DNA of 64,000 bases from contig NW_019211456.1 in NCBI RefSeq assembly GCF_002443255.2, positions 36,897,042 to 36,961,041 on the forward strand. Direction: 5' to 3'. This stretch comes from Varroa destructor. Lineage: Eukaryota; Arthropoda; Arachnida; Mesostigmata; Varroidae. Below are positions 1-64,000 of this stretch, piece after piece. The translations under genes and the position numbers were made by a program. Every line of letters starts with the position of its first letter. The first letter of the stretch is position 1. The notes under the pieces were generated by a model, which saw only the letters and a program-made list of their open reading frames with translations, was not told the DNA's origin and did not search any database.

Positions 1-3000
1 CGTTTTCAACATATATATTTAGTAAACGGCCAATGACAGCTGAGTGTCAGAGCGGATGTTCACGACAAATTAATCAAAACTTCAAATTTACGAGTGCTCC
101 GTATTTTAGCTTGATATGTAAAAAAATACGCACGACTACAAACGATTCTGGCTGGGATCTATGTAAAGATTTAAGGAAATCCATATTTTTTATTCACAGC
201 TTTGTAACTATTGCAGGCAAAGTGTAAACTAATCTCCGACAACACACCTGATCTTAGTTTTAGAGAATAATACGTTTAACAATATATTTGACGTAGCCAT
301 ACGTAAAATACTACTGGAACTTGAGTCCAAATCTCCGTATAACAGATAAGCTTCACAGCTCATGGTACCATCAAATACTAAACTATCGAGTTGCTATGTT
401 CTTCATTGTTAGGTTACGTCTTCGTATAGGCTACGGAAAAATAAGATATAGTACGATTAGGATTTTGTTGGTGGCTTTTGTTGTATACGAACGCATCCTG
501 ATGACCGCTGCTAAATATCAGAGATATAACTTGATTTTAAATATGCCAGCTTTAGCTATCGACGCAGTTTGAACGCACTTAAGCGCAGAAGAGTATCATC
601 ATTTAGAACGTATTATTTTTATATTTATGGTAAAAATGTACGGACTAGAATGTAAAATTGGACTAATTTGGAAAACTGACAATTAGTGTACGTATGAAAA
701 ACCTAGGCGTATTGAGCCATTTTGGTTTTAAGAGCGACACGATACTTGCGTATATATGCTAACATACGGCCTAGAATTGTCCGCGTTCTCAATTAGCTTT
801 TGTCAAAGCGATTCAACACTGACTTTTGTCCAATTACTTCAGCGAGACCGTGCCAACATTGTCGAGCTTTCGTTGTAACTTTGCTTTACCCTGAAATCTT
901 TCCGCGGACGCTAATACTGTGTGCGCTTATGCACGCTGAAAGCACGTGTCGACCGAAAAAGAGATAGTTTTGGTAATAATCCTATTTACGATCTCCCAAA
1001 AAAGCAGTGGCAAGACCTCAACGTTGTTGGGTGGTCAACAACTTCATCCATCCTCGAATTAGTCAGCTTTTCAACTTCACCCTCCTCTCGTCCCCTCTAA
1101 TCGTAATAGCAGCGTATCTTAGGCAATTTATTTGCTCTACATTAGATAGTAATAGTGACAGGAACACCTACGATTATATATACTATTAGTGCGAGCGGAA
1201 AAATGTACTTTTAGCCATAAAATTCTGCCCATTTCTGCAGTTATATCGAATCAGAAAAGGGGAATATGAGGGGCCCGTTCTTACCATTCAGTGGCAAAGT
1301 TCACCCAGTACGCTTCAACATGTAAATAGATATTTCCAGTTACCCTTACGTGATTTCGACCATATTGCCAGTTATCCTACCACTATCACTGAAATAAGGC
1401 AAACTAATTTAATTTATTACTGACTGGAAGTCACTCTGATTTTATATGGCGTTCCTCGGTAAATGCATTGGAACAGTGCAAAAGTTTAGTTATTATCTAG
1501 TAGTAAAAAGAAAAAGCCAAAACAGACAAAATTTCAGGCTTTAATAGACGATTCTCTATGTAATATCCGCAAAATACAACTTGCCCTAAATAGTACAACC
1601 TTGTTTATACGGATGATTTTATTCTGATGGCGCGATGCCGGTTGGTGCCTACCAACAAGTCTATAGCATTTTATGAAATGGGCGTGCAGCTTTGTTTTTT
1701 TTACTTTCAGAGAAAGCTGTTCGGCTAAACGATCGCACAGGACAGTTGCCCGTCGTTGCTTTACTCCTCGTAAAACAACTTCTTCAGACACCCCTCTCAC
1801 CCAGCGGCGGAGCTCCATCCTTTATATATCGAATCCAGCTTGGCTTATTCCGAACCGTGTGTGGGCGGTACTCCATTGAAACGATCTGCCATTTTGTCCA
1901 GTAGCAGTGGAGCGTACACCACAATGGGCACTTTCATTGCCTCTGACCTCGCCTTCACTCTCCTCTTCTGAGTCCGCATAACTCCCACGACGACGACGAT
2001 TGCTACTTCTACTGTCTCCTGCTTCTGATCCGCCGTGCTCCTCTATTTCTAAAGATCTCGTAGACGCTGGCACTGCAGCCATCGACTGCACATCAGTCAC
2101 CCTCGGGAGGAGCTCGGGCTGGTCCTTAGCTCTATCCAGGCTACGGTTCCCCTTCTTCTGATATTTGGGTGTGTACCCGTGAACTTCCTCCTTCCCACGC
2201 TTTCTCTGTGAGCTTCTTCGTAAAGCTTTCGTAAAGTTTGCCTCCAAATCTTCCATCATCATCAGCAGAATCACCGGGAGCATCATCGCCATCAAGATCA
2301 CCGCCATAATCATCATCATCATCCTGCCAGCCCCCTCGCCGTTACCATTCTACTCCTGGGCACCATCATCACGGATACCATCAACAACTCTGCCACTGAA
2401 GAGAGGCTAAGGTCTGTAGCCAAGTGCAGTTCCCGCCCACCACTGCAGTCCTGCAGCAGGACGCATCTGCTTCGAAAAGGCGTTAAGGCGCGGAGGCAAC
2501 GAGCGGAACGGAGAAGCAACGAAAAGAGACAGCGAGAGAGACGGACCTCTCAACGACTATTTCTCACTCCCGATGCGACTGGTAGCGATAGAGATCGGCT
2601 GAGATGGCGTAAGGGAAACCCACGGCTAGTCATAGCCATTCGCCGCCGTCACCACCGTTAAGCTCAACACCAACCAACGAAGGCCAATCGTTGAACCGAA
2701 CCAAGCGCCTGCCACGTTTTCGAATCCGCCTCCAGCACGAGAACCGGTAGCCTTACCACTGCTGCTGCCGCCGTCGCATGCCAGCAACTAACTCACACGC
2801 CCAGCTGAAAGAAGAGCTTTAAGCTTCTAATTTTACCCTCATTCGCAGCACATTCGCATTGTGTCTTCCTATTCGACGCTTCCATCATTTCCACTCAGAC
2901 GGTCCTGTCCTTGATCACAGAGGAGTGGCCGTAACTGGTGGCGGTGTCTAGTTTTCGTCCTTCAATTCCAGCCGCCGCTGCTGTTGCCGTTGCCGCCAGA

Positions 3001-5620
3001 ATATCCTCCGTTATAATGGTCAGGCCGTTTTTATGCGGTCAAACTGCAATGACTCCCTCTGTCCCTTTTCCTCTCCCCGGTGTTAGCGGCTGGACGTTAT
3101 CTGATCAAATGCAAAACTCGCTTGGGATCAGACGATGCGAAACGGAATAGAGCGAAATTCGTAGCAAGCGCTCGATAATGTTTTAGGCGTAAAAAGAGTT
3201 GGGGAGGAGCAGATTTAAGAAAAAAATGTCGATGGTGTATACGCGTATTCAGTATAATAATGGAAAACGTATGTAGATATTAGGGAGTGTCATTTTCTTA
3301 AAGACGTATTACGAGAAATGTAGTCTAATAGATCTGGTCAGCCCTTAAATCCTCTAAATCTCTTCACACGGTGACATAAGCTTAGCTGCATGTATCAGGA
3401 AACTGTCAATGTCTTTCTCATACAATAGGTCGAAACGAATTGCGCCCTCGATCCGTGATAATATGAATACAAATCATTTAAGTATATCGCTACTTAGAAT
3501 TTTTTTGCTATAAATTTCAACGCATCTGTACTGTATCATTCGCACATACAATTGCACACTTTCAAAAAACAAAGACCGAATTTTGTCGTATTTGCGCTAC
3601 CCTGTGAAGTAGGAAGAAGACCTTTTCCTCTTTTCGGGTCGAATTAATAATGAGCTGATGAGGGGTTTTTATATTGCGCCTTGCTGAAGCAAATAGAAAA
3701 CAGATGAGTACACTGCAGGGTTACAGGCATGCGATATATAGAGCGGCTGCGCGAGAGTGAAAAGACGCAAATATTTATTTAAAGAAGGATAGAACTAAGG
3801 AGCGTTATGAGTGTCACCTGCAGGACACCAGGGGTAACAGAACAGCTCTTGTGACACATTCTGCCGCGCGTCCATTTTCAGATTAAGCCTCATTTTTTCT
3901 ATAATAAACCATTAATCATATGTTGATGTTCAATTTATTTAGTACGATTCTTGTTGGGGTTATCCAAAAAGACGCATAGACGAAGCTTAACTTGGCAGAT
4001 TTCTGTTTATTGCTCATTATATATATATATATTGAAAAAACGTTGGTCATTCTTGAGACAAAATTGAAGTAGAAATATTTTTCTATAATATTATTAAACA
4101 AAATATAGGTCGTTTCGATCGATAATTTTTCCGCTAGTACCACAATCCTGTCACTGTGAGACTTTTGAGGTTGTTGGGTAGAAAATGGTGACAAAGCTTT
4201 GCAGAGACTGAAACAGTTAACAGTCGGATGGTACAAGATCCGCGGCGGTTGCATGAAAGTTTCTAATCCAAGTTCTTTGAATTTTTAGCGAGTAGCTCAA
4301 GATGTGTGTCGTCTGACATTATAATCGCAATTGAAATCTTTTTTTCAATGGCTTCTTTTCATCTTGTTGGTTGTGGACAGTAGAGATCCGAATCAATAGT
4401 TTCACCACAAATAGGACTAACGAAGCACGACTCTTTCCCCAATGCCACCAAAGCGTAAACCTGCTTGGCCCAAGTGTCATGTTTGGCCGCAGATTGTGGA
4501 GCATAGCTTTTTTATTTGCACATTATTACCGTGTGTGATCCACGTTTAATCATCGATGATAAAGCGCGTTACAAACGGCTCGACTTCGTCGGGTTCCTGT
4601 GAAGTTTCGCAGACGAAAATACGATCTATTGTATTCATTCACGTCAATTTGTGGTATCCAAACAGCGAATTCTCTTTTAGTGGTTAACTTCTTTCAACTA
4701 ACTCAGAACAGTTTCTTGGTAAAAGTTTGGTTCTCTGGTAATATTGCAAATGCACACACACACACTTTAGTTCACTTAGCTTCGGTAATAATTTTTACCT
4801 AACTTCTTTCCGTTGTTGTCCCCTATCACAAGGGGTATCTTTTGCGTCGACATTCCCAGAACGAGGACTATGGAACAATTTCTATAGTAACAATTTTCGG
4901 CCCATTTCTTTCGATAGAGCACCGTGATTGAAGACAGCATAGAATTGTTTATAAGGCTGGACAACACACGTACTTTTTCGTATGATCATTATAAACTCTG
5001 GCAAAAATTTTCCTCATATTTCTATCTTAAATCTAAATAAAGGCATTGCGACACTTGACGACGCCTTCAGATGATTATATGACTCTTAATTCAGTAACTG
5101 CGCTGGTCAACAACACTTCGTTCGGTGAAAGTTAGTGGAATCTGTGTACCCAGGGCGCTAATAACAAATACAAAATAATCAACTTTAATTCTCTTACATC
5201 GATTCGTGTATTTTTGCCTCATTCGTAGCGGAAACAGCTTTCAGCGTCCATATTCCAGTTGGCTAGCTAAGAGAAAACAAATAGAATCTTGCAAGATTCT
5301 TTTTTTAAATGCCTGTCCTTAATAGGACCTGTGGTAATGATCGGACAGCTATCGCGACGTCATCGCCTTTTAGCCGAGAGCTTATGCCGGCGAGCGGTAA
5401 GTCTCGTCGAACACCATTTGATGTTCAGCAACCCGAAATCGAAATAGACCAGTAGTGGGATGTAAGTAAGAAATGTGTAGAAATTTAATACACTAATCAA
5501 TACAGCCTAGTGAAGTAATATATATGCCTGGGTCAAGTGATGCTCGACTAACCCATAAATTTGTCTTGTTCTAAAGGCTTCGATGGACGCAAAGCAGCTA
5601 CATCTCTATAGACTGTGAGA

Positions 5621-5632
5621 CAAGATGGCGCT
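5621..5632 (+). promoter_or_regulatory. YY1/Pho- or CTCF-like 12-mer (copy 1)
   Basis: CAAGATGGCGCT matches the YY1/Pho core (AAGATGGCG) and the AGATGGCGC half of insect CTCF motifs. An identical 12-mer lies on the minus strand at 32,813-32,824. Function is unproven. Confidence 0.25.
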
Positions 5633-7946
5633 GCCAGCGCCCCGCCATCAGTCAAAAGAATATCGAATCTTGCTCGTAAGCTCCCATCGAAATACTAAAG
5701 CCAATTGCCAAAGCTATTGAAATATCAAAGGCCAATGATCCTTTGAGCGCAGTCACTCTGCTATTCTCACTCTGAAGACTGCACACTGAATAGGTCTATG
5801 TGAAAATGCAGGATTTCCAAGGTACGTTTGGTAAATGATCTTTATGTTGGCGATGGGGTCGGTACCACTACAATCACTAGATGTCAATGGAAAACAGATC
5901 AGTGGCTTATTTCCTCCTTACTGTACGAAACGTCTACAACGTTTTCACTTGTACGGTTTCTAGATGGCAAATACGGCATTTTACTTTTCATTAAATACAT
6001 TCGCACTTCCCAACGATTGCAGGTCAAGAATAGAACCTACCAACGGAATTGATAGCTTAGTTAGCCCTACTTATCAACATCTGAAGGGCTCACGTTATCG
6101 TCTCATTCAACATTCTTATCCAGCATAGAATATAAGCGCATATGAGACTGTTATAATAGTAGCGGAGTCATTTGTTTCAATGATGATGTGGCAGTCTCGC
6201 TACACTGTGTATTCAAGTTGAATGCTAGCGTCGCTCAGCCAAAGTTCGAACAATTTTCAGTACACTACCCGTTGAACCGTACTCGTAACTGGCTTCAACT
6301 AACCTATAAATGAAGCCATCTGACACGTGAGGTGTCAGCCTACACAATACAAGGGAACGCACACGCCGCGCACACAGTATTCGATAAGACAAACGTTCCA
6401 GATTCATTCACGAAATCATCGGATCTCAGATCGGGCGTATGTGACATCCGATAGGATCCGTTTTAGCTCGCAAAATTAGAAAAGCTGTCGAACGTACGTT
6501 GGAATAGTTAATTTTAACTTTTCAAAGTTTTGCCACGCTTAGTTCTTCTGCTTACAATCGGAGCATACACCATCATGACTGGCGACCTTCTGCCTTCGGC
6601 ACGATAACTTACTTATCTGGCTTTTTCAATAAATTTAGGGTATGTTACAAAAAGCAATTTTCTCCTCAATCAAAAGTGATCGTATATTAGAGCAACGTTT
6701 AGTGAATGGCTGTTTACACTCAACTGTAACCGTTGTGTTTTTGCCATTGCGACACGTTGCCGCTAACATTAGCTCGTTTAGTTTATTGTCGACAGTAAAT
6801 CATGAATTTACCTTGGATAATTAGATTAACCAGGCAAACGTCCATGCAAAGAAAAGTAAGCGTCGCTACAATTCCCTATTTAATCCTTGCTGAAGCCGAT
6901 TTTTTCTATTCTGTTCATTTGACTGAAGTGAACATGTCCTTCAATGAGGTACCTTTGCATGCACCAAACTTGATTGCGAACAGCGGTGCACTTGGAAATG
7001 GCTAGCTCTCCTGCCTAGCTCCCATTCAATTTCACAGCGAATTTTCGACAAAACCCAGTTGGAAAGTTCCTTCTCAAGAACGGTTCAAGCAACGGCATAG
7101 AACTTGCCTGCTGAAGTCCGGGTGACGATATCCGAATGAACCGTGCCAGATTTGAACGCAACATGAGTGCCGTGAAATGTCGCACCGTCATGAAGTAGCA
7201 CCATGTTGAGGGATGCTTATCAGGTTTTATACTGAACCATCATCTAACATTTATTTGCACGTCAGCTTTGTTGCTCTCCTTAACCAAATCAATTGATAAC
7301 GTAACTTTGATAACACCAGGACGTTTTTTAGACGTCATCTTCTTTTGTCGTACATTAGACACTGCCAGTAGGTAGGAGTAGAAAGGTTATGATATGGGTA
7401 CGCAATAGGGGATCGTTCTACCATTTAACATAGTATTCGCAATTACATATAGTTCGGTGCCATAATCACGCGGCACCATCTGGCTGTCCAATACAACGAA
7501 TTTTTTTTGTCAAAACTAATTATCTACGGCGGCCCAGAAGCGACGAGAGGTGTAGAAATGACTCAGTATAATGGCTTGTTAACCTATTCTGTTAATCTAT
7601 ACGTTTTCATCTATGGACAATTTTTTCTTTAATTTCTCCCTGATCTCCCAAGCCGATTTGTTACGATCGCTTTTCTAGTGATTTTTCGACGACTGCACAC
7701 TCAAATAATGGGTTGATTACAAAATGTTTTGAACGAAACTATGTTTGTGCTGGCATAATTTCATAAATGTGGCCAAAAAGCATCACCCATCTTATATTCA
7801 TTTGGCCTGTTTAGAAGGATATCTAGTGAATCTAACGAGTACGTAGCTACATCATTATGGATGCAGTAGTTTTAAATTGCGTATCGCCTACTTCAAGTTC
7901 AATGAAGGCTCATTTATTTTAGGTTACTCAGAAAGGGGCCCTGTGA

Positions 7947-8010
7947 TTGTTTAACGGTAGCGTATTTGATTAGGCCTTCTATCGCCAGAATGTCGTACAG
8001 CTTCGAGTTC
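7947..8010 (+). repeat. Degenerate tRNA-like A/B box pair (possible SINE head or tRNA pseudogene)
   Basis: An A-box-like TTGTTTAACGG (7,947-7,957, 10 of 11 positions) is followed 53 bases later by a B-box-like GCTTCGAGTTC (8,000-8,010, 9 of 11). The order and spacing suit a polymerase III promoter. The T-stem around the B box does not pair properly, so this is not a working tRNA gene. It may be a decayed tRNA-derived SINE, or chance. Confidence 0.2.
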
Positions 8011-11000
8011 TAGAGGTTATTTAGATGCTATTACAGAAGCCGTAAGATGCGCCTAGCGAGATTAGGTACATGTATGGTGGTCCGGCTTTTACCGAAAAGG
8101 AAATCAGCCATTTAAGGCCAGGCTTAACGAATGTCACCTTCAAACATATATTTATTTAGATTGTAGACTGCTTAAATAATACTTTTTTGTTTGTCTTTTT
8201 TAATTCTATTGTGTAGTAAATGGATTTATTTCAAGCTCTAAAAGTAGCTATTCTTGCTGAAGAAAGTGCTTTTGTGTTTCGTCTTTTTCGAACTACTGAA
8301 GAAGTCTGTGCCTTATGATTACCTCTCAGTACTTCGAATGACACGAGTGGCAATGTAGCACAGGATTGTTACGGATGGCCAGAAGCGAAATCTCCGCGTC
8401 AATATGAAGCAGAGATAAAACTGGCCAACCCAGGGACATACGTCTTAGCCTCGATTAAGTCAGATCTCCATCGACGCAGAGAGTGACACTTGATACATTC
8501 ATTAAATCGTGGAATTCAAATGACACGCCGCGTTTTTGTTAGGCTCATCAATGCCTTCAATGCCTTTTGGTGATGTCACCTATTACAGGATGAATGTAAC
8601 ATGGGACTGACGTTATGAGACTGGCAGTTTGGCGGTCTCGTTTGAATTGTCTGCTTGATAAACTAGATTTAAAACTAAGTGCACTTTGCAAAGTATACTT
8701 TTCTAATTATTCATGGTTGCATGAGTTCATTCATCTGGACATGCTTATCAGATAAAGATGAAACCTTAGAGCAATCAATGTACTTAGAGATGGCGATGCT
8801 TCTATAGAGACCGGCGTAATAGTCTTTACTACGCATATACAGGGCTGGCTGATTGATGGTCAGTGATAATCGGCAATAGGTCGACTAGTACTGATATCTA
8901 GTTACAATAACTCGGATCAATCGGAATTGGCCAGTATGGATAATCATCGCAAGATTTTTAACGCGGATTATTATACATTTGAGAGCAGCTATAATGATAC
9001 CATCTAGAAGCTTGTCAATGGAGTTCCGCAGTTGCCTACCTAACTCAATGTCAACTTCGGAATGCCTTATCGTTATAAGCTTAAATAAATTATTAATTAA
9101 TTAATAAAAACAAGTAAGAGAAACGTTTATCAACAAGTACTTTGTTGTTCCACTTAAGCAGGACTACAATCAAAATGGCTAGTATTTGGCGTTTTTCTCT
9201 ACCGGAAAACTCACTGGTTCTACATTATAATCATGATGACAATTATATTGAATTTATGAAATGACTTTCTTTATTCATAGAAATTATGTAATGTTTGCGT
9301 GCCGCCGCTGGGCCCTCCCTCGCTTCTGTGTGACAACCTGCTCCCTTTCAACGAGAGGTTTGGCCATCCAAGCCAAATTGCTTCAACAAGACAACCTTTT
9401 AACGCGTTGAGGTAATTGCTTATTTCTGACCTGCAGCTGTTAAAGACGGCAACCGAGCTAACAGCGATGTAGGACTCGATGTATCTTTAGCCACACCAGG
9501 ATAGACCATGTAGAAACTACGAATGATGATCAAAAAACATTACTCCTCTATGATGCTAACGATGATTTGTTCGGTCTCAGTCAGCTCAAAACAGACTTGA
9601 AATGAGAAAAGTAGGAAGATCTTCCACTAGTTGATAGAAACTTCTAAAAAGCCTAATGGAGCGTAAGGCGAAGCTTTCAGTTGGCTTTGTATTGGGAAGC
9701 TTAAAAGTTTTGACGACCTGCCACCGAGGGCACCACCGGCTCTAGTCTGAACTGCTACGGACATTTTCTGAGCATTGTAGAGTAGAGAATTCCGATTCTC
9801 GATTTCAGTGTGGAGTTTAATGGGCTCGCTTTCTAGCGAGTAACGTTGAAGGCTGTGATCATCTCTGACGAGGGCTGCGAAGTTCTGCTCCTTACGCAGA
9901 GACTGGAACAACAATGTTGCCAGCATATGGAAACTGCTCTCCAAAAATAACGATCTTTTGAAAATTCTCTAAAAAATGTAGGAGTTACATGATATTTTTC
10001 TACTACTACTACTATTGCATGCTTTCTATGTAGACAAACTTCTGACACAGTCGTTGGACCTCTAAGTTAGGCAATAGTTTGAATAATCACCCAACGATCC
10101 CGTAGTGGTGATCAATGTGAATCGCAATATAATACATTGTATCATTGAACAATAACAAATAGTGATAAACATGGAGCATTCAATAACATTATATGCATAT
10201 ACTGAAATGGGCAGGGGTTGATCGCTTGTGGTTGTTTTTGTCAGCCGGCCAGCACAAATCCACAGCGTGGATCTTTTCGGCCTGCCTGCGACTAATGCCG
10301 CTTTCCACCGATGCTAGTACTGCATTCGGCTCCATCTCACGAAGAGTATTTTCACCGGGATTGTCATTAAAGTGTTATTCAAACAGTCCGACAAAGTCGA
10401 AGTCAGATACTTGCTACAACTTATACACAGGTCGAGCCATCTAGACGTATTATTACTGTAGCAGGATGAGGAACGGCCGAACGACAAGACGACGACATCG
10501 CCGCTGTTGTTGTTGTGAAACGTCGAATATATTTTAATGTTAATGGGAACGATTTTTCTTATTCGCGGAGGAATACGTCCGCGGCGATGGTGGCGCCTGT
10601 CTGCAGATATTTGCTGAAAGGTTCTTGCGGTGAGAACATCCGTCAAGGGCGCCCCTAGTCACGTCAATAGTTTTGTTGAGTCGCTGATGTGATGCCATTG
10701 GCTATGGCGACGGCGGCAGTTACTGAACCTTCTAATCGGATGACTGGTGGAGACCGCTAGAATTCGTTTGTGATTCCAGTGCTTTCCTAAGACTCCAGCT
10801 ACGCCAGAGATGGCCGCAGACACGCTACTTCTGCTAAGTGTTTTCTCAGTTGTATGAGGTGCCAAAACAGCCCGTCTATTTCGCTAATCGGCATCGTCCA
10901 AACACAAATAGAATAAGCGATATAAATCAGCTGCTAACAATTGGACCCCATGTACTTCCGAATTTCTATTGGTCGTGCAAGCTAGGTTGGACTAAGAGGA

Positions 11001-13251
11001 ACATAGTCGTTGACCAGTGGATTAAGAATTGGTATAGAAATGCAAACGCACATAAACATATACATACGACATTTCGGTGGACGGACGTCGCGGACAAGGG
11101 ATTGGCAATGCTTAATGTAAACAAACATAGTATAGCCACACTTAGTTGTTGATTCAGGGTCCTATTCCAATAGTTACCCTCACATTGACAAAAGATGTTC
11201 GGCACCTGCGTTGGCAGGCGTGAATTGCTGAGATATAAACGATTACGTTTACATGCGTCTGCTTAAAGGACGACGTTTTTATGCAGAATTTTGGTTGTCC
11301 TCATTATTATACATGATTAAATACATAATAACTTTAGCCTAGCGTACTGATATGGGCTCAGTGGTGTAAGAGCGCAAATCAGGATTCTGGTTCTTAGTCT
11401 TCACAGAGTTGCTTGACCTGCTTAAAGAGAGCCCACTGTTTCACTTGGGCCGTAGTGTCAACCATTGCAAAGCCAGGCTTCGCTAAGCCTACGTCCTAAC
11501 TAGGACAAACCGAAACATTATTTCATTAGTATATTCCCTTGTTGTGATTAGTTGAGCTGTGCCATAAATGATAATTAATTTTGTCACTAAGTAAAACAAA
11601 CTTAAATCAAACCTGCGTTTCCTTAACTTTGATATACACATCCCTTTCCAAACTAATCTCTTAATCAAACTGCCTCAAGCCATTCAGCGTGAGACGGAGT
11701 ATATTCAGCCAACTAGTCATAGCTATCAAGTTGGCACCTCCAATGAGAAAAAAGCTGATAAAATACTTACAAATAAAATAAATGAGAAAATACCGCTTAT
11801 AAATAACATATCGACCATTCTTGCTTCGACACCAGTATGAGTTTCTGAAGTTTTGCAATTTTGATATTAAAAGTTCGAAATGAGAGTAGAATTTTTCATA
11901 ACTTCTCTACCTCCTTTATGTCTTTCAGTGTGGGTATACAAGGCAATCTATTGGTGGCAATTATCAGTTGTTATTTCTATGGAGTGTTGTGAACACGCTG
12001 AGTGCCTAGGGATCTTCAAAAGGCTTTAGGCCAATCTAATATAAAAGTAGGACAAAGGCCTGATAATGCGTCTCTTTTTTGGAAATTGACTTTTATTACC
12101 CTGCAAATTAATGGTGCTAGCCTAGCATCTATAGCAATATCATATCGGAAATATAGTTGCCATCTAAATAATGATGAATAATACAAATTGAAGTGTCTGG
12201 TACAGTTGATGCAAAAAATTAGTAATTACATCATTATATCTTATCAGTTTTTAATTATCTTCCAAGATATATTTATTTCGATATAGTCGGGTTACGTTTC
12301 GATCAACTTAACTAATGTATCTATTTCATATACTTGTTTACTCTAGTTAGTCCTTAAGGCTTTTATCTGTAGTCGTAGTGGATATCCAAAGCTTCATGTA
12401 GTTAGTCCTATCGAGAGGATATCTATGAACTAATGTCCAAATGCAGCAGAAGTTTTTGTCGAGAGAACGGTGATGACAATCATAATATAGTGAAATTATT
12501 CTCCATCCATTCAACGAACACTTGACGAATGAACAGATGCTTCGGCGATTTGGCGCGTTTGGACTTTATCATATACACCAAGATAATACTTATCCGGCTT
12601 CTGTGACTTGACGCACCGCCTTCACACTCGGTCGAACGGTGGACAACGTGAAGACCTGCTTGTGTTGCCGTCACTCTGTCTTGTCTATATTCGCGTTAGA
12701 GGAGATTAGAATCGGGGCTTGGGCCATTGGGGTTACCCATCCATCGAGTACTTCTCGCTTAGTGCTCACCGTTCTTTGTCCTCGGCACCGTTGAGAACCG
12801 CCGGGTGAGAAGCCAGCCCTTGTTTAGGTGGTCGCGTCTCGACCGTAGCGTACCCTACAAGCGATCCGAGAGTCACCGAAAGACTGACTTTCTCTCGCAG
12901 TTGTTTCTGTCCCGTAGTAAAGGCAAAGGTGCAGGAATTGGCAGCAGCATCTGACAGCCGCATCATAAGCAATAGTAACAATAACGACGACAAGGACAAC
13001 TATAACAGTTGGATACAACAACAACGACGTCACCAGCTGCAGTGACGGTGGGCTCTGGATGCTCCCGTCATTGTTGGTTGCCGCTATTGCTCTGGACAGT
13101 AGCGTCAAAGCTACGATCATCGCATCGCTTGCGTTCGCTCTCAACGCAAGAGAGCAATTTGCTGCTGCTGCTGCTGAAGCGATGCGTCTGTGATGGCGCC
13201 GAAGTGACACAGGCCAGGCGGCTGGCCTGCCTCGCAAGTCCATAGAGCAGC

Positions 13252-13266
13252 ATTTGCATATCAAAG
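13252..13266 (+). promoter_or_regulatory. Perfect POU octamer directly abutting a SOX/TCF-type site
   Basis: ATTTGCAT (13,252-13,259; complement ATGCAAAT, the POU octamer) is followed without a gap by ATCAAAG (13,260-13,266), which fits WWCAAAG for SOX HMG proteins and also the TCF/LEF core. The order and orientation match the classical SOX-OCT composite element. It sits about 4.8 kb upstream of the POU coding region and could serve autoregulation. Only sequence match supports it. Confidence 0.35.
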
Positions 13267-13529
13267 CCACGATAAGGATAACAGTTCATCCGGGCAAGCG
13301 GGCTACTGTTGATGCTGTAGTCGCTGTTGCCATCGTTGTTAGTCCACACGATCGAGCATCCATGAATCGTCGGCTGACCATGGAGACAACCAGGCCATCA
13401 GACTACAAACAGACTGGGACGATCCCCATCGTTACGGCGATGGTCGTTGTCGATATTAGCGTCATAGTTGTTGCCGCTAGACGCCGGGAGGTCTCATTGT
13501 CGTTATCGCGCTAGTCGCCGACCGTCACA

Positions 13530-13551
13530 GACACACACACACACGCACACA
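13530..13551 (+). repeat. CA dinucleotide tract
   Basis: A short ACAC run with one ACG interruption in the upstream region of the POU gene. No function is visible. Confidence 0.85.
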
Positions 13552-15821
13552 AAGATATATACAGACACAAACGCACAGAAGTAAACTACAGGTCCAGCAA
13601 AAACAGCAGAAGCCACAGCAGTCATAGAAACAGCAATCAGCAGATAGGACCCTCACATTGAAGTCGATATGTCTGCCCCCACTGGGACTAATGCTACCAC
13701 TGGTGTTACTATTACCATCAGGGGTGACAGCCCAATAAGCGTCAGCCATCGAGAACATAGGGTAATCCGAGACCTTTGCTGGGGAATGGAGATGCATTGG
13801 TACTTCGTTGCTCGATTGGATGCAGCGGCTTAATTTTTTCCTTTGTGCACCCCTAAGGCCTGTGCGGCCTTACCCCCCTGCGGCATATGATATGTGGCCG
13901 GATACTTGCCAGACCAGAATTCCGTTGGTAGCCATCAAAGCTTTTGTCCGACGTGAAAAACGGCTTTTTCAGTATTTTCAGCAGATCAGGCTGCTATGAT
14001 CAGCACATTACGGTTGTCCTCAGTTCTGCAGATGGCAGCTACGTTTGTAAAAGACAGTGAATGACTTTAGCTTATATTAAGCAGGGAGGTCAAGAGAAAA
14101 TGGTTTCGTTAGACCAGCACGAAACAAGTAAAGCTTCTGAAATGTTATTAAAGACAATTTAGAAAAAAAAAATCGGTACATCTTATGTTGCTAGAAAGAG
14201 TGCTAAGCAATGGCTTATCTTTTCAGTTTGCATAAAAAATCACACGTCAGATTAATAGCTTTTGACTAGGGATCTACTGAATAACTCTACTGTTATATGA
14301 GTAAAACGTATTTGTTAGGCGTGACTTGTATATCCTACAGAAAAGCTTGTCGTTCAGTGGACGATTGTACAAGTTATCTCTATAGAATTTTTTTAGAGCA
14401 AGTTATTTTACTTTAGTTTGTTACAAGTGTACACACAACTTTATGTCGATCAAATGAAGGTAGCTATCTAAAATCTAAGTTGCCTTGCATTTAGCATGTA
14501 ATAATACAAATATGAAACAAAAGAAAAAAAACAGTTAGTTCGTGGTTCCTTTCTTCGTTCGGTGAAAACGATGACGGATAATACCTTTACATCGGCGGAT
14601 CTGGTTCGTTGACTGATTTTTCAGCTGATGATTCAGAAGCTGAAAAAACTTCTTTGCATGCTGTCTTGTCAGCGTTTGTTATGTGTAATGCTAACTAGCT
14701 GCTCTATCGTGTGTACGTCTGTCCTGGCCGGCACCAATAGCTGCAGATTTGGCAATTTTCGCTGGTTCCGGATCGTGTAGGAACCATCGTATCTTGTACC
14801 GGCTTTTTGAGCATGGAGTTCATAATTTTCTAGGATCCGGATTCTCTTTATGGTAGTCGACTGAGCTCGATTCGTGTTTCACCGCTGTAGCTATTAGAGC
14901 TGCCGGTAAGCGAATAGCTATAGTCTTTGACTAAGCTTCTCTTACTCTAGCACATCCAAAGGAAGCGAGCTAAAACTCCCAATGGCCATTGCTGTCGGGC
15001 CTAAAAGTCCGATGCTTGTTTACTTCTATTACTACGATTAGATAGTACAGCTTTTCTTGATATTACGCCAGAATTCCCTTACTCCGACGCTTGGACCTAG
15101 TTTTGCCAGTGCTAGCGGAACCGCTGCGGCTATTAGCCAGCATCATATGCTATTCTTATGGCTTTGCACCCTTCTACACTGCGTCTGGGTCCACAAGCTC
15201 ATACGGTTCGTACACACACATATATATGTACATATAGAGAACGAGACGTTTGTCTACGAGACTGGCCTCGAAGCTGCTTCTGTGAGTATCTGGGCTAGCG
15301 AGCTTGCAGTAATGTGCGCGTGTATAAGTCAGTGTTTGTCTGTGAGCACAATTCTCTGCTGCGAAGCAGCGATTGAACGGCCTGCCGACTTCAAGGCCCG
15401 CGACTCCGACCCTACTACCCTCACTTATATTACTACATCGAAAGCCACCATTGCTGCCACTAGTGTAATAGGAGTGGCGGTGGCAGTGCTGCATCAGTCT
15501 GTTGTACAGAAGAGCCTGTCGGGCGCTGCGGACTCTTGGTCTGCTCTTGTTGCCTCCGCAGACTTCAGCCCTCGATAACAGCAGGCCACCGTCCACACAA
15601 ATACACAAATAGCCACGCTGCTTGCAGCCTAAGCAGCAACCGGCGGTGCTGATGATGGCAGCGGCGACTGGCCTGCTAGATGGCCGCTGCAGAGTTGCCG
15701 TACCGCGCCGGTAACAGTTAGGCCGACCGGTCGTCTAGTGTGGTTTAATACATAGGTAGCTATAACACGCCACCGTTGGACAGTGTATGGCGAGTTGAGT
15801 GGGGAGTGAGCCGTCAGACTT

Positions 15822-15851
15822 CTGCTGCTGCTGCTGCTGCCGCCGCCGCTG
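15822..15851 (+). repeat. CTG/CCG trinucleotide repeat upstream of the promoter
   Basis: A short CTG run passes into CCG units. A second CTG run of about six units follows at 16,012-16,030. Both lie just upstream of the promoter-like block in GC-richer DNA. No coding frame with other support includes them. Confidence 0.8.
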
Positions 15852-16195
15852 CGAGTTGTCGTAGTAGTATTACTAGCGGTAGAGCAGGCAGGCGAGTGAG
15901 TAAGGTTTGGCTAGCAGCTAGGTTGGCTGGCACGCTGACTGGGTGCCTAGTAGGCTAGTGTAGGACAACAGCGGGAGGTTCTTTCGAGTCTGCGGCAGTT
16001 CCAGGTTCGAAGCTGCTGCTGCTGCTGCTGTCGACGAACGAACAGTTTGCTGCTGGCGGTCGAACAACCGCCGAAAGAGCGCGAGTTAGCGAGGAAGCGA
16101 GCGAATGAACGAAGGCTAGCTCTCGTCGTTGCTGGCGTTGCTTCTTCGCTCGAGGAGCGTTAGATCAGCGAGTTCCTCCATTGCTCCGGGTGAGC

Positions 16196-16272
16196 GGGCG
16201 GACAAGAGCTCGCTCTCCCAGGCTCCGCCCGGCGGACCGCCTTTAGCTGACGTCACCCGCCGAAACGCCAAT
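16196..16272 (+). promoter_or_regulatory. Promoter-like cluster upstream of the POU gene (GC boxes, CRE, CCAAT)
   Basis: Within 77 bases there is GGGCGG at 16,196-16,201, its complement CCGCCC at 16,225-16,230, a perfect palindromic CRE TGACGTCA at 16,248-16,255 and CCAAT at 16,268-16,272. The surroundings are GC-rich and CpG-rich, unlike the AT-rich DNA further upstream. No convincing TATA box or single initiator can be picked, so the start site is not fixed. Its place about 1.8 kb upstream of the POU start codon suggests the core promoter of that gene with a long leader, but it could also be an internal CpG-rich regulatory block. Confidence 0.45.
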
Positions 16273-17044
16273 CGCTGGCCGCGCGCCGATAGCTCCCTCT
16301 GGCGGCGCCTGGCTGACGAGTTACAGAGAAGGTGTTCGCGGAAGATAGTGATGTCTGGGCGCTGATCGTGGTAGTCGTGTTCGTCGCGCGGTGGACTCAC
16401 AGTTTCTATCAATCAGGCCATCGTCTCGTACCCAACTACGTCCTGACAACACAACAGCAAACAAACCGTTGTTGTTTGCTGACGACGTTGGGAGAGTCGA
16501 CAAAACTGAAACGCGTGAAGGTAAAAAAATTCAGAAGAAAGGAACAGCAACGAAAAGACTATACGAGACTCCTGCAAGTCGGTTTTGATAACAAACAAAT
16601 GAGAAAAACGTAATAAATAGAAATCTAAAAGGGAAATGACAGCAACTATAAGTGAGTGACCATTTCTTGATCCGGGAGCCCATCTGATATCCGTACCTTC
16701 GGTGTGATGACCAGGTTCGAGCAACGAGAGCTACTACAATTACAGCGTTCACCACTACTACAAAATCAGTGCGTTGTGGTGAATGTCGACGAGCTCAATC
16801 AATACAACCCATTGATCATTACGATAGCCCACTTCTGAATTGTGGATCAATCCGGCAGGTAATCGGACGACCTGATTGATAATCTACCTAATTGTGATTT
16901 GCGTCATCTGATCTTTAAAATTTTCAAAATGCAACAATAGCAGGTGAATTCTAAGTGTGTCGTGATTTATTGTTTAAGTGAGAGTCGGGTGAGATCGAGA
17001 AACCACTGAGATAAATACGAAATATAGTGCGCGCATTCATATCG

Positions 17045-17066
17045 CTCTCTCTCTCTCTCTCTCTCT

Positions 17067-17098
<32 letters not shown>
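17045..17098 (+). repeat. CT/GA dinucleotide tract with CCCT interruptions
   Basis: About 54 bases of CT repeat, interrupted near the middle by two CCCT units. The minus strand reads as overlapping GAGAG, the binding motif of insect GAGA factor and of CLAMP, which often mark promoters of developmental genes. It lies about 0.8 kb downstream of the GC-box/CRE cluster and 0.95 kb upstream of the start codon. A neutral microsatellite is equally possible. Confidence 0.85.
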
Positions 17099-17103
<5 letters not shown>

Positions 17104-17402
17104 CCCATATATATGTGTACAAATGTTAGCAAGGGTACTCCGGTGTAATGACTACCGCGATACTTGACCATCATCTTTTTCGACATCACTGCCGTACTCC
17201 GCTATCGTTGATGGTGTTAGTGAACCCAATTACGGACAGTTCGAGCCAACGTATGCCCATCGTACGGAGTGTGTGACATATAGATATTTCTCAAAGCCTT
17301 GTTTTGGTCGCGTCATCATTGTTGTCTCGTGCAACGATAAAAAAAGAAAGAAGTGTGTGCGGTGGAAAAACGACGTCTAAATTCAAAATAGTCTCATTCA
17401 TA

Positions 17403-17434
17403 ATAATAATAATAATTACTATTATTATTATTAT
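17403..17434 (+). repeat. AAT/ATT inverted repeat (hairpin) in the presumed 5' leader
   Basis: An AAT run at 17,403-17,416 is matched by an ATT run at 17,421-17,434, giving a 14-bp perfect stem with a 4-base loop (TACT). If transcribed it would form an AU-only hairpin about 620 bases upstream of the POU start codon. Confidence 0.8.
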
Positions 17435-18049
17435 ACTAGTAATACGAAAAAAATCGTGCGTATGTATGTGTGTGTGCTTATTACCTGTGCAGTGTACAGA
17501 GACCATTACTATAACAACGGCAACATCAGCAGCGGCATCAACTTCGGCAACGACAACAACAAAAAAGGTGAATGAAACTAAGTAAGTGTAAAGTTGATCG
17601 GTGTATGCGATCTACTCGATCTTCGCCCTCGTACACGGACACGTAGTGCGTCGTTGTTGTTGTGGTAGAAAACAGAAACCTACGAACATCTGTATCAGTG
17701 CGCATTGCGTATTGAACGGGACGCCGTCATTTTGCCCGTCGCAAGTAGACGGCACGAACCTAATTGAAAAAAACCCAATCTCATCAAAGCGAACCTGACG
17801 CAAGTGATCCTACGGAAACATTGTGTGTTGGTGTCCAGCCAACGTTGCGCGGCCGCAAAGCCGTCTGCCGCGACGCCGGTCGTCGTCGTGTTGGTGTGAG
17901 CAAGGTGCCTCGCGAACTAAGCCCCACGATTCGGCGCCACGTTGGAGTTGGAGTGGTGGAAGAGCAGCGGCGTCGAAGTGAAGACGGAGCGCGACGCCGA
18001 CGGGACCGCCGGTGAACTGGCCGGTGGGGGTGGCGGTGGTGGCGGCGAG

Positions 18050-19474
18050 ATGGCCGCTGGCTCCAACCCGTATCTGGCCACCAGCGCCGTGTCCAGCCTC
18101 TCGCACTTCAGCAGTATGACACAGGCGCCCGGGGGCTATGGACGAGAACCGCCTGAAATGAAATATATGCCCGCCACCCAACAACACCACCAATGGGCCG
18201 TCGAGTCGATGTGGGCGCCGGCCATCCAGGACATCAAGCCACCCACAGCTGGCGGAGGCCAGCCAACAATGGATATGCCGGGCGCGCTCAGTGCTCATCA
18301 GCGTCAACAGGTTCAGGCGCAAGCCCAGGCCCAAGCAATGGCTGGTTGGCACATGGCCGCCGCTGCTGCCGCAGGCCATTCGCCCCCGCCGACATTTCAC
18401 CAGCAGCATCAGCAGGCGGTTGGTGTCGGAGTCGGCGTTGGAGTCGGGAGCATGGGCGTTGGCGGTATGGGCGGCGTGTACGGCATGCTCGGCCACGTAG
18501 GCCATATGAGCGGTCGCGAATCGGTCCCTTCTCATTCCGACCAGGTGACTTCACAGCTGAGCGGGGGCTCGTTGTCTTCGCCGACACCGACGAGCATTCA
18601 CAACGAGCTATCCCCGCTCCATTCAAGACTTCTGGGTGACCCCCGAGGTCCTGAGAGCGGCGAAGAAGAAGCTCCTAGTTCGGACGACCTGGAACAGTTT
18701 GCGAAGCAGTTCAAACAGCGCCGAATCAAGCTAGGCTTCACGCAGGCCGATGTCGGTTTAGCTCTCGGCACGCTGTACGGTAACGTGTTCAGTCAGACAA
18801 CGATATGCCGCTTCGAGGCGCTGCAGTTGAGCTTCAAGAACATGTGCAAGCTTAAACCTCTGCTGGCCAAGTGGCTCGAGGAGGCGGACAGCACGACGGG
18901 ATCCCCAACCAGCATCGACAAGATCGCCGCACAGGGTCGCAAGCGGAAGAAAAGGACAAGCATCGAGGTCTCGGTGAAGGGCGCCCTCGAGTCGCATTTC
19001 CACAAGCAGCCCAAGCCGTCTGCCCAGGAGATTGCGAGTCTGGCCGACAGCCTGCAGTTGGAGAAGGAGGTGGTTAGAGTGTGGTTCTGCAATCGTCGTC
19101 AAAAGGAGAAGCGTATGACGCCTCCTATTAACGGTGGTCCCGGTTCTACGGGTACTCCTGACCATTTGCTTATGTCAACTTCCCCCTGCTCGCCGGCCAG
19201 CTCCGACCACCACCTGCCGATGCAGCACCACCATCTCAACCACCCCTCGCCACCACCGACCCATCATCACAGTCACAGCCCGCACGGGCATCCCCCACAC
19301 CATAGTCCCCACCACCACGGAGGACCCCACGGCCTGTCGAGTAGCCTCGCCGGGGGTCTGCCAACGCACAGCGCTCATAGTGCAGCCGCAGCACATGCGG
19401 CAATGGCGATGGCCCATCATCAGAGCCATCTGCACTCGCTAGGGGGCCCGCACCAGTCATTAGCTGCCCACTGA
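18050..19474 (+). CDS. vvl: Class III POU-homeodomain transcription factor (Ventral veins lacking / Drifter / Brn-1-2-4 type)
   Basis: Nuclear sequence-specific transcription factor of 474 residues in one uninterrupted exon. The POU-specific domain spans about residues 205-279 and contains the DNA-contacting SQTTICRFE stretch (248-256). A linker of about 17 residues follows, then the POU homeodomain at about 298-357, with basic RKRKKR at 297-302 and recognition helix [14 protein letters not shown] (W345, C347, N348). The linker, the WFCNRR helix and the trailing KRMTPP are class III hallmarks; [13 protein letters not shown] is the invertebrate form. The N-terminal half is low complexity: Gln/Ala runs, a GV-repeat ([10 protein letters not shown]) and His patches. 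The C-terminus is His/Pro-rich. I chose the ATG at 18,050 because its context is good (G at -3, G at +4) and MAAGSNPYL resembles the MA..SNPYL start of POU3 proteins. The frame is open upstream to a TAA at 17,918-17,920 but has no earlier ATG. Known family roles are tracheal, neural and epidermal development. The domain call is very secure; orthology to vvl rests on recognition, not a tree. Confidence 0.96.
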
Positions 19475-19780
19475 CCCCCGCTGTACCCCGGCGGGCCTCC
19501 ATTTTTCAACCCCCACGATACACTAGCCCACCAAACACAACAGCCAACCCACCAGCAAAGCCTGCAGCAGAGCCTGCAACAACAACAACAACAACAGCAG
19601 CAACAAGCTCAGAATAACCAGAATACCCAAACAGGGCAGCAGCAGTCGCAACAGCAGCAGGTTGCTCTGCCCTCGTTGACGTCGTGCAATCCCCAGACGC
19701 CCCAGTCGCAGCCCCCGAACTCGGCGCAGTCCTCGCAGAACGGCAGCCCGCTAAATCCCGACAGCCAGTCCCGATGCTAG
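19475..19780 (+). CDS. Putative stop-codon readthrough extension of the POU protein (101 residues, Gln/Pro-rich)
   Basis: Directly after the TGA at 19,472-19,474 the same frame runs 101 sense codons to a TAG at 19,778-19,780. The translation is protein-like: PPLYPGGPPFFNPHDTLAHQ at the start, a run of ten Gln at about extension residues 35-44, 33 Gln in all, then a Ser/Pro/Asn/Gln-rich tail ending in SQSRC. Gln-rich low-complexity sequence is common in activation domains. The next base after the stop is C, the context most often linked to leaky UGA. A short stem (CCCGC 19,477-19,481 with GCGGG 19,491-19,495) lies just downstream. Drosophila Drifter/Vvl has been reported to make a long isoform by readthrough, which supports this reading. 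Alternatives are plain 3' UTR that happens to stay open, or a sequence error making a false stop. With readthrough the product would be 576 residues. Confidence 0.6.
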   Translation, partial: PPLYPGGPPFFNPHDTLAHQTQQPTHQQSLQQSLQQQQQQQQQQAQNNQNTQTGQQQSQQQQVALPSLTSCNPQTPQSQPPNSAQSSQNGSPLNPDSQSRC

Positions 19781-20072
19781 GGACACATATGGCGTGTTGA
19801 CGGCAGTGGTGATAGCATGGCTGACGTGAATGTTGTCCTTCCGACATTGCGAGGAATGGTGCCATAAAGTGACGGTGAGGGAACGGCAAAGGAGTTGAAA
19901 TAGCTGAAAGTGTTGTGGGGAGACGAAAGAGGAGATGAGAAAGCCGACGATTTGATGAGTGCGCAAAGCCTAGTTAGCAGCGACTGAGCTAGGCAAAGAT
20001 TGCAATAACAACAGAAATTGCAGCAACGATAAGAACGATTACAGATAAAACAGAAGCAAAAAGCCAAGTAAC

Positions 20073-20078
20073 AATAAA
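20073..20078 (+). other. First canonical AATAAA polyadenylation hexamer after the POU frame
   Basis: It lies 293 bases beyond the TAG that closes the readthrough frame. Further hexamers at 20,451, 21,654 and 22,438 offer later ends. Hexamers occur by chance in AT-rich DNA, so use of this one is only a possibility. Confidence 0.35.
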
Positions 20079-20227
20079 CGAGAGCAACAAGTTTTTGGTG
20101 GATGGATGCTGAGGTGTGATGGCGTGGGTGGCATGCGCAGCCGCCGGGGAACGAGCCCTCTCAACCCTCCTGGCAGACCGAGACCTCGGGATTGGAAACG
20201 CCAACAGTGAACTATCAGTTACGTAAG

Positions 20228-20321
20228 CCAACGACGTTGGCAAGCAACGTTGTTCAACGTTGAACCAACGTGGTTTGTCGCTTTTTCGACTCATACGAAC
20301 CCTGAGAGTCCGCGACGTTGG
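20228..20321 (+). repeat. Cluster of ACGTT-type palindromes in the presumed 3' UTR
   Basis: Within 94 bases: CCAACGACGTTGG (20,228-20,240, six-base arms), CAACGTTG (20,245-20,252), the 12-bp perfect palindrome TTCAACGTTGAA (20,253-20,264), CCAACGT (20,265-20,271, complementary to ACGTTGG at 20,234-20,240) and GACGTTGG (20,314-20,321). The 11-mer ACGTTGGCAAG at 20,234-20,244 recurs at 22,049-22,059. The parts could fold into a compact nested hairpin. Confidence 0.6.
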
Positions 20322-20381
20322 TGGGACCGCCGCATCGACAGCTTTTCGAAAAAACCGGCATTCCGTCAGCTCGCGTACGAC

Positions 20382-20393
20382 GCCATCTAGCGG
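20382..20393 (-). promoter_or_regulatory. CTCF-like motif downstream of the POU frame
   Basis: The minus strand reads CCGCTAGATGGC, 11 of 12 positions of the CTCF core CCASYAGRKGGC. A weaker match on the plus strand, CTGCTAGATGGC, is at 15,673-15,684. Together they flank the gene about 0.5 kb upstream of the promoter-like block and 0.6 kb downstream of the readthrough stop. The shared 8-mer TAGATGGC also occurs elsewhere (near 5,961, 10,436 and 12,156), so chance is possible. Confidence 0.2.
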
Positions 20394-20931
20394 AGAGCAC
20401 AAAAGAAAAACATATAAACAGAATTTTAAAAGAAAAACACAGGCAGAGCTAATAAACAGGAGAAAGGAAGCGAAATAAGCAAATGCTGAACAGACCATGA
20501 TAGTACGGAATAGTAAGATAAAGGCAAAACGAATTTGTCGCTGTAGAAAACGAATGATTCTGCAACGTTAACAGCAGCTGCAGCAGCGGAGAGTACTCGA
20601 ATGTACGGGATGTAGGTCATCGCACCCAGGCCGCCTTATCATGACGAAGCAAGCGTACTTACATACTCGTACTGGCCAGACTCGAAATGACTCTAGCAGA
20701 CTGCGACGATCTGACTACGAGATCTGGGGGGAATCAATTCTTTTTTCCTTCACAAACAATAGCCCAAGTGCCGTCCGCCTCTGACCCGCCGAGCCAAGCC
20801 ACGACTGGCCACACGGATCTACCTGACTGTATGCATGGCCTGTGCATATAGCAAGTCCCTGTCAAGTACCCATCCGTCTGACACGAAAAGCACCGTTACC
20901 TCAACAACAACAACGATGACAAGCAACAACA

Positions 20932-20955
20932 ACGACGACGACGACGACGACGACG
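20932..20955 (+). repeat. ACG/CGA trinucleotide repeat
   Basis: Eight ACG units in the presumed 3' UTR, with AAC-type repeats on the left and GAC/GAT units on the right. Confidence 0.85.
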
Positions 20956-23063
20956 ATGAAGACGACCATCACATCAGGAAAGACCGCATCCATGACAACT
21001 AACCTCGTTAGTTCGCCGGAAGAATAGTAGCACGGTATGCATGATACTGTTGCGACAGACTCTGGAAAACACAACAACAGTTACAAGTATCATTAGCACT
21101 GCTGCTGCTTCCACTAAGCCAGAGAGGAAACCTGAACTAATTTACTTCAGTCACTTACTTCATTTTGTCCTACCTCTATAGTTGCTTTTAGGGTAACGAA
21201 TCAGATTATCGCAATGTCGCCAGCTGAGCAATACCTATACAACATCGGCAGAACCACACAAGAACACGCGAGAAGTATATATTAATACGAGCTATTTGGT
21301 GCGTCCTCAGAGTCGACGTCGGCTGCTGCCTTTTCAGTAGACAGCTCAGAAAAGGTGCAAGCAAATGATGAGACGGCCTTGACTAACCAGCACGTGCTTT
21401 TGCGGTGCGACGAGGTTCTACGTCGTTTGTCCTTCTCATCTTTAACCCGAATTGAAAAGCTCATGTGCACACGTCATCGTTTACCTATCGATGACAGCAT
21501 CATCGCGTTAATCAAACGTGAAGGTCCATCTAAGCACAAAATATCAATACAGTAACAAGAAAATAACTGTGTGCAAAACAAAAGTCTCGAGAGAGAGCCA
21601 AGGGAACAAATTCAGAGGGGAGCTTGCTAGCGCAACAAACAACAACAAACAACAATAAATAATCACACACTGCGTTAGCTAAAAAAGAAACATCAGCCGT
21701 CTACCATCGTTAAAAAACACAGGACAACAACAAACATTGGAAGCGGTGATGATAAATATAACGTGCACACCATTATTATTAATGCTAATGACTAAGTGCT
21801 ACAGACACTCAATGACAGCACGTTCTGTACAGAGACTATTGTGTATAAAGATGATACATACCAATACGATACAATGATGATGATAATGATACAATAACAA
21901 CGTCTATTATATTGTAAGCGCAAGCCTCAATTGTAGTAGAGAGAACGTGAGAATGGATTGATGAAATACGCGTATTGATCGATATGCTAAAGATGATAAG
22001 AAGATCAAGTGAAAGAGAGATATACAGAAGCACATACAAGGGGTCGTAACGTTGGCAAGAACGTCGTCCTTCGTTAGGTTTTGAACGTTGTCCTACATTC
22101 TAAGCATCGATCTATAATGTTGCGGTTCTACGAATATCGTTTTGTGTTAAGGTTTATTTTCTGCTGCTACTATTGAAATTTTTCCTCTGTAGTCCCTGCG
22201 TGCGTAGGAGACCTGCGCTGTTAATGAGGCAATGATTAAAAACATGATAGATTGTCAAATACCACATAGCTGCAATGGGCGGCCAGAAAGGGGCTGCCAA
22301 GATTGGCTACTAATTAGTTCAATTTGGTCAGAATACAAAACAAGGCTATAGGGAAATCGATACAAAGAGCAAGATGGAAAATTTGAAACCGTTCTACGAT
22401 AGAGAGACTATAGAGTAATATAAGGTGGAGTACTTTGAATAAAAATACACCAACACACTCGAACAATATGAATCCAACAGAATACGAAAAAGATAGACGC
22501 GAAGACACTGTGCTCTATATGTGTTTGTGTCGACTCGAGACCAGACTAGTCCAGCTACCTAATTAATAGTAATAATACTAATCTAAATAATAGCGTTTGA
22601 TCATCAAGTCCTGAGATAGCAAGGAGCGGCTTCAGGATACTGAAATGATAGAATACACCCTAATTTTACTGGTTGGTATACTTCTTGGCACAATTCTACC
22701 GGGTTACTGATGTGGACACAACTAACAACGGAGCAATACGCCAGCAGTCGCTCACTAGAAACAACAATCTCAATTTGATTCCTGCCAATAATTGACAAAG
22801 CGAAATACAAACAGGCACACAGATAGATACACGTCCACACATACGCTCAACAACAACAACAACAAGATCAGGAGCAAAAGCTTTCCTCTCTTCATTTACC
22901 TGGAATATGGACAAGGCTTTTTTCTGGGTCAGTTACATCTTTCGTTGTCAATATTTCCTATGGTAGATAATTCGTGTGCGCGGATTGTGGCCGCTTTTAT
23001 CGAACACCCACTCCCTCAAAGTGGGTCTACCATAATTCATAGACAAAACAATACTGAGCGTAA

Positions 23064-23162
23064 CCTCAAGCTGTTTTTAATTTTTTTAAAATTAAAATAT
23101 ACAGCGGTCCTCAAGCTGGTTTTAATTTTTTTAAAATTAAAATATACAGCGGTCCTCAAGCT
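23064..23162 (+). repeat. 45-bp tandem duplication, 2.2 copies
   Basis: Copy 1 is 23,064-23,108 and copy 2 is 23,109-23,153. They differ at one base (T at 23,074 against G at 23,119). Nine bases of a third copy follow. Each unit starts CCTCAAGCTG, contains a near-palindromic T/A block (TTTTAATTTTTTTAAAATTA) and ends ACAGCGGT. The near-identity indicates recent duplication. Confidence 0.9.
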
Positions 23163-23207
23163 TCTCGCTCACTCGCTTTCTTTACCAAATTCCATTTATG
23201 CCCGGCT

Positions 23208-23228
23208 AAAAAAAAAAAAAAAAAAAAA
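23208..23228 (+). repeat. Poly-A tract, 21 bases
   Basis: It begins about 45 bases beyond the 45-bp tandem repeat. A poly-A tail next to a repeat can mark the 3' end of a retroposed sequence, but no target-site duplication or retroelement frame is visible. Confidence 0.85.
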
Positions 23229-24446
23229 GCTATAAAAAAGACAAAAAAAAATTAGCTAGAGTTTACGAAATTATTTTTCATCGAATTTTGTGTCGGAATG
23301 ATCAGCAAGTAAATCTCATAAGGTCTGTCCATGAATGCTGAAGACCCTGTGGGTAGGGAAACAGACAACAAATACGCTATAAATACTGGTATAGTATTAC
23401 TATGATTACTCTGATGCTGCCTATTGTATGACGGATGTCAATGGCACACTTCTGATTACTCTGGTAGAATTGACACGGCTATATGGAATTTGAATAGCAT
23501 TACAAAGATGCTGACCATGAAAAAAATAAGTGCAATATAGGTCGAAGTCGTAATGGTAACAGGATGACGGTGAACGTAATGTTACAGGTTTGTGACCAAT
23601 CGAGAGGCTGAATGCGAATAGTTGGATCTTAGGGTAGAAAACGAAAAAGAGAAGATTTTTACTATTTGTGTTTGAGACACGACACATTACACAGCCATAC
23701 GTGACGTATTAACAGATACGATAACTAACTGAAGTTTGCTAACTTCATCGCGCGATGATGAAAGACTCTAGGAAAAAGTCGTAAAATGAGTAAGATCACG
23801 GCTGACTAATGGTGGTAATAACGTGAAGAGTACCTCCGTTGGTAAATGTGAAGGAGGTGATGATAAGGATTATAATGAAGAAATCTATACGTAGAAATTC
23901 AAAGTGGTTGCCGGACGCCGTACATGTCGCGAACAAGTTTAACAGTGACATCGATAATAATAATAATAATAATATTAAGTTACTAATAATAGTTACTATT
24001 ATTATATTAATGCGTCGAGATAGCAACTTGGCGTTATTCTCGTTGGCAGTGACTAAATCAAATAGAACCAAAAAACGACACAATAGTAGACCACAATGAT
24101 GACGCACCTACGCAACAATAGATAATAACTAGCAAGGAAACAGACGATTTCAGAACATTACAAGGAATGAAAGAATCAGCTGAAACGCTACCAAAAGCAG
24201 CAATATGAATGCGTTCATTCGTGGAGACACGGAAAGACATATTTTTTAGTGTACAGACATGCTCACAAACCTAAAGTTTCAACGTTGACATGGACAATAC
24301 GTGTAGTATTCATTATGATAAAAACGAGTTTGGGGAGTATGAAAAGCTAACCTTTGCTGCGGCACACGACCAGGCCCTGCGTCGCCCTAACCTAGATCTC
24401 AGCCTAGACAGGCAGTCAGCGAAACACAAGAAAGACAGATAGCAAG

Positions 24447-24475
24447 TAAACAAACAAACAAACAAACAAACAAAT
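24447..24475 (+). repeat. AAAC tetranucleotide repeat
   Basis: About seven units of AAAC in non-coding DNA. Confidence 0.85.
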
Positions 24476-25695
24476 ACAAACCGTTTTTGTGTGCTAATAA
24501 TGATAATAATAACAACAATAAGTCTCTCAATACCAATCCGACACTGCTGTACTTATCATTGAGCGTTATTCTTCGATAAACACGGCTCTGGAGTAATTTC
24601 GAGCGCTAGACCACGACAAGTGTGGGGGGTCATTGCGAAGCGATTACGATCCCGACGAGTGTAAGAAGCAGTCGTATCATGATCGGTCGTAAGAACAAGC
24701 AAAAGATACATAGTGTAAGTCTGAGTTTATCAAAAAAAATTGGGCGGCTCAGGTGCCACTTCAATAGAATAATATTAAACTCGACCGCGTATGTTGGGCC
24801 AGGTTCCTCCGCCCCCCGACGTTCAAGGGGGCGCTCATCTTTGTGATCTTCGGGGCGTTGTTCAACTCTCGAACAGTTTCAACAGAAAAACGAATTCAAG
24901 TGAGACAGCCCAGTTTCGGCTGACGTTTCCCTATTTTGTACAGTTAACCAATGGGGCTAATAACCGGGAAAAAGCCCAATTGGAATTTCTATTTTAATAA
25001 GCGTATCATTATCGTATTTGGCTACCAGTGTATACGCGGGTCAGTGAACATACTTTCTCTTTTCGGTTGGTGTTGAAACAAAACTAGTTTGTCGTTTCCA
25101 CGCTATGTCTTACGGATAACATAATAGATTGGTTATTATTCTGTGACAATTGTGTACAGGCTGTGATTGCTGAGGGTTCATGCCGTACAATGCACATGGC
25201 CATAGCTTGGCTGGTCACACAAACCATCGTGTGGCTTACATGATTGCCTCAATGGAGAACGTGTAAGCAAGTAAGACGTTTATATACCGCACCTGCAATA
25301 CGTGTCCGAACCGAAGTGTAACAGATCGATCCATCTATTACATACGATTCTCCAACGATAGTGGTCTTTTTCTACTTCGACGACCACTACGGCTACAATG
25401 ATTAAGTAGCGTGTTCTACAGTCGGGCTCATAATTCGAACGATTTGTTGCTAGTACGATAACAATAATAAACGTGCGATGCGATCGACGCTGGTGACCAG
25501 TTGTCGTTGTTGCTGTTGTCATCGTCGAACAATAATAACAATTCGTAGCTGCAGCGGCGATAGGAACAAGATGACTTGTCGCCGCAGAGCAGCTTTTACG
25601 TCGAGCTTTCCACTTACTCCTTTCTCCCATGTGACGGTGTCGTACGTGGATCGTGGCGCGTTTACCACCAGCCGACCGAACGATCGATCGTTTCT

Positions 25696-25722
25696 GCCGC
25701 CGCCGCCGCCGCCGCCGTCGCC
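25696..25722 (+). repeat. CCG trinucleotide repeat
   Basis: About eight CCG units at the left side of the GC-rich island. Confidence 0.85.
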
Positions 25723-26691
25723 ACTGCTACGAAGCGGCGTCTTCGTCGTTGTCTGCCTATCTGTGCATGTGAATGTCTGCCGAAGCAACGAACGCAAGTT
25801 GTTCGTTTACCTGCCTTTTAGCTGCTGGTGGCCGTGCTGCTGGTACGGACGATGATCATCGTTGCTGCAGGGAGAAGTGGCCTAACCGTCGTGGCAGCGG
25901 TGCTGCTAGAATTGCTGCCACTGCTAATGGCAGTGGTGTCGGTGGTTCGTCTGCGTCGGAACAGCAGTGACGCGCTTCGCGCGTTGCATGCCACATCGAG
26001 CAGACATCAGCCACCATCAGGCGGCAAGCTTAACAACAACGACGACGCTGGCAGGCGAACGTGGTCGAAACAGTACGTGATCTACCGAAGGTTCGAAAGC
26101 AGTAGCAGCGACGGTTGTGCCGGCGTTGACGCTAACAACGACGAACGCGAGCGCTGACTAGGAGCTGTTGTTGATTCATGGTGGTGATGTCGGTCTAGGT
26201 ATGCTAGCTGGTACGGCGTTGTTGCTGCTGTTACTCGAGACGAAAACGAAGCCTGCCAAGTTTGTGGCTGCAGCAGCGTCAACGTTCGCTACCAAGGGTG
26301 ATGGTGGTGATACTGCTGCTGATTCGATGAAGTAAAGGAAAGATGTACAGCACCCTGTTCGTTTTCGCCGTTCTCGTAGCGAAGCTGCCAGCGGACACTA
26401 CAACAGCAACGGCAGCAGCGACAACAGCAACACCCTCCGTCACCGCCAACAACAACAGCAGCGACAGCGACAACAGCAGAGACGCTATTGCGTTATGAAT
26501 TGCGCCGTTAGAGGCAGTAAGAAGGACAGTAGCAGGCCGGCCAAGCCAATTTAAGCCGATCCAGTGGCCCTTGGGCCGACGTAAAAAGCACCAAACGCCA
26601 ATTGTCATGGTGATGCTAGTACTCGTCGTAGTGATAGAAAACATATAGTGCACGGGAATAAATAGACAACACGGTTTATGTCACGGATGAA

Positions 26692-26797
26692 GCTGCTGCT
26701 GCTGCCACCGCCGCCGCCGCCGCCGTCGCCGCCGCTGCTGCTGCCGCCGCCGCCGCTAGTTTCGTCAACGGCGGCAGCAGCAGCAGCAGCAGCAGCA
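26692..26797 (+). repeat. Composite CTG/CCG - CAG repeat forming a perfect 15-bp inverted repeat
   Basis: CTG and CCG units occupy 26,692-26,758 and CAG units 26,770-26,797. GCTGCTGCTGCCGCC at 26,734-26,748 is the exact complement of GGCGGCAGCAGCAGC at 26,770-26,784, with a 21-base spacer, so the region can fold as a GC-rich cruciform or RNA hairpin. Confidence 0.85.
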
Positions 26798-27165
26798 TCA
26801 GTGGGCAACCGGCAACAAAGATGCCCCGATCATTGTTCGAGATATTATCATCAGGGTGTCTACCGTGTTGCTACTGCGGTACAACCTGAGGGTTGACGCT
26901 TTATCTGTACCGTATTGCACATTGCGGTGTTATTTTCATTACAGCGGTTATTGCTAATGTGATGCTTTCTATTAGATTCGAGTTGAACGACGCACCTCGA
27001 TAGTACTCAGTCTAGGTGCTTGTAACATAAATACCTAACAATAATGATAATAACATTGTATCGTACACTACTACGCAAAACAAGGCAACCCCAGCAGATA
27101 ACTAAAGAAAAGAACACGAAAACACGTACAAACACAGTGTCATCCAAACAGACAAATCCCTTCGC

Positions 27166-27288
27166 ATATATATATATATATATATGGAGAGAGGGAAAAA
27201 CAATGGACACATAGCATGGAGACGCCTATGGCGCTATAAAGGATACGACCGAAATAATAACTGCTATATATATATATATATATATATA
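27166..27288 (+). repeat. Two TA dinucleotide arrays
   Basis: TA runs at 27,166-27,185 and 27,265-27,288, about 80 bases apart, in AT-rich DNA. A third and longer TA run (33 bases) is at 27,976-28,008. Confidence 0.85.
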
Positions 27289-27973
27289 AGTATATAAATA
27301 CACTGTAAATATGATCTGTCCTTTACTGTAATGTCGAATTACAAAAGCAGTATATTTAGAAAAAAAAGATATAAAGAAACTTTCCCATACAACACATTCC
27401 GGAGCAAGGCAACCCTGATGGAAGGTTGTCTACTTGAAAAGTTAATTGCTTTTATTAAACTAAGCCATTAGCAGCAGCAGCAGCAACAACAACAACAGTA
27501 ACAGGAACCCATCTCAACAGAATAATAACTTGTCGATACGAACGGAAGCGATTGGGGATCGGAGTAGTAAAAACTGAGAACGGGCAACGGTGGCATGTGT
27601 TATGTTAATTAATTTATTATTTCAATTCGTAAATATGTCACCGACTCCTGATCAGGTATATCCACTGAAGGTGATGTACGTATCAGGACGCTGCCTCTGA
27701 TGGCTTCGACGTCTTTTGGCCAAGCTCACTGCTGATTACATCTGTATTACCCGTTGAAATTGTGCTTTTCACGTTTATTCATTCATTTCCGTGATCAAGG
27801 AATCTGATAAAGTTATATTCCTAAGTGTTTCCATAAGTAAAGTTATTGATCAGGCAAAACGTTACCTATGATTCTGTTCTAGCGCACTTCCACTTAGCTT
27901 TTAACTGATCTGTTGACTACTAAATAGGATATGTAAACTGCTACGGTACATGTTTCGTGCAGGGAGCACTGCC

Positions 27974-27975
<2 letters not shown>

Positions 27976-28008
<33 letters not shown>
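27976..28008 (+). repeat. TA dinucleotide array, 33 bases
   Basis: An uninterrupted alternating AT run; such runs extrude cruciforms easily and are length-variable. Confidence 0.9.
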
Positions 28009-28011
<3 letters not shown>

Positions 28012-28623
28012 AAGAAGAGCTTCAAGCGTCGGCCGCCAGTAAAGGTGCGTATCGCCGTGTTTTCGTAAGACGAGTCGAAGAGTTAGTTGATGGTCGCGTT
28101 CAAATCTTCCTGTCCTCACACCATGCTACCTTTGATATTATTATTAATGACGATTACTACATCTATAGGCCGTTATTAAAGAATTGTGTGTGATCACGAC
28201 GAAAAATAGGTGAACACAATAGAAACTCTATAATGTCTGCAAATGACGACGTTATGGAAACACAAAGGAACCGTGCAACAAAGAGCTACGGAAAGAGACC
28301 GAACGAGAAAGACTGAAATACATACTGACGAAGACAAACAAAATAGAAACATGGAATACCCAAGTCGAGGAATAACAATAAGGGGTGGGCCTGAGGTTGG
28401 GGTACGATATGAGTACTTGTGGGGAAACGACAACGGATACCCGCTAACGTAGGTAGAGCGACGACCCATGTAAATAGAAGAAAAGTAGCAAGAACGACAA
28501 AGGCGGGGGAAGAGCACCAAACTGCGATTGGATAAAGGCAAACAGTTGTCAATGCGAACAGAACGACGATGATGATGATGATGACGACGATAACGATTAT
28601 AATGATGCTAATAATAAAACTAT

Positions 28624-28643
28624 TAATAATAATAATAATAATA

Positions 28644-28674
<31 letters not shown>
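28624..28674 (+). repeat. AAT/ATT array containing a 42-bp perfect palindrome
   Basis: TAA units turn into TTA units at the centre between 28,644 and 28,645, so 28,624-28,665 is its own reverse complement. The ATT side continues to about 28,674. Confidence 0.9.
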
Positions 28675-28678
<4 letters not shown>

Positions 28679-28771
28679 AAGATGACACTAGATGAAAAAC
28701 GTGATGAAATGAGCTTGAGATATAAAATATAAAAGGTGGAGATTGAAGAAGATGGTGATTGATGATTAAAC

Positions 28772-28796
28772 TGATGATGATGATGATGATGATGAT
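28772..28796 (+). repeat. GAT trinucleotide repeat
   Basis: About eight GAT units, 100 bases right of the AAT/ATT palindrome; related GAT units also lie just left of it near 28,567. Confidence 0.85.
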
Positions 28797-30442
28797 AAAA
28801 GAAAGACACTGAGAAAAAACACAAAAACGTAAACAACTGCAGCAACGTTTGTTCAGGTGCAAAATAATTCAAAAACCAAATAAACTTCTGGCCCATGTGG
28901 GCTCCATGTACAGCCATGTATTTTTATTCCCGCAACCAGTCACCGTACGTGCATGCATAATGAGCTACATAGCGTAACTGTTAGAATAGGTTCGATCTTT
29001 CAATTCGTTCGCTGATTCTAGACTTTCTGAGCCTGATGGCCTTTGTCAGAAAGAAGCTAGATTATGGATTCTTAACAAGATGCCTGTTATCAGAATAGCG
29101 GAGATAGTTTACACAGTCAAGAGCTTACCCCTAATATCTGTTCGATTTGTCGCAATGAGCGGGCAGATTCACCCATCTTAGGTAAAACTAGACTTAAGGT
29201 AGCGCATGTAACAACCCTCAGCAACGGAAGGATTCTTGAATTCAGACCCTCATCGTCGTCTACTTCAAGTGACTTCGTTCCATCCCGTCGCATTCCACCA
29301 CTACACAATCATAACACAACGTACGTACAGCTTGTTCTATCTAGTTAAATCGAGGAATATCTCACATATACACACAGAAACACGCACGCACACATACTAT
29401 CAAAGGTGTATCATTGAAGCTGTCGTCAGTTGTTAGAAGAACTACGATCGACGCTTCTTCTCCTTAGCAGTTGCTTCGTCCTACATTACGACGATGAATC
29501 GAATGACTGAAGACCCGAAGAGCCTCGGCGGTGAGTGAGGTGGTTCTACTTCAATGACTGTGACAACGGCGATGACAACGACGACGAAGCCAGCCATGAA
29601 GACTACGACAGTCTTCTACTACCGTTCTTTGCGTGAGTGCGTACTTTGCCACGCTGTACCGCTATCGTGTCCCCGCACTGTTGCCGCCGCCACCGCCGCC
29701 GACGACGACGACGCTGTGGTTCTTATAGTAGCAGATGCCTGTTCGGTCGTATATGCGTGCCTGTCTCTATCTGTCTGTCTATTTGTTTGTCCATTGGTCC
29801 ATCTGACGCGCAAGGCCTGTTGCCGCCGCCCGTGGCATGCCTGCGTGGTAGTTGATTGTGCGGGACGGCACCGTCGGGATCGGCAGGCAGGCTGGCCGAT
29901 GTGACGGAGTTTGGATGGCTTTTCGACAACGACTTTGATTTCAGTCGTCGTTCGGTTACTGCTATCTTCTTCAGAACAACATCAGTATCCATATAATCAA
30001 ACAGCAACCAGCTTCTACAATAGCAAGCGACTTATGTACCCATACAGTTGGCTGTACTGGCATTAATATTGGCAGTAGTAGTGGAAGTAAAAGTAGTGTT
30101 TTAGTTTCACGTTGGCGAGACACCCCCCACCGCATCATTGCTAGTAATATTGCCGTAATACTGCTAATGGTGGTTGTGGCGCATCGCTGTTTGAGAACCG
30201 TATTTGCGTCTTCGTTGACGGTGTGGTCATGACGTTCGACGTTGCCTTGAGTTAACAATAACAACAACAAGAGTCAGAACAGCGTATGTACGGCGACTGT
30301 TGCTGTTAGTGACGGTGGTGTCGTTGACGTTACTGTTCCTTGAGCTCCGAATGATTCTTGTTGCAGGTCGTTTCGATCGGTCTTTATTCTTCTGTTATTT
30401 GGTAAATTTTGCAGCAGGGCCGACGTAGCGAAAAAAGGGCTG

Positions 30443-30462
30443 CGCCCGCGGGTGCGCGGGCG
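30443..30462 (+). repeat. GC-only perfect hairpin
   Basis: CGCCCGCG (30,443-30,450) and CGCGGGCG (30,455-30,462) are exact complements around a 4-base GGTG loop. It is a very stable stem in a GC-rich patch. Confidence 0.8.
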
Positions 30463-32812
30463 GTTTTGCAAAGCTACTAGTCTATAGTGACCTAGTGACG
30501 CTGTACCGTATAGTATACAGTTCATCTACTGACAGTGTGTAACGCCTGTAACCAGTGTTATTATCATTATTACTATTGCTTGTAATTTTACGTTGTAGAA
30601 CACCGTGTGCACTATTGCTGGGTTCCAACATGGGGCACTCCATTAATGAAACGCTCCCGCTGCTCCACAGCACCTCATCGTATAGCACCTTCGGTTCATA
30701 TTAAATTAGCGCTAAAAAAAAATCAATTACAGACGTTTCCAGAAACGCCTCCGCTAACGCGACGTTCATAAGTGCAATGTGACAGCACTTTCCTGTATAA
30801 AGTATTCGGTTGTTTTCCATTAAGTAGAAACAGTAGTAATTAGGCCGAGAAAGTCCTACGCGCAGGTATTAACGGAGGCACATCCTATGGACCTATCTGT
30901 AATATCATTCAATATGAGGTACCAAACGGTTTAACACATAATGGTTGGCGGCTAGCGCCCGAACTGTGTTGGATAGCGTTGTGTCCTTGAATGAGTGCAA
31001 CAAGCATGTCCTCTACCGATAGTATAAATCTGTATACATAGACATCTGTATGTATGGAATGCATACATAAAAAAACGACATATCTTTTGAATAAGCAGAC
31101 GGAAGAAATGTTTCCAGCTTTGCCTAAAACGCTGCTCATAGCAAACAACCATGGGGTGTTTTTGTATCATTATTATAATTATAGTTTGCTCACAAGGGGC
31201 TGATACGCGTCAAACGTACACAACAAGTATGTGTTACGTTACACATGTGTGCTTGACTAACAACATATTTAATGATTTAATGAAATTAACGAGAGTATCT
31301 AAAGTTTCGCAACAGTTTTAGTCTCGCCGAAGAAAAACTGATCTGCGCTGAACGGCTTTTTGATCAGAAAATAGAAAATAATCTGTTACATGAGTATGGT
31401 TCCTCTTAATAAATGTTTCGAAGAATCTCTGTATCCAGTCTTAAAGCAAGAGACCATTGATGAATGCGCTAGGAAGATCTTATTCTATTAAAGAAGAATT
31501 TTCTTTCAGATCTTAATCGCACGTGTAAATTGTCGTTTTCATATGTCACACACGGCAGATATGGAAATAAATTTTCTCTTTTTAAAAAGAACTAGAAAGT
31601 TCGTTCAGAAATGCCGGCTCATATTATATGTTCCTTGTACCACTACATTAATTTCGAGCACGTTCAAAGCCAAAGAAACGCGTTTACAAAGATGTTGGTA
31701 TCCTTCATCTGTCCATCCATCCGGACGCGGCTGCCCTCGTCATTCTATTCCGGCTGGCGCGTCCCATCTAAGGTAGCGTTTGTCTCTTGTCGTACGCATC
31801 ATGTTGTAACCACCGCCGCTGCGTGACAGATTGCTGTTGTGTTCAAGCCCGTGATGTGATTGCCCTTTCGCGACCGATGCGCTGTTGGTGGCAATATTGT
31901 AGGACGTCGCGTTCCGTCTCGATTTTCTATTCCCTCAGCTGCTGCTGTTGCTACCACCGAAAACGTCGAAGACGGCCAGAAACAATAGAGTACGGTGCAG
32001 TGGCCCTCTGGTCCCACAATCTGCCGGCCAAAGCAAAAGGCACAGAAATAGACAGCAGAAACTAGTGTTACGTGTTCGCCTGGTAGTGCCTGATCCGGCC
32101 GGGCAGCGACGTTGTAGGACGCACGAGGCCACTTGGCTACCGGCGCCACGACATCGTCCTTATAACACAACGTACAATAACTGCTGCTGCTGCTGTCTAC
32201 AGCTTCACGTTAGGACTCGTTTGCTCTAATAGGTATTGGTTCGATGTACATAGCTAAACGCCAGACGCCCTGGTAGTAAAGGCAGGAAAACCGCTTGTTG
32301 GCGGTCCGTGACTGCGCATACATTTGTCGTATGGTTGCCCAGGCGATCGGCAGCAACAACAACTGCAGGGCTGGCTCGCGGCCGCCTCTACAACGTTGAA
32401 GGTAACAAAATAGCGAGGCCGACTTAACGAAAAGTGAGTTAGGTTAACGTGCCTGCTGACTGTTGTGAGTGACTAATAGGTCGCTAGCGTGGCCCACCGT
32501 GCCTTTCAGGCGAAATCCTCCGCCGCCTTGACATCGAATATCGGTCGGTCAACAACAGCCGGTATCGAGTCGCCGTCGCTGTCGTTCATGCTAAGAACTC
32601 CAATAAAAAAAGTTATGCTTACTACGATGGGACATCGTGGCGCTAAACAACCGCTGGCGGTACCATTGCGTCTGCTACTCACCCTGTCACAATGGTAGAC
32701 AAAAATGTCGCCTGTAACCAGCGGTGATCTGTGAGGTTAGCGTTCGGACGAGGTGGGGGCGGCGACAAAAAAATGTTGTTTGTTTCCGGGCATAAACTGA
32801 TTTTGTCCCACT

Positions 32813-32824
32813 AGCGCCATCTTG
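32813..32824 (-). promoter_or_regulatory. YY1/Pho- or CTCF-like 12-mer (copy 2)
   Basis: Exact copy, on the opposite strand, of the 12-mer at 5,621. The outer bases differ (here preceded by CACTATC and followed by AGTGG on the minus strand), so this is a shared motif rather than a longer repeated unit. Confidence 0.25.
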
Positions 32825-35800
32825 ATAGGTAGTGGCCGTGCTTGTGGCGGGAAACGGTTTTTGCTGCGGAGAGGGTCGATTCCTTCTTTCAGTGTAAGGA
32901 TAAATTGGATCAGGTGAACGGCAGGATCAAGTCTTATTCGCTTATTACGTACGCATGCACATACGTGTATGTTAAGGCCTGAAGGGCTAATGTTACGAAT
33001 TAGCCTCTCAAATGATTCGTCATGATAGCGAGGTAGATTAAGTTCATCCCAGCCGCATAAAAGAAATGTTGGGAACCGTTTGCTTTAAATAATAATAATA
33101 ACTGCAGTATTCATTGGTTTTGCGTTGTGCAGCAAGAGTTTAAGTAAGCGGTAAGTTGCTAAGGCAATATACATACATATATATATATATTCACGTCAAT
33201 GTATACTCGTACTAGCCGGCGTTCGCTTTCGTAAAAATGATAACTTATGAAGTTGGCTCAGTCGTCAATTCTGCTTACGGCCTTTATAGTTTCTTATTAG
33301 TCAGTTAGTGACCAGGATCTAATGTGGGAGTCACGACTCAGTTTTCGTTAGCAGAGTAGTTGGTCTTCTAGGCACACTATCGAATAGCTATTATACATAC
33401 TCGAAGTACGTTCTATCTATGCAAATGCTTGTAACGGCTGAATAGCTCGTATAATCCTCACTAGCATTTTTTTCATTTCAACAACTCATATCTACATTTA
33501 ACTAGTTAAGTTAGTGAAAAAAAAAAAAAAGTTTCTTTTAAAGTAGAAAATTCAAGCCGTTTACATGTACATATCGCAGTCGGAATTTTTCAGCCAAACG
33601 CTATGGCAGGAGGAATATGGCCGCAAGACCCTTATCGTATGATACCCAGGTATTGCAGCACGGGCAACCTACTGCCTTAAGCTTTCCATCGAATGTTATA
33701 GGCCTGAGGGTTGCATCAAACCGTCGGACATCAGAGTCGCTCTGATCAGGTCACGTTCGATTCGGCAGCTTCGCCCCGGTCCCTTAACGCCAGCCTTCCC
33801 TGCGGGGACAATAAACGTAGTACACAATGGTATCTAGGCCCAGCTGGGTCAGATGGGGGTGGAAAAAAGCTTCAAGAATCATGTGGATGTTGATCTGACC
33901 TGATCTCTTGCAATAAAAAGCAAAAGTGAAGTTCTGATGATTCTAATAGCGTCGTGGCAAACAAGTACATTGGCGCAATTTTTGAATCTGTTCGCTGGCT
34001 CTCATTGCGTACAACTATAATTATCAAAGCAAACTTTTACGTCTGTAATGGCGCACTGCCGCCGTCATGATAACTATATGCGTCGAATACATCCACTTGC
34101 ATAGGAGGAACGCCATCGCACACCGTGGATCACTGAACGTCTTATCAATTTCGCGGATTCCGATTCGGTCTTCCTTTTATTTTCTATATACATCGTCATC
34201 ACTAGACATCAGGAAAGACAACAGTAATATAAGGATGAAGCACACAGAGACAAACGATTACGTCGCGTCAACCGAACGCGCAAATTTTCGTCCGATGCGT
34301 GACATAGGTTAATTACTCTTATTACCCTTATTCCGTCCTTTAACTCTTCGGCCTCACCATGTCAAACATTTCTAAAGCATAGAAATATATACATATATAT
34401 ATATATATATACAAATGGTCGCAGTTCGGCCGTTTAACAAATGTCTAGATATACCAAACGATTTAACTAAGCGCACTATCGCAGTTGAGCGAAATCCAGA
34501 CGTGTGCCCGGGTCCTACACGGCATCTTCTGAAATATGAAGTGGGAGGTTACATTGCCTCCGTCGATAGTAACGAAACGCTATCTCACGTCAGCGCGATA
34601 TATTTTTCCCCACAGAGTTCATTTTCTAAGTAGGTGTTCGATGTTGTTATAACGGCACGTACTTATCAGTTTGATCCTTTGAATCGGTACTCACTCATGC
34701 TCATTGCTATTAACCATCTTTCTGTTTCAGCTAGTCGGTTATAACAAGACGCACATATATGCTTTCCAGCTCGCAGTAAGGGGCTGATTTGCTTTTTCCC
34801 AAACGAACAATTGTGGTATCGGGTTGATTATCGGATGCTCCACACTGTCCAGGTGCTCATTGCTCCAACAGCGCACTGAGAGGCATGGCTTCTGTCGTCC
34901 TATTGGCGCACACGTTCAACGTGGCGGAGCCATATCAGTACCACGACGTGCGGCGGATCGATACGAATTGGAGCAGAAAGTCAGTGCAGAAGCTGATAAT
35001 GAGGATGAGCATCAAATGCTACTGCTACTATAAACAAGCTTACAATAAGCAACGCGAACAATAGAAGCAGTATCCTAGTGGCATATGCTGCTTTTTTTTG
35101 GTTTAGCTCAGATATGCCACGGTAATCACGCGTTTATATATATATATATATGACCTGAATGCACCTATAATGCAGATGTAGAAAAGGTATGGTGGTGAAA
35201 AGACCATGTAAGGTGCCATAACCGATTACGGCCGACCAGTTGCTGCCTGGACACATTAGACTCGTCTGACAACGATGTTTCAATTCTTAAAAATGTACCA
35301 CAGTAAGCATTAAGTGGAATTAGGTAAGGAAGCGATCAGACATGTTGGAGACTGAGCGACATAATCATCCGGTTCAGCCAAGCCTTAGGTAAATTTGGGA
35401 TGATGATATAGAGGATGGCCTACTGCTCAACGGGAAATCTGTTTTGTCGTACGTCTGTTTGATGCTGATACGATGGTCACAAATGCAGCTCGTTGTCGTG
35501 CGCTTCGTTCCTAGGCGTATTAACCTATAGCATAGGTTTTACTCCCTGTTATGAATGGAACGGCTGAATGAACACTGATATCGCTCCCGCAAAACATTAT
35601 CTTTTACTCTAGCCTGCTTCTAGCTATATACACCTGCCCCTAACTTTGAGCTGCTCGTCCGTCATTTTGACAAGTGCCACAATGGCAAGTGAACTCATGT
35701 TGACAGCCGGGCCATGCTGTCGTCGAACTTATGTTTCAGCTGAGCCGGTATCATCTGGTCCTGGTCTGTTTTCTATACTGGTGCGCGTACGTAGCGTTTG

Positions 35801-36211
35801 CAGTGGTAAACTCCATGTTCGCAAGGTGTCATGCGCACGAAAAACAACGAACGACGGCTGGCCCTCTGTGACGTTCGTGGTGACAAGTCAACCGCCGTGG
35901 CCAACTGTGCATGGCTCGTTTAATGGCTTAATTACTTTGTTTTCACGCGGCGAATTTGTATAGACGAGGTTGAGGGTCAGGCAGCATGCGCGCTGTAAGA
36001 TCAGAGCTCCGTGACGCGATTCCGTATCACCTTCAGCACCTCTTCAATGATACACATAGTGGCACTTTTCTATAACGTATAGACATGTGTGCATGCGTGT
36101 ATGTGTATGTGTAGTTACATATACGTTCACGCCCTCCAACGTGCACGTTCCTAGAAGGTCGCTAATATTATACGATGTTAATAGTATACTCATATACCGA
36201 TTTCCCATTGG

Positions 36212-36230
36212 CACACACACACACACACAC
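36212..36230 (+). repeat. CA dinucleotide tract
   Basis: A pure CA run of about nine units in AT-rich non-coding DNA. Confidence 0.85.
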
Positions 36231-37754
36231 GGCTCGTATCGTATACTATTTTTCTAGTTTCAACATAAATGCCTCACAATAGGCCGAATAAACCAGCTGT
36301 TTTATGTCGATTTCTACCACTTGAGTTCAATAAGGAAGAAATCAACGTCAGAAAGGTTGCTGTCCTGGAAACAGATTACAGACCTTCCGACGTTTGCAGT
36401 GCGTCATCGCAGCTCCTACGTCCACTGGTACCGACAATGCAAGAATTACTATTAGTAAATTATTTATTTATTATTAAGTAAATTATTTATTATTATTATT
36501 ATATGACAGCGAACGCAATATATTCTACCATTATCAGTCTATGTTTGTATAATAGAATACAACGCTTGTCTTTCTCATATGATATATGCGTATAAGTTCT
36601 CGCTTGACTACAAAATTCGGTAACAACAGGCAATACCAAGCAGCAGCAGTAACATTCATCGACGATGGATTCGCTGGTCGCGACCAGCGATCGTTCAATT
36701 TACTATCTATTAGGGTCCCTGGCGTCGGCAGAGCGGTAAAATATCGGCACAGCCAACAAGTCAACATACTCGCGCAGAGACACACATGGATACTTTAGCC
36801 TACACACCGACGGCCTGATAGGTACCCAACAGTCGCTGAACAGTTCGCCGGATCGTGCGCGTTTTGGCTACTGTTATCTCTCCATATACTTTGAGAGGCT
36901 GCAATGACAAAATATCGAAAATGCGGTTACCGCCGCCGCGTCATTGTCGTCATCGGCATCGACGACGACGACGACGACTTCGTTTGCTTTTTTCCTCTTA
37001 TTTTTATGCCCACTCCAAGGTCGAGCGAAGCATCGGTATCGAAATGGCCCCAGGAAAATGTCTCTGTCGGGACTGATGCTGTGCGACGAGCACCGAAGCC
37101 GTCATTACCGTGGCTCTCTCCACCAACGCCGCTGTTGTCGTACCGATGAGCGGCAAACAACTTCGCCGTCAGGCGTCGCGCGAGACCGAGTGCGCACCAC
37201 TCATACCTGGACAATATCAACACAGTGATCCGACGACAGGCGTTTGGTGTGGAACTGTCACACCGACAATGAGAGGGCTACATGGAATGACAGAGGGACG
37301 TAGCTGGATTAGACGTCTGACGAAATGTTGCGAGACGCAACCGGGAGTGTCCCTCAGGACGAAAAATAAAGCCAGCCAGCCAGCCAACCATTTGCACTTC
37401 TAACTTCAGGAAGACCTTTCAGGTAGTGGACGCCGATCTAGTCTTTCTTGATCCTGTTGGCAGCAGTGTTTTTCGGAGGGTTGCCCGATGTAGTGTCTAT
37501 TGCGTTTCAGCCTTCCTTCGTTTTTACATCCGCGTTCGCAAATGCGAGCTATGGCTGGCTATACGCGGTCGTCCACAAAGACATAACAGAGGTCGAACGT
37601 AAGAAGATACCGCTGGTTCTGCGCAGATTTCTTGATGATACTGGTAACTGCGCCCCGGTGACAAAATCCGGAATCTCAACGTTTTACTGCTACACAGAAG
37701 ATTAGCGGAAAGTAAAAGATCCGGACGAAGAGTAACACACAATCGACGTAAGTG

Positions 37755-37777
37755 AAAAAAAAAAAAAAAAAAAAAAA
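37755..37777 (+). repeat. Poly-A tract, 23 bases
   Basis: A pure A run. No retroelement body or flanking duplication is recognisable to its left. Confidence 0.9.
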
Positions 37778-39563
37778 CTATGTTACAGTTAAGGTAAATA
37801 GTCAGAGCGTCTGCCCGTTCGGCAAATAGCGGTGCTGATGAGCTACTGTCATTTTCACAGTAGCTATATATACATATATGTATGTGTTCCGGAAAATAGC
37901 AGTCATGTGACCGTGGCGTACTGCACTAGATAATTAACGCCTAAAATTATACGTAGATGTCAAACTGAAATGAAGCGTCGATGGTTGCCCAAGCATTCAA
38001 CCGATTAAATAATATGATACTTTGTTAATATCTAATATCTTCTTATTATATTTAAAATCAAGCAAAGGTAAAGACGACGAAATCGTTAGAGTGTATGTGT
38101 GTATACCAGTTTGTCTACCTCATTAGCTTTGAAGTACTAAATTAAGAAAAACGATTAATAATGTACATATTACTTCAGTCGATATAGGCGTTCGTCGATT
38201 CACTTAATAAATCTTTGTGATCCGCAGAGTCTTACATCACGATTGAATTGACCTTGATACTACTTAATCTGCTAATTAATGTTATTTCGGTTCGTTGTAG
38301 GCAATGGAGATAACTATTTTTTTGTAGAATAAGAAAATGGCTTTGCCTTTTAAATTTTCAACAAGGCTCTTGCATGGATCTAAATCTATGTTTGCTTCGT
38401 GTTTCGTTAGGAATTAGGCCATTGCAGCAAACTCTGTGTTCTTCGAATTTACGCTCATATCTAAAAGATGTATCATCATATCGACTCTGTTTACGAATCC
38501 GATACTGCACGGATAAATACACATTATCGTGAACATACCCTAGGTCAGATACGAGTTATACCGCTTGCCGCCATCGTATATTTAGATTTCATCGGATTCT
38601 CAGCGAACGAAGCTAGACGAACCAAACAACAGCATCACGTCACCAATTGTTTGGCTGTGGCGATTTGGCTTTAAGTGCCTGTAAAAAGGCCACACTGCGA
38701 CCTTCTGCGAAGCGTTTCCGTGACCACATTATAATGCCGGGTCGCCACACTGATCAGAAGGGTTCGGTCTCTTCGGAACTTCAAAAATCACCCAGCGCTG
38801 TCCATGTAGATATAGAAACGATAGTCCGTACAGACAGACAGGCAGGCAGGCCAACGAGGTTCCAGATCATCTCCACCGTATACTATACGTCTCCCATTCG
38901 CTATCTTACTTAATTTTGTGCGTATTATGATGATGTTACGTGTATCCAACCAAACCCCCTGATTATTGGTCCTTCTCACGGGTAGGTCGCAGGTTGAATT
39001 CGGTCTTCGGAACCGAGTCGCCGAATCAGATGCCACTTTGTCGTTCTGTGCTGTCCCGCCTGGCAGAAAATAATACTTTTTGGTACTTTCGGGAGGTGGC
39101 CACTTCTTTAACCCATTCGGGCCCATTACGCTGACAAGCGCCGTAGTTCGGGGAAGAACCGACATTAGCGCGCCGACAGAAAGAACAAATTTTGGGCTAG
39201 CGAAACTTAGCCGCGGGCGACAAGGCGACAAACAAGTTCTGCCGTGTGCTTATATATCCATGTTGTACCCGAAGAAGTTAGACAGGCAAAAAGCGGCGAC
39301 CGACGTCGCACATCATCCAACGTTCGAGACAGGTGTCTGTGAGTGTGGGACCTTGGCGGTTAGCTCAATAACAACAACAGCCCTTAACTTACCATTGCTG
39401 GTCGCGTAACTTTTCAACGCGGTACCGCCTGAAAGTTTTTACATAGATGAACCTGCAGCAGCAGCCGTAACTATAGCCGCACTAGCAACGGCAGTAGCTC
39501 AGAAAGATTACGATGACCAATTTGGAGACTTCGATTGCGGTCGATAATGGTGGTGACGATCCA

Positions 39564-39564
<1 letters not shown>

Positions 39565-39597
<33 letters not shown>
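39565..39597 (+). repeat. TGC/CTG trinucleotide repeat, 11 units
   Basis: An uninterrupted run giving poly-Leu in one frame of a 66-codon open frame. No domain surrounds it, so it is treated as non-coding. Confidence 0.9.
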
Positions 39598-39598
<1 letters not shown>

Positions 39599-39799
39599 GC
39601 TGTTTATATCTCTAAATTTCAACGAAGACGAGACGTTTTTACAGCTTACAGACGCTGCAACTGTAAAACAAGCGGATGGGTTATGTATACAACAAATATT
39701 TGATCAAGTTTAAGCATGCAACCATTGGCCAACAGTACGAAATAGAATTATGTACTGTCAAAATAGAAACGGTGCCCGATCAACGTAAAACGCATCATA

Positions 39800-39803
<4 letters not shown>

Positions 39804-39835
<32 letters not shown>
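39804..39835 (+). repeat. Poly-T tract, 32 bases
   Basis: The longest homopolymer in the window. On the minus strand it could be the tail of a retroposed copy, but no element body is recognised beside it. Confidence 0.9.
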
Positions 39836-39838
<3 letters not shown>

Positions 39839-42800
39839 GCTGCTAGCTAATAAATGCAAGTACTATTTTGCAACGACACTGTGTCGCGATTCCTTAGGCC
39901 GCGTTCGTGGTCGTCTTCGTGAGGCGCGCATTTTTCCTATTCTGTCCGCTGTAAGCCAACGAGTTCTGTTATGTCATGCGTCGGTCCTATACAAGCCTAC
40001 AAAACCTGTATACAATTCACATATAACAGTCAATGTACATGCCGGATAAATTGTATACTGCACCATCACACGAATCGAGTCTAGTGCTCAGCGATCCAAT
40101 GTAGCAGCTACCGATCCCAGCTTACCGGTACCAGTCAGTCAGTCTGCCTGCCTGCCTGCCTATCGATTTCGTAATTACAAATAGAAGACGATGACAACAA
40201 CGGCAGAAATTCCAACAGGGGCAGCAGTCATGACGGCGACAATACCTACAGAAGCGAAACCCGTCGACGCCCGCACAACGGCCAATCGCCACGGCAGAGG
40301 GCGCAGTTGTCGTAACACGCCATACCGCACAATACTGACTAGCGCAGTGTAGATGACGCGACCTTGGACGACGCGTGACTGAGAGGTCACTTTCATTGTG
40401 CACAAACCGCCAACAGCGGTCGCCACCGCTATCGTGGCTGTAAACATCACACGCCGATATATGCGACACTCGCAATGCTTGCTGAGTCAAACCCATTCAT
40501 CTGTCTATTTCTATTAAAGCATAGCTTAAGCAAGGCTGTCGCTATGCTACCTCGCGGACGCTCTGACATGGCTCTCTAGCTAATTTACGCTAGTAGTCGC
40601 CGCAGCTGGCAACAGCGGTAGCAACTACAATCGACCATAGTGTTAATAGCTAGAAGAAACAACTGTCCGACGCTATTGTAATAGCAATTCGTTGATCGAC
40701 CTGTTCGAACCCGTCGAACGTCGACAAGATGAATCTATAACTTAGGGATAATAAAAAAAAAAACAGATACAAGTAAGATAGAACGGCTGCTTCTGGAGTC
40801 TACAGTCCGAGGAAGTCGCTAACTCGAACACAATATGTTGTATGAACACAATATGGGGGGAAATGGGGACGAAGGAAACCGAGCGAGAGAAAACGTATCC
40901 AAGAAGGAAAACTATTGGAGTCGAGGTAGAATAACGGTCCAGTGTTTAACGATACTGAGACGTTAAGCATTCTGTTTTCTCATTTATGATATTGTATGGG
41001 GCAGGAGTGAGCAGCAACTGGGACATGATCAACGATTAGCTTGATATGTAGGTCGCTGTTGATAGTAATACTGGAGGATGAGCCAAGTAGAGTCAATGAA
41101 ACTTGGGGTACACCGAATGCTATAGGTATACAAGCAGATAGTGGGCTTAGCAGCAGAGAGGTTCGTGTGTCTAACGGCTTGTGTTCCCAACACTACGCAA
41201 GGGCCGGTCCTGCTACCATCTAGTTACTGGCCTATCCGACTATTGCCCGCCTCTCTCGTTAACTGTAGAGCAAAGAGCGGCAGAGCATGATCCGGCTGTT
41301 TTAAGTGGCTGATGTTATCCTCATCGTTCTCACGTTGTTGATGACGAAGTCATCATATGTGTCGGCCATTGCACCCTGTACGTCACTGGGTTCCTTTGGT
41401 TCGACTAGATAATGCAAAGCTCGTAAAGCAGTAAGCATGACATGGCAGGGTACAGGACAGCGGCCAGACAAGACACTGGTTAATGCGATTGATCATGCTA
41501 CGGAAACAGAATATTAAACACCTGGTGTAGTGATAATCCGTTGGACTCTAGTTAAACAGATACAACTTTCACATGTCTCAACCCGATTTTCCTCAATGGA
41601 GGCCAAGCAACTTTTAAGACGCCACCCTTTTTCTAATGACGTCATTGAAAAAGGTCCACGTATTTGATGAATACACACTCGCCGGAACAACTTATACGGG
41701 CAGAGAATGCGCGCGCTGTGTAACGTCTAACGTGATCTGGATGTAAAACTCGAAGCATTTCATTTGATATGCCAATGAACAATACTCACAAATTATATAA
41801 TAATATATCGATACGATAATTAGGCCGAACTTCTGAACTTAATTTATGAATCTAACAGTCGCACTAGATTGTGCGAACCTAGCACAGCAGGCCAAAATTA
41901 AATTACGGAAGACGAGAAATGCATCCTTCCCCCTTTATATACGTACATATTATGGCGAATATATCAGAGTTATTTGCCCATACGGTTGGGGTTCATTGTC
42001 TGAAATAAATCAAAGACAGCTACCCTATAGATAGATTCTATCATTTTCACGGAACAGACGTAACAACTTTATGGTTACCACAATCTCTGTTGAAAACCAA
42101 TCAAACAGAAGCAATATGACGTTAAAATGAGAAACAGAATTATACTTTTACAGCATGTATGTTACGTTCCTGTTTTGTCGCTAATTATCAAAACGAATCG
42201 TGCGCTGGAATCAGACTAACTTGTGCAACTTATGAAGTAGATGATGAGCTGGACCTCAAAGCTAATGAAGACGAGACTAAATAAGATGGGAAACGATTCG
42301 CTTGAAAATGCGTTAATTCAGAGAGATTAATAGTCGAATACGCTAGCAGCCATAGAAACTTCCTTGCCCTTCGCAACATGTCTATGCCGTCCGTCCTGAC
42401 CTACCAGTTCAGATCAGGTCTTCGGAGCACCGTCACTACTCTTAACCGATACCAAACCAGAGAAATATATACAGCCTCTTGTTATTCATGTTGCTATCAC
42501 TGACGCTCTGTTGGTATTACACTATCAGTCGGTAGACGTTCCATTCGTTCGTTCATGTGAAAGCCTTGGTTTAGTTCGGATGATTTTATTACATTATCTT
42601 TGCTGCGTTGGCTGTAATGCTTTACGCATCGTGTATGTGACCGACCAACAGACAGACCGTCTACGAACGTACTATTTGTGGATTTGGGTGTTTTGGGGAT
42701 TTGTATGGTTGAACGGTAGCATCCCCGGTCTAACTGATTTCAAACGCTACTATAACATTGTAACAATAATCTTCTTTTCTAATTATAGGAGTGGGGAATG

Positions 42801-43990
42801 TGCCGCGGTCAGCTGCTCAGCCAGCCTGCCAGTCAGTTAGGAAACGTTTCACAATAGAAATGCATATGAGTACACGTGGATATATAACCCAGAGAATCTA
42901 CCGGCCGGGTCGAAACCAGAGGCAACACCGCAGCTGTTGGGTCTGCTGAATCATTGAGGAGCCGTCAGCAGGGGTATTGACGTTATTATTGTATTATTGC
43001 GAGGACATGCCCACCCGATCATTCGCCTGCCCCCCCCCCCGCTCGCTTTCACTCCAAGTGAATCGATAATATTAATGATGGGTACAATTTTTAGTCTTTC
43101 TACTTCCACCGAACCAGATGGCATTCGATATGATGCTAGAGAAATTGTCTTGTATTCATATGTTGTTGGTGCTGATAGCAATATTTTTGTCTATGATGAA
43201 GATAGCACTCACGGTACGTATGTGTTTGTCTAAATACACATATGAGAAATACAACTATTGTTGTGTTTGTCCTATTGTCTTTCTTCAACTCGCTGCCCCA
43301 TCCAGCCTCGGCCGTTCGCCAGGACGAACCGTCACAGTTACCTTAAATAGTAACAGACAGGACCGATCAAGCAACTACTTAAACAATCAACCACTCGTAG
43401 CGAGCCGAAATCGTACGACTGTTCATGTTACACCGTTGACGATTGTGACGTTACAGGTCCAACGATCGGCGTTTATCACCAGCACAGCCGTAGCCGCAAC
43501 TATAGGACGACAACGACGCCGAAGACGACGAAAACGAACAGTGTGTGATATCTTCTCCCTATGCTGACGACGCAGAGCGCGGTAAATTGGTTCTTTTAAT
43601 TGGCATTCCCATCGCCATCGCCGGCGCCAGCGCCACCGCCACCGCCACCGCCATCGCAGGCAGCATCAACAACAAGATCGTCGTAGTCAACGGCCGCAGC
43701 GCCGCCACATTGCATTACGTCAGAACCATGCAGAGAGAGGAAGAGAGTTCTAGCATTACAACGGCCTGGACGTTTGTCTCATATCTTTTTCATCTTGATT
43801 TTTCTTTCCGTCTCCCCTCTCGTTGCGGCTTCGCTAATGTGCCACCGTTATGGCTTATACAATAACGCGTAAAGCTATCACACACTAAAGATACGTACTA
43901 CTTCGCTCAGCTGCCGCCGTTACCCTTGCATTATAGCTCATGGCTATGATACATCTTTCTTTCTGTTTTGTGCACTTTTGTTGAAGCACA
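39836..43990. other. Non-coding stretch left of the GGTC array
   Basis: No supported gene. It contains a CAGT-to-CTGC tetranucleotide run (40,131-40,161), GC-richer DNA at 40.2-40.7 kb, a poly-C run (43,030-43,040) and CCGCCA-type repeats (43,627-43,654) just before the large tetranucleotide array. Confidence 0.45.
40131..40161 (+). repeat. Compound CAGT/CTGC tetranucleotide repeat
   Basis: About three CAGT-type units pass into about four CTGC units. It is a compound microsatellite in non-coding DNA. Confidence 0.8.
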
Positions 43991-45116
43991 GCGGTCGGTC
44001 GGTCGGTCGGTCGGTCGGTCGGTCGGTCGGTCGGTCGGTCGGTCGGTCGGTCGGTCGGTCGGTCGGTCGGTCGGTCGGTCGGTCGGTCGGTCGGTCGGTC
44101 GGTCGGTCGGTCGGTCGGTCGGTCGGTCGGTCGGTCGGTCGGTCGGTCGGTCGGTCGGTCGGTCGGTCGGTCGGGTCGGTCGGTCGGTCGGTCGGTCGGT
44201 CGGTCGGTCGGTCGGTCGGTCGGTCGGTCGGTCGGTCGGTCGGTCGGTCGGTCGGTCGGTCGGTCGGTCGGTCGGTCGGTCGGTCGGTCGGTCGGTCGGT
44301 CGGTCGGTCGGTCGGTCGGTCGGTCGGTCGGTCGGTCGGTCGGTCGGTCGGTCGGTCGGTCGGTCGGTCGGTCGGTCGGTCGGTCGGTCGGTCGGTCGGT
44401 CGGTCGGTCGGTCGGTCGGTCGGTCGGTCGGTCGGTCGGTCGGTCGGTCGGTCGGTCGGTCGGTCGGTCGGTCGGTCGGTCGGTCGGTCGGTCGGTCGGT
44501 CGGTCGGTCGGTCGGTCGGTCGGTCGGTCGGTCGGTCGGTCGGTCGGTCGGTCGGTCGGTCGGTCGGTCGGTCGGTCGGTCGGTCGGTCGGTCGGTCGGT
44601 CGGTCGGTCGGTCGGTCGGTCGGTCGGTCGGTCGGTCGGTCGGTCGGTCGGTCGGTCGGTCGGTCGGTCGGTCGGTCGGTCGGTCGGTCGGTCGGTCGGG
44701 CGGTCGGTCGGTCGGTCGGTCGGTCGGTCGGTCGGTCGGTCGGTCGGTCGGTCGGTCGGTCGGTCGGTCGGTCGGTCGGTCGCGGTCGGTCGGTCGGTCG
44801 GTCGGTCGGTCGGTCGGTCGGTCGGTCGGTCGGTCGGTCGGTCGGTCGCGGTCGGTCGGTCGGTCGGTCGGTCGGTCGGTCGGTCGGTCGGTCGGTCGGT
44901 CGGTCGGTCGGTCGGTCGGTCGGTCGGTCGGTCGGTCGGTCGGTCGGTCGGTCGGTCGGTCGGTCGGTCGGTCGGTCGGTCGGTCGGTCGGTCGGTCGGT
45001 CGGTCGGTCGGTCGGTCGGTCGGTCGGTCGGTCCGTCGGTCGGTCGGTCGGTCGGTCGGTCGGTCGGTCGGTCGGTCGGTCGGTCGGTCGGTCGGTCGGT
45101 CGGTCGGTCGGTCGGT
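43991..45116 (+). repeat. 1.13-kb GGTC tetranucleotide array (about 281 units)
   Basis: A near-pure GGTC array with only five visible irregularities: an extra G near 44,175, T to G at 44,700, two identical CGCGG phase breaks at 44,781 and 44,847, and G to C at 45,034. Everything from 44,176 to 44,699 is perfect. Because four is not a multiple of three and no phase gives a stop, all six frames are open; plus frames read Ser-Val-Gly-Arg repeats and minus frames Pro-Thr-Asp-Arg repeats. These long frames are artefacts of the repeat, not genes. Each unit has one CpG and one GG, so the array is CpG-dense and could form two-layer G-quadruplexes. Confidence 0.95.
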
Positions 45117-47287
45117 GAATTTAGCACTTGCGCCTGCTTTTTTTCAGACACTTCGTTCTTCTTTGCCGGTATTGGCTGGCCTATTCGCGGCCAGGTGAGC
45201 CGAAAGTTGCCACAATAAGAAATAATGACGGAAATTACCACATCAATGGATTAAAGCGAATAATCAGTAGGCCGGTAAGGGATGACATGATGTCCTAACT
45301 AGCGAACTTTAAATTCAGTTGTCTTTGAACATATGCATGAGATTGTAGCGCTAATACAAAGAGAGATTCTTCACCACTAGTCAAGAGTTTGCCGCGCCGC
45401 AATAACTGATCCATGACTCGCTCTCACGGCAGAAACGGTGGCGGAACTGTTTCTGCTGCAAGAAACTAGAGCGGCTTCATTGTATTGAACAGAATATTTT
45501 GTCTTAGCAAGATACACGCGTCTATACTGTGACGAGATTGTCGATTTTCAGACATCTATTTAGAAGATGATAAAGAGATTGGCCAAACAAAATGTTAATT
45601 AATCAGCTAGTGAATTCCGTAATCATCCTTCTAGGGTACGTCGAACATAAGTCTGAACCAAAAATACTGGCCGGTCTTAGGGCGTTCAGGATATGTTAGA
45701 CCGAACTATCATGTATCAGACGACTTTCATACAGACAGTTAGGGTTCGTGTCTCATCATTTACAACAAGTGACGTTCGAACACATACCCAGTTTTCAAAG
45801 GGAACTCAAAGTAAAAGCTTCACTTAGGTAACGTACAGGTAAAGCACACTTACTCATTTGAAGCTACTTAGCATTGGCCAATTTTTATTTTTAGTGATTC
45901 CACGTCGCTTCCGGCGTCGTGATGGCAGACAGATAAATGACCACCCGCACATACGTTCGTAGCTCCGATGCCACGAACTTGTTTTCGATACTAGCGACTG
46001 ACAGTATCTAATTGAAGAATAGATCTATAGAAGAAGAATAAACCTGTATATTTTGTTAAACGTTTCTAGTTAGTATTCAGGCTGGTCCGCCAGAGTCGTA
46101 CGTAGCCACAGCGGTAAACGACTGGCTGCGAAATTAATAAGTACAATACAGAAAAACCAAGCTGTTGGCTTCGATTCAGAGTTTCAAGAGTAATAATCCG
46201 GCTCTTTTTTTCGCCAATTTTCTTACTCTCCGCATTTAAAGTTGGGTATAAAAAACTTTAATTTAGCCACACACGCACATACAGTTCTCTTCGAGCTTAT
46301 TAGTTATCATCTAGAGAATAGGCACTTTGTGTGATTACCGAGTGAACCAAAGGCTGGTCAGCTAAGATATCTCCAATTATACATATTGCTGCTCTGAAAG
46401 CAAAAAAAAAAGTCATAGTTTAGCAAATCATGCCAAATAGAAATCTTGCTTAGCAATGGTATATCTGAAGCAGGTCCTCTATCAAATACTCGTTTGCTGG
46501 TCACATTGGTGCCTGGCAAAATCAATAGCACCGCGTTCGTACAGTCGGTAACCATTAGGTCGTGGCTCCGTAGAAGAGAAGACAGGTAGATACAACATGA
46601 CGGTACATCACCAGAAAGCGGACCGTCAGACTTGACTCTCATCGATATCTGCTGTAGCCAATTACACGGCGGCGGGTGTTTAGTTTCAACTACGCGTATC
46701 CCTGTGATGATTAGGACAAGTACTGATGATTCAACCTAATTCGAAATAGTATCGACAGACTGCTGTCCGTCGTCCGCTGAACGTTGACGGCTGCTCGCGC
46801 CTGACTCCCGATTTTTGTCGCTGCCCACACCGAAGCGACAGAAGGGGAATAATGGAGAAAAGCTAACACCAGAAAATGCAGATTGACTGATTATCCACAG
46901 CCATCGTCGTATCGGTCGCTGGTCCTCTCAGACCGAACTCCTGGAACAGGACTGTGCTGGCTACATAAACGCAGGCTTGGAGAAAAGCAAGACTGCTGAC
47001 CTCGTGCCCGTCCTTGTTATGGTTGTAATCACAAGACACACGCTTACCGTAGACATATATACGCATATATGGATCCACATGCAGACCATACAACGCCTAA
47101 AGATATTAGAAAAAAGATACTGAAATCGGCAATTTCAAAATGGACTTACTTACGTATTTTACTTGTCGGTACTCATGATGGAAGTTGAACCTCATAGCAG
47201 ACGCAAACCGGCCTAGGTTAGTTCGGAGAGGATCATCTAGAGTAGGAGCTGAAGGCTGAAGCTTGTGTTCAGTTTATTCTATGCAGT

Positions 47288-47320
47288 TCGTTCGTTCGCT
47301 CACTCGCTCGCTCGCTCGCT
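47288..47320 (+). repeat. TTCG/CTCG tetranucleotide run
   Basis: Short imperfect CG-containing tetranucleotide units, about 2.2 kb right of the GGTC array but of a different unit sequence. Confidence 0.75.
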
Positions 47321-47530
47321 TTCTATCTTTGCTCCTCTTAATGTTCATTCTTCAGATATCGAAGTTGACGAGGCAGATGTCCGTCAAGGAAAGAACCTGT
47401 TGTGATCTCCGCAGTAGACACGATTACGTGAGCCGACCGGCTCTTGCAGAAGGGGCGGGTCGAAGCGATTTGGTCGACGGCCTGTTGCCTATCGTCCAAA
47501 TGCTCGAAGGGTGAGAACTACGAGGGCATC

Positions 47531-48034
47531 ATGCAAATGTTCAGTAAAGGTGACATTCTAACCTCGGATGCCACAGCGGCAACTGACTAGCCGGCTGACC
47601 AATTAGAATTTGTGCTGGCCTGGGTCATCGTCATCATGTTCACCTACGACACGGTAGTAATAGCAGCAGAGAATGTTGTATGTAGCAGTTATCTTGCTTA
47701 CTTTCTTAACGAAAAGCAAATTATAGCTTTGGTCTCTAAGTGGTCAGCAAGTGTTGGCCTGATCTGTTGCGAATGACGTCTGCTCGCACGCCTGCCTATC
47801 AGGTCAGGTATGTTCGAAATGTCGCGTGCATTTTCAGACTCGCATGCCAGCCAATTTTCCTCTACCCGCAGCTTACACTCCAACCTGTATATATATATAT
47901 ATATATCCAGTTCCAAATGTGGATTCTACATTTAGCTTAAGAAGCTTGGCGACAACACCTTGACGTTACAGATATGACCTAGCTCGGACCTCAAGCACAA
48001 CCGTCGAACATTTGGAATTTCACTAAATGCAAAT
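47531..48034 (+). promoter_or_regulatory. Pair of perfect POU octamers (ATGCAAAT)
   Basis: ATGCAAAT at 47,531-47,538 and 48,027-48,034, same strand, 496 bases apart. Further perfect octamers are at 13,252, 33,419-33,426 and 61,146-61,153. About two are expected by chance in 64 kb, so the excess is mild. Confidence 0.2.
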
Positions 48035-48688
48035 GTGTAGGTGCTTCGGAACATCTTTGTTCGTGTGTGAGTGTCTTTATTTGCGCGGATCTCCCTTGAC
48101 GCCGACGTGTACACGCAAAAAAAGTTATATATATATATATTAAAGGAAAATAAGAAGATAGAACTTAGAAGGTGAGCATCGACGAAAAAAAAGCCAGGGG
48201 AAAACGAGTGGAAGAAGAAGAGCTCATCGGCGGCGAAAAGATCTAGAGATGCGTGAAGATGTTCGTCAGCGATAACGCCGGATATCATGAAGATACTATC
48301 GAGCCGCGGCGTAACGCAGACAAGACATATACAGATAGACACGCACACGGAGATGTGGTCTTATGGTGTATATATATATATATATTGTACAAACATAGTC
48401 GATAGGTCCTTCGACTTATTCTTTGCTTGATCTCTTTCTCTTGCTTTTATATATATATATATGTATATAAGCAATAAAGGTGACCAGTCAAGCCCGACTA
48501 GCTGCTGGAAATGCAGTAGAAACAAACCGGGCCCCGGACACACGGCATTGCCAGCCAGCCAAGCAGCCGTAATAGTATCACTCGCTTCTTCACCTTCAGA
48601 AATCCTCCTACTTCGCACACCGTCTGAATCTCTACTATATCGGCTAGAACTGCCGTTGCTGCACTTAGCACTATATATATATATATAT
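47888..48688 (+). repeat. Cluster of five TA dinucleotide arrays
   Basis: TA runs at 47,888-47,906, 48,126-48,141, 48,369-48,385, 48,448-48,462 and 48,672-48,688, each 15-19 bases long, with unrelated sequence between them. Confidence 0.85.
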
Positions 48689-51105
48689 TTGTCTAGCTCG
48701 CCGATACGGTTAGCGTTGTTGTGATATCAGTGCCGTCGCAATACGCGCCAGCACCAATACTACCCTTACCATGCAAGAGATGTCATGTGAGATACAAGCA
48801 GTGAAAAAAACCTGTTTGTGTACAACTGATTCAAGATTTTTTTTGGAGGATGGAAAAGCGTTGGGTTAGACGACGCCGCTGGGGTTTGGGCAACCGTGTT
48901 ACATTCTGGTTCGTCGTCGTTGTTTCACTGCTCTTGTTGTTGAAGAAGTAATTCCTGTGAGAATAGGGCGGCAACCGCTGTCGTTAGTGTATTATTTCTC
49001 TATATAACAATGATATTCAATATTATCGTTGATCTCTTCGGGCGCACGGTTTTTTGCCATCGTACACTTCAGTAATTGTTTGTAGTGTGCCCTCGTGCTT
49101 TGCAACTATAGCATAGGTTTTTTTTCGATAGCGTACAGAACGATTTGAAGCTAGCAAGTTTGTTGCCAGCAGGGATCATCCAACGATCATAAGGCAGGAC
49201 CATCATGTAATATCACTGACGTACTTTTTGTATTACGTGTCATATGTTACAGGGTTCAACAAATCGAGCACGTATATCTTGCGGACATTTCTCCAATTGT
49301 TTGGCTCTGTCTTGAAACATATTCTCGCCTACGAGTGCGAGTAAGAAAAATACGAAGAAAAAACGAGTGAGAAGGTACTACGAACTGCCTAAGCACATTC
49401 ATGATAACATTAAAAAGAACTATACATGACAACTATGGTAGGGTGGCATGTTTTAACCAGCAAATGTTTGAAATATGGAATGAAAAGCGAAACTGTCGAT
49501 TTCGATGACCTACGTATTAAATTGATCTGTGTAGCGTAACGAGGCCTGATCCGAAGGGAAGAACCCTTATTTGAGTATGACGCATAAGCAGATAGATGTG
49601 ATTGGTGAACTTTAAAATTCATCAAAATATTTTATAAGATACAATGGGCGTTACCAATGACGTTTGACACAGGCAAAAAGAAGCACAGCTGTTCTGACAG
49701 ACGCTCAATCTGGCGCTTGATTGCTGACAAGAAGATTTTCATTATCCAAGTATACTAGGCTTATATAAAATTACATCTACAAAGAATATTGATTGTCTGC
49801 TACACCTGGTAGGGCATCTACCATGTGGCTTACTAGTTATTGAGATCAAAAGCCGGGGCGTACGAAGATCTGTGGAAAACGTTCAATGGTTTGTCGATGT
49901 TCCGCCCTGTTACTCTATATGTTTTGAGTACACTTTGACTCTCGGTCACATACATCCGATACTACACTTCTAGTGGAATCTTAACGTTTAAAACCGTCGA
50001 ACGGCATTGATGTAGGTAAAGAACCTCCTAACTGCAAGTCATTATGCCATCGCCTATTCGGCCGAAAGTGTTTTGCGGAAGTTCTATATGATCATACAAA
50101 TCATAGTTAATTCGTGCTTGAGCTAGACCTTGCATTTTTCAAAAATGAGCACGAGAGATTTTTATGGCGCCGTTCACTCTAGCGCCTAGTTTGAGCTTGT
50201 ACGAGAAAAGGCACCAAAAACGAATGTCAGCTGCGGGTTACATATCGATATTTTTTTGTTGAAAAGTCGCTTACGGAAATTCCAGCTGTTCAACTCATGT
50301 CTGGCTCAGTTCATCCACGAGGCAACTGCCCTGACAGAAAAGGTCGCGATGGGATTTCAGACTTCGGAAAGATGGGGCTCGAAACAAGAGCAGCCGACGA
50401 CAAAGATACAGAAGAAAAAGACGCCATCATCGAACAGACTGCGGCAACAGACTAATTAACCAAACGAGCGAGCAGCTAAGATAGGGTCTACATTCGTTAC
50501 GGCCCCGATACGATCTCGCATGCCGGCTTCCATTTCGACTCGTCACTCGGTTGCCAGTGGATTGTCAGTCTAACTTAAATCTCGACTAGTCCGAACCAGC
50601 TAGCGCAGATCTCCCGTCGACTGAAACAGGTAAATCGGTCTCGGTTGCTCACCAACGCCCGCTGCAGCCGTTGCCATACGATCGAGCCGCCGCGGATACC
50701 GCACCGCGTTCGGGCATCATTCAGTCTAACCGGGTACGGGTTACGGGATATGGATGCTCGCGTCGACGCGACCAGTGACCGTTGCCGTGATCGTCGAAGT
50801 CGGTAAGTAATTTCAAGCAGTAGCGGCGTCCGTCAGCTTGGTCAGTCGGTTCGTTCCCTCCACTACTCATCAGCACAACTGCGACCACTCATCCATCCGC
50901 ATCTATCCGGCTGGCCACGTTTTTTTCTCGTTCAGAAGCTACAAACGAGCTTTGGGAAGGCAGACGTGAAGTGCGGGTGACAGACAGGACAATGAAGGTC
51001 TATGTTCAGGCGAAATAGAATAGCACCATGGCGTTGAACATTGGGGTCGACTAACGCGCCCCTAGAGTCAGGCATAAAAGGCAGAATAAAAGGAGGGAGA
51101 GAGGG

Positions 51106-51137
51106 TGTTTGTGTTTGTGTGTGTGTGTGTGTGTGTG
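51106..51137 (+). repeat. GT dinucleotide tract with GTTT units
   Basis: GTTT units pass into a pure GT run. Function not visible. Confidence 0.85.
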
Positions 51138-54100
51138 GCTGTCAGTTGTAGAAGATAAGTCAATTGATTGCTCCGGGTCCCGTTGGTATGTTCTTGTTGT
51201 TATTATTTTTTATGGGCTTATCCGACGGATAACAATAATGTAGCATTATATGTATAATATGAAATATCGATAAGAGATATCAGTCAGTCGGCGTCGTTCT
51301 TCATCTAACGGTATTTTTCTTGGTACCGAGTTTCGCCATATGTACAGTTACAGTTAGTTTAAGCCATTACTTTTTGATATAGCGAAAAGGCCGGCTGACT
51401 AATAGGCGTTGGTTTGACGATCTGTAGTACGAACAATAGGCACGTTCAGTCCCCTAATAGGTGTAGTCTTCATATGACTATTGTCGGCGTAAAGCCGATC
51501 CACGATTCTAAAGATGAGGCAAGAAAAAGCTTGACTTTTTCTATACTTGGAGCGCACGAGTTATCCAAATGCGTGTTTCCGTCTTATTGACGGTGTCGTC
51601 GTACGGTATGACGCTGCCATAAAAGCTCCCTTCGACGCCAATGCAGCGTCAAAATGTAACGATGACTATTAACAATATATACATAATTCATTCGTGTCGC
51701 TGATCAGAACTTTGCCAGCTCCGCGTCGTTCCTTTGACGCTGACGTGGCCGCCGCCACAGCAAGCGACAACGCTTAATTAACGCTCAGCCGGCGCGCTCG
51801 TTAATCTATTTATCCATTCATTTACGTCTGTCGATCTATATTTCTAGTTCACTTTCGCTTGAGATGACAATAGTAATTAGGTTACGTTCATTGTAGTGAT
51901 AGCAGCGATCAGGATTGTTGTGACCGTTCTTCGGAACAGAGAGAATCTCAGACGGAAACATTTTTGTGCGTACGGTAAAAACGATTGCCTAAGGTTAACG
52001 GCGATCAGACCTGTCAGCGGATCAATTAAGCTTTCAGTGTGTGATAATAGTTTCGTTTCATTCGATAGTCGCGGGTGTGCACTACGTGCAACGATTACAA
52101 CGACAAAGTTGTCGTCGGCCTTAAATGCATGTACCGTGTATGTATAGACAGATACGTTTCAAGTTCTAAATGAAAAAGCAGGCCGCCTTCGTCAACGGAC
52201 GAAGGCCGTCGACGTGCAGTCGCGCCTAAAGTAGAAGACATACAGCTAACGGTCGGTCGTGTGAGAATCACCCCTATAACACCGGTTTGCTATATTCTGT
52301 TCATTACCGGCTTAGGGTAGCAGCGCTGTACCTGCAGCGGTTTTCTAACTAAAATCATAGCCCCCCAAATCGAATATATGGTATGTGTGAGTATGTATAA
52401 CTGACAAATTGATGATGGGGAGGGCTAAAGGCCTTTTCCCAGAAGATTGATACCAATTCTGTGTAATAAGATAACGCTACGCTGATTTGTTTTACCCATA
52501 TTTATTCCTATTTGTGCAAACTTGGTCATTTATCGTATACAAGATGTAATCAATAGAGGCAGAGGGAAGTACGATGTCGATACGGGATCTTTTTTAATTG
52601 GTAAATAAATTTTTCTCCGCTATCCCATACGGTTGTTTTCTATTTTGTTTTAAGCCAACCTTTACCCATCTAGTGAAGTTGTGATCTGATAGAATTCAAG
52701 CCGTCTGATGTACGAGTTAATTTTTCAGCTGTACCTGCTTAGATACGCGGCTGAATTGTGACTTCATTCGAGATAATGAATATCTATCGACTACGCGATT
52801 GTTAAACGTACGCTTCTCTGTTTTGATCAGCTAAACTTTTTTCACGTTAGCATTAATGGTAATACGTCCGCGATTCGTATTTTGTTACGATATAGTTGTC
52901 CTTGACTCATGTCGATTTAAAGGTAATAAACTATCGAAACTTGTAATGTGCTACCGCAATATATAGTCGTCGTAAACGAGGACCATTCTAGCTCGGTCAT
53001 AATGTTGCTGCGTTCTGTACCTCTAGCGTAATGATCTTCGCAACTTCACGCCCGAACATAAAGCTATTTTCCCTCTACAGTTTCTTTTATGGTTCCCTTC
53101 GCAAAACCTAGCGACATCCGCTTCGCTTCGTATAGGTTGTTGTCCATGTCTCATTGGCCCACGCTCTTCGTACGGAACGAACTTTACCCCCCACATTTTG
53201 CCTTCAGTAAGTCCATCTTTTCCTAATCCGCCTGCAGACAGTTCCGATCGACAGCAACAGGCAGGTCTGCGGGCAAGTTTATGTGCTTGTCCTAATTCGC
53301 GCGTTCCCGAGGGGAACACCGATTGCCGTCACCATTGCCGTCGCACCATTCCTGTCATCGTTCCTGTTACCGTCAATAGAAGGATTTAATGTTCAACCGT
53401 GTTACTGGGGGAAGGGGGAGATAGAATTGTGCTGATCGATTCCTGATGCTGAGTGGGGATGCGCCCGTCACGACCGAAGGCCAATATAATAGATAACTAT
53501 ATCCAAGCGACGCAGACGACGATTAGAATGAGACTAGCAGTATCAGCATCCGCCCGCAGTTGGCAGTGCTTGCCGCGGCGGTAGTCAATAGGCTTCTGCT
53601 GTCCACTATGACAGGACATTTGCTACCGCCTCTTGTCTCGCCCTCGATTCTATTGTTACTGTGGCCTGCGGGTGTGCGTCCGCTGGCCAATCCTGATCCT
53701 CGGTGTGTTAGTGTGTCGTCGCTTCTACCGCCTTTGTTGTTGTTAAACAAGTATCGTCGATGATGATGACGACAATCAGCGATGGCGCCTCGAACACGAG
53801 CAGCACCAATGAAAGCAACAGTTGCGGTCGTCGTAAAGGGTGTCGGTCTTCTTCACGCAGCACCCTCAATGGCTGCTAGCTGGTTCGACGTTGGCACCAC
53901 CTCCGTTTAAACGTGAAGATAAGTAGCAAGTATGCTACCCACCGGCTGGGTGACCGGGAGATCACCGGAAACCCATGGTTTTCAATGAAGCCAACACAGG
54001 CCGACTGGCTAGGTGACTAACTGACTGAGTAAACGAAGTAAAACACCTTCAAATGGTGCCGCCCATTGCTGGCCGTTGCCCCCTTCCCCTTCATACTTCA

Positions 54101-55861
54101 CCGCCGTCTCTTTCATCGTGCTAGAGTCACCATCGCTATGAAAAGCTACCGTAACAGTAGTCGCCGTGAGCAATCAGCATCTTCATGCAACAGTTGTTGT
54201 AGTAGCGTTAAGATAAATACTTATGTGTAACAGTTAGCTATATCAATGGCCTTTTATAATATGGCTAAGCGATTTCCTACTGAAGAAGCTGCAACACGAA
54301 TGATTGTTCGGAATGGGTCAGACATGACGACTACGATCGCTGATTTCCGCGATAATTGTGATATCGTGTGCAATATGTAAACGTAAACAGTTATGCTACA
54401 TGTTGCTCTATTGACACCTCTGGTAGTAGACTGAATCAGTAGAAGCTATTAACAGCAGAGAAAAGAATGCCGACAGAAGAGTTCTGTAAAACGTTGATTT
54501 GCTGACGCGTCATAAGCACCGGGATCTGTCTTTCTCGTTTGAAAGTTTCCGTGATGAGTGGCCATTGGGAGCGTTCGATTTCGATTAAGTTGGCTTAGCC
54601 ACGACGTTGATGATGACCAAGACACGACTGGGTCGATTGGCGATTGACTGGTGAACCTATCAATGCGTAGGTTTATCATTGTTTACTCAAGACGATGAAA
54701 GGTCGTGCATTCGTTTGACGCCATGAGATCACCTAGCAACTGCTAACGATATCGATAGCACCACTTACTGCAATGATGGACGGCTATATAAGTACGGCAC
54801 TGATGTTGACGTGGCGCAATGTCAATCGGCGGCCACTGGCACGCGCGCAAGACGACGACCGAAGATTTCATCAATTCAGCGACATCCATCACGGCAAGAG
54901 AAAACCTATAGACGTCCAAATCGCGCCGTAACTCACGTACATTTCGCGAGTCTCATACTGTTGTTGCTCCCTTAGCTTCAGGTGATGATCGCATTAATCT
55001 TCTACGTCGCTTTTATCGACGCTATCCTTTGACGCTGCGATCTGTTTAGCCTTCGCGGCATGCTGCCAGGCCAAACTTGTTGTTACTATTGCTGCTGCTG
55101 GACTTACTACTGTTTCTATTGTGCATTTCTGTTACAACGGTACCAAGTGGTTGACCGGTTGTCACTGAGGCGTTGCTGAAGCCCTAAAGCAGCTCTCGTT
55201 TTCGTGGCCGATCTCTCTGAACTGCGTGCCCCATACAATATGATGTTCCAGAAATACGATATATGTGAGTGAACAAAACGCAAAACGTAACTGGAAATCG
55301 ACGCTGCATCCCAGCAGAATGGACGAAGGCGGGCTGTCGGGTAAAAGCTCATTTCTATCGACAGGTGTATACTTCATTCTCGTAGTTCGTCTTACGTTGA
55401 ATGCCACCACTATCCACGACTGGATGTAACAGCAACGCCGGTGTCATCAAAACCAACGGCAGAACTGTCATCGGTATAGCCATCACCACTGCGAAGGGCC
55501 GTCAAGCCGCGTTTCTGTAGTTCCTAGATGACGATCCCTCTTCGTAGACTACATCTAACAAAAGTCGTGGAATAACAACCAATTAAGTTAGTAAACGTCA
55601 CAAGCTGCCTTGTCTCGATTCGAACTTGACTAAAGACAACCCAATAACATCGGGCGCAGGGATGGCAGCTTTGGCCCAGCTGTGAACTCCTCTTGTTTAC
55701 TCGTGCTGCTGCTGCTGCTGCCGCTGCCAAAAACTGTCCTTTCTAATTCTCTGCGAAAATGTCATTCAATCACCAATGATCTACAGGGGATCGAAGGTTT
55801 TGGGAAGAAATAAATAAGGAATGAGGCCGCCATCAGCGCTAGCGCAACTGCTGTCTGCGGA

Positions 55862-55880
55862 CCCCCCCTCCCCCCCCCCG
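55862..55880 (+). repeat. Poly-C run with one T
   Basis: Seven C, one T, then eleven C. A similar 11-C run lies at 43,030-43,040. Such runs are prone to sequencing length errors. Confidence 0.85.
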
Positions 55881-58800
55881 GTGTAAGATTGGAACGAATT
55901 ATATATGTCAAAATGATTGTGGAACATTAGGTCGGGGGTAGAGCGCTGCGTCCCAAAGGCCGCTTAGCCTATTGACGGCTACCATGGTAACAAAGTATTA
56001 GCAAAGCCATATCTTAAGCAGCTGTTATTTTTACCACCGGCTGTTTTTGTCAAGACCTGACTGCCAGATCGTTCCCGTACCAGTTGATCGATTCTGGCTG
56101 CTTCCGTTATTCCGGCTATCCGTGTTGTAGTCAGTGCGTGTCTCAAGTGCGCAAAAAGAGCAATGCACACCCTGACAGTCGCGTAGAGCCGCACTCATAA
56201 GCAAGCTAAGAGCGCGGCGAACGACGGCCGCAAAACGAAAGGATGAATAAAGGAGCGATAGAGAAAACCGTCGATCCATAGACGTAGGGACGCTTAGACG
56301 AAACATCTGGCTGACGGACAGATAAACACAAAGGAAATGCATCCTGATCTTTCTTTATGTTCATTTTGCTCCATTATCCTCTAGAGCCAATGGCAAACAG
56401 CAAAGAGGCCGATGGACATCCCTCGTGTCGGGGATCGCTGCGTCGGTTGTTGCTGCTTTAATCGAAGTTCCTCTCCGGGCTCGCCAGTGGCTGCTGAGGT
56501 GCCGCTGACGCCCGAAGGCGTGCGCAGACGCATTATGATGCAATGAGTAGCAGCGGCGACGAACGGGTACTGGACAACAACACTATCTCTAATAACAGTC
56601 GACCAAGGTATTGACGAAGAAGATGATGTCTGTCATAACAACAGAGGCGTCTTATGAATGCAAGCTGTTCAGCCATTCAGTTGCAACCGAATGGGCTTGG
56701 ACCCCGATACCGCAGACTTTAGTTTCAGTGTCACTATGGTAAACTGGCGAAAAGGCACGTATGCTGGTGGGTGGCTGAGAAAGTGTGGGTTGACGATGGC
56801 CTACCTAGGCCGGACGCCAGAAAGAACGTTTGCTGAGTGGACATCAATTTAGCTTCGTTCTTAATGTGCGCACTGTTCATCTTGAGCTCGCTTCATTTCA
56901 GTTCCTCGTAGATGCCGGCGCTTAGTTCGCCCAATTGATCAACGAGTTTTATCGCTCGGCTGAGGTACATGGAAGACACTCATGGAAAAAGGTATAAGTA
57001 TCGGAAAAAAAATCAGTAAAAATCGACCTCTCACTTTATATAAGCACTTAATAAGATAATTAATCGACTTTATTTGTCCTACAACTGCTGGGCTAGTGGG
57101 GGGTGAATTGATTTCCATTGTCAGGTTGATTTCGGCAAATCTCGTGTTTTTATAGTTTCTACGGTAACAGTATCTACTGACATACAATCTAAGTGAGTAC
57201 GGCTAATTATCTCGAACATATTGAACGTTGCCCTAAAACAGCTGCGATACAAGTATTATATCAAAGAAAAGGTGTAAATTAGCTTCCCGTTTGTACGCGC
57301 TGAACTCGGTCGTTTGTCACTGTCGAGGGGACGGAAGCTGAAAATGGTTCGATTGCACACCCCATAATGTGTTTTTTTTTTTGCTTCTGTACTTCTTGTT
57401 TCTACGCTAGACAATGTAGCGAAAAGCTCCCCCAGGTGCCATTGATTTCTCTGCAGCTAATACAAGAGGTTTATTCTGCTCTACTCCGTAGTACATCTGT
57501 ATGGTAACCATAATACATAAGCAGGCAGATTATCTAGTTTAGTAAGTACATAGTAATTATTAACATGGTGCTATCGCGTTAAGAAACGCAACAATAGCGA
57601 TAACCTAACTCTAGCAGATATGGTCTACAGGAATACTATGATGTATAACTCTTTGTTTGACTAGATTCATATCTCGTGTACGCGTAGCGGCTAAAGGTCT
57701 CAGGAAAACGGCCTCAACGAGTCAGGAAGTCTTCTACGCAACCCACAGACTAGCGAATGCGTTTGTCTCATGTATTTTCAATCTAATACGATGCAACCTA
57801 TTATTAGAGTTTAATAACATCAATAGAACAGCATACCAATTCAAGGAGACGCTGTACGGGTCAAAATCATCATACACACAAAATAGTTGTACAACACTCG
57901 GCTATGTAGCGGATTTTTTGGCGCCCAGTGCTTGCAGGCTCCCTGTCGCCGTCAGGCCCTTCGGCCTTAGATTCGTTGTCGCTGTGTCGTTTCAATTCGC
58001 ACTAATAGAGCTTGCGCGAAGCGATAGATAGGAGTGTTTGACGTAGAATAATAGTATTTACCGGTCGGGAGAAAGCACAGCGGAGCCGCGGCTGTGTATG
58101 TATCTGTCGTGTACAATACACTTTTACTTTGACGCTATTGATATTACTCTTAGTGATCATTACGTTGAAGCGATTGCTGTCGGCGTTGTTGCTATCACAA
58201 CGCTAAACAGCGGGGGGTGATGGTTGTGGCGGTAAGGCAATGCTAATAATTCGGATTGACTGCCCACACCGCCTCCGCCAGCAACGTCCTTTCATCTTCA
58301 TGATCATCACTATCAGCATGGCGGATTAGTTGTTGCCACGGCTGCTGCTCCCATAACCGCCAGAGATACCGCCGCTGTTGGTGTCGATGCTACTGACTCT
58401 TCAGCTCGTGGTTGTTCCTTATCTTTTAGAAAGTGTTGCACGATTGGCACGTACGTGCATAGCTATATGCGAGTCTTCGACTTCCGCCGCTATAATCGCT
58501 GCTACAACTACTACTCCTATTGCTGGCGTCATTGTTGTTGTTAACGGTTGTGGTGTCCTGGTCCCGCGCGCCATTCGTCGGCCTGTGCGCACGTGCGAAG
58601 GAACGCGCGCTGCCAAAGCGGGCGATCAGCCTTTCGATCGCTAAAAATCCGCTGATGTTACCACTATCATTACGAGTATCACCATCCGTCATCGGTCGTC
58701 CGTACTGTTGAATGAGTTTCATGGTCACAGTTAACATTACTAGCATAAACACGGCCAGCACAAAGGCTCCTTCTTCGTATGCAGCGGCGTCAATGTCATT

Positions 58801-59350
58801 CTGGCAAGAAGGCCGTTCTGCTTCATGAAATCATAAGGCTAACAAGCGATAGGAAAGACAGAGACACCAATAGAGCAACGACGAGAGAGAAACGATCTCT
58901 TGGAGTGGTGCGGCAATGGACTTTGGACAGGTAGCCAGAGCACAGGTAGTCGTACTAGCAGATTGTTGTTAAGAGCAGCGGCGACGGCGGTGGCGGTGGC
59001 GGCAGCAGTTCTGATGAGAGCCCAGATAGATTTCCTATTTTAGACCTTGTGGCTGCCTGTACCAGCGTCGCTAGCGCTCTACCATTAATTGGTTGGTGAA
59101 GCGATAACAACGCCATTGACGGTAATGGACACGCTACTACGCATCGGCAGCGGTGGCGGCATGTCCTTAGCTGCGCCAATAGGTTCTGAACCTGCGCGTC
59201 CGGGAGACGATGCCGGAACCCTTGCACATTACAACGACGTCTATCAACGTCGTCTGCTGCTGCTGATTGCATTGAATGGTTGTGGTTGGTCGGTCGGACG
59301 GTCGATGGGAACGGAGCCCATGCGGACGTAACAGTAGCTGACGCTCAGAT

Positions 59351-62300
59351 CAGTATGTTTCCGTGATGAACTAAACTAATACGTTACTCTACAAACGACG
59401 AGATTTCTGTGTGATGGCTGTCTGAATAATATAGTAGATTATTGATAATCTACTTTCTTCGCGGCGTACAATGGTTTGGCTAGAACTCGTAGCAAGGAAT
59501 TGTACAATATATAGGTAGAGAAGGAAAGATTCCAGACAGACAAACAAACATTAGGTTCCTGACTTGGCTCTTAATGCAGATTTTCCAGCTCCTTCTTATT
59601 GATTTACTTAGCAGGTGTGCCCGCGCAGAATAAACGTTATTACACATCTGCCTATGTATAGGATATAGTGGTAATGTATTTAGATTTTGTCTGCCCAGCA
59701 CGGCGGGCAGCTACTCACTGTACCCGTGTTCAAAGACTAGTTCTCCTCAGTGTCTCCTCCGGATCGCACACTCAGCGAGCGACATAAGTCTGTCTTTCTT
59801 TGAGAGCAGTGAGCTTGTGCCAGACGAGTGACAAGCTTAGACTGCAGCATTTTTCTGGTCGAAATTGGCCCATTTCGAACAGTATCGCAATAAATTAAAA
59901 CGAAAGACTACAACAATGGTGGCAAACCCATCTGTAGAACGTCCCACAGACAAAACCGGTTGTGCGCAGCAGTTAACGAACGTCACACTGATGAATAGAC
60001 TCAACCAAAAACAATGTAGACGGAGCTAGACTTCGAATTTCGTCCGGGGACACGGGGCCACGACTTAGCGGCTCAACAAAGAGAAAACCCTTCGTAAGAT
60101 CCCTGCTCGACTATTGCAATGGCATGGAAAAGCCCAAACGAGGTTTTCCAGGGCCGCAACTTCGTATGAAAAGCACGCGGCGTTTGAAGTTGAGATTCAC
60201 CCATTTTAACTACGGTTTCTTTGAAGTCGTGTACGCAAGACAGTACAAACAGTGTATATGCACAAACTTCATTGCTGCATAGATACGCTGCTTGTATTAT
60301 AAGCAAATATTAGATAAGGGCTGTTGTTGATATTTAGCTGTGCTTTATGACAGATGTGACCGTTTTTTTTCTCTACTGTGTATTATTATTATTATACAGA
60401 GTAAAGCAGAGTCTCTCAATGGATTGAAATAATTTGAGCATTTTCTGCTATCTTAAATGAAGACCCTTAGGTAATTAAGGTGACATTTGCCCCACGCACA
60501 ATGTACCGTAGTTGTCCTTTGCTCGGTGTGTTGACGGCCTCTATGCTTCGTAGAAAGCAATAAATGACATAAAAGCAAAACTCTGCTGAAAGACAGCCCT
60601 GACACTTCGGGGGTAGCGCAGAGAATACGCGCCATTGTACGAAGACTAGTTAAGCTGTTGTGTGCCTCCAATCAGGTAGCGTCGTCTATCGGCTATAGCA
60701 ACAGTAGCGCCAGTCGTCAGTGTTGGTTAAAAATAAAAAGAGTGACGATTTTACGACGCTAAACTTCCGCCTATTAAAAGATTTTGGTCAGCGTTCAATT
60801 TTAGTTGGACGTCTATGCAACGTTCGTACTGGTCGTCGAGCTCGTTTCGGTGCCGATGACGGGGCCAGGGCGGAACGCAGTGCTCGCGTGAAAATCAGTA
60901 TAGAAATGTTCTTTTTTCTATACTTTTTGGAGCGATATCTAACATGTCGAATATCACCGTTAGTTTTATTAGCAGTATCAGTAAGATCAGCTTAAATCAA
61001 TCGAGAGACAATTGATGACATTTCTATCGTTGTTTTTTTGCTAGCGTCGCCTGAAACAACTGTTCAAACAAGCCTAGCGAGTAGATCACAAGTTTAAAGA
61101 ATCAGGTAAAAAAAAACAACAAACAATATGTTCGGTTTTGTATTAATTTGCATCGTGATTATAACGGATTAGATGGACAACTGGGAAAAAAATAGCGGCG
61201 ATCTTTTGTACCGACGCAAAAGCGAAAACAAGATTCACCGAATGGCTTCATGGTCCTGGGAGAGCGCACAGTTCATACCTCAGGGAAAACTGCAAACATA
61301 AAAAATTACAGTGATACGACTGCAATAGATCGTTTAATAAAAAAAAAACAAAAAAACATTTTTCCCTAAGTTAAAGAACGGTGTCAGCGTGAGGGTCGTA
61401 ATGGATCCGAGATACCTGTACTTACGTGTAATTTTTTATTTTTACGCTGGCATTTCAGGGAAGGCCAAGAGCTGTTTTTCCTCAAATACGAGGACGCTTT
61501 CAGCGTTTCTTAAATAAAAGCGGTTTTGAAACGAACAATAATTCAACTAGTTTCCACAATATATTTGGCCAGATGTCTTTGCCGGTCTGTTCGATGTCGG
61601 GCAGACCCCCAATGCTACCCAGTTTCGTAATAGAGAAACGGCGTTCGCTGGAAATGATGGGGTGCCTATGCTCGGTCTGGAAGCTACGAAGTCAGTGTTA
61701 CGTAACGTATCAAAGAAAAAACATTAGCAAAAAAGACATGGTGTCTGCGAGAGAAACCTTCGATGGTATGAGTTCCCGTTGAAATGATTACGCCAGGTAT
61801 ATTTTTTCTAAATTTTTTTGTTTCTGCGTCAGACAAAGAACAGCATTTAATCACAGCCGGCTGGTTAACTAACAAACGATCTTGTCGCCTGTGGCTAGTT
61901 TGTGATCAAGACTTGTATTGATTTTAACCAAATCATAGCGAACAGCTATACTCTGAATACGTTAATATCGATCAATATATATAGTATTCTCTATTGGAAA
62001 GCTATAAACATTACCCAGGAATCAATAGAATAATAGTGCTATACTAGTCGTTGAGCGTGCGTTATTTGTTAGCTTTTATAAGCGAGAACAGAATTTGTGG
62101 CCAAGTTGATGAACTTTAGATGGGAAACTTCTAGTGACACAACATAGTCCCAATTCTAAGGAGAAGTAAATTTGTCCCTCATCACATCATGTTTTACGCT
62201 CGTTTCTATAATAATTTTACGTGACTCCCCCCTTTATCTCTCTCCCTATATGTTTTCTATCTGTTCTCTTTTTTTTTTCCAATATAACTGACGTCGTACG

Positions 62301-64000
62301 CAATCAAGCGCGGATTGAAAACAAATGATTGAGTTGTATAGTGTATATAATTGTTGATTCGTCAACGATTCCACCGTTATCGTCGATTGGCCAAACTTCA
62401 TAGGCAACGATGAACAGGCAGACGTGCTCGCTCATTTATCCAATCGGCTGCAATCCACTCCTCTTCCCAATATGCTCCCCCGATTCTCTTGCTCTTTAAC
62501 TTTCCACTATATATTTGGATTCGTGTATAGGTACGTATCCGACGACGACGGTGTTGTTGTCGCTATCGTCGACGATGATGACGGCGGTAATCATGATGAT
62601 TCTAATGGTTGTAACTCATTTCGGCAAACGCGCGTGCTCCGACAGCTATACACGGAAAAGGCGTTTATCACACATAGGGCACGACGCGTGACGCCAACGG
62701 TCCGGCACCTCTGCCAATACGGCCGCTAACACAAGTAACTTTGCTAACGTAGTGAGTCCGTTTGTAGCTCGCAGTCGAGTGAATCGAAAACGTGGTAAGA
62801 AACATGTTGCAGGGATCATCGGTGTAATGGCAGAAACAACTGAAATAGTAAGAGTACTGAAATAGTGGCTGCAGCGGCAGGTACGAACAGGCGGCTGTAA
62901 GAGCACAGGTGAATCAATGGAGTTCGTGGTCGTTTCGAAGTCGCGATAAATAATCGATGAACAACCAAGAACACTCGGTACCGTAGATAGATTAATTAAG
63001 ATTTTCATCCTTACCACCAGCGTCAACAACAAAACAGGTAGCGACAATAAAAAGAACAACCGTACATGCAAAAAGCTCATGCAGCGAGCTCGTGCACGGA
63101 TGAGAAACAAGTTGCTTACAAGTTAATAGAAACTGATCAAACCTGATTACCAATATAATGCGCCTAAGTCATAGACTTTGCCACGTAGGATAACAGCCGA
63201 TATACGCAGGTTTTTTTTTTTTAGTTTCGAAGAACTCTGAACGTCTCTGCGTTTGTTCTGTTTTGGAAGCTTTACTTTTAGGGAGCATAGGGCAAATTCG
63301 TCTAGTATAGATGCTATATACGTTGGGCTTAAAAAAAAAAACAATTAATTGCTCTGCGCTGCATTAGAATAGTTTGTATAAAAAGAGCCGATAGCTTACC
63401 GACGCCAACGATCACGTCATTGTCGGGAATCTTGTTCTCCTTGTAGTAACGCTGATCATAGGAAACTATTCACTAGGAGCAAACATTTAGCTATTTCTGT
63501 AACGGTAGCAGATCATCAGTCTATAACTAGTAAATTAAATGATGAACTTGATTAGGTACAAAGTTGCAATTGCACCGCCAGTTCGCGTACAACTTACGGA
63601 ATCTCCGCGAACCGTATCGTGGACGAAACGCAACGTAGTATTCACGCTTATAGGGAGCTTATACCTTGCACGATTCACGCACATCAATCCCGCATCTTTA
63701 CCATTTTATAAACTCGATAAATATCCACATCCATTACTAGGTACTGGCAATGGTAGGATATTACGTAGGCTTGATCCCTACACTTTGGGAACTTGCGTAC
63801 TAAATTCCTAGCCACCTTTAAAATAAGTTCTCCGTCCTATGAGCAGTCATCAGTGTTGGCGATCGGAAACTACCACGACGGTAGAGGGTGCGCAGCGGAT
63901 AGGTTCACTTGCAGCCTACTGATATAAGACATAGCTAATAAGTAGTGTTCCATATTCCACCAAGGGAAAATGAAGTTGAATCGGAACTCTCGAACGCGAT
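59351..64000. other. AT-rich non-coding right end of the window
   Basis: No supported gene, RNA or mobile element. One perfect POU octamer (ATTTGCAT, 61,146-61,153) follows a TTAAT-type sequence. CGA/GAT triplets occur near 62,540-62,590. Confidence 0.45.

What the first reader, a model, noticed from the sequence alone, without database searches (positions are those of the whole stretch)
19472..19780. Candidate programmed stop-codon readthrough in a class III POU gene
The POU frame ends at TGA followed by C, and the same frame continues 101 codons to TAG. The extension is compositionally protein-like (33 Gln, a ten-Gln run, Pro/Ser/Asn-rich) and the +1 frame hits a stop within about 20 codons. 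UGA-C is the context most associated with leaky termination in insects. Drosophila Drifter/Vvl is reported to produce a longer isoform by readthrough; an extension in another arthropod would imply old, conserved recoding and an additional low-complexity activation-type domain.
Basis: partly seen in the sequence, partly recalled or inferred. Interest (0 to 1): 0.88.

Follow-up and report, generated by a model that had tools for sequence, protein, structure and literature searches.

The report
Possible stop readthrough, mite POU3 gene
A developmental gene of the honey-bee mite Varroa is followed, past its normal stop signal, by 101 more in-frame codons rich in glutamine that look like a protein tail; the fruit-fly version of this gene is known to be read past its stop, but whether the mite does the same is unproven.

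Summary
The window is Varroa destructor (contig C3 has the published Vdes_3.0 N50 length; the mitochondrial contig has the published size). It holds a class III POU gene (vvl/drifter type) in one open frame that ends ...SLAAH-TGA-C and continues open for 101 codons to TAG. Length alone is weak evidence: 56 of 6093 non-coding stops in the window are followed by as many open codons, and sequence of the extension's own composition is open 15-19% of the time. Content is better evidence: 33 Gln codons, no Lys, Glu, Met or stop, while 14 of 16 other CAR-rich stretches in 280 kb hold stops. A codon model from other exons gave no support, but it also failed on the genuine C-terminus. Drosophila dfr is read through at the same place (AAH-stop), but at UAG-C, with a 286-residue extension of different sequence, reported as conserved in Diptera and short in three other insects. 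Old, conserved recoding is thus not supported. UGA readthrough in an arachnid remains plausible (about 0.45) and would lie outside the clade where readthrough is known to be abundant. No relatives, RNA or ribosome data could be reached.

The parts
18050..19474 (+). Class III POU gene (vvl/drifter type) in one open frame, 474 codons plus TGA
   Evidence: Pou 1.7e-38, Homeodomain 5.6e-20; of 46 PDB sequences matched the best two are 7xrc 'POU domain protein' and 2xsd 'POU domain, class 3, transcription factor 1'; of the 5 POU-domain matches found in the genome the only one in a long open frame (517 codons)
18680..18889 (+). POU-specific domain
   Evidence: residues 211-280
18944..19114 (+). POU homeodomain
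   Evidence: residues 299-355
19472..19474 (+). TGA stop, context CAC-TGA-CCC (UGA-C)
19475..19777 (+). In-frame extension of 101 codons; 33 Q, 14 P, 12 S, 8 N; no K, E or M
19577..19606 (+). Ten-glutamine run, mixed CAA/CAG
   Evidence: Codons listed; run length
19778..19780 (+). Second in-frame stop, TAG
   Evidence: the self-trained coding score falls here
19477..19495 (+). Possible 7-bp G+C-rich hairpin two bases after the stop; weak
   Evidence: -11.9 kcal/mol, z -1.6 to -2.55 in 30-60 nt windows starting at 19469 or 19475; not in the best fold of the 110-nt stretch

Best explanation
This is the Varroa destructor vvl/drifter (POU3) gene. Most ribosomes stop at the UGA and make a 474-residue factor. 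A minority probably misread the UGA-C with a near-cognate tRNA and add a Gln/Pro/Ser/Asn-rich, presumably disordered tail of 102 residues (one at the stop plus 101) that could serve as an extra activation-type region. Shown: the gene, the TGA-C, the open frame, its skewed codon content, and the AAH-stop shared with Drosophila. Inferred: that the tail is under protein-level selection. Not shown: that it is translated, by what route, or what it does.
For: UGA-C is reported leakier than UGA-N (passage of PMC8417969). The 33 Gln codons are 13 CAA and 20 CAG, with 0 TAR and 0 AAR/GAR in 101 codons; among 16 other CAR-rich rows (at least 15 CAR in 101 codons) in 280 kb of the same genome, 14 hold 1-8 stops, and the two that do not look to me like real coding sequence, unverified. 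A codon score trained on the gene's own 474 codons stays positive (+15.0, +12.0, +19.2) through the TGA up to the TAG and falls after it; the whole extension has +33.0 against at most +8.8 for the 56 open stretches after non-coding stops, and 0 of 2000 Markov sequences reach its frame preference. No splice donor of 6 of 9 or better lies after 19070 in the stretch scanned, 18680-19474. No in-frame ATG, so re-initiation at ATG cannot make it. The fly protein also ends in AAH at its read-through stop. None of 25 distinct stops downstream of exon matches in this genome is followed by more than 58 open codons (34 loci, 9 dropped as repeats; some of those stops are probably intronic).
Against: The own-frame score is largely shared amino-acid composition: a model from 34 other exon stretches (1504 codons) gives the extension -11.3, a value that 43 of 56 controls and 1049 of 2000 Markov sequences reach; its frame preference is reached by 1720 of 2000; the synonymous-only score (0.9) is no better than frame +1 (0.8) and is reached by 9 of 56 controls and 419 of 2000; two antisense frames score higher (+14.5, +19.6). 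That model also rejects the genuine last 115 codons (-17.6), so it has little power here (all). Sequence of this base composition is open for 101 codons 15-19% of the time, and 46 of 2000 composition-matched sequences reach the raw own-frame score. One later 3' window is again mildly positive (+8.2 at 20090-20209). No relative could be compared. The one arachnid tested genome-wide had considerably fewer readthrough genes than insects (passage of PMC5100048). The downstream hairpin is weak and closer to the stop than the fly's.
Confidence: 0.45

Rival explanations
1. Ordinary 3' UTR: a CAA/CAG-rich, T-poor stretch after the stop happens to be open for 101 codons and is not translated beyond background leakage.
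For: 0.9% per stop in this window and 15-19% at the extension's own composition; the independent codon model gives no support; three non-dipteran insects have only short second frames.
Against: 33 CAR codons with no TAR, AAR or GAR, while 14 of 16 other CAR-rich rows hold stops; own-frame score falls at the TAG.
Confidence: 0.37
2. The extension is coding but the TGA is bypassed in another way: splicing out of the TGA, or A-to-I editing of UGA to UGG.
For: The content evidence for coding applies equally; three weak acceptor-like sites (ending at 19526, 19711 and 19853) lie downstream.
Against: The only donors of 6 of 9 in 18680-19474 are at 18780, 18871 and 19070, inside or between the DNA-binding domains; in the fly, splicing and editing at this stop were looked for and not found (passage of PMC8417969).
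Confidence: 0.1
3. The TGA is a recent nonsense change or an assembly error in a gene whose protein normally ends at the TAG.
For: Not excluded by any read data here; the window is itself a piece of the one held assembly, so there is no independent copy.
Against: The frame ends in AAH directly before the stop, as the Drosophila protein does, so the stop position is probably ancestral; only three residues are compared.
Confidence: 0.08

Closest known systems
[quoted passage not shown]
   Same: POU3 gene without introns in the frame; first stop directly after AAH; base after the stop is C; extension with more Gln and Asn than the main frame, and Gln runs (fly: passages; mite: Gln 7.0 to 32.7%, Asn 1.5 to 7.9%).
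   Different: Fly stop is UAG, decoded as Gln; extension 286 residues, conserved in Diptera, with another start sequence, also Ser-enriched and high in His and Ala, and an experimentally supported stem-loop at +9 to +59. Mite: UGA, 101 codons, Ser unchanged, His and Ala lower than in the main frame, only a weak hairpin.
Abundant insect/crustacean readthrough candidates (Jungreis et al. 2016, PMC5100048, passages)
   Same: Leaky-type context and protein-like second frame.
   Different: Those rest on multi-species PhyloCSF; abundant readthrough was not seen in the one arachnid or the centipede tested.

Membership tests
Class III POU (Vvl/Dfr type) | POU-specific domain plus POU homeodomain, closest to POU3 proteins | tested here: met
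   second-best PDB match is POU3F1 and class 2 factors follow far behind; no tree was built
Class III POU (Vvl/Dfr type) | Coding frame without introns | tested here: met
   Single open frame of 517 codons holding both domains; no RNA data
Programmed stop-codon readthrough | Long in-frame second ORF after the stop | tested here: met
   101 codons; 0.9% by chance in this window
Programmed stop-codon readthrough | Leaky stop context | tested here: met
   TGA-C; leakiness of UGA-C is from a passage of PMC8417969
Programmed stop-codon readthrough | Protein-coding signature of the second ORF, single genome | tested here: inconclusive
   For. Not for:
Programmed stop-codon readthrough | Codon-level conservation of the second ORF in relatives | not testable with these tools
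   No relatives found or held; protein database off
Programmed stop-codon readthrough | No splice route round the stop | tested here: inconclusive
   No strong donor near the stop by a simple consensus count; no RNA data
Programmed stop-codon readthrough | Translation beyond the stop observed | not testable with these tools
   No ribosome or peptide data
Orthologous to Drosophila dfr readthrough | Orthologous stop position | tested here: met
   AAH-stop in both: mite, fly junction peptide in a passage of PMC8417969; only three residues compared, in tails rich in A and H
Orthologous to Drosophila dfr readthrough | Same stop codon | tested here: not met
   UAG in the fly, TGA in the mite
Orthologous to Drosophila dfr readthrough | Similar extension sequence | tested here: not met
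   By eye only: first 19 fly residues against the mite; the full fly extension was not available
Orthologous to Drosophila dfr readthrough | Stable stem-loop at about +9 to +59 | tested here: not met
   Fold of 60 nt from +9 (19480) is no better than shuffles (z -0.56); only a 19-nt hairpin two bases after the stop (fly: passage)

The most novel reading that the evidence does not exclude
The stop codon of the arthropod POU3 gene is a recoding site used by both flies and an arachnid at the same protein position, with different stop codons and unrelated extensions: either recoding as old as the arthropods, with its tail replaced and lost in many insects, or two independent origins in the same transcription factor, both adding a Gln-rich tail.
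Probability: 0.35. Interest if true: 0.78.

Novelty: new member of a known kind. Interest (0 to 1): 0.5.

Why it matters
If translated, it would be a readthrough gene in an arachnid, outside the clade with abundant readthrough, in a transcription factor whose readthrough has an experimentally shown developmental role in the fly (ecdysone timing; abstract of PMC8417969). It would make a clean test of whether recoding at this stop is ancestral or arose repeatedly.

Tried and rejected
Re-initiation: the extension has no ATG. Selenocysteine was not pursued; an Rfam scan of the window at gathering thresholds gave no family at all.

Self-trained codon score as proof of coding: rejected as sole evidence after the independent model indicated that amino-acid composition drives it. 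A first version of that model was wrong because minus-strand loci had not been turned; one search replaces it. An earlier synonymous test with the gene's own codons was not decisive.

Searches for relatives in viral and prokaryote contigs: 1 and 22 pattern matches, none a relative. Papers: 'stop codon readthrough' with 'chelicerate' gave 0; 'readthrough', 'stop codon', 'Varroa', 'mite' (at least 3 of 4) gave 139, of which 12 were listed, none on mite readthrough by title. A search for Cf1a/POU-M1 sequence papers led nowhere.

A control set of Varroa transcription-factor genes (homeobox, forkhead, Sox, bHLH) was planned, but the genome search did not answer those requests.

Full report
Observation. 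The plus-strand frame 17921-19474 ends with TGA at 19472-19474, followed by CCC, and the same frame is open for 101 codons to TAG at 19778-19780. The +1 frame stops after 16 codons, the +2 frame after 46.

Source. The held genome G000 has 366.2 Mb in 112 contigs and the window is C3:36897042-36961041. C3 is 58,536,683 bases, exactly the N50 scaffold length of Varroa destructor Vdes_3.0 (passage of PMC6773775). The mitochondrial contig C112 is 16,476 bases; its first 10,000 bases have G+C 0.198, and 16,476 bp with 80.1% AT is published for V. destructor (passage of PMC7748463). C3 begins with CCTAA telomere-type repeats. Not in full agreement: the paper gives 368.94 Mb, 1426 scaffolds and seven large ones of 39.4-76.9 Mb, while one large contig here (C6) is 32.6 Mb.

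Gene. Pfam finds Pou and Homeodomain; the best solved structures are a POU domain protein (7xrc) and POU3F1 (2xsd). Of five POU-domain matches found in the genome only this one lies in a long open frame. It is a vvl/drifter-type gene by these matches; no tree was built.

How surprising is the open frame? 56 of 6093 stops in the window's non-coding parts are followed by at least 101 open codons; Markov sequence from the local 3' region gives 0.4-1.8%, from the whole window 0.3-0.7%, from the extension itself 15-19%. None of 25 distinct stops downstream of exon matches is followed by more than 58 open codons (34 loci, 9 dropped as repeats), though some of those stops are probably intronic. In a genome of many thousand genes such a length alone would be met often.

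Does it look coding? For: trained on the gene's own 474 codons, the frame score stays positive past the TGA to the TAG (+15.0, +12.0, +19.2 per 40 codons) and then falls (+3.4 across the TAG, negative in the next three windows, one later window at +8.2, the rest negative). The whole extension has +33.0 against a best of +8.8 in 56 controls; of 2000 composition-matched random open sequences 46 reach the score and 0 the frame preference. In 280 kb of the same genome (overlapping loci counted as held, two loci all N) 16 rows have at least 15 CAR codons in 101; five of them overlap at one place and two overlap in different frames at another, so there are 11 separate places. 14 of 16 hold stops, and the two that do not look like real protein to me (not verified). 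The extension has 33 CAR, no stop, no Lys or Glu. No control reaches its CAR density (highest 18), so the comparison is not perfect. Against: a model from 34 other exon stretches (1504 codons, 30 of 34 kelch repeats) gives -11.3, which 43 of 56 controls and 1049 of 2000 random sequences reach; frame preference is reached by 1720 of 2000; the synonymous-only score does not favour the frame over +1 (0.9 and 0.8; reached by 9 of 56 controls and 419 of 2000); two antisense frames score +14.5 and +19.6. The same model gives the genuine last 115 codons -17.6, so it cannot judge low-complexity tails (all).

Routes past the stop. In 18680-19474 the only donors of 6 of 9 or better are at 18780, 18871 and 19070; three weak acceptor-like sites end at 19526, 19711 and 19853. 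The extension has no ATG. A 7-bp hairpin begins two bases after the TGA (z -1.6 to -2.55 in windows of 30-60 bases starting at 19469 or 19475, among 28 windows tried, uncorrected) but is not in the best fold of 110 bases (z -1.51, 14 of 200 shuffles as good). It is weak evidence.

Comparison with the fly. PMC8417969 (abstract; [quoted passage not shown] The junction peptide AAHXQSEIQESNSAAAASTPASL shows that the fly frame also ends in AAH. So the stop position is probably shared, while codon and extension are not. In the mite Gln and Asn rise in the extension, Ser does not, His and Ala fall. PMC13170385 (passages) reports that a stem-loop at +9 to +59 promotes the fly event; the mite has none like it. 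PMC5100048 (passages) places abundant readthrough in insects and a crustacean, not in the one arachnid or the centipede tested.

Verdict. A real and well-described candidate, in a species and clade where such a case would be notable. The sequence alone favours a translated tail only modestly; comparison with related mites would decide it quickly and could not be done here.

Noticed in passing
17921-18049 (+): The POU frame is open for 43 codons upstream of the ATG at 18050 with no in-frame ATG (...[26 protein letters not shown]), scoring as coding-like with the self-trained model; possibly a non-AUG start, or merely Gly-rich 5' UTR.
   Followed up: partly
43992-45116: Near-perfect (CGGT)n array, 282 copies of 4 bases, 98% matches; it opens long reading frames on both strands that I take not to be genes.
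   Followed up: yes
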